Below the pieces are notes generated by a model that saw only the letters and a program-made list of their open reading frames with translations, searched no databases and was not told the origin of the DNA. This document shows positions 1 through 41,192 of a DNA stretch of 41,192 nt, one piece after another (positions within the stretch are counted from its first letter, which is position 1; every line of letters starts with the position of its first letter). Position numbers and translations under genes: made by a program. The stretch is from Solirubrobacterales bacterium (lineage in GTDB: Bacteria; Actinomycetota; Thermoleophilia; Solirubrobacterales; 70-9), in the NCBI GenBank assembly GCA_020438445.1, contig JAGQUO010000009.1:1-41192 (forward strand), in the 5' to 3' direction.

Positions 1-779
1 CCGAGGATCACGAGATCGCGGGCGAGCACGGCCGTCAGCCGCGACGGGCTGATCACCCCCCACTTGCGCGCGACGTACCCGCGGCCGAAGCCGGTCAGGT
101 AGTTCTTGGCCCGGGAGCCGGAGCCGAGGGTCGCGGAGTGCTCGTGCACGCCGAGAGCGCGCGGTGCCAACCGGCAGATGCCACCCGCCTCGAGCAGCTT
201 CAATGTGAGGTCGACGTCCTCCCAGTAGGCGAACAACCGCTCGTCGAAGCCCCCGACCTCGAGGAAGGCGGAGCGATCGAAAGCGGCGGCCTTGGGCGAG
301 GGGCCGATCGGATCGGCGGCATCCTCGAGGACCTCGAGCGGCTCCCCGTTCAGATAGTCGTAGACGAGCAGGGTCCGATCGAGCTCCATGCCGGCGCTGT
401 CGATCAGGTGCGGATGCCGCCAGTCGCGAAGCACGCCGGAGCTCATGACGACGCCGGAAGCCGGGTCGAGCGGCTCGAGCAGCCGCTCGATGAAGTCCGG
501 ATCGCAGACGCAGTCGTCGTTGAGCAGGACGAGCACGTCGGTGGAGGCGCGGCGGGCCCCGAGGTTCATCGGCAGCGAGAACCCGGCGTTGCGGTCGAGC
601 GCGATGACGTCCGCAAACGGATAGCGGGTTGCCGTCCGGTTCACCGCCCCGGCGGGCGAATCGTTGTCGACGACGATGGTCTCGTGCGCGACGGTCTGCT
701 CAGCGAGCGAGTCGAGGAGCCGATCGAGGCGGCCCCCCGCAGGAGCCTGCGAGGGAACGATGACCGACGCTTCCGGCAA
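1..779 (-). CDS. Family 2 glycosyltransferase (partial, C-terminus outside window)
   Basis: Transfers a sugar from an activated donor, probably onto a lipid-linked exopolysaccharide intermediate at the inner face of the membrane. Translation from a TTG at 779 begins MPEASVIVPSQ, a typical GT2 N-terminus. It continues with an IVVDND donor-binding segment, a VLVLLNDDCV stretch carrying the DxD-type acidic residues, and a GGFDERLFAYWEDVDL segment that is the usual GT2 acceptor/base region (ED). The TTG lies 6 bases beyond the stop of the upstream sugar-phosphate transferase gene, so the two are probably one operon. No ATG or GTG fits better. The reading frame is open to base 1, so the C-terminus is missing. 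The exact sugar cannot be told. Confidence 0.8.
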   Translation of the reverse strand, partial: MPEASVIVPSQAPAGGRLDRLLDSLAEQTVAHETIVVDNDSPAGAVNRTATRYPFADVIALDRNAGFSLPMNLGARRASTDVLVLLNDDCVCDPDFIERLLEPLDPASGVVMSSGVLRDWRHPHLIDSAGMELDRTLLVYDYLNGEPLEVLEDAADPIGPSPKAAAFDRSAFLEVGGFDERLFAYWEDVDLTLKLLEAGGICRLAPRALGVHEHSATLGSGSRAKNYLTGFGRGYVARKWGVISPSRLTAVLARDLVIL

Positions 780-784
780 CCGGC

Positions 785-2233
785 TCAGAACGCGCCGGTG
801 CCGCGGATCACGGCGGGGAGCGTGTGGATCAGGATTCGCAGATCCTGGCCGAGCGAGGGGTTCTCGATGTACTGGATCTCGACCGCCAATCGCTCGGAGA
901 ACGTCAGCTCCCCGCGCCCGAAGACCTGCATCGGGCCGGTGACCCCCGGCTTGACGGTCAGGCGCACCCGCTCGGCATCGGTGTACCGCTCGACGAGCTC
1001 GACCTGCTCGGGCCTGGGCCCGACGATGCTCATCTCCCCGACCAGGACGTTGATGAGCTGCGGAACCTCGTCGAGGCTGAGCCGGCGCAGAAATGCCCCG
1101 ACCCGCGTGACCCGCGGGTCGTCCCTGAGCTTGAACGCGGGCTCCTCGAGCTCGTCGATGTCGACGAAGTTCCCGAGCTCGGCCTCGGCGTCGACCCTCA
1201 TCGTCCGCAGCTTGTACATCCGGAACGGCCGGCCGCCGAGGCCGGCGCGGATCTGCGAGAAGAGCACCGGGCCGGGGCTGTCGAGCTTGATCGCGATCGC
1301 GAACACGACCGCGAACGGGGCGAACAGGAGCAGTCCGAGCGCCGAGGCGCCGACGTCGAAGAGGCGACGAATCAGCAGGCTCGACCGCGATGGATCCCAG
1401 GTGTTGTACTCGAGGATCGGCAGGTCGGCGAGCTGTACGAAGCGCTCGGAGGAGAGCGCCTTGCCGCGAAACGGGGAGACGACGCTGATCTTCACCTGGC
1501 GCGCCCGGCACAGGTCCTTGAGGTAGCCGATCAGATCGGCCTCGACCCCGGTCGCGGCGACGACGATCCGGTCGACGCGATCGGTCAGCGCGATCAACTC
1601 GTCCTCGCGGTCGCGGCCCGATCCGAGCTCGTCGATCTCGCGCACCGCCGCGAGCTCGAGGTGCATCTCCTTGAAGAGCCGGAACTTCCGCTGGAGCGAG
1701 GCTAGTACCGGGCCGTCGCCGACGAGGGCCACGAGCTCGGGCGGCGTCCACCTCCACCACAACCAGCGGGCGAGGGAGCGGAAACCGATCACCATCACCG
1801 CGGCGACCACGAACAAGGCGAAAGCCGTGCCCCACTCGACGAGCCCGGCGGGCGTGAGCGAGAGCAGCAGCAGGACGATCGTCGTCGACAGTGCCACCCA
1901 GGCGAGCAGCGACGGCACCTCGTCGGCGGTGAGATGCCGCAGGGCGCGGTGGTCGCGGTCGTAGAGCCCGAAGAGCTTCGCGAGCAGAGGCCAGAGCGGC
2001 AGGAACAGCAGCGCCCAGAACGTACCCGTCGCCGGCACCGTCATGACCAGCATCGCCGCCGCCGCCGCGCACAGGTCCGCGAGGGCCAGCAAGCGCCGCC
2101 TTCGAGCATCTCGCCACCAGCGTCCATGCCGGGCGGGCAGGCTTCCGAGCCCCTCGGTCAGGAGATGGGCAGGCGACTCGCGCTGCTCGGTGGACCCGTC
2201 AGCTACGGCCTCGCGGCCCGCTAGGTTCGGCAT
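785..2233 (-). CDS. Polyprenyl glycosylphosphotransferase (WcaJ/RfbP family)
   Basis: Starts exopolysaccharide repeat-unit synthesis by moving a sugar-1-phosphate from a nucleotide sugar onto undecaprenyl phosphate. The 482-residue protein has the normal two-part layout. The N-terminal half has four or five membrane helices (about residues 50-170) followed by a nucleotide-binding-like soluble region. After one more helix (about 285-310) comes the bacterial sugar-transferase domain. Visible motifs are LFSQIRAGLGG, FRMYKLRTM, RRLSLDEVPQLINVL and GEMSIVGPRPE, all diagnostic of the family. It lies between the O-antigen-ligase-like gene upstream and the glycosyltransferase downstream on the same strand. 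Known homologues carry glucose-, galactose- or GalNAc-1-phosphate; the substrate here is not deducible. Confidence 0.93.
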   Translation of the reverse strand: MPNLAGREAVADGSTEQRESPAHLLTEGLGSLPARHGRWWRDARRRRLLALADLCAAAAAMLVMTVPATGTFWALLFLPLWPLLAKLFGLYDRDHRALRHLTADEVPSLLAWVALSTTIVLLLLSLTPAGLVEWGTAFALFVVAAVMVIGFRSLARWLWWRWTPPELVALVGDGPVLASLQRKFRLFKEMHLELAAVREIDELGSGRDREDELIALTDRVDRIVVAATGVEADLIGYLKDLCRARQVKISVVSPFRGKALSSERFVQLADLPILEYNTWDPSRSSLLIRRLFDVGASALGLLLFAPFAVVFAIAIKLDSPGPVLFSQIRAGLGGRPFRMYKLRTMRVDAEAELGNFVDIDELEEPAFKLRDDPRVTRVGAFLRRLSLDEVPQLINVLVGEMSIVGPRPEQVELVERYTDAERVRLTVKPGVTGPMQVFGRGELTFSERLAVEIQYIENPSLGQDLRILIHTLPAVIRGTGAF

Positions 2234-2314
2234 CCGGCTGCGCCCCCTCCGCGCCGAGACGCCACTGCGCTCAACTCCTGCATCTCCGCAGAAGCTTAGC
2301 CGCGCGATCCGATA

Positions 2315-4249
2315 TCACGATCCGGCGCCCAGGCGAAAATCCGGGTCGATCGCCACCCGCGGAAGCACCAGCGGGGCCAGGGTCAGCGCCCTCGCCGCGT
2401 AGGCCCCGAACGCTTTCCGGTCGCCGAGCGGGGCTTCGACGCCGGAGGCGAGCAGCAACCACGGCCGGAAGTCGGTGGGGGTGAGCTGTATCGCCCGATC
2501 GAGGTCGCGGCGGGCTGCATCCACGTTTCCGGCCGACTGCTCGATCGTGGCCAGCCGCAGCCACGGCTCCGCCGACCACGGCTCTGCCGCCGCAGCCGAG
2601 CGAGCCGCGGCGGCGGCCTCGTCCAGCCGGCCCTCGGCGAGGGCCTCATCGGAGGCGTCGAGCCGATCGGACGCCACAGCCAGAACACCGGCCGACCAGA
2701 TGGCCGGCACCGCGAACAGGACCGCGAGAACCGCGAATGCGGGGGCGGCAACCCGGTATGGGGGCGGATCAGCGCTCGGACGATCGCTGCCGGAAAGGGA
2801 GCCGTTCGCGCAGGCGGCGGCGGCCACGAGAACGGGGACCGCCACGGCCGGCACATCCCAGGTCCAATCGATCAGGATCCCGATCAGCGCCGTCGCGATC
2901 AGGCCGAGCGCGGCACCGGCCGCGGCTCCGGTGGGCCTCCTGGCCACACCGATCCCGGCGACGGCCACCGCCCCGAAGAAGAAGACGAACGCCACGGCGC
3001 CGGCCACCCCGAGTTCCGCGAGCAGCTCCAGCGGCTCGGAATGGGCGTTCTGCACCGGCGTCTCGAGCTTCCCGTGGCGATTCCAGTAGAGACCGTAGCT
3101 ACCCGCCCCGATGCCGGTGACGGGCTCGTCGGCGAACGCGTCGAGAGCCGTCGACCAGAACTGCGCCCGCCCGGATCCGGTGACCGACAGCTGCCCGGAC
3201 GAGCGGTTCGCCTCAAGGCCCGAGGTTGCGGCGAAGTCGCCGGCTATACGACCGGGCCCCGCGATGAACACGACCGCGACGACACCCGCGAAAGCGGCGG
3301 CGAGAACGTGACGCATGCGGAGCCCTCGAATGTGGATCGCGGCGCTGCGCGATACCGCGGCAGGGCCGAGGAGCGCCGCCGCCGCGATCCCGACGAGGAG
3401 CGCTGCCAGGGTGGCGTACTCGGCGCGCCCGGGAGACGCGAGCGGAGCTTCGAGGATGTCGCCCGCGAGGGTCACGACGCCGATCGCCGGAATCGAGGCG
3501 AGAGCGCCGACGAGAAGGCCGGCGAGAGCCCGGCTCCGGTATGGAGCAGCGGCGATTGCGATCGCCGAGCCGATGACGATCGCGATCAGCGCCCCCCGCG
3601 ACGACGTCATGTATGCCGTCAGGACGACCACGGGCACCGCTGCGAGAGCAAGTGCTGACGTTGCTCTTCGCCGACTCTCGAACGCGATCCAGACGAGGAC
3701 GGGCACCGCCATCGCCGCGACCGACCCGAGCGCGTTCCAGTAGCCGACGGGGTAGCTGAGCCGTCCCGCCGAAGGCGGCATCACCGAGACGAGCTCAGCG
3801 TCGCCCGCGCCGAGCCCGACGAGCCGCGACGCGAGAGCCGCGAGGCTGACGAGGACCAAACCGACGGCGAGCCCACGCAGAGCTGACCCGCCGCGCCCGG
3901 GCCCGATCATCAGCCCGGCCAGGACGAACGCTCCCAGGTAGGCGTCCTGGCGGACGACGTCGGTGAACCCCGCGCCGCGATCGAGCGACCAGCTCAGCGA
4001 GATCGCAGACATGACCACGATGACGGCGAGGGCCCCGGCGGCGGCGGCGAACGGGCGCTGCAGGATCCGCTCGCGCGCCGGGCCGAGCGCCACCGCCAAC
4101 ACGGCGATCCAGGTCAGGGTCGCCCCGATCCCGAGCGCCACTCCGCCGAAGCCCCCGCCGGCCATCGCCAGTGCGACGACGGCGACCGCAGTGGCCGCTC
4201 CCGGAATCCAATCCGGCTCACTGCGGGCGATCGTCGCTGGGGCGTTCAC
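2315..4249 (-). CDS. O-antigen ligase/polymerase-like membrane protein with C-terminal TPR
   Basis: Likely polymerises or ligates polysaccharide repeat units at the outer face of the membrane (Wzy/WaaL superfamily). The protein is about 644 residues. It has roughly twelve hydrophobic segments, a GYWNALG motif, a TSSRGALIA motif, and a Wzy_C-type signature where SGRAQFWSTALDAF and TGIGAGSY are followed by NAHSEPLELLAELG. The last 130 residues hold two or three TPR-like helical repeats (GRLDEAAAAARSA, GNVDAARRDLDRA). I chose the GTG at 4249 (MNAPATIARSEP). The open frame runs further upstream to 4606, but that part is arginine-rich, low-complexity and lies opposite the genes at 4265 and 4621. 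Only 15 bases separate this start from the divergent gene at 4265. Confidence 0.85.
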   Translation of the reverse strand: MNAPATIARSEPDWIPGAATAVAVVALAMAGGGFGGVALGIGATLTWIAVLAVALGPARERILQRPFAAAAGALAVIVVMSAISLSWSLDRGAGFTDVVRQDAYLGAFVLAGLMIGPGRGGSALRGLAVGLVLVSLAALASRLVGLGAGDAELVSVMPPSAGRLSYPVGYWNALGSVAAMAVPVLVWIAFESRRRATSALALAAVPVVVLTAYMTSSRGALIAIVIGSAIAIAAAPYRSRALAGLLVGALASIPAIGVVTLAGDILEAPLASPGRAEYATLAALLVGIAAAALLGPAAVSRSAAIHIRGLRMRHVLAAAFAGVVAVVFIAGPGRIAGDFAATSGLEANRSSGQLSVTGSGRAQFWSTALDAFADEPVTGIGAGSYGLYWNRHGKLETPVQNAHSEPLELLAELGVAGAVAFVFFFGAVAVAGIGVARRPTGAAAGAALGLIATALIGILIDWTWDVPAVAVPVLVAAAACANGSLSGSDRPSADPPPYRVAAPAFAVLAVLFAVPAIWSAGVLAVASDRLDASDEALAEGRLDEAAAAARSAAAAEPWSAEPWLRLATIEQSAGNVDAARRDLDRAIQLTPTDFRPWLLLASGVEAPLGDRKAFGAYAARALTLAPLVLPRVAIDPDFRLGAGS

Positions 4250-4264
4250 TATCGTCTGGCGCTG

Positions 4265-4624
4265 ATGATTCGCCCGACTCGAACAACGGCCAGGCTGGCG
4301 CTGGCGATCGTAGCGGCGCTCGCGGCCCTCCCCGCCGGTGCCGCCGCCGCACCGCCCGCGGGCGACGAGTACGTCCTCGAGATCCCGGGCGTGAAGCCGA
4401 CGGGCGGCAGCGTCGTCTCGGAGAATGAGGAATCCGCGGGCGGCGTCGGCGGAGGCATCCAGTACGGCGTCGCCGGCGAAAGCACGACCCCCGCGGGTCC
4501 CCTCGCCGCCCTCGGCGACTCGCTGAGGGCGGTGCCGGCATCGATGGCCGTCGGGCTCGGCGCCGTGCTCACACTCCTGCTGATCGGCGGCATCCGGCGC
4601 CACCAACCCCGCCGCTCGGATTGA
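4265..4624 (+). CDS. Small secreted or membrane-anchored protein of unknown function
   Basis: A 119-residue protein with a Sec signal peptide (cleavage near AAAAPPAG, about residue 28), an acidic glycine-rich middle (about 30-90) and a single C-terminal membrane helix (about 96-111, VGLGAVLTLLLIGGI) ending in an arginine-rich cytoplasmic tail. I do not recognise a family. Its stop overlaps the TTG start of the following glycoside hydrolase gene (TTGA), so the two are probably translated together. The neighbouring exopolysaccharide genes suggest a cell-envelope role, for example anchoring or spacing at the membrane, but that is inference. A TATCGT box ends 9 bases before the ATG. Confidence 0.65.
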   Translation: MIRPTRTTARLALAIVAALAALPAGAAAAPPAGDEYVLEIPGVKPTGGSVVSENEESAGGVGGGIQYGVAGESTTPAGPLAALGDSLRAVPASMAVGLGAVLTLLLIGGIRRHQPRRSD

Positions 4625-5721
4625 GGCCGAGGGTGAAGCGCTGGGCCTCGCTGGCCGTGCTCGCAGTTCTCAGCACCGCCCCCGCGACGGCCGGTTGCGG
4701 CGGCGAGGACGAGACCGCTACCGCCCCCGCGTCGTTCTACGGTGTCGCCCCCGAGGGCCTGCAGAGCCCCGCCGACTACGCACGGATGCGGACGGGAAAC
4801 CTGGGAACCGTGAGGGTCGTCCTGCAGTGGTCAGCGATCGAGACGTCCGCGGGCCATTACAGCTGGAGCGGCAGCGACCAGTTGCTCAGTCAGCTGACGG
4901 TCGCCGGCCTCGACCCCTTGGTCACCGTGTACGGAACTCCGGCGGTATACGCCCCGAACACCAGCGACGCGCCTACCGGTGAGAAAGTGCTCGATGCCTG
5001 GGTCGCGTTCCTCAAGGCGGCCGTCGCCCGTTATGGAACTGGCGGTGACTTCTGGACCGTCTTCGAGACCGCGAATCCCGAGACCGCGACTAGGCCGATC
5101 GCCGAATGGGAGATCTGGAACGAGCCGAACTCGTCCACGTTCTGGTCGCCGACTCCCGACCCGAAGGCATACGGCGAGCTCCTCCAGCGCTCCGCCGAGG
5201 TCATCCACGCGAGCGACCCGGAAGCCGAGGTGATGAGCGCCGGGATGTTCGCCACGCCCCAGTCCGACGGCGCCATCGTCTCGTACGACTTCCTCCGCGA
5301 CATGTTCGATGTCGACGGGCTCGAGAATGCCGTCGACATCGTCGGTATCCACCCCTACGGTCCCGATGCCGACTCAGTCATCGCTCAAGTCGAGAAGACG
5401 CGGAAGACACTCGACGGCGTCAGCGACGGGACTCCGATGTGGGCGACCGAGATCGGATGGGGTTCCAATCCGAAGAGTGGGGCTGAGCTCGCGAAGACTC
5501 CCGAGGAGCAGGCGGACCTGCTCGCGGAGACGTTCGGTGAGCTCGCCGACCGCCGCGACGAGTTCGGCCTCGACGGGGTCGTCTGGTACACGTGGCACGA
5601 TTCGATCGAGAAGGCGATCGGCGAATGTGGGTGGTGCGCCTCGGCCGGACTCGTCGACGCCGACCGCGACACCAAGCCGTCCTGGACGGCTTACACCGAC
5701 TTGACCGGCGGGACCCCGTGA
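4621..5721 (+). CDS. Secreted glycoside hydrolase lipoprotein (clan GH-A, GH39/GH5-like)
   Basis: A retaining glycosidase predicted to sit on the outer face of the membrane. Numbering from the TTG at 4621, residues 1-25 form a lipoprotein signal ending in TAGC (C26 lipidated). A (beta/alpha)8 barrel follows. The acid/base glutamate is in EIWNEPN (E168) and the nucleophile in WATEIGWG (E277), the two hallmark clan GH-A motifs. The W-rich strand ends (VLQWSAIE, VWYTWHD) also fit. A GTG at 4633 preceded by GAGG is an equally good start and gives a shorter, cleaner signal peptide. It lies directly downstream of the small membrane protein gene and next to exopolysaccharide genes, so it may trim the same polymer. 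The exact GH family and substrate are uncertain. Confidence 0.85.
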   Translation: MRPRVKRWASLAVLAVLSTAPATAGCGGEDETATAPASFYGVAPEGLQSPADYARMRTGNLGTVRVVLQWSAIETSAGHYSWSGSDQLLSQLTVAGLDPLVTVYGTPAVYAPNTSDAPTGEKVLDAWVAFLKAAVARYGTGGDFWTVFETANPETATRPIAEWEIWNEPNSSTFWSPTPDPKAYGELLQRSAEVIHASDPEAEVMSAGMFATPQSDGAIVSYDFLRDMFDVDGLENAVDIVGIHPYGPDADSVIAQVEKTRKTLDGVSDGTPMWATEIGWGSNPKSGAELAKTPEEQADLLAETFGELADRRDEFGLDGVVWYTWHDSIEKAIGECGWCASAGLVDADRDTKPSWTAYTDLTGGTP

Positions 5722-5728
5722 TCGGCCG

Positions 5729-6007
5729 CTAGAGGCGGCCGCCGGCCATCGCCGGCAGGATGACGACGGTGTCGCCGTCCGTAACCGCCGTGCCGAGCCC
5801 GTCGAGAAGGCGGACGTCCTCGTCGTTGAGGTAGACGTTCACGTAACGGTTGAGCTCGCCGGAATCGTCGAAGAGCTGGCCGCTGACGCCGGGATGCGCA
5901 TCGGCGAGGCCGCGGAGGACGGTGCCGACGTCGCCGCCCTCGACCGTGACGACCGACTCGCCGCCGGTCTGGGCGCGGAGCACGGGTGGGATCTTCACCT
6001 TCGGCAT
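5729..6007 (-). CDS. CysO/MoaD-like ubiquitin-fold sulfur carrier with extra C-terminal residues
   Basis: A 92-residue beta-grasp protein of the MoaD/ThiS/CysO type. Such proteins are adenylated on a terminal Gly-Gly, converted to a thiocarboxylate, and donate sulfur to cysteine, molybdopterin or thiamine synthesis. The sequence resembles mycobacterial CysO: IPPVLRAQTGG near the start, YVNVYLNDEDVR in the middle, and DGDTVVILPAMAGG near the end. Unlike CysO it does not stop at Gly-Gly but continues with Arg-Leu. The terminal residues would have to be removed before activation. The E1-like partner is encoded two genes upstream on the same strand (7070-8272). A TAGGGT box ends 8 bases before the ATG, so the gene may also have its own leaderless transcript. 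Confidence 0.88.
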   Translation of the reverse strand: MPKVKIPPVLRAQTGGESVVTVEGGDVGTVLRGLADAHPGVSGQLFDDSGELNRYVNVYLNDEDVRLLDGLGTAVTDGDTVVILPAMAGGRL

Positions 6008-6015
6008 GGCCGCGA

Positions 6016-6021
6016 ACCCTA
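6016..6021 (-). promoter_or_regulatory. Candidate -10 box (TAGGGT) of a leaderless transcript
   Basis: TAGGGT on the minus strand ends 8 bases before the ATG at 6007, where transcription would begin at or next to the start codon. No Shine-Dalgarno sequence lies between. Confidence 0.4.
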
Positions 6022-6039
6022 CAGATCGAATGACGGGGC

Positions 6040-7023
6040 CTACTCGAACGCGGCCGGCATCAGCGCGCCGCGCTCGGTCACCTCGTGGTAGCAGAGGACG
6101 TCCGCGGCGAAGTAGTGGCCGACGAGGCTGCGGCGGGTCGCACCGGGCCGGGTCACCGCCGAGCCGCCGTGGGTCAGGTTGTGGTGCCAGAAGAGCACGT
6201 CGCCGGCCTTAGCCGTGAACATCACGGGCTCCTGCCCGGACTCCGCGATCAGCGACTGCATGCGCCGCACGTACGCGTCGCCCTTGTCGGCGATCAGGTA
6301 CGGAGGCGGCTCCGGCACCCCGAGGTCCTCGGTCATGACGTAGGGGAAGCGGTGGCTCCCGGGCAGGTAGAAGACCGGCCCGGCCCCCTCGTCGATGTCC
6401 TCCAGCGCCACCCACATCCCGACCAGGAACCCGGGCGGCTCGGTCATCATGTGAAAGGCGTCCGAATGCGCCTCCTGCTGGCTGCCGAGCTTGAAGTAGA
6501 TCGTCTGGAACAAGCCGACGCCGCGCCCAAGAATCAGCTCCATGAGCTCGATCGCGCGGGGGTCTTTGGCGAGCTTCTCCACCGTAGGCGCTTCGCGATG
6601 GACGTTCATGTAGCGCGGGTCGAGGTGATGCTGATGGATCCTGCCGGCGGCCGCCAGGCGGTCGATCTCCTCGTTCGCGGCGGCCACCGCAGCCGCATCG
6701 AAGAAGCCCTCGGCGACCAGATACCCGGTCTCGGGCCAGCGTCTGAGCCCGTCCTGCAGCTGCTCGGGCAGGTTGGCGAACCTGGGGTCGGCCTCGATCT
6801 CGGCGACGCCGTCTTCACGATCGAGCCGGGCGACACCCCGTCCCCGGCCGGCGACCTGAGAATGGCTGACCAGGCCGAACCACGGGCCCTTCATGCCGAG
6901 CTCCCGATAGCGTCGCCGCGTCGGGCGCAGCCCTCGCACATGGAGCACCTGGCCCCCGGCCACGAACGGTCGCAGACGCCCGAGGCGATTACGAGTGCTG
7001 GCTAGCGACTGGCTGAGGCCCAT
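6040..7023 (-). CDS. Phytanoyl-CoA dioxygenase family (PhyH) Fe(II)/2-oxoglutarate oxygenase
   Basis: Probable non-haem iron, 2-oxoglutarate-dependent hydroxylase of 327 residues. The iron ligands are visible as H186 and D188 (AHSDAFH) and H285 (NLTHGG). An arginine for 2-oxoglutarate follows at 297/298 (ATRRSLVGHY). VGMWVALEDIDEGAGPVFYLPGSHR is a typical PhyH core. The N-terminal 80 residues are basic and show no recognised domain. It sits between the E1-like gene and the sulfur-carrier gene on the same strand, spaced 46 and 32 bases from them, which suggests co-transcription, but no known sulfur-carrier pathway needs this enzyme. The substrate cannot be predicted. Confidence 0.85.
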   Translation of the reverse strand: MGLSQSLASTRNRLGRLRPFVAGGQVLHVRGLRPTRRRYRELGMKGPWFGLVSHSQVAGRGRGVARLDREDGVAEIEADPRFANLPEQLQDGLRRWPETGYLVAEGFFDAAAVAAANEEIDRLAAAGRIHQHHLDPRYMNVHREAPTVEKLAKDPRAIELMELILGRGVGLFQTIYFKLGSQQEAHSDAFHMMTEPPGFLVGMWVALEDIDEGAGPVFYLPGSHRFPYVMTEDLGVPEPPPYLIADKGDAYVRRMQSLIAESGQEPVMFTAKAGDVLFWHHNLTHGGSAVTRPGATRRSLVGHYFAADVLCYHEVTERGALMPAAFE

Positions 7024-7032
7024 CGGGCGACG

Positions 7033-7038
7033 AGACTA
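7033..7038 (-). promoter_or_regulatory. Candidate -10 box (TAGTCT) upstream of the PhyH gene
   Basis: TAGTCT on the minus strand ends 9 bases before the ATG at 7023. No ribosome binding site is seen in between, so a leaderless or near-leaderless start is likely. Confidence 0.3.
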
Positions 7039-7069
7039 CCGGGAAGCAGTTCGCGGGTGACGGCGGCGC

Positions 7070-8272
7070 TCAGCCTGCGCAAAACAGCTCGTAGTCCGGG
7101 AACTTGCCGAGGTCCTCGTCCGCGATCTCGGGCGCGTTCGGGCCGCAGATCGGGCAATCGGGATCACGCTTCACCTTGAGCTCGGTGAACTCCGTGCGGA
7201 GGGCCTCGAAGAGGAGCAGACGTCCGACCAGCGGCTCCCCCGCTCCGGTGACGAGCTTGAACACCTCGAGCGCCTGCAGCAGGCCCATGATCCCCGGCAA
7301 CACACCGAGGACGCCGGCGGCACCGCAGCTCGGCGCGAGCTCGGGGGGCGGCGGGGTCGGGTAGAGGCACCGGTAGCAGGGGCCCTCGTGCGGGACGAAG
7401 GTCGAGATCTGCCCGTCGAACGCGAGGATCGAAGCGGACACGACCGGCTTGCCGAGGCGGACCGACGCGTCGTTGAGCAGGTAGCGGGTCGGGAAGTTGT
7501 CGGCGCCGTCCACGATCACGTCGTACTCGGAGAGGAGCTCGATCACGTTCTCGGGGCCGAAGCGGACGCGGTGCTCGACGACGTTGACGTCGGGGTTGAG
7601 CGCCTCGATCGCCTGCCGGGCCGACTCGGTCTTCGGCATCCCGATCCGCTCGGTGTTGTGGATCACCTGACGCTGGAGGTTCGAGGCATCGACGACGTCG
7701 TCGTCGATCAGGCCGATCGTGCCGACACCCGCAGCAGCGAGGTAGAGCGCGGTCGGCGAGCCGAGCCCGCCGGTGCCGAGCAGCAGGACCTTCGAGTCGA
7801 GCAGCTTGAGCTGGCCCTCGAGACCGATCTCCGGGACGAGGATGTGACGGGAGTAGCGCTCCTTCTGCTCCTGGGTCAGCGAGCGGGGCGTCACCACCGG
7901 CAGCCCGCGGTCGCGCCAGAGCGTGATCCCGCCGGCCATCGAGCTGACGTCCGCGTAGCCGAGGTCCTCGCCCATCGTCTTCGCCGCCAGGGCCGAGCGG
8001 ATGCCGGAGGCGCAGTAGAGGATCACCCGCTTCGAGCGATCGGGGACGAACTGCTCGATCCGCGACTCCAGATAGCTCCGGGGCACGTGGATCGCGCCCT
8101 CGATGTGGCGCTCCTCGAACTCGTGCTGCTCGCGCACGTCGACGAGCGCGACATCGCCGGAATCGATCTCGGCTGCCGCCTCGGTCGGCTGCACCTCCTC
8201 GATCTCGGCCTTGGCCTGCGCGATCAGGTCGGCGCCGCTCGCCCGGTTCTTCGTCTCGGTCTCCGGAGTCAT
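7070..8272 (-). CDS. Rhodanese-ThiF/MoeB fusion: sulfur-carrier adenylyltransferase (permuted MoeZ)
   Basis: Activates a ubiquitin-like sulfur carrier with ATP and delivers sulfur to it. Domains in this 400-residue protein run rhodanese (about 28-128, active-site loop YCASGIRS with C87) and then E1-like ThiF/MoeB (about 135-370). The E1 part shows the nucleotide loop GTGGLGS (166-172), LQRQVIH, the acceptor-region cysteine C316 (APSCGAAG), and zinc ligands C299/C302 and C373/C376. In classical MoeZ and MOCS3 the rhodanese follows the E1 domain. Here it precedes it, and the C-terminus ends at DYELFCAG, which resembles the linker that normally joins the two domains. Likely substrate: the sulfur carrier at 5729-6007. 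The ATG at 8272 follows a TATACT box. Confidence 0.92.
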   Translation of the reverse strand: MTPETETKNRASGADLIAQAKAEIEEVQPTEAAAEIDSGDVALVDVREQHEFEERHIEGAIHVPRSYLESRIEQFVPDRSKRVILYCASGIRSALAAKTMGEDLGYADVSSMAGGITLWRDRGLPVVTPRSLTQEQKERYSRHILVPEIGLEGQLKLLDSKVLLLGTGGLGSPTALYLAAAGVGTIGLIDDDVVDASNLQRQVIHNTERIGMPKTESARQAIEALNPDVNVVEHRVRFGPENVIELLSEYDVIVDGADNFPTRYLLNDASVRLGKPVVSASILAFDGQISTFVPHEGPCYRCLYPTPPPPELAPSCGAAGVLGVLPGIMGLLQALEVFKLVTGAGEPLVGRLLLFEALRTEFTELKVKRDPDCPICGPNAPEIADEDLGKFPDYELFCAG

Positions 8273-8282
8273 TACTTCAGAA

Positions 8283-8288
8283 AGTATA
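8283..8288 (-). promoter_or_regulatory. Candidate -10 box (TATACT) of the sulfur-carrier operon
   Basis: A consensus-like TATACT in an AT-rich patch ends 10 bases before the ATG at 8272, predicting a leader of only a few bases. It would drive the rhodanese-E1, PhyH and sulfur-carrier genes. Confidence 0.5.
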
Positions 8289-8311
8289 GCGCCGGTGCAA
8301 CCGCCGCGCGA

Positions 8312-9181
8312 TCAGCCGAGCGAGGGACGCATCTGGCGCAGGCGCCGGACCCGCTCCTCGATCGGCGGATGGGTGCTGAAGAGGTTCGCCATCGCCTTGC
8401 CCCTCCCGCCGGACAGCGGCTTGACGATGTAGAGGCACTCGGTCGACTCGTTGACCTTCATCGGGATCGCCTTGCTCCCCTCCTCGAGGCGGAGGAGCGC
8501 GGAGGCGAGGCTCTCGGGATTCCCGCAGATCTGAGCCCCGGTTGCATCGGCCGAGTACTCGCGCTGGCGCGAGATCGAGAGCTGGATGATCGATGCGGCG
8601 ATCGGCGCCAGCAGCACGAGCGCGAGCGAAGCGATCAGGCCCAGCGGGCTGTCGTCGTCACCGCCGAACCAGAGCAGCATGTAGCCGAGGTAGGTGATCG
8701 CACCGCCGATCGCCGCGGCCACGGCCTGGATCAGCGTGTCGCGGTTGCGGATGTGGGCGAGCTCGTGAGCGAGCACGCCCCGCAGCTCGTCCGGGGACAG
8801 CAGCCTGGTGATCCCCGCCGTGACGGCGACGGCGGCCTTGTCGGGGCTGCGGCCGGTCGCGAAGGCGTTCGGGGCCTCCTGCGGGATCACGTACAGGGAG
8901 GGCATCGGCATCTTCGCCGCGGTCGTCAGCTCGCGCACCATCTCGTAGATCTGGGGGGCCTGCTCCTCGCTGATCGGCTTCGCGCCGGCCGACTTCAGGG
9001 CGATCTTGTCGCTGAACCAGTAGACGCCGAGGTTCATCACCAGCCCGATTCCGAGGAACAGGAGCGCCGTCTGCGGGCCACCGATGAGGGCGCCGATGAC
9101 GACGAGCAGGCCGGTCAAGCCGGCGAGCAGAAGCGTGGTCCTGAGGGCCGCGGCCCAGTTGGAGCTCTTGGTGGTCGTCAT
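8312..9181 (-). CDS. htpX: HtpX-like membrane zinc metalloprotease (M48)
   Basis: Membrane-bound protease that degrades damaged membrane proteins. The 289 residues show two N-terminal helices (about 13-55), a soluble part with the zinc motif HELAH (H139, E140, H143), two more helices (about 152-172 and 180-203), and the third zinc ligand E208 in REYSADATGA. NAFATGRSP, just before the catalytic helix, and the C-terminal STHPPIEERVRRL are both classic HtpX. A strong ribosome binding site (AGGAGG) precedes the ATG at 9181, in contrast to the leaderless neighbours. The gene stands alone and diverges from the two-component genes at 9328. Stress control is usual in the family but is not visible here. 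Confidence 0.94.
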   Translation of the reverse strand: MTTTKSSNWAAALRTTLLLAGLTGLLVVIGALIGGPQTALLFLGIGLVMNLGVYWFSDKIALKSAGAKPISEEQAPQIYEMVRELTTAAKMPMPSLYVIPQEAPNAFATGRSPDKAAVAVTAGITRLLSPDELRGVLAHELAHIRNRDTLIQAVAAAIGGAITYLGYMLLWFGGDDDSPLGLIASLALVLLAPIAASIIQLSISRQREYSADATGAQICGNPESLASALLRLEEGSKAIPMKVNESTECLYIVKPLSGGRGKAMANLFSTHPPIEERVRRLRQMRPSLG

Positions 9182-9262
9182 CGGGTGCCTCCTGTGGCGT
9201 CTCGGTGAGGGGCGAATGTTTGCAGACGTGGATAAGGGGTCCCTAATCGGGGTTGCGGTCGG

Positions 9263-9288
9263 GATCCCGCCTGAAACCGGGCGGGATC
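9263..9288. promoter_or_regulatory. Inverted repeat between htpX and the histidine kinase gene
   Basis: GATCCCGCC and GGCGGGATC form a perfect 9-base inverted repeat with an 8-base spacer inside the 146-base divergent gap. It could be an operator for one or both genes. A terminator is unlikely, as both genes point away from it. Confidence 0.35.
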
Positions 9289-9327
9289 GCCTAATGGCCC
9301 GTCGCCGTCCGGTCGATTGGGTGACTG

Positions 9328-10284
9328 ATGCGACGCGGAACGCTCCTCACCCAGGTGTTGCTGGTGAACCTGCTGCTGATCGCCGCGGCGGTGATCGCCG
9401 CCTCGATCGCGTCGAATCCCGACAGCGCCTTCCGCGACAGCACGTCGATCGGGCTCGTCCTCGGATTCGCGCTGTCCGCGACGGTCGCCGTGAACATCTG
9501 GCTGCTCGCCCAGCGGTTCGAGCCGCTCGAGCGGCTCGCGGACGAGATGGAGCACGTCGATCTCAGCGGGCCGCCGGCGCCGCCCGCTGTGGCCGAGGGC
9601 CCGGCCGAGGTCGTCACGATCGAGCGCTCCTTCCACGCGATGCTCGAGCGGCTCGAGGCCGAGCGCCGCGGCGCCGCGAACGCCGCGCTCAACGCCCAGG
9701 AAAGGGAGCGGGAGCGGATCGCCCGCGACCTGCACGACGAGGTCAACCAGGCGCTGACCGCGCTGCTGCTGCGGCTCGAGGCGGTGCGGAGGCAGACCGA
9801 GGACCCGGAGGCGGCCTCCGAGCTCGCCGAGATCGGGTCGCTGATCTCCAGCGCCATGAGCGAGCTCCTCGACCTCGCCCGGGGGCTGCGGCCGACCACG
9901 CTCGACGACCTCGGGCTGAAGGCCGCGCTCGCCACGCTCGTCGAGGGCGTCGAGAAGGAGGCCGGCATGCGGGCGGGATTCGAGGCCGAGGGCGACTTCG
10001 AAGACCTGCCTGACGACGTGCAGCTCGTCACCTACCGGGTCGCGCAGGAGGCGGTCACCAACGCCGTCCAGCACGCCGGCGCACGGCACCTCAGGGTGAG
10101 GCTGATCGGCGGGGGCGATGCCCTCGAGCTGCGGGTCAGCGACGACGGCGTCGGCTACGACGGCGGACGCGCGGCCGAGAAGCTCGGAATCGCCGGAATG
10201 CGCGAGCGGGCGCTCCTCTGCGGTGGGGCGCTGACCGTCGAATCGGAGCCCGGTGCGGGGACGCGGGTAACGCTTCGGGCCTGA
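9328..10284 (+). CDS. NarL-type sensor histidine kinase
   Basis: Senses an unknown signal and phosphorylates the response regulator encoded next to it. Of 318 residues, two membrane helices (about 8-28 and 40-60) enclose only a short loop, so no large sensory domain is exposed. A HAMP-like stretch (61-110) follows. The HisKA_3 dimerisation domain carries the phosphorylated H136 in RERIARDLHDEVNQ. The ATPase domain has the N-box TNAVQHA, SDDGVGYD (G1) and GIAGMRER (G2). The compact layout resembles LiaS/NarX-type kinases that detect membrane events. The stop lies 48 bases before the regulator start. Confidence 0.92.
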   Translation: MRRGTLLTQVLLVNLLLIAAAVIAASIASNPDSAFRDSTSIGLVLGFALSATVAVNIWLLAQRFEPLERLADEMEHVDLSGPPAPPAVAEGPAEVVTIERSFHAMLERLEAERRGAANAALNAQERERERIARDLHDEVNQALTALLLRLEAVRRQTEDPEAASELAEIGSLISSAMSELLDLARGLRPTTLDDLGLKAALATLVEGVEKEAGMRAGFEAEGDFEDLPDDVQLVTYRVAQEAVTNAVQHAGARHLRVRLIGGGDALELRVSDDGVGYDGGRAAEKLGIAGMRERALLCGGALTVESEPGAGTRVTLRA

Positions 10285-10332
10285 GCTGCCGATGTAGGGG
10301 TCGATGAGCACCGACGGACACCGAGGGGACCG

Positions 10333-10962
10333 ATGCGCGTCCTGATCGCCGACGACCACGGGATCGTCCGCTCGGGGCTGCGGAAGCTGCTCGAGAGCGA
10401 GGACGGGATCGAGGTCGTGGCCGAGGCCGGCGACGGCGTGGAGGCGTGTGATCGGGCGATCGAGTTCCATCCCGACCTCGCGATCCTCGACGTCAAGATG
10501 CCCCGGATGGGCGGCCTGGAGGCCACGAAGACGATCCGCGACACCGCGCCCGGGGTCTCCGTGCTCGTCCTCTCGATGCACGAGGAGGACCGCTATCTGT
10601 TCGAGGCCCTGAAGGCCGGTGCCTCGGGCTACGTACTGAAGCGGGCCGCCGACCGTGAGCTGATCGATGCGATCAGGGCGGTCGAGCGCGGCGAGCCGTT
10701 CCTCACGCCGGAGGCCCAGCAGGCGCTGATCCGCGACGTCCGCGACGGCGGCGAGGGGCGTGAGGAGGAGCTCACTCCGCGTGAGGAGGAGGTCGTCAAG
10801 CTGGTCGCCGAGGCCCACACGAACAAGGAGATCGCCGAGATCCTGGGGCTCGCCGAGAAGACCGCCGAGAACCACCGCTCCAACGCGATGCGCAAGCTCG
10901 GCATGCGGGATCGGGTCGAGCTCGTCCGCTACGCGATCAGGCGCGGGCTGATCGATCCCTAG
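10333..10962 (+). CDS. NarL/FixJ-family response regulator
   Basis: DNA-binding partner of the preceding kinase, 209 residues. The receiver domain (1-120) has acidic residues D7/D8, phospho-acceptor D53 (ILDVKMPRMGG), a switch serine in VLVLSMHEED and the conserved lysine in YVLKRAAD. A LuxR-type helix-turn-helix follows (about 143-205: LTPREEEVVKLVAEAHTNKE and then EKTAENHRSNAMRKLG). The ATG at 10333 has a GAGGGG ribosome binding site. No target site can be named from the sequence. Confidence 0.95.
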   Translation: MRVLIADDHGIVRSGLRKLLESEDGIEVVAEAGDGVEACDRAIEFHPDLAILDVKMPRMGGLEATKTIRDTAPGVSVLVLSMHEEDRYLFEALKAGASGYVLKRAADRELIDAIRAVERGEPFLTPEAQQALIRDVRDGGEGREEELTPREEEVVKLVAEAHTNKEIAEILGLAEKTAENHRSNAMRKLGMRDRVELVRYAIRRGLIDP

Positions 10963-10979
10963 CGGCGAGAGCCGGGCGG

Positions 10980-11864
10980 TCAGCCGCCGGGCTTCCGCAG
11001 GGTGACGACGTCCTGATAGGGGGCGCCCGGCCCGACCTCGCGGCCCGACCACCAGCCGCGCTCGATGCCCGCGACCTCGAAGCCGACGTCGGCCGCCGCG
11101 GCGATCAGCTGCGGCTCGAGGATCCCGACGCAGAACTCGGGCACGCGGGCGTCGGCGGCCAGATAGGGCGCGCCCTCCGCATCGACGAGGCGGTGGTCCA
11201 GCGAGAAGGCGGGACCGGCGGCGGCGAGCAGTCGCTCGGCCTCCTCGTCGACGAGGAAGAACGTGCAGACGAGCTCGGCGCCGGGCCGCAGCACGCGATG
11301 CGCCTCCTCCAGGTAACGGCGGACGCCGTTCGGCTCCATGTGGGTGAAGACCGATGCAGCGAGAGCGGCATCGAACCCGTCGTCGCCGAACGGGAACCGG
11401 TACTCGGCCGGCGGCACCCCTCCCCGCGGGTTGTACTGCCGGTTTCGCACGTCGGCCAGCCGGAAGCGGAAGCTCGGGTGCCGCGGGGTGATCTCGCGGG
11501 AGCACCAGTCGATGAAGCCGGGGACGATGTCGAATCCCTCGTAGGAGCCCTCGGTCAGCTCCGGGACGAGAGCGACCGCGACCCGCCCGATCCCGGAGCC
11601 GATGTCGAGCACGTCCGATCCGGGCCCGATCCCCTGGTCGCGGATCAGCCGATCCCGCCAGTCGGCCCCGACCGCAGCGAAGTCCTCGCGGCGGCCGACG
11701 TACTGCAGGCGTCGCGGCGGCACCAGGGGGTCGCGCCTGCCGCGGAGCCGGTCGAAGGCGTCGAGCGGCCCGAACGCGACGGTCCTCACGGCGGGCGAGT
11801 AGTAGGCACTCTTCATCGCCGAGCGGGCGCGCTCGCGAATGCTCTGCTTCTTGATCGCGCTCAC
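10980..11864 (-). CDS. Class I SAM-dependent methyltransferase
   Basis: Transfers a methyl group from S-adenosylmethionine to an unknown acceptor. Motif I is VLDIGSGIGRVA. An acidic loop after strand 2 (YEGFDIVPGF), an ADVR region and HMEPNGVRRYLEEAHRVLRPG (motif post-III) follow. I chose the GTG at 11864, giving 294 residues that start MSAIKKQSIRERAR. The open frame extends to 11933, but that part overlaps the promoter and start of the divergent acetyltransferase gene. A basic N-terminal helix suggests membrane or nucleic-acid contact. The gene is transcribed towards the response-regulator gene and has no operon partner. The substrate could be a lipid or polysaccharide precursor. Confidence 0.83.
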   Translation of the reverse strand: MSAIKKQSIRERARSAMKSAYYSPAVRTVAFGPLDAFDRLRGRRDPLVPPRRLQYVGRREDFAAVGADWRDRLIRDQGIGPGSDVLDIGSGIGRVAVALVPELTEGSYEGFDIVPGFIDWCSREITPRHPSFRFRLADVRNRQYNPRGGVPPAEYRFPFGDDGFDAALAASVFTHMEPNGVRRYLEEAHRVLRPGAELVCTFFLVDEEAERLLAAAGPAFSLDHRLVDAEGAPYLAADARVPEFCVGILEPQLIAAAADVGFEVAGIERGWWSGREVGPGAPYQDVVTLRKPGG

Positions 11865-11914
11865 CTTGAGATACCTTGCTGCGGAATTCCGACCGCTCCC
11901 GAACCGGAACCCCC

Positions 11915-12568
11915 GTGGCGGCTCCAGTTTCACACAAACCCACCCGCCGAACTCTTCGCGACGGCTCGGTCATCGAGCTCCGGGAGGTCCTCCCCTCCGA
12001 CAAGGATGCGATCGCCGGAGGTTTCGCCCGACTGAGCCCGGAATCACGCTACCGGCGGTTCTTCTCCTCGCTGGATCACCTCTCGGCTTCGGACCTCGCC
12101 TACCTGACGGAGGTCGATCCCCGGGACCACGAGGCGGTGGTGGCCCTCGATCCCGAGGGCGGCGCCGTCGGGGTCGCCCGCTACGTCCGCGGCGACGATC
12201 CCGACTCCGCCGAGGTGGCGGTGGTCGTGGTCGACGACTGGCAGAACAGGGGTGCGGGGACGGCGCTGCTCGAGCGCCTCACCGAGCGCGCCTCCGAGAA
12301 CGGGATCAAGCGGTTCGTCGCGCTCGTGCTCCAGGAGAACTCCGAGGCGATCGAGCTGTTCCGGTCGATCGACGCCGAGACGAGCGGCCCGCGCAGGACT
12401 CCCGACGGCTACCTCGAGCTGGTCCTCGAGGTGCCTGAGGGCCACGTGCACGGCACCCCGCTCGGACGGGCGCTCAGGACCGCCGCGGCGGGCCGGGTCG
12501 ACATCCATCCGTGGCGGCTGATCAAGGAGCGGCTCCAGGCGATGCAGCAAAACCGACCTGATCGCTAG
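11915..12568 (+). CDS. GNAT-family acetyltransferase (Pat-like domain)
   Basis: Transfers an acetyl group from acetyl-CoA to an amine, possibly a protein lysine. The 217-residue protein has the GNAT fold with VVVDDWQNRGAGTALLERL as the pyrophosphate-binding motif A. It also has an N-terminal segment (LRDGSVIELREVLPSDKDAI, then SPESRYRRFF) that closely resembles the acetyltransferase domain of actinobacterial protein acetyltransferases. In mycobacterial Pat this is fused to a cyclic-nucleotide domain, which is absent here. I chose the GTG at 11915. An in-frame ATG at 11876 would overlap the TACCTT promoter-like box at 11872-11877. The gene ends 10 bases before the SUF regulator, but that regulator has its own promoter box. 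Confidence 0.82.
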   Translation: MAAPVSHKPTRRTLRDGSVIELREVLPSDKDAIAGGFARLSPESRYRRFFSSLDHLSASDLAYLTEVDPRDHEAVVALDPEGGAVGVARYVRGDDPDSAEVAVVVVDDWQNRGAGTALLERLTERASENGIKRFVALVLQENSEAIELFRSIDAETSGPRRTPDGYLELVLEVPEGHVHGTPLGRALRTAAAGRVDIHPWRLIKERLQAMQQNRPDR

Positions 12569-12578
12569 GATTTGATCC
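12566..12578 (+). promoter_or_regulatory. Promoter -10 box and inverted repeat at the suf regulator start
   Basis: TAGGAT (12566-12571) ends 7 bases before the ATG at 12579, so the mRNA is probably leaderless. Overlapping it, GGAT-TTG-ATCC (12568-12578) is a perfect short inverted repeat. An operator in this place would let the Rrf2-type regulator block its own promoter. A related GGATT/AATCC pair sits in front of the Rieske gene. Confidence 0.45.
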
Positions 12579-13046
12579 ATGCTGTTCTCGACCAAGGCCG
12601 AATATGGAGTGCGACTGATGGTCGCACTCGGCCGGCAGGGCGGAGAGCGTCCGGTTGCGCTCGCCTCCCTCGCCGACTCGGAGACCCTCCCCCTCTCCTA
12701 CCTGGAGCATCTGGTGGCCAAGCTCCGCGAGGCCGGCCTGGTCAGCTCGCAACGGGGTGCGCACGGCGGTTACCGGCTCGCGGTGCCACCCGAGCAGATC
12801 CGGATGCTGGAGGTCGTCGAGGCCCTGGAGGGCCCGATCGCCCCGATGGACTGCTTCGTCGAGGGCGCCGACGGCCGGGTCCTCTGCTCGCACGAGTCCG
12901 ACGGCGACGCCGCCTGCTCGACGAAGCTGCTGTGGACGCGAGTGCACGGCGGCATCACCCGGGCGCTGTCCGGCACCACGCTGGCCGAGCTGATCGAGTT
13001 CGAGAGCCGCGACCGGAAGCTGAAGTCAGTCGCCGGCGCCGCCTGA
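12579..13046 (+). CDS. Rrf2-family iron-sulfur-sensing regulator of the SUF operon (SufR/IscR-like)
   Basis: Winged-helix repressor of 155 residues. The DNA-binding part (1-75) shows YLEHLVAKLREAGLVSS as the recognition region and RGAHGGYRLA as the wing, both classical Rrf2. Three cysteines, C92, C103 and C113, lie where IscR (C92, C98, C104) holds its [2Fe-2S] cluster but are spaced more widely. It is the first gene of the suf cluster, 38 bases before sufC, so it probably matches Suf protein production to cluster supply. The ATG at 12579 appears leaderless. The cluster type and the fourth ligand cannot be decided from sequence. Confidence 0.92.
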   Translation: MLFSTKAEYGVRLMVALGRQGGERPVALASLADSETLPLSYLEHLVAKLREAGLVSSQRGAHGGYRLAVPPEQIRMLEVVEALEGPIAPMDCFVEGADGRVLCSHESDGDAACSTKLLWTRVHGGITRALSGTTLAELIEFESRDRKLKSVAGAA

Positions 13047-13083
13047 GCGCTGCCGCGAAACCGAAAACGAACTGGAGTGGAAG

Positions 13084-13848
13084 TTGGCTGATCTCGAGAT
13101 CAAGAACCTACACGTCTCCGCCGAGGAGAAGGAGATCCTCAAGGGCCTGGACCTTGAGGTGAGCCGCGGGGAGGTCCACGCGCTGATGGGGCCGAACGGC
13201 TCCGGCAAGTCGACGCTCGCCAACTCGATCATGGGCCACCCGGCCCTCGAGGTGACCGACGGCCGGATCGTCTTCGACGGCGAGGACGTGACCGATGCCG
13301 CGGCGGACGAGCGCTCGCGGGCGGGCCTGTTCATGGCATTCCAGTACCCGGTCGCGGTGCCGGGCGTGACCGTGGCGAAGTACCTGCGGATGATCGTGAA
13401 TGCCAGGCGTGAGGCGCGGGGCGAGCCCGAGATCAAGCTCAAGGATTTCGCCCGGACCACGCAGGAGGCGATGGAGCTGATGGACATCCCGCGCGACTTC
13501 TCGAGCCGTTACCTCAACGACGGCTTCTCCGGTGGCGAGAAGAAGCGCATGGAGATGCTGCAGATGGCGCTGTTGGAGCCGAAGATCGCCGTGCTCGACG
13601 AGACCGACTCCGGCCTGGACATCGATGCCCTGCGCACGGTCGCCGAAGGCGTCAACCGCTTCGCCGGCCCCGACATGGGGGTGCTGATCATCACCCACTA
13701 CCAGCGGATCCTCCACATGGTCGAGCCCGACCGGGTGCACGTGATGTACGAGGGACGGATCGTCAAGGAGGGCGGGCCCGAGCTGGTCTCCGAGCTCGAG
13801 GAGAAGGGCTACGGCTGGATCAAGGAGGAGGTCGCGGCGGGCGCCTGA
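13084..13848 (+). CDS. sufC: SufC, ATPase of the SufBCD scaffold
   Basis: ABC-type ATPase that binds SufB and SufD and drives Fe-S cluster assembly in the cytoplasm. The 254 residues carry Walker A MGPNGSGKST (35-44), a Q-loop FQYPVAVPG, the signature FSGGEKKRMEMLQ (148-160), Walker B IAVLDETDSGLD (168-179) and the switch histidine in ITHYQRIL. DETDSGLD with serine, as here, is the usual SufC form. The start is a TTG at 13084 preceded by GGAGTGG. It follows the regulator and is followed 20 bases later by sufS. Confidence 0.97.
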   Translation: MADLEIKNLHVSAEEKEILKGLDLEVSRGEVHALMGPNGSGKSTLANSIMGHPALEVTDGRIVFDGEDVTDAAADERSRAGLFMAFQYPVAVPGVTVAKYLRMIVNARREARGEPEIKLKDFARTTQEAMELMDIPRDFSSRYLNDGFSGGEKKRMEMLQMALLEPKIAVLDETDSGLDIDALRTVAEGVNRFAGPDMGVLIITHYQRILHMVEPDRVHVMYEGRIVKEGGPELVSELEEKGYGWIKEEVAAGA

Positions 13849-13868
13849 GCGCGCCGCGACCGCAAGCG

Positions 13869-15131
13869 ATGGGATCGGTCGCCTCGAAGAGCGCCGGGAC
13901 GGAGAAGCTCGACCTCGAGCGGATCCGGCCGTCGTTCCCGACCCTTGCGCGGAGGATCGGCGAGGCGCCGCTCGTCTACCTCGACTCCGGCGCCTCGGCA
14001 CAGCGCGTCCTGGCCTCGATCGAGGCCGTGGACCGCTACGAGCGCAGGCACCACTCGAACGTCCACCGCGGCTCGCACACGCTCTCGGCGGAGGCGACCG
14101 ACGCCTACGAGGGGGCGCGAGCCACCGTGGCCGACCACCTCGGAGCCGGCGACCGGCGCGAGGTCGTCTTCGTCCGCAACGCAACTGAGGCGATCAATCT
14201 CGTCGCCCGGGCCTGGGGCGCTGCGAACGTCGGCGCCGGCGACCGGATCGTGCTCACGGAGATGGAGCACCATTCGAACATCGTGCCGTGGCAGCAGCTG
14301 GCGGAGGCGACCGGAGCGGCGATCGACTGGGTTGGCGTCGACGATGACGGCGAGCTGGTCCTGGACGAGCTCGCCGAGGCGCTCTCCCGGAAGCCGAAGC
14401 TCCTCGCGGTCACGCATCTCTCGAACGTCCTCGGCACCCTCAACCCGATCTCCGAGATCGCAGCGATGGCTCACGACGCCGGGACGCTGCTCCTCGTCGA
14501 CGGCGCCCAGGCGATGCCGAAGCTCGGTGTGGACGTCCGCGAGCTCGGCGCCGACTTCTATGCGGTGACGGGCCACAAGGCCTACGGCCCGACCGGGATC
14601 GGCGCGCTCTGGACGAGGCTGGAGCTCCTGCGGGAGATGCCGCCGTTCCTCGGCGGCGGTTCGATGATCCGCAAGGTCACCAAGGCCGGCACGACCTACG
14701 CCGATCCGCCCGCGAAGTTCGAAGCGGGCACGCCGGCGATCGCTCAGGCGATCGGCATGGCGGCCGCGCTCCGCTGGCTCGACTCGCTCGGAATGGACCG
14801 GGTGCTCGAGCACGAGCGCGAGATCACCTCCTATGCGCTCGACCGGCTCGCGACCGTTCCGGGACTCCGGGTGTTCGGGCCACCCGCGACGCCGGACCGC
14901 GTCGGCCCGGTGTCGTTCGAGGTCGAAGGAATCCACGCGCACGACATCGCCGAGATCCTCGACCGCCACGGCGTCGCGGTCCGTGCCGGTCATCACTGCG
15001 CCCAGCCCTTGATGGAGCGCCTCGGAGTCGCCGCGACCGCGCGCGCCAGCTTCGGCGTCTACACGACCCGGGAGGAGATCGACGTGCTGATCGAGGGCAT
15101 CGAGGACGCGAAGCGGGTCTTCGGGGTCTGA
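13869..15131 (+). CDS. sufS: SufS, cysteine desulfurase
   Basis: PLP enzyme that takes sulfur from cysteine as a persulfide for cluster assembly. The 420 residues show the PLP lysine K237 in AVTGHKAYGPTGIG, the cofactor-contacting LLVDGAQAMP (D211) and TEMEHHSNIVPW. The persulfide cysteine C377 is in VRAGHHCAQPLM, on the short loop typical of group II (SufS) desulfurases. This group needs a transfer partner, here SufU, whose gene begins 2 bases after the stop. The first 13 residues are a non-conserved extension, and no better start is seen. Confidence 0.97.
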   Translation: MGSVASKSAGTEKLDLERIRPSFPTLARRIGEAPLVYLDSGASAQRVLASIEAVDRYERRHHSNVHRGSHTLSAEATDAYEGARATVADHLGAGDRREVVFVRNATEAINLVARAWGAANVGAGDRIVLTEMEHHSNIVPWQQLAEATGAAIDWVGVDDDGELVLDELAEALSRKPKLLAVTHLSNVLGTLNPISEIAAMAHDAGTLLLVDGAQAMPKLGVDVRELGADFYAVTGHKAYGPTGIGALWTRLELLREMPPFLGGGSMIRKVTKAGTTYADPPAKFEAGTPAIAQAIGMAAALRWLDSLGMDRVLEHEREITSYALDRLATVPGLRVFGPPATPDRVGPVSFEVEGIHAHDIAEILDRHGVAVRAGHHCAQPLMERLGVAATARASFGVYTTREEIDVLIEGIEDAKRVFGV

Positions 15132-15133
15132 CC

Positions 15134-15559
15134 GTGGACGAGCTGTACAGGGATCAGATCCTCGAGCACTACAAGCGGCCGCACAACTTCGGCCGGCTCA
15201 ACTCCTACGACCTCGATTTCGAGGACACCAACCCGTTCTGCGGCGACGAGCAGCACGTCTACATCAAGCTCGACGAGGAGGGCAGGGTGCAGTCCGTCGC
15301 GTTCGAGGGGCAGGGATGCGCGATCTCGACCGCGGCGACGTCGCTGCTCACCGACGAGCTCGCCGGGATGAGCCGCGAGGAGCTCCTGAAGCTCCCGAAG
15401 GAGACGGTGCTTGACCTTCTCGGCATCGACATCTCCGCGACGCGGATGAAGTGCGCGATGCTCGGGCTCAAGATCGTCAAGTCGGCCGCCCTGGGCGAGG
15501 CCGCCGACTGGGAGGACGAGGGCGAGGCCGGCGACCCGGCACACGCCGACCGGTTCTAG
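15134..15559 (+). CDS. sufU: SufU, zinc-dependent sulfur acceptor for SufS (short form)
   Basis: Accepts persulfide sulfur from SufS and passes it to SufB. From the GTG at 15134 the protein has 141 residues, with the metal-site residues C36 and D38 (NPFCGDEQ), C62 (GQGCAIS) and C107 (RMKCAML). The residue before C107 is lysine, as in SufU, not the histidine of IscU. However, C62 and C107 are only 45 residues apart. In Bacillus SufU the matching pair (C66, C128) is 62 apart because of an inserted helix segment, while IscU has about 43. So this is SufU by context and key residues but lacks the insertion. The gene ends the first half of the operon. Confidence 0.9.
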   Translation: MDELYRDQILEHYKRPHNFGRLNSYDLDFEDTNPFCGDEQHVYIKLDEEGRVQSVAFEGQGCAISTAATSLLTDELAGMSREELLKLPKETVLDLLGIDISATRMKCAMLGLKIVKSAALGEAADWEDEGEAGDPAHADRF

Positions 15560-15572
15560 GAAGGCCGGGCAG

Positions 15573-16904
15573 TCATCTGCCGGCGAGCTTCCGCCAGACG
15601 ATTCCCCCGAAGACGACCCGCTCACGGGCGAGGGTGTCGTTGCGACCGATCCAGGGCCGGAAGGAGCGGCCCAGAAGCCAGAGGGCGGCAGCCGGCGAGC
15701 GCTCTGCGGCCAGGAGGCGCTCGATGTCGCGCCGGTGTCGCGGCAGGATCCGGTCGCCGCAGCGGAGGCGGAGGATCGCCCCGAGCTGCCGGATCAGCAG
15801 GTAGCGCCCGAAATAGGCGGAGCGCCAGCCGGGGCTGCGCGCAGCCAGCCGCAGGCGGCGGGCGACGCGGCGGGCGCGAAGCATCAGCCCTCCGAGCCGG
15901 CCGCTCGGCGGTGTGACCCAGTGGCCCTCGGCTTCGGTGAGCGTCACGGAGGCGTCGTGGCGGACGTAGTCGTGGGTCGGGCGGTCGACGTAGGTCAGCG
16001 GGCCGGTGGCCATCGCGCAGAGCGCGAGCCAGTGATCGTGGTAGAGCTCCTGGCCGGTGCCGCCGGGCGGAAACGGCAGTGCGACGTCGAGCAGCTCGCG
16101 ACGGAACATCGATGCCGCCCCGGTGACGTTGTTGGTGATCAGCATCGAGGCCATGCTCTCGGGGTTGTTCCGGCGCTCGAAGAAGTAGGTCTCGGAGAGG
16201 ACGGTGCCGTCGCCGTCGGCGATGCGGACGTCGCTGTAGGCGAGCGCCGATTCCGGTGCCGCGGCCAGCGCCCCGGCGAGGACGTCGAGCTTGTCGGGGT
16301 GCCAACGGTCGTCCTGGTCGGCGAGGGCGATCAGCGACGCCGAGACCGGCGCGAGTGCGATCGCCCGCTCGAAGTTGCGGAGGAACCCGAGCCGCTCGGG
16401 GGACCGGCTGACGAGGAAGCGCGGGTCCTCGCCCACCTGCCGCTCGAGCTCGGCGAACGCCCGCGGGGACGAGCAGTCGTCGCTGATCACGCAGCACCAG
16501 TCCTCGCGCGTCTGCGCCCTGATCGTCTCGAGCTGCACCCGCAGCCGCTCCGGGTCCGGCTCGTAGGTCGCCATGCAGATCGCGATCTCCGCGCCGGCGA
16601 CGCCCGGGCCGGACACCGGCTCCTCGAACGGCGGGTCGGACGCCGCGAGCGCGGAGCCGCCGGGAACCGTCAGCATCGCCCACCAGAGGTCACCGCGGTC
16701 GTAGCTGCGCTCCTCCGGCATCGAGTGGGCGGCGAGCGCGGCCTCGACGTCACCGGCCCGGATCCGGACGGAGGCCGGATCGGTCGCCGGATCGAGCGTG
16801 CCGCCGACCCAGAACGCGGTTCCGGCGCCGACCCTGATCGGGTCCGGCGGCGCCGTCCTCACCTCTCCCCCTCCACCGACGATTTCGATCTCCGACCGTT
16901 CCAT
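15573..16904 (-). CDS. Family 2 glycosyltransferase, antisense inside the suf cluster
   Basis: A rhamnosyl/galactosyl-type GT2. After about 125 N-terminal residues of no known domain comes EIAICMATYEPD (strand 1), VISDDCSS, LIALADQDDRWHPDKL (the QDD metal/nucleotide motif), SDVRIAD, TGAASMFRRELL and YHDHWLALC (acceptor/base region). This set is typical of rhamnan and O-antigen glycosyltransferases such as RfbG/WbbL-like enzymes. I chose the ATG at 16904, which gives 443 residues. The gene faces the suf genes and separates sufU from the Rieske gene. It has no functional link to Fe-S assembly and looks like an insertion into the operon. Its 3' end is 13 bases from the sufU stop. Confidence 0.88.
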   Translation of the reverse strand: MERSEIEIVGGGGEVRTAPPDPIRVGAGTAFWVGGTLDPATDPASVRIRAGDVEAALAAHSMPEERSYDRGDLWWAMLTVPGGSALAASDPPFEEPVSGPGVAGAEIAICMATYEPDPERLRVQLETIRAQTREDWCCVISDDCSSPRAFAELERQVGEDPRFLVSRSPERLGFLRNFERAIALAPVSASLIALADQDDRWHPDKLDVLAGALAAAPESALAYSDVRIADGDGTVLSETYFFERRNNPESMASMLITNNVTGAASMFRRELLDVALPFPPGGTGQELYHDHWLALCAMATGPLTYVDRPTHDYVRHDASVTLTEAEGHWVTPPSGRLGGLMLRARRVARRLRLAARSPGWRSAYFGRYLLIRQLGAILRLRCGDRILPRHRRDIERLLAAERSPAAALWLLGRSFRPWIGRNDTLARERVVFGGIVWRKLAGR

Positions 16905-16957
16905 GCTCGCGGGCGCATCCTCGCGCTTCGCGACGGAGGCTGCCGCCGCGTCCTCGC

Positions 16958-16985
16958 TAAAATCCGACTCTCGAAGTAGGGATTG
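16958..16985 (+). promoter_or_regulatory. Promoter of the Rieske-sufB-sufD half-operon with candidate operator
   Basis: TAAAAT (16958-16963), a good -10 box in this GC-rich region, lies 22 bases before the ATG at 16986. AATCC (16961-16965) and GGATT (16980-16984) form an inverted repeat around the predicted transcription start. The same five-base element appears in the promoter of the Rrf2 regulator, so this could be its second binding site. A separate promoter here fits the fact that the antisense glycosyltransferase cuts the operon. Confidence 0.45.
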
Positions 16986-17300
16986 ATGACAGACCACACC
17001 GTATGCACAGTCGAAGAGCTCCCCGACGGGGCCAGGAAGATCGTCGAGATCGACGGGATCGAGATCGGCGTCTTCAACTGCGGCGGCGAGCTGCTCGCGA
17101 TCGAGGATCGCTGCTCGCACGACGACGGGCCCCTCGCCGAGGGCGAGTTCGACTTGGCGGCATGTACGGTGGAGTGCCCGCGGCACGGCTCGCTCTTCGA
17201 CCTGAGGAGCGGCCGCCCCAAGACCCTTCCCGCCTTCGCGCCGGTTGAGACCTTCCCGGTCCGGGCAGAGGATGGGCAGATCAAGCTGGAGGTTGACTGA
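16986..17300 (+). CDS. Rieske [2Fe-2S] ferredoxin-like protein of the SUF operon
   Basis: Small soluble electron carrier, 104 residues. The cluster ligands are C43 and H45 ([10 protein letters not shown]) and C64 and H67 ([12 protein letters not shown]), the complete Rieske pattern. It resembles the ferredoxin subunit of bacterial aromatic dioxygenases. A Rieske gene between or beside sufB/sufD is a regular feature of actinobacterial SUF operons, where it may supply electrons for cluster assembly; this has not been proved. I use the ATG at 16986. A TTG directly before it would add one methionine. sufB starts after a 1-base gap. Confidence 0.93.
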
Positions 17301-17301
17301 G

Positions 17302-18756
17302 ATGAACCCGCCACCCGAGACCGCAACGATCGACCCCAAGCAGGCCGAGCGCGAGGCGATCAAGGACATCAACCAGGACTACAAGACGAAGTTCGGCTTC
17401 AACGACCCCGAGACGGGCTACGTGTACAAGGCCCCGAAGGGGCTGAGCCGCGGCCTCGTCGAGGACATCTCCGACTACAAGGACGAGCCCGAGTGGATGC
17501 GCGAGTTCCGACTGAAGGCCCTCGAGCACTTCCTCGAGCGCCCGGTGCCGCAGTGGGGCGCGAACCTGAACCAGATCGACTTCGACGACATCCACTACTT
17601 CGTCCGGGCGTCGGAGAAGGCCGAGCGGAGCTGGGAGGACGTGCCCGACGACATCAAGAACACGTTCGACCGGCTCGGCATCCCCGAGGCGGAGCGGAAC
17701 TTCCTCGCCGGGGTCGGTGCCCAGTACGAGTCGGAGGTCGTCTACCACCAGGTCCGCAAGGACCTCGAGGAGCAGGGCGTGCAGTTCCTCGACATGGACA
17801 GCGGCCTGCGCGAGCACGAGGACGTGGTCCGCGAGCACTTCGCATCGGTGATCCCCGCCAACGACAACATGCTCGCCGCCCTCAACTCCGCGGTCTGGTC
17901 AGGGGGCTCGTTCGTCTACGTGCCGCCGGGCGTCAAGGTCGAGATGCCGCTGCAGGCCTACTTCCGGATCAACACCGAGAACATGGGCCAGTTCGAGCGG
18001 ACGCTGATCATCGCCGACGAGGGCTCCGACGTGCACTACATCGAGGGTTGCACCGCGCCGGTCTACTCGACCGACTCGCTGCACTCCGCGGTCGTCGAGC
18101 TGATCGCCCGGCCGGGCGCACGGATCCGCTACACGACGGTCCAGAACTGGTCGCAGAACGTCTACAACCTGGTCACCAAGCGCGCCCGCGCCGAAGCCGA
18201 CGCGACGGTCGAGTGGGTCGACTGCAACCTCGGCTCGAAGGTGACGATGAAGTACCCGTCGATCTACCTGATGGGCGAGCGCGCCCACGGCGAGATCCTG
18301 TCGATCGCGTTCGCCGGCGCCGGCCAGCACCAGGACGCCGGCGGCAAGATCATCCACGCCGCGCCGAAGACGACCTCGTCGATCTTCTCGAAGTCGATCA
18401 GCAAGGACGGCGGGCGCTCGACCTATCGCGGCCTGCTCGAGGTCGCGAAGGGCGCGACCGAGGCTCGCTCGAAGGTCGTCTGCGATGCGCTGCTGCTCGA
18501 TCCCGAGTCGCGCTCGGACACCTATCCGACGATCAGGATCGACGAGAACGACGCCAACGTCGGGCACGAGGCGTCGGTGTCGAAGATCGGAGAGGAGCAG
18601 CTCTTCTACCTGCAGTCGCGCGGGCTCGACGAGGAGGAGGCGTCGAAGATGATCGTCAACGGCTTCATCGAGCCGGTCGTCAAGGAGCTGCCGATGGAGT
18701 ACGCGGTCGAGCTGAACCGCCTGATCGAGCTGCAGATGGAGGGCTCGATTGGCTAG
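17302..18756 (+). CDS. sufB: SufB, cluster-building subunit of the SufBCD scaffold
   Basis: Receives sulfur and iron and builds the nascent Fe-S cluster together with SufC and SufD. The 484-residue protein has the alpha-helical N-terminal part ([13 protein letters not shown], then [12 protein letters not shown]) and a right-handed beta-helix core. [21 protein letters not shown], the [12 protein letters not shown] segment and [21 protein letters not shown] close to the C-terminus are diagnostic of SufB. The ATG at 17302 has GGAGG upstream and follows the Rieske stop by one base. The open frame begins earlier, but that part overlaps the Rieske gene. It overlaps sufD by 8 bases. Confidence 0.97.
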
Positions 18757-20047
18757 CGCGACGGCCCAGACGACCGGGGCCGACGCGACGGAGCCCGCCT
18801 GGCTGAGCGATCGCCGCAGCAAGGCGGTCGGCGCGGCCGGGGAGCTGGCGCTCCCGGGCCCGAAGACGCGCGGCTGGGAGTTCACCGATCTCTCGGGACT
18901 CGACCTCGCCGGCTTCGCGCCGGCGGAGGGCGGCGATCTCGACGCCGCCGCCGGGCTCGCGACCAGGCTGAGCCTTCCGGAGGGCTCGTCCGGGCTGACG
19001 CAGGTCGATGCCACCTGGCGATCCGAGCTGCGATCACCCTCCGGGAACGGCAGGCCCGAGGAGGTCACCGTGATGAGCCTCTCGGAGGCGGCGGCCCGCT
19101 TTCCCGACCTGATCGCCGGTCGCTTCGGGACGATCGTCCCCGGCGACGGCGATCCCTTCGTGGCGATCAACGAGGCCGGATGGAGCGGCGGCGCGCTGGT
19201 CTACGTGCCGCGGAATGCCGCGCCCGAGCACCCGATCTCGCTGACGGCGGTCCAGCAGGCCGGCGGGCGCAGCCTCAACTGGCGCACGCTGATCGTCCTC
19301 GAGGAGGGTGCCGAAGCGGAGGTTTGGGAGCGATACATCTCCAGCGACGACGCGGCGGAGGGGCTCTTCAACGGGGTCACCGAGGTCATCGTCGGCGAGG
19401 GTGCCAACCTGCGCTACGTCTGCGGGCAGGACCTCTCGGAGCGATCCTGGGTCTTCGCGAGCCAGCGCGCCGAGGTGGCCTGCGACGGGCAGCTCGACTG
19501 GGTCGCGCTCGGGTTCGGGTCAGCGAACGGCAAGGTCAGGATGGAGACGAAGCTCGCCGGGCGCGGCGCCGAGGCCCGGGTGACGGGCGCATACGTGAGC
19601 AACGGGCGCCAGCACCTCGACTACGACACCACCCAGGAGCACGCGGCCGAGGACACGACCTCGGACCTCGCGTTCCGGGGGGTTCTCGACGGGCGCTCGA
19701 CGGCGGTCTGGCGGGGGATGATCAACGTCGACAAGGGCGCTCAGCGGACCGACGCCTTCCAGGACTGCCGCAACCTGCTGCTCTCGAAGCGGGCCCACGC
19801 GGATGCCATTCCCGGCCTGCAGATCGAGGCCGACGACGTCGCCTGCACGCATGCCGCGGCGGTCGCCCAGATCGATCCCGACCAGCTCTTCTACCTGACG
19901 TCCCGCGGGCTCGACCGCGACAGCGCGAGCGAGCTGATCGTCGGCGGCTTCCTGGCGGAGCTGGTCGAGCGCGTGCCCGGGGGCGCCGTCGCCGACGCGC
20001 TCGCCGGGGCGCTCGATGCACGGCTCGGCGAGCTCCTGAACGGCTGA
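18749..20047 (+). CDS. sufD: SufD, subunit of the SufBCD scaffold
   Basis: Paralogue of SufB that pairs with it and helps with iron entry. The 432 residues show [15 protein letters not shown] at the N-terminus, the beta-helix middle ([19 protein letters not shown]), [22 protein letters not shown] and the C-terminal [22 protein letters not shown], the SufD counterpart of the SufB end. The conserved histidine in this last motif is thought to hold iron at the SufB-SufD interface. The start is a TTG at 18749 inside the end of sufB, implying coupled translation. It is the last recognised Suf protein in the operon; a lipoprotein gene follows 4 bases later. Confidence 0.96.
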
Positions 20048-20051
20048 GGCG

Positions 20052-20471
20052 ATGCGGGCGAACTCGGCCGCGGCGCTCGTGCTGGCGCTGGCAGCGCCGG
20101 CGCTGGCCGCCGGATGCGGCGGTGAGCGGGAGTTCGGCGCCGCGGAGTTCGTCGACGCAGCCAACGGGAAGGGCGCCGCGCTCGCGCTCGGCGGTCAGGT
20201 GACGACGACCGAGTCGGGCGAGCCCGTGTACGCGGTCAGGTCCGAGAGCGGCTCCGATCCCAACCCGCAGCTCGAGGAGGGCCACGGCGGCGGGACGATG
20301 ATCGTCGCCGCCGACGCCGGCGTCGCCGCGGACGAGTTCGAGCGCTGCGAGAGCGCCGCGGACCTGACGTGCTTCCGCGCAGCGAACATCGTCCTCAGGT
20401 TCGAGGAGATGGCCGCCGCCGATCGCGCCCGGATCAGCGGCGCGGTCTCCGCCCTCGCGTCCGCGGGCTGA
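20052..20471 (+). CDS. Small lipoprotein of unknown function
   Basis: A 139-residue protein with a lipoprotein signal peptide (lipobox LAAGC, C22) that would be anchored to the outer face of the membrane. The mature part is acidic and has two further cysteines about ten residues apart (ERCESAADLTC) that could form a disulfide. No family is recognised. It begins 4 bases after the sufD stop and may be read through from the suf operon, although its exported location argues against a Suf role. It could instead belong with the envelope and copper genes that follow. Its stop is 6 bases from the convergent gene at 20478. Confidence 0.75.
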   Translation: MRANSAAALVLALAAPALAAGCGGEREFGAAEFVDAANGKGAALALGGQVTTTESGEPVYAVRSESGSDPNPQLEEGHGGGTMIVAADAGVAADEFERCESAADLTCFRAANIVLRFEEMAAADRARISGAVSALASAG

Positions 20472-20477
20472 CGCCGG

Positions 20478-20675
20478 TCAGCTCGGGTCCTCCTCCTCCG
20501 GGTCGTCCCAGCTGTCATAGGCGCGCTCCCAGTCCTCGCCGGGAGCGTCGCCGTCGCCCGCCGGATGCTCGCGGCCGCGCTCCCGCAGCGTCGCGACGAT
20601 CACTGCGACGAGGACGACCGCCGCCGGGACGACGTAGGGAAGCCAGTGGCCGGCATGTGCGACCGGGACGAGCAT
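20478..20675 (-). CDS. Small single-helix membrane protein
   Basis: A 65-residue protein with one membrane helix (about residues 12-30, LPYVVPAAVVLVAVIVATL) and a highly acidic cytoplasmic tail (EDWERAYDSWDDPEEEDPS). The short N-terminus includes two histidines (HAGH). It starts one base after the stop of the large membrane protein at 20677, so it is almost surely translated with it. It may be an accessory subunit of that protein. No family is recognised. Confidence 0.7.
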   Translation of the reverse strand: MLVPVAHAGHWLPYVVPAAVVLVAVIVATLRERGREHPAGDGDAPGEDWERAYDSWDDPEEEDPS

Positions 20676-20676
20676 C

Positions 20677-22149
20677 TCATCCGTTCGCCTGCGACAGCAG
20701 GTAGAGGCCGAGGATGCTGAAGAACACCATCGTCATTAGCATCCAGACCTGCGAGTAGGCGGCGGTGCGCGTGTCCTTCCACAGGGCCAGGGCCCGGTCG
20801 TGCCCGAGCGCGAGCGCGACGACGTGGCCGACGACGATCGCCCCGAACTGCACGTACCAGATGGCCGTCGCCCCGATCACCGAGTAGTCGATCGCCGAGC
20901 CCGCGGTGCCGAACCAGTCCGATCCGTCGCCGAACGGGTCGGAGAGCAGGAAGGTGAACTGCGCCTGCTCCTGGTAGACGAAGAGGCTGAAGTAGTGGGC
21001 GACCAGGTACGCGAGCGCGATCGGGATGAAGGCGTGCGCGAACCTCCTGCCGAGCTCGAGCGCCGTTCGCCGCCCGTCGACTATCCGCATCCCGTAGATG
21101 CCGCCCCAGAAGATCGCCGCGACCGCGAGCAGGGTCCCAGCGAGGAAGATCGTGTTCGTCAGCCGCAGGGCAGCCACCGGGGAGAGGCCGGCGTCGGAGA
21201 ACGTCTCGAAGAGCGAGCTGATCGGCTCCTTGAGGACACCCTCCTGGGCGCCGTCGAACGTCGTCGCGCCGATCGCGACGAGCACCAGGGCGAGCGAGCC
21301 GGCGGGGATCGCCCACTTCGTCGCCCCGGCCAGGAGCGGCCTCCGCCCGAGCCTGCCGTCACGGATCTCGAAGATCGCGAGGCTGCCGAACATCCCGAAG
21401 TACTGGGTGAAGGTCTCGCCCCGGTCGGTCCAGCGGTCGATCCCGAAGAGCCCCATGGCCATGAACGTGTAGACCGAGTAGACGATGGTCGCCGTCGCGA
21501 TCGTCTTCGGCGTGACGCCGGCGGCGGCGAACCCGGTCTGCCCCCAGACCAGCTCGAGGAAGACGAAGCCGACGAGGCCGGCCACGGCGGGCCAGCGACC
21601 GAAGCGCTCCGGGTACCGGAACGGCGCCTTCCGCTCGCGGCCGGTCAGAGCGGTGGTCGCCGCGGCGACCGTGCGCGCGATCGCGCGCCAGGGGTTGAAC
21701 GCCCGGAAGACGTTCCCGAAGAGGACGCTGAGGACGACGGTGCCGAGCCAGAACGTGACGTAGACGAAGGTGATCGCGAAGTTCCGATCGGGCGCCTCGA
21801 CGCCGTCGATCCCGGTCCAGATGACGAACGCGAGCAGAACGGCCCCGATCGCACCGGCGAGGATTTGCGCCGGCCTCGAAACCAGGGCGGTCGCGATTCC
21901 GCCGGTGAACGCCCGCCAGTCGTAGTTCTCGAGCCTCACCGTTCGCCAGCCGAGCGTGAGCCCGACGAACGAGACGATCAGCACGATCGAGCTGCCCCAC
22001 GCGAACAGCCAGTCGGGAAGCGGCAGGTCGGAGCGACCGACCAGACCGTGAGCTGATGCGGCCGCCGGCAGCAGGAGCGCGGTGACGATCGAGCTGAGCA
22101 GGACCCAGCCCGTCATAAGCGCGATCCGGCTGCCGGCGCCGCGGGTCAT
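20677..22149 (-). CDS. Polytopic membrane protein of the type often labelled fenitrothion hydrolase
   Basis: A 490-residue protein with a cleavable-looking signal (residues 1-33, ending ASA) and about eleven further hydrophobic segments. Close relatives in actinobacteria are commonly given the name fenitrothion hydrolase, but the long membrane-embedded structure and gene context argue for a transport or metal role. Cleavage after ASA would leave histidine 34 (HGLVGRSDLP) at the mature N-terminus, as in copper-binding CopC. Conserved-looking segments include NPWRAIAR, FELVWGQTG-like WGQTGFAA, and AHYFSLFVYQEQAQ. The start overlaps the upstream gene stop (ATGA). The whole operon encodes membrane or exported proteins, including a cupredoxin-like one. 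Copper transport is my inference. Confidence 0.8.
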   Translation of the reverse strand: MTRGAGSRIALMTGWVLLSSIVTALLLPAAASAHGLVGRSDLPLPDWLFAWGSSIVLIVSFVGLTLGWRTVRLENYDWRAFTGGIATALVSRPAQILAGAIGAVLLAFVIWTGIDGVEAPDRNFAITFVYVTFWLGTVVLSVLFGNVFRAFNPWRAIARTVAAATTALTGRERKAPFRYPERFGRWPAVAGLVGFVFLELVWGQTGFAAAGVTPKTIATATIVYSVYTFMAMGLFGIDRWTDRGETFTQYFGMFGSLAIFEIRDGRLGRRPLLAGATKWAIPAGSLALVLVAIGATTFDGAQEGVLKEPISSLFETFSDAGLSPVAALRLTNTIFLAGTLLAVAAIFWGGIYGMRIVDGRRTALELGRRFAHAFIPIALAYLVAHYFSLFVYQEQAQFTFLLSDPFGDGSDWFGTAGSAIDYSVIGATAIWYVQFGAIVVGHVVALALGHDRALALWKDTRTAAYSQVWMLMTMVFFSILGLYLLSQANG

Positions 22150-22613
22150 GGGTTGACCGTGAGCTCTGCGATCTGGGTGGCCGACCCCTCGAGCTCGACC
22201 TCGAAAACACCGTCGATGTCGGCCGGGAAGTCGAACTCCGCCTTCCCACCTGCCTCGACGTCTTCCATGATGTCGTAGCCGTGGACGTGGACCTCATCGG
22301 CCGTGTCCGAGTCGACGACGAACCGGACCTCGTCGCCCCTGGCGAACTCGAGGTCGGCGACGCCGCCCTCGGGCTGGCCGTCCACGATCGTGATCACCGG
22401 AACCGCCGGCCCGGAAGCGGTCGGCTTCTCGTTCTTGTCGCGCTCCTTCGCCTTGTCGGCGGTCGTCTCGTCCTGCGTGGTGGTTGCCGTCACGTCCGTG
22501 CCGGCGCTGGTGGAATCGCCGTCGTCGTCTCCACCCTTGAAGACGAAGAAGAGCACGACGACCGCTGCCAGCGTCACGAGCAGCGCAGCGATCCTGGTTC
22601 CATTCGATTGCAT
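22146..22613 (-). CDS. Membrane-anchored cupredoxin-like protein
   Basis: A 155-residue protein with one N-terminal membrane helix (about 7-25), an acidic Thr/Asp-rich linker (27-65) and a C-terminal beta-sandwich (about 70-155) with cupredoxin-like strands (ARGDEVRFVVDSD, FDFPADIDGVFEVELEG). Two histidines in DEVHVHGYD (H109, H111) and M116 could bind copper. The C-x-H/M loop of true blue copper proteins is missing, so a type 1 site is unlikely. The ATG at 22613 follows AGGAGG. The stop overlaps the start of the polytopic protein gene by 4 bases. It may hand metal to that protein. Confidence 0.8.
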   Translation of the reverse strand: MQSNGTRIAALLVTLAAVVVLFFVFKGGDDDGDSTSAGTDVTATTTQDETTADKAKERDKNEKPTASGPAVPVITIVDGQPEGGVADLEFARGDEVRFVVDSDTADEVHVHGYDIMEDVEAGGKAEFDFPADIDGVFEVELEGSATQIAELTVNP

Positions 22614-22632
22614 CCGATCCTCCTTCGAGGAG

Positions 22633-22797
22633 CTACTTCTGACCCGTCGGCACGGTCGTGGAGCCGGCGGGCTGAGAATGATCCAGCGAGGGAGCGTCGA
22701 TCGTCTGGCCTGAGCCTCCGAACACGAACAGGATGAGCGCAACGAGGCCGATCACCAGGCCAAGGACGATGCCGATCGTGCGGTCGGTCCTGCTCAC
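22633..22797 (-). CDS. 54-residue single-helix membrane protein
   Basis: Starts at a GTG (22797) with MSRTDRTIGIVLGLV, has one membrane helix (about 8-27) and a short exported tail with a histidine (APSLDHSQPAG). It is too short for a recognised family. A TAGCCT box ends 7 bases before the GTG and overlaps the stop codon of the upstream gene, so it may begin a leaderless transcript. It lies 19 bases before the cupredoxin-like gene in the same operon. Confidence 0.6.
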   Translation of the reverse strand: MSRTDRTIGIVLGLVIGLVALILFVFGGSGQTIDAPSLDHSQPAGSTTVPTGQK

Positions 22798-22804
22798 CGG
22801 GAGG

Positions 22805-22810
22805 AGGCTA
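22805..22810 (-). promoter_or_regulatory. Candidate -10 box (TAGCCT) inside the operon
   Basis: TAGCCT on the minus strand ends 7 bases before the GTG at 22797. Its first three bases are also the TAG stop of the upstream gene. Confidence 0.35.
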
Positions 22811-23167
22811 GCCGATCGCCTCCCGGGCGCACCGCCGTTGAGCGATGAGCCCGAAGCGCGGCGGAGGGCCGCGATCGGCAAGCGAACGGATCGCCCGCGA
22901 GACGGGGCGGGGATCGGCGCTCGCGGGCCGCAGCACGCCGTGGTCCGGCCGCGACGCCCGCGGGAGCTCTGAGATCCGTCGGCACGCCTCGTCGAGCAAC
23001 GCGAACCCGGGAACGATCCCGAGAACGAGCATCGGCACGACGATCGCGACCAGCGGTGCGAGGGCAACGAGGCCTCCCGCGGCGATGATCCCGACGACGA
23101 GCGGTGCCATCGCGACGATGAACGCGGCGGCGGCCCGACGTTCGAAGCGAAGCGAGTCCGTTCTCAC
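22808..23167 (-). CDS. Small two-helix membrane protein, paralogue A
   Basis: A 119-residue protein starting at a GTG (23167, MRTDSLRFERR). Two closely spaced membrane helices (about 13-32 and 34-56) are followed by a motif (PMLVLGIVPGFALLDEACRRI) and an arginine/proline-rich cytoplasmic tail. Helices and motif match the proteins at 23191-23514 and 27424-27786: a hydrophobic run, then LG, a small residue, G, and an acidic helix. So this is one member of a three-copy local family. It is the first gene of the leftward operon. The start is predicted to be leaderless, from a promoter shared with paralogue B. Confidence 0.65.
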   Translation of the reverse strand: MRTDSLRFERRAAAAFIVAMAPLVVGIIAAGGLVALAPLVAIVVPMLVLGIVPGFALLDEACRRISELPRASRPDHGVLRPASADPRPVSRAIRSLADRGPPPRFGLIAQRRCAREAIG

Positions 23168-23190
23168 CCGCTCAACGCTACAGTCCGAGC
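23168..23190. promoter_or_regulatory. Bidirectional promoter with overlapping -10 boxes
   Basis: On the plus strand TACAGT (23179-23184) ends 6 bases before the ATG at 23191. On the minus strand TAGCGT (23175-23180) ends 7 bases before the GTG at 23167. The boxes share the TA at 23179-23180. Both transcripts would be leaderless and would compete for or share one melted region, which would tie the two operons together. Confidence 0.55.
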
Positions 23191-23514
23191 ATGATCGGCG
23201 ATCCACCGCCCCGCCAACGGATGGCTGCCGCGATGCTGGTCCTCGTTTGCGCCCCCGCGGTCCTCGCCGTGACCATGTCGGGAGGCGCGGTCGCGTTGCT
23301 CCCGCTCGCGCTCCTGATCCTCCCGATCCTGGCACTCGGGCGACCGGCCGGCATCGAAGCCCTCGAGCGTGTCCTTGCCGCCGAGCGGGCGCCGTCCGGA
23401 TCCCGCAGCGTTGCCTCGGTCCGGGAACTGAGGGAATCCACTCCTCGGACCCGCAATCCCATCGCCGACGCGCTGGCCGAGCGGGCGCCGCCGACGGCGC
23501 CCGCCGCCACCTAG
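23191..23514 (+). CDS. Small two-helix membrane protein, paralogue B
   Basis: A 107-residue protein with two membrane helices (about 11-30 and 32-50). They are followed by LPILALGRPAGIEALERVLAAER, which lines up with the matching region of the proteins at 22808-23167 and 27424-27786, and by a charged tail. No named family is recognised. It is divergent from paralogue A, sharing its promoter, and precedes the gene for a histidine-rich exported protein by 33 bases. Its association with copper-type genes in all three copies suggests a role in that system. Confidence 0.65.
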   Translation: MIGDPPPRQRMAAAMLVLVCAPAVLAVTMSGGAVALLPLALLILPILALGRPAGIEALERVLAAERAPSGSRSVASVRELRESTPRTRNPIADALAERAPPTAPAAT

Positions 23515-23547
23515 ACGTACCCAGCCATCACCCGAAGGGGGTGCGCC

Positions 23548-24177
23548 GTGACACGGCCATTCCTGCTCTCGCTCGCGCTCGGGCTGCTGATCGCGGCGAC
23601 GGCATCCATCCACGCCGATGCCCATCAGGGCAACCCCAACTACAGATCGGAGATCCGGGGAATCGCCCCCGAGGTTCCCGGGCTCCGGGCCGAGGTCCTC
23701 AACTACGACTCCGACATCGTCCTGACCAACGACAGCGACCGGACCATCGAGGTCGAGGGATACGAGGGCGAGCCATATCTCCGGTTCGCACCGGACGGGA
23801 CGGTCGAGGCGAACCTCAACTCCCCGGCCTACTACCTGAACACCGACCGCTACGGAGACGTGGACGTGCCCGCGGCCGCGGACGCCGGCGCCGCCCCCGA
23901 CTGGAAGGTCGTGGCCGCCGGCGGGGAGTTCTCCTGGCACGACCACCGATCGCACTACATGAGCACCTCGACTCCGCCCCAGGTCACCGACGAGGGACGG
24001 CGGACCAAGATCTTCGACTACGAGATCCCGCTCAGGGTCGATGGCAGGCCCGCCGCCCTCGAGGGCACGCTCTACTGGGTCGGATCGCCCGGCTTTCCGC
24101 TGCTCCCGTTCGTGCTCCTGGGCCTCTTCGCCGCCGGCTCCTTGCTACTGGTCGTCGTCGTCCGGCGGAGGCGGTGA
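23548..24177 (+). CDS. Exported, membrane-anchored protein with predicted N-terminal histidine
   Basis: A 209-residue protein with a signal peptide (1-25), a globular exported part (26-180) and a C-terminal membrane helix (about 184-204) with an arginine tail. The signal ends IHADA, so cleavage would leave H26 (HQGNPNYRSE) at the mature N-terminus. A histidine cluster H131, H133, H136 (FSWHDHRSHYMS) follows later. An N-terminal histidine plus further histidines is the layout of copper histidine-brace proteins, so copper binding is plausible but unproved. I know similar actinobacterial proteins only as hypothetical. The GTG at 23548 has an AAGGGGG ribosome binding site. It diverges from the operon that encodes the second predicted N-terminal-His protein. 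Confidence 0.78.
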   Translation: MTRPFLLSLALGLLIAATASIHADAHQGNPNYRSEIRGIAPEVPGLRAEVLNYDSDIVLTNDSDRTIEVEGYEGEPYLRFAPDGTVEANLNSPAYYLNTDRYGDVDVPAAADAGAAPDWKVVAAGGEFSWHDHRSHYMSTSTPPQVTDEGRRTKIFDYEIPLRVDGRPAALEGTLYWVGSPGFPLLPFVLLGLFAAGSLLLVVVVRRRR

Positions 24178-24179
24178 GC

Positions 24180-24791
24180 TCAGACGCCGTCGAGCAGGCG
24201 CCAGTTCGCGGCGAACGCCGCCTCCGCGGCGGCGACGACGGCGTCCTCGTCGGCCGGGGTCGCGATCAGCTCCTCGAGGAGCTCGCGCCCCTCGGCTGCG
24301 TGTTCGACGTCGCGGCCCCGATGGACGGTGAAGTAGCGGGTGCCGGACTCCGACTCGACGCCGTAGTGCTCTGCGAGGCCCTCGAGCTTGGTCTTCGAGA
24401 TCGCCGGCTGGCCGCTCTCGATCGCGTAGAGGCGGGCGATGGCGCTGAGCGCGCCGTCCTTCTCGGTCCAGACCTCGACGCACTCGCTCGTCTCGGGCGT
24501 CGCCGCCGCACCGATGTCGCCGCCGACGGCATCGACGAAGCCGTCCCACATCGCGACGTGGGCATGCTCCTCCTCCGCGTGGGAGGCGAGCTCGGGGTGA
24601 TCCGGCAGCTCCCCGGCCGCCGTCGCCGAGAGCTCGGCGATCGCCGTCACGGCGTGCCGGTACTGGCCCGAATAGCGCGCCAGCTCGTCCGGGCTCAGCT
24701 CGCCGGCCGACCAGCGGACGTAGAAGGGGTGCTGGAGGACGTCGTGCCTCGCGCGTGCCTGCTCGATGCGGTCCCAGACGGTGTCGGCCAT
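24180..24791 (-). CDS. Haem-oxygenase-fold enzyme, TenA/PqqC/CADD type
   Basis: An all-helical 203-residue protein of the TENA/PqqC superfamily. E125 (LYAIESGQ) and the triad H157, D161, H164 (VHRGRDVEH) keep the same spacing as E142, H174, D178, H181, the dimetal ligands of chlamydial CADD. Other acid and histidine candidates lie in 64-78 (DHPELASHAEEEHAH). This favours a CADD-like di-iron oxygenase, the type that makes p-aminobenzoate from its own tyrosine, over a TenA thiaminase. The ATG at 24791 has GGGAGC upstream, and a TATGCT box lies at 24834-24839. The open frame extends further upstream without homology. It converges with the histidine-rich protein gene. Confidence 0.82.
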   Translation of the reverse strand: MADTVWDRIEQARARHDVLQHPFYVRWSAGELSPDELARYSGQYRHAVTAIAELSATAAGELPDHPELASHAEEEHAHVAMWDGFVDAVGGDIGAAATPETSECVEVWTEKDGALSAIARLYAIESGQPAISKTKLEGLAEHYGVESESGTRYFTVHRGRDVEHAAEGRELLEELIATPADEDAVVAAAEAAFAANWRLLDGV

Positions 24792-24833
24792 GTACCTGCT
24801 CCCTGTTCTCGTGACGTTGGTTACGGGAAAGCG

Positions 24834-24839
24834 AGCATA
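24834..24839 (-). promoter_or_regulatory. Candidate -10 box (TATGCT) of the CADD-like gene
   Basis: TATGCT on the minus strand, 42 bases before the ATG at 24791. The predicted leader of about 35 bases contains the ribosome binding site GGGAGC. Confidence 0.35.
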
Positions 24840-24885
24840 GCCGGACAGCGCGACCGCAGCGGGGGAACTCTGCGATGCTCGCGCC

Positions 24886-25704
24886 TTGCGCCCCGACCGC
24901 GACGACATCGCCATCCCCCCGTTCCCCCCCGGGACCACGTGGATCGGAGCCGAGGAGCCCGTCAGCGAGCGGATGACCGCCCGTTCGGCACTGCTCGTCC
25001 ACTTCTTCGAGCTCGGCGAGCTGAGCGGAATCCGCACCCTGCCGTTCGTCGCCGGGCTCGCCCGCACCTACGCGGAGAACGGCCTCTCCGTGCTCGGCGT
25101 CCACTCGCCGCGCTCCGATCTCGCGGCGAGCGACGCCGCCCTCGAAGCGGGCCTCGCCCGGCTCGACGTCCCGTTCCCGGTCGGTAACGACGCCGAGCAC
25201 AGGATCTGGCACGCATACGGCTGCCGGGGATGGCCCTCGACCTTCCTCTGGGGGCGCGGCGGGACCCTGCGCTGGGCCCACTTCGGCGAGGGCGCCTACC
25301 ACGAGACCGAAGCAGCGGTCCGCACCGAGCTCGCCGGCGGCGAGGGCCACGATCTTCCCGAGCCGGTGGTCGGGCCGCCGCCCGACGGGCGCCAGCCGCG
25401 GATCGGCAGGCCGAGCGACGAGGTCTTTCCGGGCGGCGCCCACGACGCGCCCTGGACGCCGTCGCAACCGGGCGAGCCGCTGGAGGTCGAGTATGCGGGC
25501 GCCGGGGCTTGGGCTGCTCTCGACGGAGACGGGACGGTCGATCTCAGCGTCGACGGCGAGCCGACCGGTGAGATCGTCCTCGGCGGCCCCGGGCTCTACG
25601 AGCTCAGCGGTCATCCCGTGCACGGGATGCACGAGGTGCGGCTCGACTTCGACGGTGACGTCAGGGTCTGGTCGCTGGCATTCAGCCCGGGACCCGAGGG
25701 CTGA
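24886..25704 (+). CDS. Thioredoxin-fold protein without active-site cysteines, with C-terminal beta domain
   Basis: A 272-residue protein whose first 150 residues follow the TlpA/DipZ-type thioredoxin fold: ALLVHFFELGELSGIRTLPFV (strand and active-site helix), a LSVLGVHSPR strand, and YGCRGWPSTFLWGRGG with the cis-proline loop. Where relatives have CxxC (compare the DipZ-type WTYSCVNCLRTLP) this protein has ELGELSG, so it cannot do dithiol chemistry. The remainder (about 190-272) is a beta-rich domain like the one attached to DipZ thioredoxin domains. No signal peptide is seen, so it is probably cytoplasmic. The start is uncertain: the TTG at 24886 fits the frame, but its ribosome binding site is poor. 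Confidence 0.75.
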   Translation: MRPDRDDIAIPPFPPGTTWIGAEEPVSERMTARSALLVHFFELGELSGIRTLPFVAGLARTYAENGLSVLGVHSPRSDLAASDAALEAGLARLDVPFPVGNDAEHRIWHAYGCRGWPSTFLWGRGGTLRWAHFGEGAYHETEAAVRTELAGGEGHDLPEPVVGPPPDGRQPRIGRPSDEVFPGGAHDAPWTPSQPGEPLEVEYAGAGAWAALDGDGTVDLSVDGEPTGEIVLGGPGLYELSGHPVHGMHEVRLDFDGDVRVWSLAFSPGPEG

Positions 25705-25710
25705 CGCCGC

Positions 25711-26082
25711 TCAGGGGCTGACGACCATGGTCAGGCTGTCGTCCTCATGGGCCGAGCACTCGACCTCGTAGGTTCCGGCGCGATTGAGGGGGATCGTCAG
25801 CGTCTGGCCGGGATTGACGGGGAACCCGCTGACCACCTGAAGCTCGGCGTCGTGGTTGGTGACCTCGACGGTGTCGCCGACGGTGCCCTCGATCCGCTGC
25901 GGTACGCCCGGTACGTCCTTGCCCGCGTCGACGAGCTTCGACGCGCCCGCGGGGATGTCGAAGCGGATCGTCTCCCCGCTTTCCGCGGGCTCCTGCGAGC
26001 CGCAGGCGGCCAGCACCGCCGCGACGGCCACGAGGGCCGTCGCGGCGGCGGCCGCGCTCCTACTCAGCGCGAGCCGTCGCAT
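25711..26082 (-). CDS. Cupredoxin-like lipoprotein
   Basis: A 123-residue exported protein. The lipobox LAAC (C27) is followed by a beta-sandwich. Probable blue-copper ligands are H77 (VTNHDAELQ), C109 and H112 (VECSAHEDD) and M119, giving H...C-x2-H-x6-M, close to the C-x2-H-x4-M of plastocyanin-like proteins. It may carry electrons or copper between the membrane and the PCuAC and SCO proteins encoded just upstream. Its start at 26082 lies 23 bases inside the end of the PCuAC gene, so translation is coupled. It is the last gene of the operon. Confidence 0.85.
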   Translation of the reverse strand: MRRLALSRSAAAAATALVAVAAVLAACGSQEPAESGETIRFDIPAGASKLVDAGKDVPGVPQRIEGTVGDTVEVTNHDAELQVVSGFPVNPGQTLTIPLNRAGTYEVECSAHEDDSLTMVVSP

Positions 26083-26611
26083 CCACCTCGATCTCCCCGG
26101 CCTGCTCGAAGTCGAGCGTCACCGGGATGGTGTCGCCCTCCTCGATCGGCTTCGCCAGGTCGATGAGCATGATGTGGTACCCGCCCGGCTCGAGAGCGAC
26201 GGACTGGCCGGCGGGGACGTCGATCTGATCGACCTCCTTCATTCCCATCATCGCGTCGCCCGAGTCCATCGAGTGGGTCTCGTCCATCGAGTCGGTGGAG
26301 TCCATCGAGTCGTCGGACCCCATCGAGTCGGTGGAATCCATCGATCCCTCATCGGTGGTCTCGTGCAGCTGCGCCTCGGCGGCGACCGAGCTCGGCACCG
26401 ACGCGCCGGTCAGCGTGTCGCCGTCGGGGCTCTGAATCGTCATGTAGACGGCGCCCGCGGTCTGGGTCGGCGTCGTGACGCGCGTCCAGACGTCGGTCAC
26501 GGTGGTCCCGCCCGAGGCGGAGCCGGTGCCGTCGGTGCTGTCGTCGCTGCCGCAGCCGGCGATGGCGATCGCACCCGCGACCGCGACGGACAGGAGGATT
26601 GCCTTCTTCAT
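26060..26611 (-). CDS. PCuAC copper chaperone with Met-hexad repeat loop
   Basis: Periplasmic-type copper(I) carrier that loads the CuA site of cytochrome oxidase together with SCO. The 183-residue protein is a lipoprotein (IAGC, C20). The family motif H...M...HxM is present as H83 (LHETT), a Met segment ending MMGM (121-124), and H146/M148 (GGYHIMLIDL). Between H83 and MMGM the usual short loop is expanded to five hexads of the MDSTDS type, which puts methionines at 91, 97, 103, 109, 115 and 121, exactly six apart. The ATG at 26611 has AGAGG upstream. It lies between the SCO1 and cupredoxin genes. Confidence 0.93.
   Translation of the reverse strand: MKKAILLSVAVAGAIAIAGCGSDDSTDGTGSASGGTTVTDVWTRVTTPTQTAGAVYMTIQSPDGDTLTGASVPSSVAAEAQLHETTDEGSMDSTDSMGSDDSMDSTDSMDETHSMDSGDAMMGMKEVDQIDVPAGQSVALEPGGYHIMLIDLAKPIEEGDTIPVTLDFEQAGEIEVDATARAE
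26252..26341 (-). repeat. Five 18-base tandem repeats coding Met-Asp/Ser hexads
   Basis: Five in-frame 18-base units within the PCuAC gene code MDSTDS, MGSDDS, MDSTDS, MDETHS and MDSGDA. Methionine is invariant in position 1, and acidic or serine residues fill the rest. Confidence 0.85.
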
Positions 26612-26637
26612 TCGTCTTACCTCTTTCGTTTCCGTGA

Positions 26638-27315
26638 TCAGGCCGATTCGGGCCCGTCACCGCTGAGCAGCCGCTCGAGATCCGAGCGGATGTCGTCGGA
26701 GGGGGTCCCGAACGGCCACTCGACGAGCACTCTCCCCGTGTCGTCCACGGCGTAGACCTGTGCCGTGTGGGAGACGTCGTAGTCGCCGTGGCGGTCGGGC
26801 TTCCCGATCTTGCTGGAAGCCCCGAATGCCGTCTCGGCGCGAGCGAGCTCGTCCATGTCGGTGGTTCTGAACGAGTCGAAGCCGTCTGCATCGAAGAAGT
26901 GGCCGAGATAGCCGTTGAGGACCTTCGGCGTATCGCGCTCGGGATCGACCGTGACCATTCCGACCTCGACGCGGTCGGCCTGGTCCGCCGGCATCTCCTC
27001 GAGGGCCATGTGAAGGTCCGCGAGCGTGGTCGGGCAGACGTCCGGGCACGACGTGTAGCCGAAGTAGACGAGCATGAGCCCGTCGCCCTCTCCCTCGAGC
27101 CCGGTCATCCGCCCGTCGCCGCCGGGACTCTCGTCCGGCAGCGACACGGTGCCGACCTCGGTCGGGGGTGTCCGTGTCATTCCGTTCAGCTCGGCCTGCT
27201 CGTCGCCGCCGGAGCCGCAGCCCGAGAGGGCGGCGACGCACAGCGCCGCGAGGGCGATGACGCGCACCCGGCTCGCCGGGCGCGCTCGGGACGGTGTGAC
27301 GACCCGATTCCACAT
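26638..27315 (-). CDS. SCO1/SenC copper chaperone lipoprotein
   Basis: Thioredoxin-fold copper chaperone for cytochrome c oxidase CuA assembly. From the ATG at 27315 it has 225 residues: a signal with lipobox LSGC (C33), then copper ligands C90 and C94 (GYTSCPDVCPTTL) and H183 (VSHTAQVYAVD), the full SCO set. VTVDPERDTP, a family signature, is also present. An upstream extension of the frame is arginine-rich and lacks homology, so I reject the start at 27357. It precedes the PCuAC gene by 26 bases, the classical pairing for CuA maturation. Confidence 0.95.
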   Translation of the reverse strand: MWNRVVTPSRARPASRVRVIALAALCVAALSGCGSGGDEQAELNGMTRTPPTEVGTVSLPDESPGGDGRMTGLEGEGDGLMLVYFGYTSCPDVCPTTLADLHMALEEMPADQADRVEVGMVTVDPERDTPKVLNGYLGHFFDADGFDSFRTTDMDELARAETAFGASSKIGKPDRHGDYDVSHTAQVYAVDDTGRVLVEWPFGTPSDDIRSDLERLLSGDGPESA

Positions 27316-27367
27316 CGGTTGACTCCATTCCTCGATTCGCCGTGCGGCATCGAACACCGCGACGGCG

Positions 27368-27390
27368 CGCTCCCGCCGCCGGCGGGAGCG
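27368..27390. terminator. GC-rich hairpin, possible terminator
   Basis: CGCTCCCGCC and GGCGGGAGCG form a perfect 10-base stem with a 3-base loop in the 108-base gap between the two-helix membrane protein gene and SCO1. No T run follows on either strand. It could stop transcripts coming from ispH or act as an mRNA processing or attenuating hairpin before SCO1. Confidence 0.4.
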
Positions 27391-27423
27391 TTGTCACGAC
27401 TCGTTTGCGCGCTCCGTCTGGAG

Positions 27424-27786
27424 CTACGCGCCGGCGATCGCGGGCGGGCCGCGCAGCGGACGGCCGGCGGTGAGCAGGCTCAGCGCCGGTGCGTGATCGG
27501 GGGGCGTCGGGAACCGGCGGCGGAGCGGAGCGCGCCCGAAGGAGCGGCTGCGGTCCAGCCGCTCCGTGAGCGCCACCAGCGCCTCGACGCCGGCGCTCCT
27601 GCCCAGCACGAGCGCGAGGGCGACGAGCAACATCGGCAGGCCCGCGAGCGCATCGAGCGGGCCGCCGCTGAGCGCGCTGAGAAGCGACACTGCGATTCCC
27701 GTCGCGAGCAGGGGCAGCGCGGCGGTGCGCAGTCCCGGGGCGCCGGGTACGGCCGGCGATCGCGGGAATGTCTCGGGTCGGGTCAT
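27424..27786 (-). CDS. Small two-helix membrane protein, paralogue C
   Basis: A 120-residue protein with two hydrophobic stretches (about 21-40 and 46-63). They are followed by LALVLGRSAGVEALVALTERL, which matches LPILALGRPAGIEALERVLAAE of the protein at 23191-23514 and the equivalent part of 22808-23167. An arginine/proline-rich tail completes the shared layout. The proline-rich N-terminus (MTRPETFPRSPAVPGAPG) is particular to this copy. It starts 13 bases after the ispH stop and stands before SCO1. No known family or function. Confidence 0.65.
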   Translation of the reverse strand: MTRPETFPRSPAVPGAPGLRTAALPLLATGIAVSLLSALSGGPLDALAGLPMLLVALALVLGRSAGVEALVALTERLDRSRSFGRAPLRRRFPTPPDHAPALSLLTAGRPLRGPPAIAGA

Positions 27787-27799
27787 CGGATCGGGGCGA

Positions 27800-28771
27800 T
27801 CAGCCGGCGGACGCAGCCAGCTCCGTGCGGATCTGCTTCGGCAGCATGAAGCGGACGTCCTCGTCGATCGCCCGCAACTCGGTGACGTCCTCGGTCCCGC
27901 GGGCGCGGAAAACGTTGACGAGCTCGGTCACCAGCTCCTCGGGCGCGCTCGCGCCCGAGGTGATGCCGAGCGTCTCGACGCCGTCGAGCCACTCCTCCTG
28001 GACCTCTGCGGCCTTGTCGATCAGGTACGAGGGGGTCCCGAGCTCGCGGGTGACGTCGACGAGTCGGTTGGAGTTCGAGGAGTTGCGCGACCCGATCACG
28101 AGCACGAGGTCGCACTCCGCCGCCAGCTGCTTTACGGCGAGCTGGCGGTTGGTCGTCGCGTAACAGATGTCGTCGGACTTCGGGCTCGTGATGTTGGGGA
28201 ACCGCTCGCGGAGGCGGGCGATCACCGCCGCGGTCTCGTCGACCGACAGCGTCGTCTGGGTGATGAAGGCGACCTTGTCGGGGTTCTCGACCTCCAGCCG
28301 ATCGACGTCGTCGGCGGTCTCGACGAGGACGATGGAGTCGGGCGCCTCGCCGGTCGTTCCCTCGACCTCCTCGTGGCCCTCGTGCCCGATCATGATGATC
28401 GTGTAGCCCTGCTCGGCGAACTTACGGGCCTCGACGTGGACCTTGGTGACCAGCGGGCAGGTCGCATCGATCGTCCGCAGCCGGCGCTCGGCGGCATTCG
28501 CATGCACGGCGGGCGAGACGCCGTGGGCGCTGAAGACGACGAGCTCGCCCTCCGGGACCTCGGTCTCCTGGTCGACGAAGATCGCGCCGCGCTCGCTCAG
28601 CTGCTCGACGACGTGCTTATTGTGGACGATCTCCTTGCGGACGTAGACGGGCGCGCCGTGCAGATCGAGAGCGTGCTCGACCGTCTGGACGGCGCGATCG
28701 ACGCCGGCGCAATAGCCACGCGGGGCGGCCAGCAGCAGGCGCCGGGGGACGTTCTCGGACGCTTCGGGCAT
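27800..28771 (-). CDS. ispH: IspH, 4-hydroxy-3-methylbut-2-enyl diphosphate reductase
   Basis: Last step of the MEP pathway: reduces HMBPP to isopentenyl and dimethylallyl diphosphate with a [4Fe-4S] cluster. The 323 residues hold the three cluster cysteines C21 ([12 protein letters not shown]), C105 ([11 protein letters not shown]) and C203 ([10 protein letters not shown]), the histidine motif SAHGVSP, and [14 protein letters not shown] with the catalytic glutamate. [13 protein letters not shown] is the substrate-binding SxN loop. The ATG at 28771 is preceded by TACCCT ending 8 bases upstream, so it is probably leaderless. The enzyme depends on Fe-S assembly, here supplied by the SUF genes nearby. 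Confidence 0.97.
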
Positions 28772-28779
28772 GGCCCTGA

Positions 28780-28785
28780 AGGGTA
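28780..28785 (-). promoter_or_regulatory. Candidate -10 box (TACCCT) of ispH
   Basis: TACCCT on the minus strand ends 8 bases before the ispH ATG at 28771, with no ribosome binding site between. Confidence 0.4.
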
Positions 28786-28804
28786 GCGGCGGCGGCCGAT
28801 CGCC

Positions 28805-29782
28805 TCAGCCGGGTTGGCCGGGGACGAGATTGCGTGACCAGGGCGCGAGGATCCGGTTCTCGCGTTTCACCACCACGGTCCCCGAGATCCGGTCCGGGAA
28901 TCCGGTCCGGTTGTCCCGGAACAGGATCGGCACCAGGCCGAGGCCGAACGGGATCACGGCGAGCACCGTCGCCCAGAGCCGGCGGAAGGCGCGCCGGACG
29001 CCGATCTCGGGCCTGCCGTCGTGCTCGAGCTGGATGCCCGTGAAGCGCATTCCCGGCGTCTGACCCTCGAACGCCCAGAAGCCGACGAAGTAGATCGCGA
29101 TCGTGACGAACCCGGCGAGCGAGAGCAGGGCCGCGAGCCACGCGGGGATCTTCTCGTCGGTGATCAGCTGCAGGGCGCCCGAGAGCATCGCCGTGAACAG
29201 CGCAAAGCCGGCGGCGATGATCCCCGCGTCGGCGGCGAGGGCGACGCCGCGCCCGATCAGGCCGACGTTCTCGGTCGGCTCGTCCCGCTGCGGCCGGCGC
29301 AGGATCCGGCGGACGATCCGCTCGAGGAAGTCGTCGACGGCACCCGCGGCCCGCGAGATCTGGCGTCCGAGGTCGGCGACCAGACCGACCCCCTGCGAGG
29401 CGAGTGCGGCTCGGACCTCGGGCGCCTCGGCAATCCGCTCGACGAGCATCTGCGCCTTGTCGCTGGCGAGGATGTCCTCCCAGATCCGGTCGGCGACCTC
29501 GCTGTCGATCGCTCGCTTCACCGTGGCCTCGATCCGCTCCTGGTCGAGCGAGGACTCGACCGCGTCGGCGAGCCTGCCATCGTCGATGACCCGGGCGACC
29601 GCGCGCTCGACGGCGGCGCTCTCGAGCGCGCGCACGATCGCCTCCTCGACGGCCACCTCGACCGTCCGGTCCATGCCGGTGGCGCCGGCGAGGCGACCGA
29701 CACCGCGGGCACCGCCCTCGAGCAGACGGCCGCCGATCGGCACCTCGGGTCGCCGGCGACCGTTCGAGTCTCGCTCCGTCAC
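28805..29782 (-). CDS. RDD-family membrane protein with long helical N-terminal region
   Basis: From the GTG at 29782 the protein has 325 residues. The first 190 are soluble and mostly helical, with repeated segments of the type AVARVIDDGRLADAV, ATVKRAIDSEVADRI and RIAEAPEVRAAL, apparently a repeated charged helix of about 25 residues. The C-terminal 120 residues form an RDD domain with three membrane helices (about 207-228, 236-258 and 283-302), containing AFEGQTPGMRFTGI, RRAFRRLWATVLAV and RDNRTGFPDRISGTVVV. RDD proteins have been linked to ion exchange, but the role here is unknown. It lies 13 bases after the secreted peptidase gene on the same strand. Confidence 0.83.
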   Translation of the reverse strand: MTERDSNGRRRPEVPIGGRLLEGGARGVGRLAGATGMDRTVEVAVEEAIVRALESAAVERAVARVIDDGRLADAVESSLDQERIEATVKRAIDSEVADRIWEDILASDKAQMLVERIAEAPEVRAALASQGVGLVADLGRQISRAAGAVDDFLERIVRRILRRPQRDEPTENVGLIGRGVALAADAGIIAAGFALFTAMLSGALQLITDEKIPAWLAALLSLAGFVTIAIYFVGFWAFEGQTPGMRFTGIQLEHDGRPEIGVRRAFRRLWATVLAVIPFGLGLVPILFRDNRTGFPDRISGTVVVKRENRILAPWSRNLVPGQPG

Positions 29783-29795
29783 AGCGCCGGAAAGG

Positions 29796-30728
29796 CTACT
29801 CCGGTGAGGGGCGTTCGCCGATTCCGGGCAGCGCCTCGAGCACGGCGCCGCCGATGCGGTCGAGGCTGCCGGGGCAGACCTTGCCGAGATCGTCATCGGA
29901 CGTGTGCCACCAGTCGCCGGGGCTCGCCCCGGGCCCGTAGGTGAAATCGATCAGGTCGACGGCGGGTATCCCGGCCTCCAGGAAGGGGGTGTGGTCGTCG
30001 TCGATCCCGCCCGTCCGGCCGTCGAACAGGCCGGGGTCGGCGGCGGCGAACTCCGCGAAGAGGCCTTCGTCGGAGTTCTCCTCCCGGGGAACGGACAGAT
30101 CACAGTCGCCGACCATGTCCAGCAGGACCATCGCCTCGATCCGCTCGATCGGCGGGCTCCCCCGGCGGCCGGTTCGGGCGTAATCGAGGTACTGGCGACT
30201 GCCGCGCAGCCCGCTCGCGTCGAAGTCGCGGCCGGGGAGCGCCTCCTCGCCGTCGAACAGCGCGATCGCGACGGAGGGGCCGGGCATCGGGTTCGGCAGC
30301 GCCCGCGCGAGCTCGAGGACGGCGGCGACGCCGGACGCGCCGTCGTTGGCGCCGGCGAACCCGGGAATGCCGCGGACGGTGTCGTGATGGGCGCCGAGTA
30401 CGACGTAGCCGTCGCCGCGACCGGGAATCGTGCCGACGACGTTGCGCAGCGGGCGCTGGATCCTCACATCGCGGACGCCGGCTCGCCGCAGCTCGCGCGC
30501 GAGATCGGCGGTCAGCCTGCGGCTCGCAGCCGAGCCCGCCGGGCGCGGGCCGAGGCCGACCTGGGCGCGCAGGTCGGCGAACGCCCGGCCGCCGTCGAAG
30601 CCGTCGGAGGCGTATCCGGGAGGCCCGGACCCGGTGTCGTTCCCGCAGCCACCCGTCGGCAGGGCGAGCAGGGCGGCCGCGAGAAGCCCGCAGACGGCCG
30701 CTCGGGGGCGGTGGCGGGGCTCGGACAT
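29796..30728 (-). CDS. Secreted M28-family zinc peptidase lipoprotein (aminopeptidase or glutaminyl cyclase-like)
   Basis: A 310-residue lipoprotein (lipobox TGGC, about C28). The zinc-binding residues of the M28 fold are visible in order: H and D in LGAHHDTV, D in GANDGASG, E-E in ALFDGEEAL, D in VLLDMVGDCD and H in DWWHTSDDDLGK. Short length and the WWHTSDD motif also fit bacterial glutaminyl cyclases of the same fold, so cyclase activity is possible. I chose the ATG at 30728, which is preceded by TAACGT ending 7 bases upstream. The open frame continues far upstream across the divergent acyltransferase gene, but that part is not coding. Confidence 0.87.
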   Translation of the reverse strand: MSEPRHRPRAAVCGLLAAALLALPTGGCGNDTGSGPPGYASDGFDGGRAFADLRAQVGLGPRPAGSAASRRLTADLARELRRAGVRDVRIQRPLRNVVGTIPGRGDGYVVLGAHHDTVRGIPGFAGANDGASGVAAVLELARALPNPMPGPSVAIALFDGEEALPGRDFDASGLRGSRQYLDYARTGRRGSPPIERIEAMVLLDMVGDCDLSVPREENSDEGLFAEFAAADPGLFDGRTGGIDDDHTPFLEAGIPAVDLIDFTYGPGASPGDWWHTSDDDLGKVCPGSLDRIGGAVLEALPGIGERPSPE

Positions 30729-30746
30729 GCGCGATACGTTAGGGCC
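30729..30746. promoter_or_regulatory. Bidirectional promoter with a shared symmetric -10 box
   Basis: TACGTTA at 30735-30741 reads TACGTT on the plus strand, ending 6 bases before the ATG at 30747. It reads TAACGT on the minus strand, ending 7 bases before the ATG at 30728. The two boxes overlap by five bases, and the gap between the genes is only 18 bases. Both transcripts must be leaderless. Confidence 0.55.
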
Positions 30747-32213
30747 ATGCCCCAGGGACACATGGATCGTCTGACGGCCATCGACGCGTCGTTTCTGAGC
30801 AACGAGTCGTCGACGAGCCACATGCACATCGGCGGGGTGACCATCTTCGAGGGTCCGCCTCCGAGCTACGAGGACCTGCTCGACCACGTCGAGAGCCGGC
30901 TTCATCTCGTTCCCCGCTACCGCCAGAAGCTCGCCGTTCCCCCGGTCGAGACCGGGCGGCCCTTCTGGATCGACGATCCTCAGTTCAACCTCACCTACCA
31001 CGTGCGCCATTCGGCGCTTCCCCCGCCCGGAGACGAGACGGTGCTGCGACGGATGGCCGCTCGCGTCTTCTCCCAGCAGCTCGACCGCACGAAGCCGCTG
31101 TGGGAGCTGTGGCTCGTCGAAGGGCTTCGCAAGCGCCGCTTCGCCCTGATCTCGAAGACCCATCACGCTCTCGTCGACGGCGTCTCGGGCGTCGACATCG
31201 CGACGGTGCTGTTCGACGTCAAGCCCGTCCCGGAGCCGATCAAGGCGGAGCACGACTGGATCCCGAGCCCGAGCCCGTCCGGTGCCGAGCTGGCGGCGCG
31301 CGGGATCGGCGCGGTCGCCCGCTCGCCGATCGGTGCCGCCCGGCGGGTCGCCGACGCGGTCGGCTCGCCGAAGGCGGCGGCCCGCAGCGTGCAGGACGCA
31401 GCCGAGGGCCTGGGCGAGGTCGCATGGGAGTTCGCCAATCCGGCGCCGGACCTGCCGCTGAACGTCCCGATCGGGCCCCATCGCCGCTACACCTGGGTCC
31501 GCGGCGACCTCGCCGAGTTCAAGCGGATCAAGTCGGAGCTCGGGGGCACCGTCAACGACGTCGTCCTCTGCGCTGTCGCCGGCGCACTGCGGCGCTGGCT
31601 CAGGGCGCGCAGCGTCCGCACCGAGGGCCTCGAGCTGCGGGCGCTGGTGCCGGTCTCGATCCGCGCCACGGACCAGCGAGGCGAGCTCGGGAACCAGATC
31701 GCCGCGGTCCGCGGCCCGCTGCCCGTCTACGTCGAGGACCCGGTCGCCCGGCTGCGAACGGTCCGCGAGGCGATGGACGGCATCAAGTCGTCGAAGAAGG
31801 CACTCGGGGCCGAGGTGATCTCCCGCTTCAACGACTTCGCGCCGCCGACGCTGCTGGCCCAGGCGTCGCGGATCAACTTCTCCACCCGGCTGTTCAACCT
31901 GATCGTCACGAACGTGCCCGGCCCCCAGATCCCGCTCTACGTCCTCGGGCGCGAGCTGCTGGACGTCTTCCCGGTCGCGTTCCTGCCGCAGAACCACGCG
32001 CTGGCGATCGCGATCATGTCCTACAACGGCAAGATCGACTTCGGCCTGCTCGGCGACTACGACGGGATGGAGGACATCAACCTGATCGCCGAGGGGATCG
32101 AGGCCGAGGTCGCGCAGCTCCTCGAGGCCGCCGAGGAGTCGGAGAAGCGCAACCGGCAGCGGCGCCAGAAGCAGCGCCGGCGGGGGCCGGGGCAGGCGAC
32201 GCCGTCTGCCTGA
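30747..32213 (+). CDS. Wax ester synthase/diacylglycerol acyltransferase (WS/DGAT)
   Basis: Transfers a fatty acyl group from acyl-CoA to an alcohol or diacylglycerol, making storage wax esters or triacylglycerol at the membrane. The 488-residue protein has the catalytic HHxxxDG motif as HHALVDG (H139, H140, D144), the N-terminal MDRLTAIDASFLSNE, a PLWELWLVEGL segment, and the C-terminal-domain motifs LGNQIAAVRGPLPVYVEDP and NLIVTNVPGPQIPLY (with NVPGP). Residues 168-235 form a longer proline/alanine-rich linker between the two domains. The C-terminus is very basic (KRNRQRRQKQRRRG). The upstream open frame is not coding. Confidence 0.95.
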   Translation: MPQGHMDRLTAIDASFLSNESSTSHMHIGGVTIFEGPPPSYEDLLDHVESRLHLVPRYRQKLAVPPVETGRPFWIDDPQFNLTYHVRHSALPPPGDETVLRRMAARVFSQQLDRTKPLWELWLVEGLRKRRFALISKTHHALVDGVSGVDIATVLFDVKPVPEPIKAEHDWIPSPSPSGAELAARGIGAVARSPIGAARRVADAVGSPKAAARSVQDAAEGLGEVAWEFANPAPDLPLNVPIGPHRRYTWVRGDLAEFKRIKSELGGTVNDVVLCAVAGALRRWLRARSVRTEGLELRALVPVSIRATDQRGELGNQIAAVRGPLPVYVEDPVARLRTVREAMDGIKSSKKALGAEVISRFNDFAPPTLLAQASRINFSTRLFNLIVTNVPGPQIPLYVLGRELLDVFPVAFLPQNHALAIAIMSYNGKIDFGLLGDYDGMEDINLIAEGIEAEVAQLLEAAEESEKRNRQRRQKQRRRGPGQATPSA

Positions 32214-32214
32214 C

Positions 32215-32484
32215 GTGAGCGAACCCGGCCCGAGCCCCTTCCGCTACCACCTCGAGCTGACTCCCGCCCAGCTCAAGCTCACCCACGACGCGCTCCGCAG
32301 CATCGCCGCCGAGGCGGAAGCCGACGGACAGACCCGGCGGATCGCCGGCGAGATCCTGGAGATGCTCCCCGACGAGGAGCACATCGCCCAGATCAGACCC
32401 GACGACGACGGGCGAAACAGGCCCGACGACGCAGGGCCCGAGGACGAGCCCGAGGGTCCCGAGCCACCGGACCTGCTCGCCTGA
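32215..32484 (+). CDS. Small acidic protein of unknown function
   Basis: An 89-residue protein starting at a GTG one base after the acyltransferase stop, so probably co-translated. The first part (FRYHLELTPAQLKLTHDALRSIAAEAEADG) is a predicted helical pair, and the rest (residues 52-89) is a disordered acidic/proline tail. The N-terminal part looks like a conserved helix-forming motif, but I do not recognise a family. A regulatory or binding role with the acyltransferase is possible from the close spacing alone. Confidence 0.65.
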   Translation: MSEPGPSPFRYHLELTPAQLKLTHDALRSIAAEAEADGQTRRIAGEILEMLPDEEHIAQIRPDDDGRNRPDDAGPEDEPEGPEPPDLLA

Positions 32485-32529
32485 TCGCTCCCGGCCGGCG
32501 TCGTCCGGTCGCTAGCCTGCCCGCTCCGC

Positions 32530-33396
32530 ATGAGCATCTCCGTCCAGATCGGCCTGCTGATGGCGATCGCGACCGCGTTCCTCGCGGTCGTCGGCTTCCT
32601 CTACAAGCACAAGGGCGCGGTCGGCTCGCCGCCGGTCGAATGGAGCCGCCCCGTGCGCACCTCGCTGGCGCTCTTCCGCAACCGCTGGTACGTGCTCGGC
32701 ATCGTGATCGCGATCGGCTCGTGGGGATTCCACGTCGCGGCGCTCGCCCTGGCACCGATCTCGCTCGTCCAGTCGGTGATCGCCGGCGGACTCGTGTTGC
32801 TCACCGTCGTCGCCGATCGCCTCTTCGCCCACCATGTCACCCGCCGTGAGTGGATCGGGGTCGCCCTCGCGGCGCTCGGGCTCGCATTCCTCGCTGCGAC
32901 GCTCGAAGGCTCCGCCGAGGGGGCGCACTCCGACTACGATCCGGCGACGCTCGCGCTCTTCCTCACCGCGGTCGCCGGTCTGGCGCTGGCGGTCGCCGTG
33001 ATCGGCTGGCGCACCCACCACCCGGGCGTCGCCCTCGGCGCCGCGGCCGGCCTCTGCTGGGCCGTCTCCGACACCGCGATCAAGGCCCAGACCGGCACGT
33101 TCGGCGAGAGCGTGATCACCGTGTTCGTCAGCCCGCTCGTCCTGATCATCATCGTCGCCTCGTTCGTCGGGCTGACCGTGTCCGCGAAGAGCCTCCAGAT
33201 CGGCAAGGCGGTGCCGGTGATCGCGATGACCTCGGTCGCCGCCAACGCACTCACCATCCTCGCGGGCCCGGTCGTCTTCGGCGACCCGGTCCCGGACGAC
33301 GCACTGGGCTTCACCACCCGGATCCTTGCGTTCGTGCTCGTGATCGGGGCCGCGGCGCTGACCCCGGCCCCGGTCCGGGCGGCGAAGGCCACGTAG
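32530..33396 (+). CDS. DMT-superfamily membrane transporter
   Basis: A 288-residue protein with nine or ten predicted membrane helices across its length and a DMT/EamA-like layout. SWGFHVAALALAPISLVQSVIAGG resembles the helix 2-3 region of DMT/NIPA-type proteins, and the last helices contain AVPVIAMTSVAANALTILAGPVVFGD. Family members carry small metabolites, amino acids or magnesium; the substrate here is unknown. A TAGCCT box ends 11 bases before the ATG at 32530, and no clear ribosome binding site is seen. The gene is 45 bases from the small acidic protein gene. Confidence 0.82.
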   Translation: MSISVQIGLLMAIATAFLAVVGFLYKHKGAVGSPPVEWSRPVRTSLALFRNRWYVLGIVIAIGSWGFHVAALALAPISLVQSVIAGGLVLLTVVADRLFAHHVTRREWIGVALAALGLAFLAATLEGSAEGAHSDYDPATLALFLTAVAGLALAVAVIGWRTHHPGVALGAAAGLCWAVSDTAIKAQTGTFGESVITVFVSPLVLIIIVASFVGLTVSAKSLQIGKAVPVIAMTSVAANALTILAGPVVFGDPVPDDALGFTTRILAFVLVIGAAALTPAPVRAAKAT

Positions 33397-33440
33397 GCGG
33401 GCTGCGTGCCCTCCGCCAGGCCGTCAGCGGCTGGGCCGGA

Positions 33441-33681
33441 TCAGCGGTCGCCCGCTCGCCAGCGCTCGGCGAGTGGCCCGGGATCGGGCACGAACAGGTC
33501 GGCGTGACCGCAGGCGACGCAGATCCGCGCCCGCAGGTCGGCGCCGGTCTCGCGACGGATCATCCCGCCGGTGGAGACGACGGTCTGGACCTCGTCCACC
33601 CCGCCGGTCGATGGCGGCTTGAGCCGAACTCCCTCGAGGACCTCGGGGGTGACCGCAGCGCGAGCAGGGCTGGTCGCTCAT
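33441..33681 (-). pseudogene. Zinc-ribbon protein gene with a one-base frameshift
   Basis: From the ATG at 33681 the frame codes MSDQPCSRCGHP and then, after a run of five C on the minus strand (33645-33649), goes into arginine-rich nonsense. Removing one C from the run gives a continuous 79-residue protein that goes on EVLEGVRLKPP, EVQTVVSTGGMIRRETGADL and ARICVACGHADLFVPDPGPL and stops at 33441. This restored product has two CxxC pairs (CSRC, CVAC), a four-cysteine zinc ribbon. Either the gene is broken, or the base run is a sequencing error, or expression needs slippage. No family name is recognised. Confidence 0.6.
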
Positions 33682-33822
33682 CGGAACCGACTCTAGCGCT
33701 GCTGACGGGCTCGCTGCCGGCAGGCGCTGCGCCGTTTCGGACCGGAGAAGCGGCCGGCCTCCGCGTTGTCCCTGGAGGCCCCCCGGGCAATCCTGGGATA
33801 CTCGTAGACGGGAGGAGGCGCG

Positions 33823-34812
33823 TTGTTCAGATTCAGGCACTGCGTGATGGTTGCGGCCATCGCCCTCGCGGCGATCGCGGTCGGTGCGTGCGGCGGCGAG
33901 GACTCGGACGAGTCGACCGAGCTCACCGTGATGAGTTTCAACATCTACGGCGGCGGCGTCAACAGCGGCAAGACCGACCTCGCTGACACGGCCGCGGCGA
34001 TCGAGGCCGCCGACGCCGACATCGTCGGCGTTCAGGAGACCCGGGGCGAGAGCCGGCCGTGCACCGCGAACGTCTGTCCCGCGGCGGGCCCAAGCATCGC
34101 CCAGGACCTGGCCGACGAGCTCGGTTACGAGGTCTACGAGCAGACCGCCGAGAACGACGCGCTGTGGGCGAATGCAATCCTCAGCCGTTACCCGATCGGC
34201 GAGTCCACCCCGAACGACACCGGGGTCGAGATCGACGTCGACGGCCGCAGCGTCCACATGTTCAACGTTCACCTCGACGACTCGCCGTACGGGCCTTATC
34301 AGCTGCTCGACATCGACTACGGCGGCTTCCCGGCCCTCAGCACCGAGCAGGCGGCGATCAAGTGGGCCCAGCGGACTCGCGGCCCGGCTCTCGATCTCCT
34401 CTTCGAGGACATGGACGCCGCCGGCGATGCCGATGCGACCTTCGTGACGGGCGACTTCAACGAGCCCTCGGGGCTCGACTGGACCGAGGAGGCCGTCACC
34501 GAGGGCGGCTACCAGCCGATCGAGGTCGACTGGCCGACGACCCGCGCGATCACCGACCGGGGCTTCGTCGACACCTACCGCGAGATCCATCCCGACCCCG
34601 TCGCCGACCCCGCATTCACCTGGACCCCGAGCGGCGACCCCGACGATGAGTTCGACCACCACGACCGGATCGATTTCGTCCTCGCAAAGGCGGAGGACGG
34701 ACTCGAGGTGACCGGCGCATCGATCGTCGGCGAGTCGAAGCAGGCGGCGGAGATCGTCTCCAAGCCCTGGCCCTCAGACCATCGCGCCTCGGTCGCGACC
34801 GTTCAGTTCTAG
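33823..34812 (+). CDS. Secreted endonuclease/exonuclease/phosphatase (EEP) family lipoprotein
   Basis: A phosphodiesterase-fold protein anchored on the outer face of the membrane. The 329 residues have a lipobox VGAC (C23) and the complete EEP set: VMSFNIYGGG, the metal-binding glutamate in IVGVQETRG, VHMFNVHLDD, TGDFNEPSGLDW, DRIDFVLA and the catalytic PSDHRASV near the end. Targets in the family include nucleic acids, phospholipids and inositol phosphates. The start is a TTG at 33823 with a strong GGGAGGAGG ribosome binding site; an ATG at 33847 would shorten the signal. A 7-base inverted repeat (GGCCTCC/GGAGGCC, 33756-33780) lies upstream. Confidence 0.9.
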   Translation: MFRFRHCVMVAAIALAAIAVGACGGEDSDESTELTVMSFNIYGGGVNSGKTDLADTAAAIEAADADIVGVQETRGESRPCTANVCPAAGPSIAQDLADELGYEVYEQTAENDALWANAILSRYPIGESTPNDTGVEIDVDGRSVHMFNVHLDDSPYGPYQLLDIDYGGFPALSTEQAAIKWAQRTRGPALDLLFEDMDAAGDADATFVTGDFNEPSGLDWTEEAVTEGGYQPIEVDWPTTRAITDRGFVDTYREIHPDPVADPAFTWTPSGDPDDEFDHHDRIDFVLAKAEDGLEVTGASIVGESKQAAEIVSKPWPSDHRASVATVQF

Positions 34813-34872
34813 GCAGACGACTGCGCCGTCGATCGACCTCGGCTCACGGCGCCCGGTCGAGCCGCCGAGCGC

Positions 34873-35187
34873 TCAGAACCCGAGCGCGAACTTGGCGTCC
34901 TCGGTCATCATCTCCGGGGACCACGGTGGATCGAAGATCATCTTCGGGTAGACCGCGCTGACGCCGTCGATGTCGCCGACGAACTCTTTCATCTGCTCCG
35001 AGACCTGGGGGCCGATCGGGCAGGCTGGGGTGGTCAGCGTGAAGGTGACGTAGACCTCGCCGTCGCCTTCGATCTCGACGTCGTAGACGAGCCCGAGGGA
35101 GACGAAGTCGAGCCCGAGCTCGGGGTCGATGACCTCCTCGAGCGCCTCGTAGACGTCCTCCTCGGTCACGGTGATTGCTTCCGCCAT
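34873..35187 (-). CDS. SufT-like MIP18/DUF59 iron-sulfur assembly factor
   Basis: A 104-residue protein of the MIP18 family, which helps deliver Fe-S clusters to target proteins. It shows EALEEVIDPELGLDFVSLGLVYDVEI and TFTLTTPACPIGPQVSEQM, with the family cysteine in TPACP. The C-terminal FDPPWSPEMMTEDAKFALGF is usual in this family. In many bacteria it is encoded in the suf operon. Here it stands alone about 15 kb from sufD. The ATG at 35187 is preceded by TACGGT ending 6 bases upstream, so it is predicted to be leaderless. Confidence 0.93.
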   Translation of the reverse strand: MAEAITVTEEDVYEALEEVIDPELGLDFVSLGLVYDVEIEGDGEVYVTFTLTTPACPIGPQVSEQMKEFVGDIDGVSAVYPKMIFDPPWSPEMMTEDAKFALGF

Positions 35188-35193
35188 GCGCTC

Positions 35194-35199
35194 ACCGTA
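35194..35199 (-). promoter_or_regulatory. Candidate -10 box (TACGGT) of the sufT-like gene
   Basis: TACGGT on the minus strand ends 6 bases before the ATG at 35187, predicting transcription from the start codon itself. Confidence 0.45.
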
Positions 35200-35232
35200 G
35201 CGAACCGGGCCACCGGCTCAGTCGTTTCGATG

Positions 35233-35248
35233 TATGGTTAATTAACCG
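35233..35248 (+). promoter_or_regulatory. ArsR-type promoter and operator
   Basis: TATGGT (35233-35238) is a -10 box ending 10 bases before the ATG at 35249. GGTTAATTAACC (35236-35247) is a perfect 12-base palindrome across the predicted transcription start. AT-rich palindromes at this place are usual operators of ArsR-type repressors, so autoregulation is likely. Confidence 0.6.
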
Positions 35249-35590
35249 ATGCCTGAAATGCCGCCCGCCGACCTCGACAGGACGTTCTCGGCCCTCGCCG
35301 ATCCGACCCGCCGCTCGATCCTCGTGCGGCTGGCGCAGGGCGAGGCGACCGTAGGGGAGCTGGCGGAGCCCTTCGCGATCAGCCTGCCCGCCGTCTCGCG
35401 GCACCTGAAGGTCCTCGAGGGCGCCGGGCTGATCAGGCGAGGCCGCGACGCCCAGTGGCGACCGAGCCGGATCGAGGTCGGCCCCCTCGACGAGGCGATG
35501 AGTTGGATCGAGGAGAGGAAGCGGGCATGGGAGTACCGGATGGACCGACTCGATGCGCATCTGCGCGAAGGAGACCGAGATGACAGATAG
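35249..35590 (+). CDS. ArsR-family transcriptional regulator
   Basis: A 113-residue winged-helix repressor: FSALADPTRRSILVRLAQGEATVGELAEPF and then SLPAVSRHLKVLEGAGLIRRGRDAQWRPSRI, the standard ArsR recognition helix and wing. It lacks the ELCVCDL metal-binding cysteines, so it does not sense metal in the classical way. It belongs to the subgroup paired with an SRPBCC gene. The two genes overlap by 11 bases and form one operon under the palindromic promoter. The ligand is unknown. Confidence 0.93.
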   Translation: MPEMPPADLDRTFSALADPTRRSILVRLAQGEATVGELAEPFAISLPAVSRHLKVLEGAGLIRRGRDAQWRPSRIEVGPLDEAMSWIEERKRAWEYRMDRLDAHLREGDRDDR

Positions 35591-36011
35591 CCGCACCGTC
35601 GAGATCGTTCGCCGCTTCGAGGCGCCGCCGAGCGAGGTGTTCGCGGCCTGGACGCAGCCCGGACGGGTCGCCTCCTGGTACGGGCCCGAGGGCTGGGAGG
35701 CTCCCGCCGACCGGATCACGATCGAAGCCCGGGCCGGCGGGCGCTGGCAGCTGACGATGATCGCCGGGGAGCGCGAGATGACGATCGGCTACGAGATCCT
35801 CGAGATCGACGAGCCGCATCTGCTCGTCATGCGATCCGACCCGATGCCGGGAATGGACGATCCGACCGTGGTCAGGGTCGAGCTCTCGGAGGACGGTGCC
35901 GGCACCCTGCTGACGCTGACCGACGGACCGCTGCCGGCCGCCGGGCGCGACCCGGCCGCCGCCGGCTGGGCCGGGGCCCTGGACAAGCTCGGACGAGTGC
36001 TCGGCGGCTGA
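35580..36011 (+). CDS. SRPBCC-family (AHSA1/CalC-like) protein
   Basis: A 143-residue protein with the START-like fold that encloses a hydrophobic ligand. It shows VEIVRRFEAPPSEVFAAWTQPGRVASWYGP at the N-terminus, GGRWQLTM in the middle and GWAGALDKLGRVL as the long C-terminal helix. The ATG at 35580 has GAAGGAGA upstream and lies within the end of the ArsR gene. Such pairs are widespread; the SRPBCC protein may bind the compound that also relieves the ArsR repressor. The earlier in-frame ATG at 35553 is inside the regulator gene and less likely. Confidence 0.92.
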   Translation: MTDSRTVEIVRRFEAPPSEVFAAWTQPGRVASWYGPEGWEAPADRITIEARAGGRWQLTMIAGEREMTIGYEILEIDEPHLLVMRSDPMPGMDDPTVVRVELSEDGAGTLLTLTDGPLPAAGRDPAAAGWAGALDKLGRVLGG

Positions 36012-36057
36012 CCGGAGGCGAAGTCCGTCGAGCCCCCGGGCCGCGACCCGGGGTGGC

Positions 36058-36063
36058 TACGCT
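36058..36063 (+). promoter_or_regulatory. Candidate -10 box (TACGCT) of the fxsA operon
   Basis: TACGCT ends 6 bases before the GTG at 36070, predicting a leaderless transcript. Confidence 0.45.
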
Positions 36064-36069
36064 GAGCAC

Positions 36070-36624
36070 GTGTTCGTGTTCCTGATCCTGCTCTTCATCG
36101 TGCTCCCGCTCGCGGAGCTCTGGGTGATCATCGAGCTCGGCGGTCTGATCGGCATCTGGCCGACCCTGGCGCTGCTGTTCCTCGACAGCGTCCTCGGCGC
36201 GGTGCTGCTGAAGTCACAGGGGACGGCGGCCTGGCGGCGTTTCCAGACCGCGCTGGGCGAGGCGCGGGTGCCGGCGAAGGAGATCTACGACGGTGCCGCG
36301 ATCGTCTTCGGCGGCGCCCTGTTGCTGACTCCCGGGTTCATCACCGACATCGTCGGATTCGCGCTGCTGATCCCGCCCACCCGAGCAGCGCTCCGCCGCC
36401 TCCTGGTGGCGGTCGCGCGGCGGGTCGGACCGACGAGGTCGGTCTTCTTCCTCTATGACCGCCGCCCGAGCGGCTGGCGCGGCGCCGGCCCGACCGGTCC
36501 CCGGGATCCGGGACCCTCCACCCCGCCCCGCCGCCCGAGCCGCGACTACGACTTCGACGGCAGCGCCCGCGAGATCCCGACCGAGGGCCAGGAGCTCGAC
36601 CCCGGGCCGGAGCGTTCGCGATGA
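36070..36624 (+). CDS. fxsA: FxsA-family membrane protein
   Basis: A 184-residue protein with the FxsA domain in its first 115 residues: hydrophobic segments at about 2-20, 24-45 and 74-100, the signature ELWVIIELGGLIGIWPTLALL, LLKSQGTAAWRRFQ and GALLLTPGFITDIVGFALLIPPTR. The tail (120-184) is proline- and arginine-rich. In E. coli, FxsA overproduction relieves exclusion of phage T7 in F-plasmid cells; its everyday role is unknown. The start is a GTG at 36070 that looks leaderless. The stop overlaps the next start by 4 bases (ATGA). Confidence 0.93.
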   Translation: MFVFLILLFIVLPLAELWVIIELGGLIGIWPTLALLFLDSVLGAVLLKSQGTAAWRRFQTALGEARVPAKEIYDGAAIVFGGALLLTPGFITDIVGFALLIPPTRAALRRLLVAVARRVGPTRSVFFLYDRRPSGWRGAGPTGPRDPGPSTPPRRPSRDYDFDGSAREIPTEGQELDPGPERSR

Positions 36625-37304
36625 GGCTGATCTCGTTCATCGACGGCGAGCGCGGCTACTGCGCCCTCGCGGACGGACCGGAGGGCGCGGCCGCGCTTCG
36701 CATCGGCGACGGCGATCCGATCCGCGCGACCGCGGACGGGCCCGGCGAAGAGGGCCGGGCGACGCTGGAGGGCGAGCACGGGGGGATCGAGGTCTCCTGG
36801 AGCCCGGCCGGCCCGGTGCTCGAGTTCGGGATCGACGACGCGGTGCTGACGATCTACGGCGTCGCCGCCAGCGGAACCGATCCCGCCGGGCCGATGTCGG
36901 GACCCGGCGTCGCCTGGGAGCTGCCCGAGCGCGGCTGGTCGGTGGCGCGATTCGTCTGGGCGATAACGGCCAAGAGCGGCCTGCTGATCCTCGTCTCGCT
37001 CCGGCCCGAGGACTCGCGCGAGCATGGCGAGGAGATGGTCGGCGCGGCGCGGATCGCCCCCCGGGAGGATCCGCTCGCATACGTGGAGCCGCTGCTCTCG
37101 ACCGAGTACGACGAGTCCGGCGCGCAGACGCGGGCGACGCTCGAGCTCTGGGCCGAGGGTGAGGACTACGCGCAGCGCGGAGCCGGCAAGCGGGTCACCG
37201 GCGGCACCGCGCCGACCCCCTACGGCCGGCTCGAGGCGGCCCGGTTCGCGTGGGGCATCGGCGGCGAGGCCGCCGTCGGCGGTTACGAGATCCTGACGCC
37301 CTGA
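36621..37304 (+). CDS. Conserved-type protein of unknown function
   Basis: A 227-residue soluble protein, rich in beta strands and acidic, without signal peptide or membrane helix. Segments such as GPGVAWELPERGWSVARFVWAI, AYVEPLLSTEYDESGAQTRATLELW and YGRLEAARFAWGIGGEAAVGGYEIL look like a duplicated beta domain: both halves have an ARF-W core. I do not recognise a named family. It is translationally coupled to fxsA (ATGA overlap) and lies 38 bases before the HAD hydrolase gene. Confidence 0.75.
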   Translation: MRLISFIDGERGYCALADGPEGAAALRIGDGDPIRATADGPGEEGRATLEGEHGGIEVSWSPAGPVLEFGIDDAVLTIYGVAASGTDPAGPMSGPGVAWELPERGWSVARFVWAITAKSGLLILVSLRPEDSREHGEEMVGAARIAPREDPLAYVEPLLSTEYDESGAQTRATLELWAEGEDYAQRGAGKRVTGGTAPTPYGRLEAARFAWGIGGEAAVGGYEILTP

Positions 37305-37342
37305 GCGCCGCCCGCGTCACCGTTTCGGGCAGAATCCCGCCC

Positions 37343-37981
37343 GTGCCGATCCGCGCCGTCATCTCCGACTTCGGCGGCGTGCTCACCTCGCCGCTGCTCG
37401 GTGCGTTCGCGCGCTTCCAGGAGGACACCGGCGTCACGCTCGAGCAGCTCGGCGTCGCGATGACGGCGGGCGCCGATCAGCTCGGGGGCGAGAACCCGCT
37501 GTTCGAGCTCGAGTGCGGGCGGATCACCGAGGAGCGCTTCCTCGACATCCTCCGCGATGGGCTCGAGCCGCTGATGGGCGAGCGACCCGCCCTCCACCGC
37601 TTCAAGGAGACCTACTTCGACGGGCTCGACCCGAACGAGGAGATGATCGGCCTGATGTCCGAGCTCTCCGGTCGCGGGCTGCGAATGGCGATCCTGACCA
37701 ACAACGTGCGGGAATGGGAGCCGATCTGGCGGGCGAAGCTGCCGGTCGACGAGATCTTCGAGACCGTCGTCGACTCGGCCTTCGTCGGGATGCGGAAGCC
37801 GGACCCGAGGATCTACGAGCTGACGCTCGAGCGCCTCGACGGGATCGAGGCCGGCGAATGTCTCTTCGTCGACGACACGGAGGTCAACTGCGAGGCGGCC
37901 GCCGGACTCGGCATCCGTGCGGTCCACTTCCGCGACAACGCACAGGCGGTCGCGGAGATAAGGTCGGCGACCGATGGCTGA
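37343..37981 (+). CDS. HAD-superfamily hydrolase
   Basis: A probable phosphatase or related hydrolase of 212 residues. Motif I is VISDFGGVLTS with the nucleophile aspartate (residue 9), and glycine replaces the second aspartate, as in YihX-type and epoxide-hydrolase-associated HADs. Motif II is AILTNN, the lysine is in GMRKPDP, and motif IV is LFVDDTEVN. A helical cap domain (about 16-95) follows motif I. I chose the GTG at 37343. The longer open frame overlaps the previous gene. A CAGAAT box 7 bases before the GTG hints at another leaderless start. It overlaps the next gene by 8 bases. Confidence 0.9.
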   Translation: MPIRAVISDFGGVLTSPLLGAFARFQEDTGVTLEQLGVAMTAGADQLGGENPLFELECGRITEERFLDILRDGLEPLMGERPALHRFKETYFDGLDPNEEMIGLMSELSGRGLRMAILTNNVREWEPIWRAKLPVDEIFETVVDSAFVGMRKPDPRIYELTLERLDGIEAGECLFVDDTEVNCEAAAGLGIRAVHFRDNAQAVAEIRSATDG

Positions 37982-39101
37982 AGTCAGCGTAACCCCGGTG
38001 TCCGGACGATCGGACCTGCGCGAGTTCATCATGCTCCCGTTCCGGCTCTACGAGGGCGTCGATCAGTGGGTCCCGCCGCTGATCAGCGAGCGCCGCCGCC
38101 ATCTCGACCGCAGGCACAACCCCTACTTCGAGCACGCCGAGGCCGAGTACTTCCTCGCGCGCCGCGACGGGCGCATGGTCGGCAGGATCACCGCGCAGAT
38201 CGACGAGCGCTTCAACGAGTTCCAGCAGAACGACTGGGGGCAGTTCGGGTTCTTCGAATGCGAGGACGACACCGGGGCGGCGCGGGCACTGCTCGACGCC
38301 GCGTTCGACTGGCTTCGCGAGCGCAAGCGCGACCACGTGATCGGCCCGCTCGACTTCTCGACCAACCACGAGTGCGGCCTGCTCGTCGCCGGTCACGAAC
38401 TGCGCCCGCAGATCCTCGAGAACTGGCACCACCCCTACTACGCGGGGCTCCTCGAGAGCTACGGGCTCACCAAGGCCATGGACCTCTACAAGTGGAGCCT
38501 GCACGTGAGCGGGCGCAGCGAGGTCATGCCGGTCCTCTTCGAGCTCGCCGAGAAGCTGGAGCCGGAGCATGGGATCACGATCCGCGGGATGCGGCGTAAG
38601 GACCTCAACGGCGAGATCGCCCGCTTCATGGAGATCTACAACGCCGCCTGGGAGAGGAACTGGGGGTTCGTCCCCCTCACCGACAACGAGATCCGCTCCT
38701 ACGCGAAGGAACTCAAGCCGATCCTCGACGAGAACTGGGCGATGGTCGCCGAGACGAAGGAGGGCGAGACGGTCGGCGTCGCGCTCACGCTTCCCGACTA
38801 CAACCAGGTGCTCAAGAAGCTGAACGGGCGCCTGCTGCCCTTCGGCTGGCTGACCGCGCTCCGTGAACGCAGGAAGATCGACTCCGTCCGGGTCTTCGCC
38901 CTCGGGGTCAAGCCCGAGTACCAGCACACCGGCGTGGCCGCGGGCCTCTACGCGCGTCACTACGACATGGCCGCCAGGACGCCGCAGAAGGGCGGCGAGA
39001 CGGGCTGGATCCTCGAGGTCAACAAGCCGATGAACCGGGGCATGGAAGCCATGGGCGGCGAGATCGTCAAGACCTACCGGATCTTCGAAGCGGACCTCTG
39101 A
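37974..39101 (+). CDS. Large GNAT-like acyltransferase (YghO type)
   Basis: A 375-residue protein resembling the YghO group, which combines two GNAT-like halves. The N-terminal half has LPFRLYEGVDQWVPPLISERRRHLDRRHNPYF, EAEYFLARRDGRMVGRITAQID and GQFGFFECEDD. The C-terminal half has EIYNAAWERNWGFVPLT, NWAMVAETKEGETVGVALTLPDYN and ALGVKPEYQHTGVAAGLYARHYD, the acetyl-CoA-binding motif of GNAT enzymes. The substrate is unknown. The start lies in the end of the HAD gene (8-base overlap), so the two are co-translated. Confidence 0.85.
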   Translation: MAEVSVTPVSGRSDLREFIMLPFRLYEGVDQWVPPLISERRRHLDRRHNPYFEHAEAEYFLARRDGRMVGRITAQIDERFNEFQQNDWGQFGFFECEDDTGAARALLDAAFDWLRERKRDHVIGPLDFSTNHECGLLVAGHELRPQILENWHHPYYAGLLESYGLTKAMDLYKWSLHVSGRSEVMPVLFELAEKLEPEHGITIRGMRRKDLNGEIARFMEIYNAAWERNWGFVPLTDNEIRSYAKELKPILDENWAMVAETKEGETVGVALTLPDYNQVLKKLNGRLLPFGWLTALRERRKIDSVRVFALGVKPEYQHTGVAAGLYARHYDMAARTPQKGGETGWILEVNKPMNRGMEAMGGEIVKTYRIFEADL

Positions 39102-39199
39102 GCTCATCGCCGGTGCTCCCGGCGGGCTGTTCCTCGCGGCGGGTCCTGTCGCGGGGCCGCGCCACCCGCCGCCCGGGAACGGGTCAACCGACGTGTACC

Positions 39200-39237
39200 G
39201 ATCCGGATTTTGACGGTATGCGGGCAAAATCCCGATC
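39200..39237. terminator. 13-base inverted repeat, possible bidirectional terminator
   Basis: GATCCGGATTTTG (39200-39212) and CAAAATCCCGATC (39225-39237) pair with one mismatch around a 12-base loop. The arms carry the only A/T runs of the region. Its place between convergent genes favours a terminator, although T-rich bases lie inside the stem and not after it. Confidence 0.4.
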
Positions 39238-39251
39238 GCTGCCCGGTCTCC

Positions 39252-39477
39252 GGCCCGCGAGAGGATCTGGCGAGGCCGGGAGCCGTCGGATCGGGTGACG
39301 CAGGAGGCGCAGCGGCCTTCAGGGCCGTAAGCCGACGAGGAGCCCGAGCCGGCGGCTCCCGGCCCGCCAGAGATCTGGCGAGGTCGGGAGGCGTCGGATC
39401 AAGGAAGAGGCGCGCGAAGCGGCCGATTGGCCGTGAGCGCGCCGATGACGCCGAGCCGGCGGCTCCCGGCCCGCCAG
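39252..39477. repeat. Imperfect tandem repeat, about 108 bases, two copies plus a stub
   Basis: Unit 1 is 39252-39360, unit 2 is 39361-39467, and a third copy stops after its first 10 bases (39468-39477), just before the stop codon of the minus-strand gene. Shared blocks are GATCTGGCGAGG, GTCGGATC, a CGGCC...GGCCG hairpin whose loop differs between copies, and the near-palindrome GAGCCGGCGGCTC. Unit 2 also has CGCCAG-AGAT-CTGGCG. The stems are kept while loops vary, which suggests selection on structure. Confidence 0.7.
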
Positions 39478-39478
39478 A

Positions 39479-39976
39479 TCAGTTGTCGGAGCCGGCGCGG
39501 TCCCAGAGATACAGCTCCATCGCCTCCACCGCCAGCTCCTCCTGGCGTTGGGGCGAGAGCCACTCGAGGACCGTCTCGAGGGCGCGCTCCTCGGTGAGGC
39601 CGCGATCGACGGCCTCCTCGCCCCGGAACCCGGCGGCGAGCTTCAGCGCTTCGCGCCGGTGGCGCCCCAGCGAACCGAAGGCGTTGATGAGGAAATCGCG
39701 ATTCGGGATCGGGTGGGCGATGTCCATGGAGGCGTGCCAGGCGGCGAGCATCGAGATGTCGTGCTCGTCGAGCTCGTGGATGGCCTTCGAGTAGTGGGCC
39801 TCGAGCTCGTCGTCGGGAATCTCGTCGACCCACGCCCTCACGGCCTCCCCGAGCAGTTGGCGCCTGGCCTCGCGCCCGACGGAATCGGCGACCACGCGGA
39901 TCGCATCGGCGGGTTCGATGAAGCAGAGCGGCACGAGGCGAAGATAGACGTGGGTCCCGACGGCAAAAGGGTGCAT
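39479..39976 (-). CDS. Helical protein of unknown function
   Basis: A 165-residue soluble, mostly helical protein with no signal peptide and no recognised family. Noticeable segments are HELDEHDISMLAAWHASMDIAHPIPN, AFGSLGRHRREALKLAAGF and EELAVEAMELYLWDRAG. It is rich in Glu and has several histidines. The ATG at 39976 is followed by MHPFAVGTHVYLRLVPLCF. A later GTG (at VPLCF) is an alternative start. The gene stands alone, and its stop lies right next to the tandem repeat. Confidence 0.65.
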   Translation of the reverse strand: MHPFAVGTHVYLRLVPLCFIEPADAIRVVADSVGREARRQLLGEAVRAWVDEIPDDELEAHYSKAIHELDEHDISMLAAWHASMDIAHPIPNRDFLINAFGSLGRHRREALKLAAGFRGEEAVDRGLTEERALETVLEWLSPQRQEELAVEAMELYLWDRAGSDN

Positions 39977-40043
39977 GCAACGACGTGCCCAGGACGGGCG
40001 CGGAGAGCCCCGGAGAGTCAGCTCGACCGCCCGCCGCGCGACC

Positions 40044-40049
40044 TATGCT
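40044..40049 (+). promoter_or_regulatory. Candidate -10 box (TATGCT) of the mini-ORF/AddB-like operon
   Basis: TATGCT ends 6 bases before the ATG of the 11-codon ORF at 40056, matching the spacing of the other predicted leaderless starts in this window. Confidence 0.45.
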
Positions 40050-40055
40050 CAGACG

Positions 40056-40091
40056 ATGAGCTGCGATCGGGACACGAGGCGCCCGGAATGA
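40056..40091 (+). CDS. 11-residue leader ORF coupled to the AddB-like gene
   Basis: ATG at 40056 codes MSCDRDTRRPE and stops at 40089-40091. Its stop overlaps the ATG of the large gene at 40088 (ATGA). It sits exactly where a leaderless transcript from the TATGCT box would start, so ribosomes would translate this peptide first and then restart on the nuclease gene. A GAGG at 40076-40079 could help the restart. It may only serve coupling, or it may be a regulatory leader. Confidence 0.4.
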   Translation: MSCDRDTRRPE

Positions 40092-41192
40092 GCCTCGAGG
40101 TGATCGCCGGGCCTCCGGGGTCCGGCCGCGGGGCGATCGTCGTCGCGCGCTTCCGCGACGCGCTCGGCCTCGACCCGGTCCTCGTCGCCCCGACCAGCGA
40201 CGACGTCGACCGGCTCGAGCGCGAGCTCTGTGCCACCCCCGACGGCGTCCTCGGAGGGACGATCACCAGCTTCCCGGGACTGTTCGGTGAGGTCTCGAGG
40301 GCCGTCGGCGTGGAAGCACCGCCGCCGCTGACTCCGATCCAGGTCATGTGGCTGGCGCGGCAGGCGACGCGCGCGACGAGGCTTCGCCTGCTGGCTCGTT
40401 CGGCCGCTCGCGAGGGGTTCGCGCCCGCGCTCGCGGGCCTGCTCGGCGAGCTGCAGTCGGCGGGCCTGGACGCGAGCGCCTTCGCAATCGCGGTCGCGGA
40501 CGCCGAGGCCGGAGCGTACGAGCGCGAGCTCGCGGCGCTCTTCGAATCCTACGAGCGCCTTCGGGACGGGATCGGCGGAATCGACGAACACGGGCTCGCC
40601 GCCCGAGCCACCGCCATGCTGCGAGCCCGGCCGGATGCGTGGAACCATCGCCCCGTCCTGCTGTACGGGTTCGACGATCTGACCCGGGAGCAGGTGGAGC
40701 TCGTCGACGCGCTCGCTGCGGCCGCCGCGGTGACGGCGACCGTGACGTTCGAGGATCGCAGCGCCCTCGCCGCCCGGGCCGAACTGCTCGCAGTCCTCCG
40801 CGACGAGCTCGGCGCTGCGGTGACGGAGGTGCGCCCCGGCACCGAGGAGGCCGACCCGCTGCTGCGACACCTCGAGCGCAACCTGTTCGAGACCGCACCG
40901 ACCCGCCTGCCCGCCGGCGACTCGGTGCGGATCCTCGAGGGAGCCGGCGAGCGCGGCGAGGCGGAGATGATCGGCCGGAAGATCGCGAGGCTGCTGGCCG
41001 ACGGAATCGACCCCGGCGAGATCGCCGTCGCCGTCAGGAACCCGGACCGACAGGCGCCCCCGCTCGCCCGCAGCCTCTCCCGCATGGGAATCCCGGTCGC
41101 AGCCGAGGCCGGCATCCCGCTTGCGACGACGGCCACGGGCGCCGCCCTCGACGAGCTCCTCGCCATCGCCGGCGGCGAGGCAGACTCCGCGA
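40088..41192 (+). CDS. AddB-like helicase/nuclease subunit (partial, runs off window)
   Basis: The N-terminal 368 residues of a large protein of the AddB type (PD-(D/E)XK nuclease, UvrD/Rep-like helicase fold), expected in double-strand break repair with an AddA partner. It shows SLEVIAGPPGSGRGAIV in the Walker A position, VLVAPTSDDVDRLERELC, GTITSFPGLFGEV, LYGFDDLTREQVELVDAL, and the AddB-like SVRILEGAGERGEAEMIGRKI followed by EIAVAVRNPDR. Walker A reads GSGRG instead of GSGKT/S, so this part may not bind ATP. The nuclease domain would be at the missing C-terminus. The start overlaps the leader ORF. Confidence 0.82.
   Translation, partial: MSLEVIAGPPGSGRGAIVVARFRDALGLDPVLVAPTSDDVDRLERELCATPDGVLGGTITSFPGLFGEVSRAVGVEAPPPLTPIQVMWLARQATRATRLRLLARSAAREGFAPALAGLLGELQSAGLDASAFAIAVADAEAGAYERELAALFESYERLRDGIGGIDEHGLAARATAMLRARPDAWNHRPVLLYGFDDLTREQVELVDALAAAAAVTATVTFEDRSALAARAELLAVLRDELGAAVTEVRPGTEEADPLLRHLERNLFETAPTRLPAGDSVRILEGAGERGEAEMIGRKIARLLADGIDPGEIAVAVRNPDRQAPPLARSLSRMGIPVAAEAGIPLATTATGAALDELLAIAGGEADSA

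What the first reader, a model, noticed from the sequence alone, without database searches (positions are those of the whole stretch)
20478..24177. Divergent envelope module with two proteins predicted to mature with an N-terminal histidine
The leftward operon encodes paralogue A, a 54-residue membrane protein, a cupredoxin-like protein, the 490-residue polytopic protein and a 65-residue helix protein. The rightward operon encodes paralogue B and a histidine-rich anchored protein. In the polytopic protein the signal ends ASA before H34; in the anchored protein it ends ADA before H26, with H131/H133/H136 later. Mature N-terminal histidines are a hallmark of copper histidine-brace proteins (CopC, LPMOs). 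I infer a copper import or delivery module. The fenitrothion hydrolase label given to relatives of the polytopic protein would then be misleading.
Basis: partly seen in the sequence, partly recalled or inferred. Interest (0 to 1): 0.65.

Follow-up and report, generated by a model that had tools for sequence, protein, structure and literature searches.

The report
Probable copper-handling membrane gene cluster
An uncultured actinobacterium carries a small gene cluster that probably captures copper at the cell surface for its respiratory enzymes; its central membrane protein belongs to a family, found in bacteria and archaea, that no reference library searched here describes.

Summary
The genes and both signal-peptide/histidine junctions are present as described. 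Comparative genomics supports copper but changes the picture. The conserved core is cupredoxin-like protein + polytopic protein + 65-residue protein: the HxH protein sits directly upstream of the polytopic gene in 80/129 loci, the AHxGHW protein follows within 150 bp in 51/133. The polytopic protein has no Pfam, NCBIfam or PDB-fold match. Its H34, H385 and H442 are invariant in 134 relatives (H450 in 133). Relatives lie beside Sco1, CtaG, CopCD-YcnI and copper membrane monooxygenase genes. It is a cysteine-free relative of membrane polyferredoxins (hhalign E 2e-21). However, over half of the relatives have only a short leader, and 18 have a stop under 16 codons before H34, so a mature N-terminal histidine is not a family feature and a brace there is unlikely. 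The anchored protein keeps its post-signal His in 21/23, sits beside CopC-CopD-YcnI in eight genomes and is fused to CopD in a ninth, but its link to the polytopic gene is occasional (12/80 loci). It is not detectably CopC. I could not verify the fenitrothion label. Best reading: a copper capture/transfer module supplying oxidase, mechanism inferred.

The parts
20478..20675 (-). 65-aa single-helix protein; N-terminal AHAGHW motif (AHxGHW family) then one TM helix and an acidic tail
   Evidence: profile built from AHxGHW seeds finds it within 150 bp downstream of the polytopic gene in 51/133 loci
20677..22149 (-). polytopic protein, 490 aa (signal-like leader 1-33, then about 10 TM helices); no cysteine in the mature chain; invariant H34, H385, H442; H450, Q467 and M474 nearly so
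   Evidence: no credible Pfam or NCBIfam match in 46 members
22048..22050 (-). codon of H34 of the polytopic protein (first residue after ASA)
20800..20802 (-). codon of H450 (TM helix 394-424 in mature numbering); H442 at 20824-20826, H385 at 20995-20997, M474 at 20728-20730
   Evidence: positions computed from the ORF; conservation
22146..22613 (-). cupredoxin-like exported or anchored protein with VHVHGYD (HxHGYD) and no type-1 copper cysteine
   Evidence: homologue directly upstream of the polytopic gene in 80/129 loci, also in a betaproteobacterium and mycobacteria
22633..22797 (-). 54-aa membrane protein
   Evidence: found only in close relatives (6 of 80 loci)
22808..23167 (-). paralogue A, two-TM protein (GTG start)
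   Evidence: relatives only in the nearest genomes
23191..23514 (+). paralogue B, two-TM protein
23548..24177 (+). anchored protein, 209 aa (GTG start): signal peptide, His26, beta-rich ectodomain, C-terminal TM anchor
   Evidence: copper neighbourhoods
23935..23955 (+). WHDHRSH motif (H131, H133, H136) of the anchored protein
   Evidence: each His kept in 18/23 relatives
25711..27357 (-). nearby copper and oxidase-assembly genes: cupredoxin-like lipoprotein 25711-26082, PCu(A)C 26060-26611, SCO1/SenC 26638-27357
   Evidence: Pfam PF04314 E 1.2e-33 and PF02630 E 7.8e-26

Best explanation
The leftward operon most likely encodes a membrane copper transfer system. The cupredoxin-like HxHGYD protein holds copper outside the membrane and passes it to the 10-TM polytopic protein. 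That protein takes it at the invariant His34 near the outer surface and moves it along a membrane-buried ladder (H385, H442 with M474, H450/Q467). The AHxGHW 65-aa protein is a small accessory subunit with its own outward-facing His pair. The cargo serves cytochrome oxidase assembly, together with Sco1, PCu(A)C and CtaG. The rightward anchored protein is a separate, optional surface copper binder, probably through a mature N-terminal His26 plus the WHDHRxH cluster; elsewhere it accompanies a CopC-CopD/YcnI importer. Shown: conservation, gene neighbourhoods, one fusion to CopD, remote homology to polyferredoxins. Inferred: copper as cargo, direction of transport, ligand roles, topology, signal cleavage.
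For: Invariant His/Met/Gln in the polytopic protein across 134 relatives; H385, H442, H450, Q467 and M474 persist in proteobacteria and haloarchaea. Upstream HxH protein in 80/129 loci and downstream AHxGHW protein in 51/133. Sco1 within 5 kb of the polytopic gene in 9 of 21 genomes with a clear Sco1 (rough chance 1e-10), and CtaG in 44/44 carriers against 89/149 overall, p 5e-13 (no phylogenetic correction). Anchored + CopCD + YcnI + polytopic genes run together in L241, with related arrangements in L202, L190 and L251. Next to or inside methane/ammonia-type copper monooxygenase clusters in two Mycobacterium plasmids, beside a heavy-metal P-type ATPase in two Haloferax, and near CopC, heme-copper oxidase subunit III and an oxidase assembly protein in M. 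gallinarum. Anchored gene beside CopC-CopD in 8 genomes and fused to CopD in a ninth; YcnI nearby in the same nine.
Against: No metal binding or transport is measured. Several distant relatives (Variovorax, Neorhizobium, Haladaptatus) have no copper gene nearby; haloarchaeal copies lack a clear H34 and some lie beside a protein annotated as an iron transporter (Pfam Fe2+ transport match just below its cut-off). The window's genome has no CopC, CopD or YcnI match. Membrane His residues could bind heme instead. The N-terminus of the polytopic model is of low confidence.
Confidence: 0.6

Rival explanations
1. The polytopic protein is an electron-transfer protein: membrane His residues bind heme, and it reduces Cu(II) or another acceptor at the outer face, replacing the iron-sulfur path of its polyferredoxin relatives (as CcoG does for copper).
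For: Near full-length homology to Fer4_5 membrane polyferredoxins; CcoG, of that general class, is a cupric reductase (PMC7558416); three His in TM helices.
Against: All cluster cysteines and the ferredoxin insert are gone; M474 and Q467, as conserved as the His, suit soft-metal binding as well; heme binding was not tested.
Confidence: 0.18
2. The module carries iron, like FtrABCD, where a cupredoxin-like FtrB works with a permease and FtrD.
For: Cupredoxin-like partner; haloarchaeal copies beside proteins annotated as iron transporters; FtrB structure and role (PMC11966278).
Against: No Ftr1 permease or FtrA was seen in the annotated loci; neighbours are Sco1, CtaG, CopCD, YcnI, CuMMO.
Confidence: 0.12
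3. One reading: both proteins are histidine-brace copper proteins that work as one module.
For: AxA-His junction in both window proteins; co-occurrence p 0.0006 and 12/80 linked loci.
Against: Signal-less relatives of the polytopic protein keep the His away from the N-terminus; 29 of 44 carrier genomes lack a detected anchored gene.
Confidence: 0.07
4. The polytopic protein is a membrane hydrolase (fenitrothion hydrolase type).
Against: Label not found in the collections searched; copper neighbourhoods.
Confidence: 0.03

Closest known systems
YcnJ/YcnI and CopC-CopD copper import (Bacillus subtilis ycn operon)
   Same: Surface Cu(II) binding domain feeding a membrane domain with an essential His, supporting cytochrome oxidase (PMC13344008); the anchored gene, and sometimes the polytopic gene, sit in such operons
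   Different: Polytopic protein has no CopD match; anchored protein has no detectable CopC or YcnI homology (hhalign probability 0.3% and 0.1%)
Anglerases Ang-1/Ang-2 (PMC12537917)
   Same: N-terminal-His beta-rich domain at the surface, tied to a membrane permease
   Different: Those are fused to HupE/UreJ-2; ours has a single anchor, and some relatives fuse to CopD or an unnamed multi-TM domain
Membrane polyferredoxins with Fer4_5 (NapH/NosR/CcoG class)
   Same: Profile match to the polytopic family, probability 99.4%, E 2e-21, 387 columns; H385 and M474 shared
   Different: CxxxCP motifs and ferredoxin insert absent; H442 and H450 present instead; genome distribution almost disjoint
FtrABCD iron transporter
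   Same: Cupredoxin-like partner protein plus membrane components (PMC11966278)
   Different: No FtrA/FtrC partners seen; different neighbours

Membership tests
Histidine-brace copper protein (anchored protein) | His immediately after the signal peptide | tested here: met
   21/23 relatives have His after an AxA-type site; cleavage itself not measured
Histidine-brace copper protein (anchored protein) | second conserved His as ligand and T-shaped geometry | tested here: inconclusive
   H131/H133/H136 each 18/23; model confident (pLDDT 94) but coordinates not available for distances
Histidine-brace copper protein (polytopic protein) | His is the mature N-terminus | tested here: not met
   As a family feature: 18 of 134 relatives have an in-frame stop fewer than 16 codons before the invariant His, and more lack a signal peptide. 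The window protein itself could still be cleaved there.
CopC (PF04234) | profile match | tested here: not met
   No Pfam match for the anchored protein; hhalign probability 0.3% against CopC from related operons
CopD (PF05425) / CtaG (PF09678) | profile match of the polytopic protein | tested here: not met
   No match in any of 46 members
Fer4_5 membrane polyferredoxin | shared membrane scaffold | tested here: met
   hhalign E 2.2e-21 over 387 columns
Fer4_5 membrane polyferredoxin | CxxxCP cluster ligands | tested here: not met
   No cysteine in the mature window protein; NPWRA and RGExF at the aligned sites
Anglerase | fusion to HupE/UreJ-2 permease | tested here: not met
   No such domain in the window protein or in two fused relatives
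Copper transporter (function) | copper binding and transport | not testable with these tools
   needs purified protein or mutants

The most novel reading that the evidence does not exclude
The polytopic family is an undescribed metal permease shared by bacteria and archaea. It arose from the membrane polyferredoxin scaffold by losing its iron-sulfur clusters and gaining a buried His/Met path, and it is loaded by a small HxHGYD cupredoxin-like protein to metallate copper oxidases and copper monooxygenases.
Probability: 0.35. Interest if true: 0.78.

Novelty: new variant of a known kind. Interest (0 to 1): 0.6.

Why it matters
How bacteria bring copper to oxidases and copper monooxygenases is only partly known; CcoA, YcnJ and CcoG are among the few described players. 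A widespread, unnamed membrane family with fixed His and Met residues, travelling with an HxH protein and sitting beside Sco1, CtaG, CopCD-YcnI and CuMMO genes, is a concrete and testable candidate. It also carries a caution for signal-peptide-His screens: an invariant His after a signal peptide need not be a histidine brace, because relatives without a signal peptide can keep it.

Tried and rejected
Pfam, NCBIfam and PDB sequence searches gave nothing for the polytopic family. PDB hits for the anchored profile are chance matches to designed trefoils and eL39. Foldseek of both models against PDB gave no E <= 0.001. Scanning genome contigs with the full alignment failed for lack of conserved stretches and was redone with 14 sequences. 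Homology of the anchored protein to CopC or YcnI was tested and rejected. Strict dependence of the polytopic gene on the anchored gene was rejected. The fenitrothion label was searched for in papers and annotated plasmids without success. The first conservation run used unoriented loci and was discarded.
Full report
What is in the window. The window is the whole of contig C11 of a 2.69 Mb, 95% complete genome in 259 contigs. Its nearest named relatives are Solirubrobacterales of class Thermoleophilia. Neither the polytopic nor the anchored protein has a Pfam or NCBIfam family. About 1.5 to 3 kb further right lie a cupredoxin-like lipoprotein, PCu(A)C and SCO1/SenC, so the setting is copper and oxidase assembly.

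The polytopic family. It is present in 49 of 149 genomes of the class, five of these being distant polyferredoxin matches, and in 62 of 296 of the phylum. It also occurs on plasmids of mycobacteria, rhodococci, rhizobia, Variovorax and haloarchaea. In 134 non-redundant relatives from actinobacteria H34 was found in all (the automatic alignment shows two gaps there), H385 and H442 are invariant, H450 and Q467 are 133/134 and M474 is 132/134. H385, H442, H450, Q467 and M474 persist in the twelve plasmid copies examined, from actinobacteria, proteobacteria and haloarchaea; H34 does not persist in all (no clear H34 in the haloarchaeal copies, and none aligned in Variovorax, whose annotated start may be late). 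AlphaFold2 on the mature chain with 46 sequences gives mean pLDDT 92.7 and pTM 0.92, with the first residues poorly placed. By helix order and charge I infer about ten TM helices with an outward N-terminus; then H385 lies in the outer half of helix 330-370, H442 and H450 in helix 394-424, M474 and Q467 in the last helix. No PDB fold matches.

Is H34 a brace? The window protein reads like a signal peptide ending ASA|H. But more than half of the 134 relatives have only a short leader before the same His (for example MWLLAH, MIPFAH, MFLYAH); 18 have a stop codon fewer than 16 codons upstream, so no signal peptide is possible there. My hydrophobicity cut-off misclassed a few true signal peptides as absent, so the split is approximate, but the 18 are firm. 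The alanine before the His is also kept in most signal-less copies. The conserved requirement is therefore the imidazole near the outer surface, not an N-terminal amine.

Partners. The HxHGYD cupredoxin-like protein lies directly upstream in 80 of 129 loci with enough sequence, and a 65-aa-type protein with AHxGHW and one TM helix lies within 150 bp downstream in 51 of 133. The upstream protein is also found in mycobacteria (LHVHS form), Pseudonocardia and Variovorax, and in most of the 20 phylum-level loci a profile hit was seen.

Copper context. Clear Sco1 lies within 5 kb of the polytopic gene in 9 of 21 genomes that have both. All 44 class genomes with a clear polytopic gene also have CtaG, against 89 of 149 overall. 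These p-values ignore shared ancestry. In L241 the order is anchored, CopC-CopD, YcnI position, polytopic on one strand; L202, L190 and L251 have related arrangements (in L241 the YcnI gene and in L190 the CopC-CopD gene were assigned by eye from sequence). On plasmids the HxH-polytopic pair sits just upstream of methane/ammonia-type copper monooxygenase genes in M. dioxanotrophicus and in the same cluster in M. chubuense NBB4, near CopC and oxidase genes in M. gallinarum, and the polytopic gene is beside a heavy-metal ATPase in two Haloferax. Other plasmid neighbourhoods are uninformative.

The anchored protein. It is found in 25 of 149 class genomes. In 23 aligned sequences the post-signal His is kept in 21 and each of H131, H133, H136 in 18; one further relative (L251) lacks the His. 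It lies beside CopC-CopD in eight genomes and is fused to CopD in G081, with YcnI nearby in these nine, and on an Iamia plasmid it lies among CopD, DUF1775, SCO and PCu(A)C genes. The ectodomain model is a confident beta-rich fold without a PDB match, and profile comparison finds no relation to CopC or YcnI. The window genome lacks CopC, CopD and YcnI hits, so here it may act alone or with the polytopic module. Link to the polytopic gene: 12 of 80 loci within about 8 kb, 15 of 25 genomes.

Origin of the polytopic family. Weak hits in another family of the class turned out to be 4Fe-4S membrane polyferredoxins (Fer4_5). Profile comparison aligns 387 columns at E 2e-21, with NPWRA and RGExF where the polyferredoxins have CxxxCP motifs and with the ferredoxin insert missing. 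The two types are almost disjoint: Fer4_5 genomes (39) and polytopic genomes (44) share one. CcoG, of the same broad class, is a cupric reductase for oxidase assembly (PMC7558416; that CcoG and Fer4_5 proteins belong together is my own knowledge). That the polytopic family lost its clusters is one reading; the direction is not shown.

Verdict. Copper handling is likely; the exact step (import, transfer or reduction) is not settled.

Noticed in passing
L259:6495-12563; L268:960-10335: HxH-polytopic gene pair beside or within methane/ammonia-type copper monooxygenase clusters on two Mycobacterium plasmids; a lead for how actinobacterial CuMMO gets copper.
   Followed up: partly
L078:6789-8357; L126:6767-8350: Fer4_5 membrane polyferredoxins related to the polytopic family; the L078 copy has an N-terminal MDHH, and both follow a small lipoprotein with a Met-rich MPGM motif.
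   Followed up: partly
window 20478-20675 and 51 related loci: AHxGHW one-helix protein family directly after the polytopic gene; no Pfam match above cut-off.
   Followed up: partly
L090, L091, L092, L094, L095: Relatives of the anchored protein that run on into an unnamed multi-TM region without Pfam match (one tested).
   Followed up: no
window 24180-24791: CADD/TENA-like (Haem_oxygenas_2) protein, close upstream of the polytopic gene in about 20 of 80 relatives; function in this setting unknown.
   Followed up: no
window 24886-25704: Thioredoxin/AhpC-like protein kept near the polytopic gene in 44 of 80 loci, usually divergent from it.
   Followed up: no
window 27424-27786: Third small protein sharing a GRxAGxEAL motif with paralogue B, next to ispH.
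   Followed up: partly
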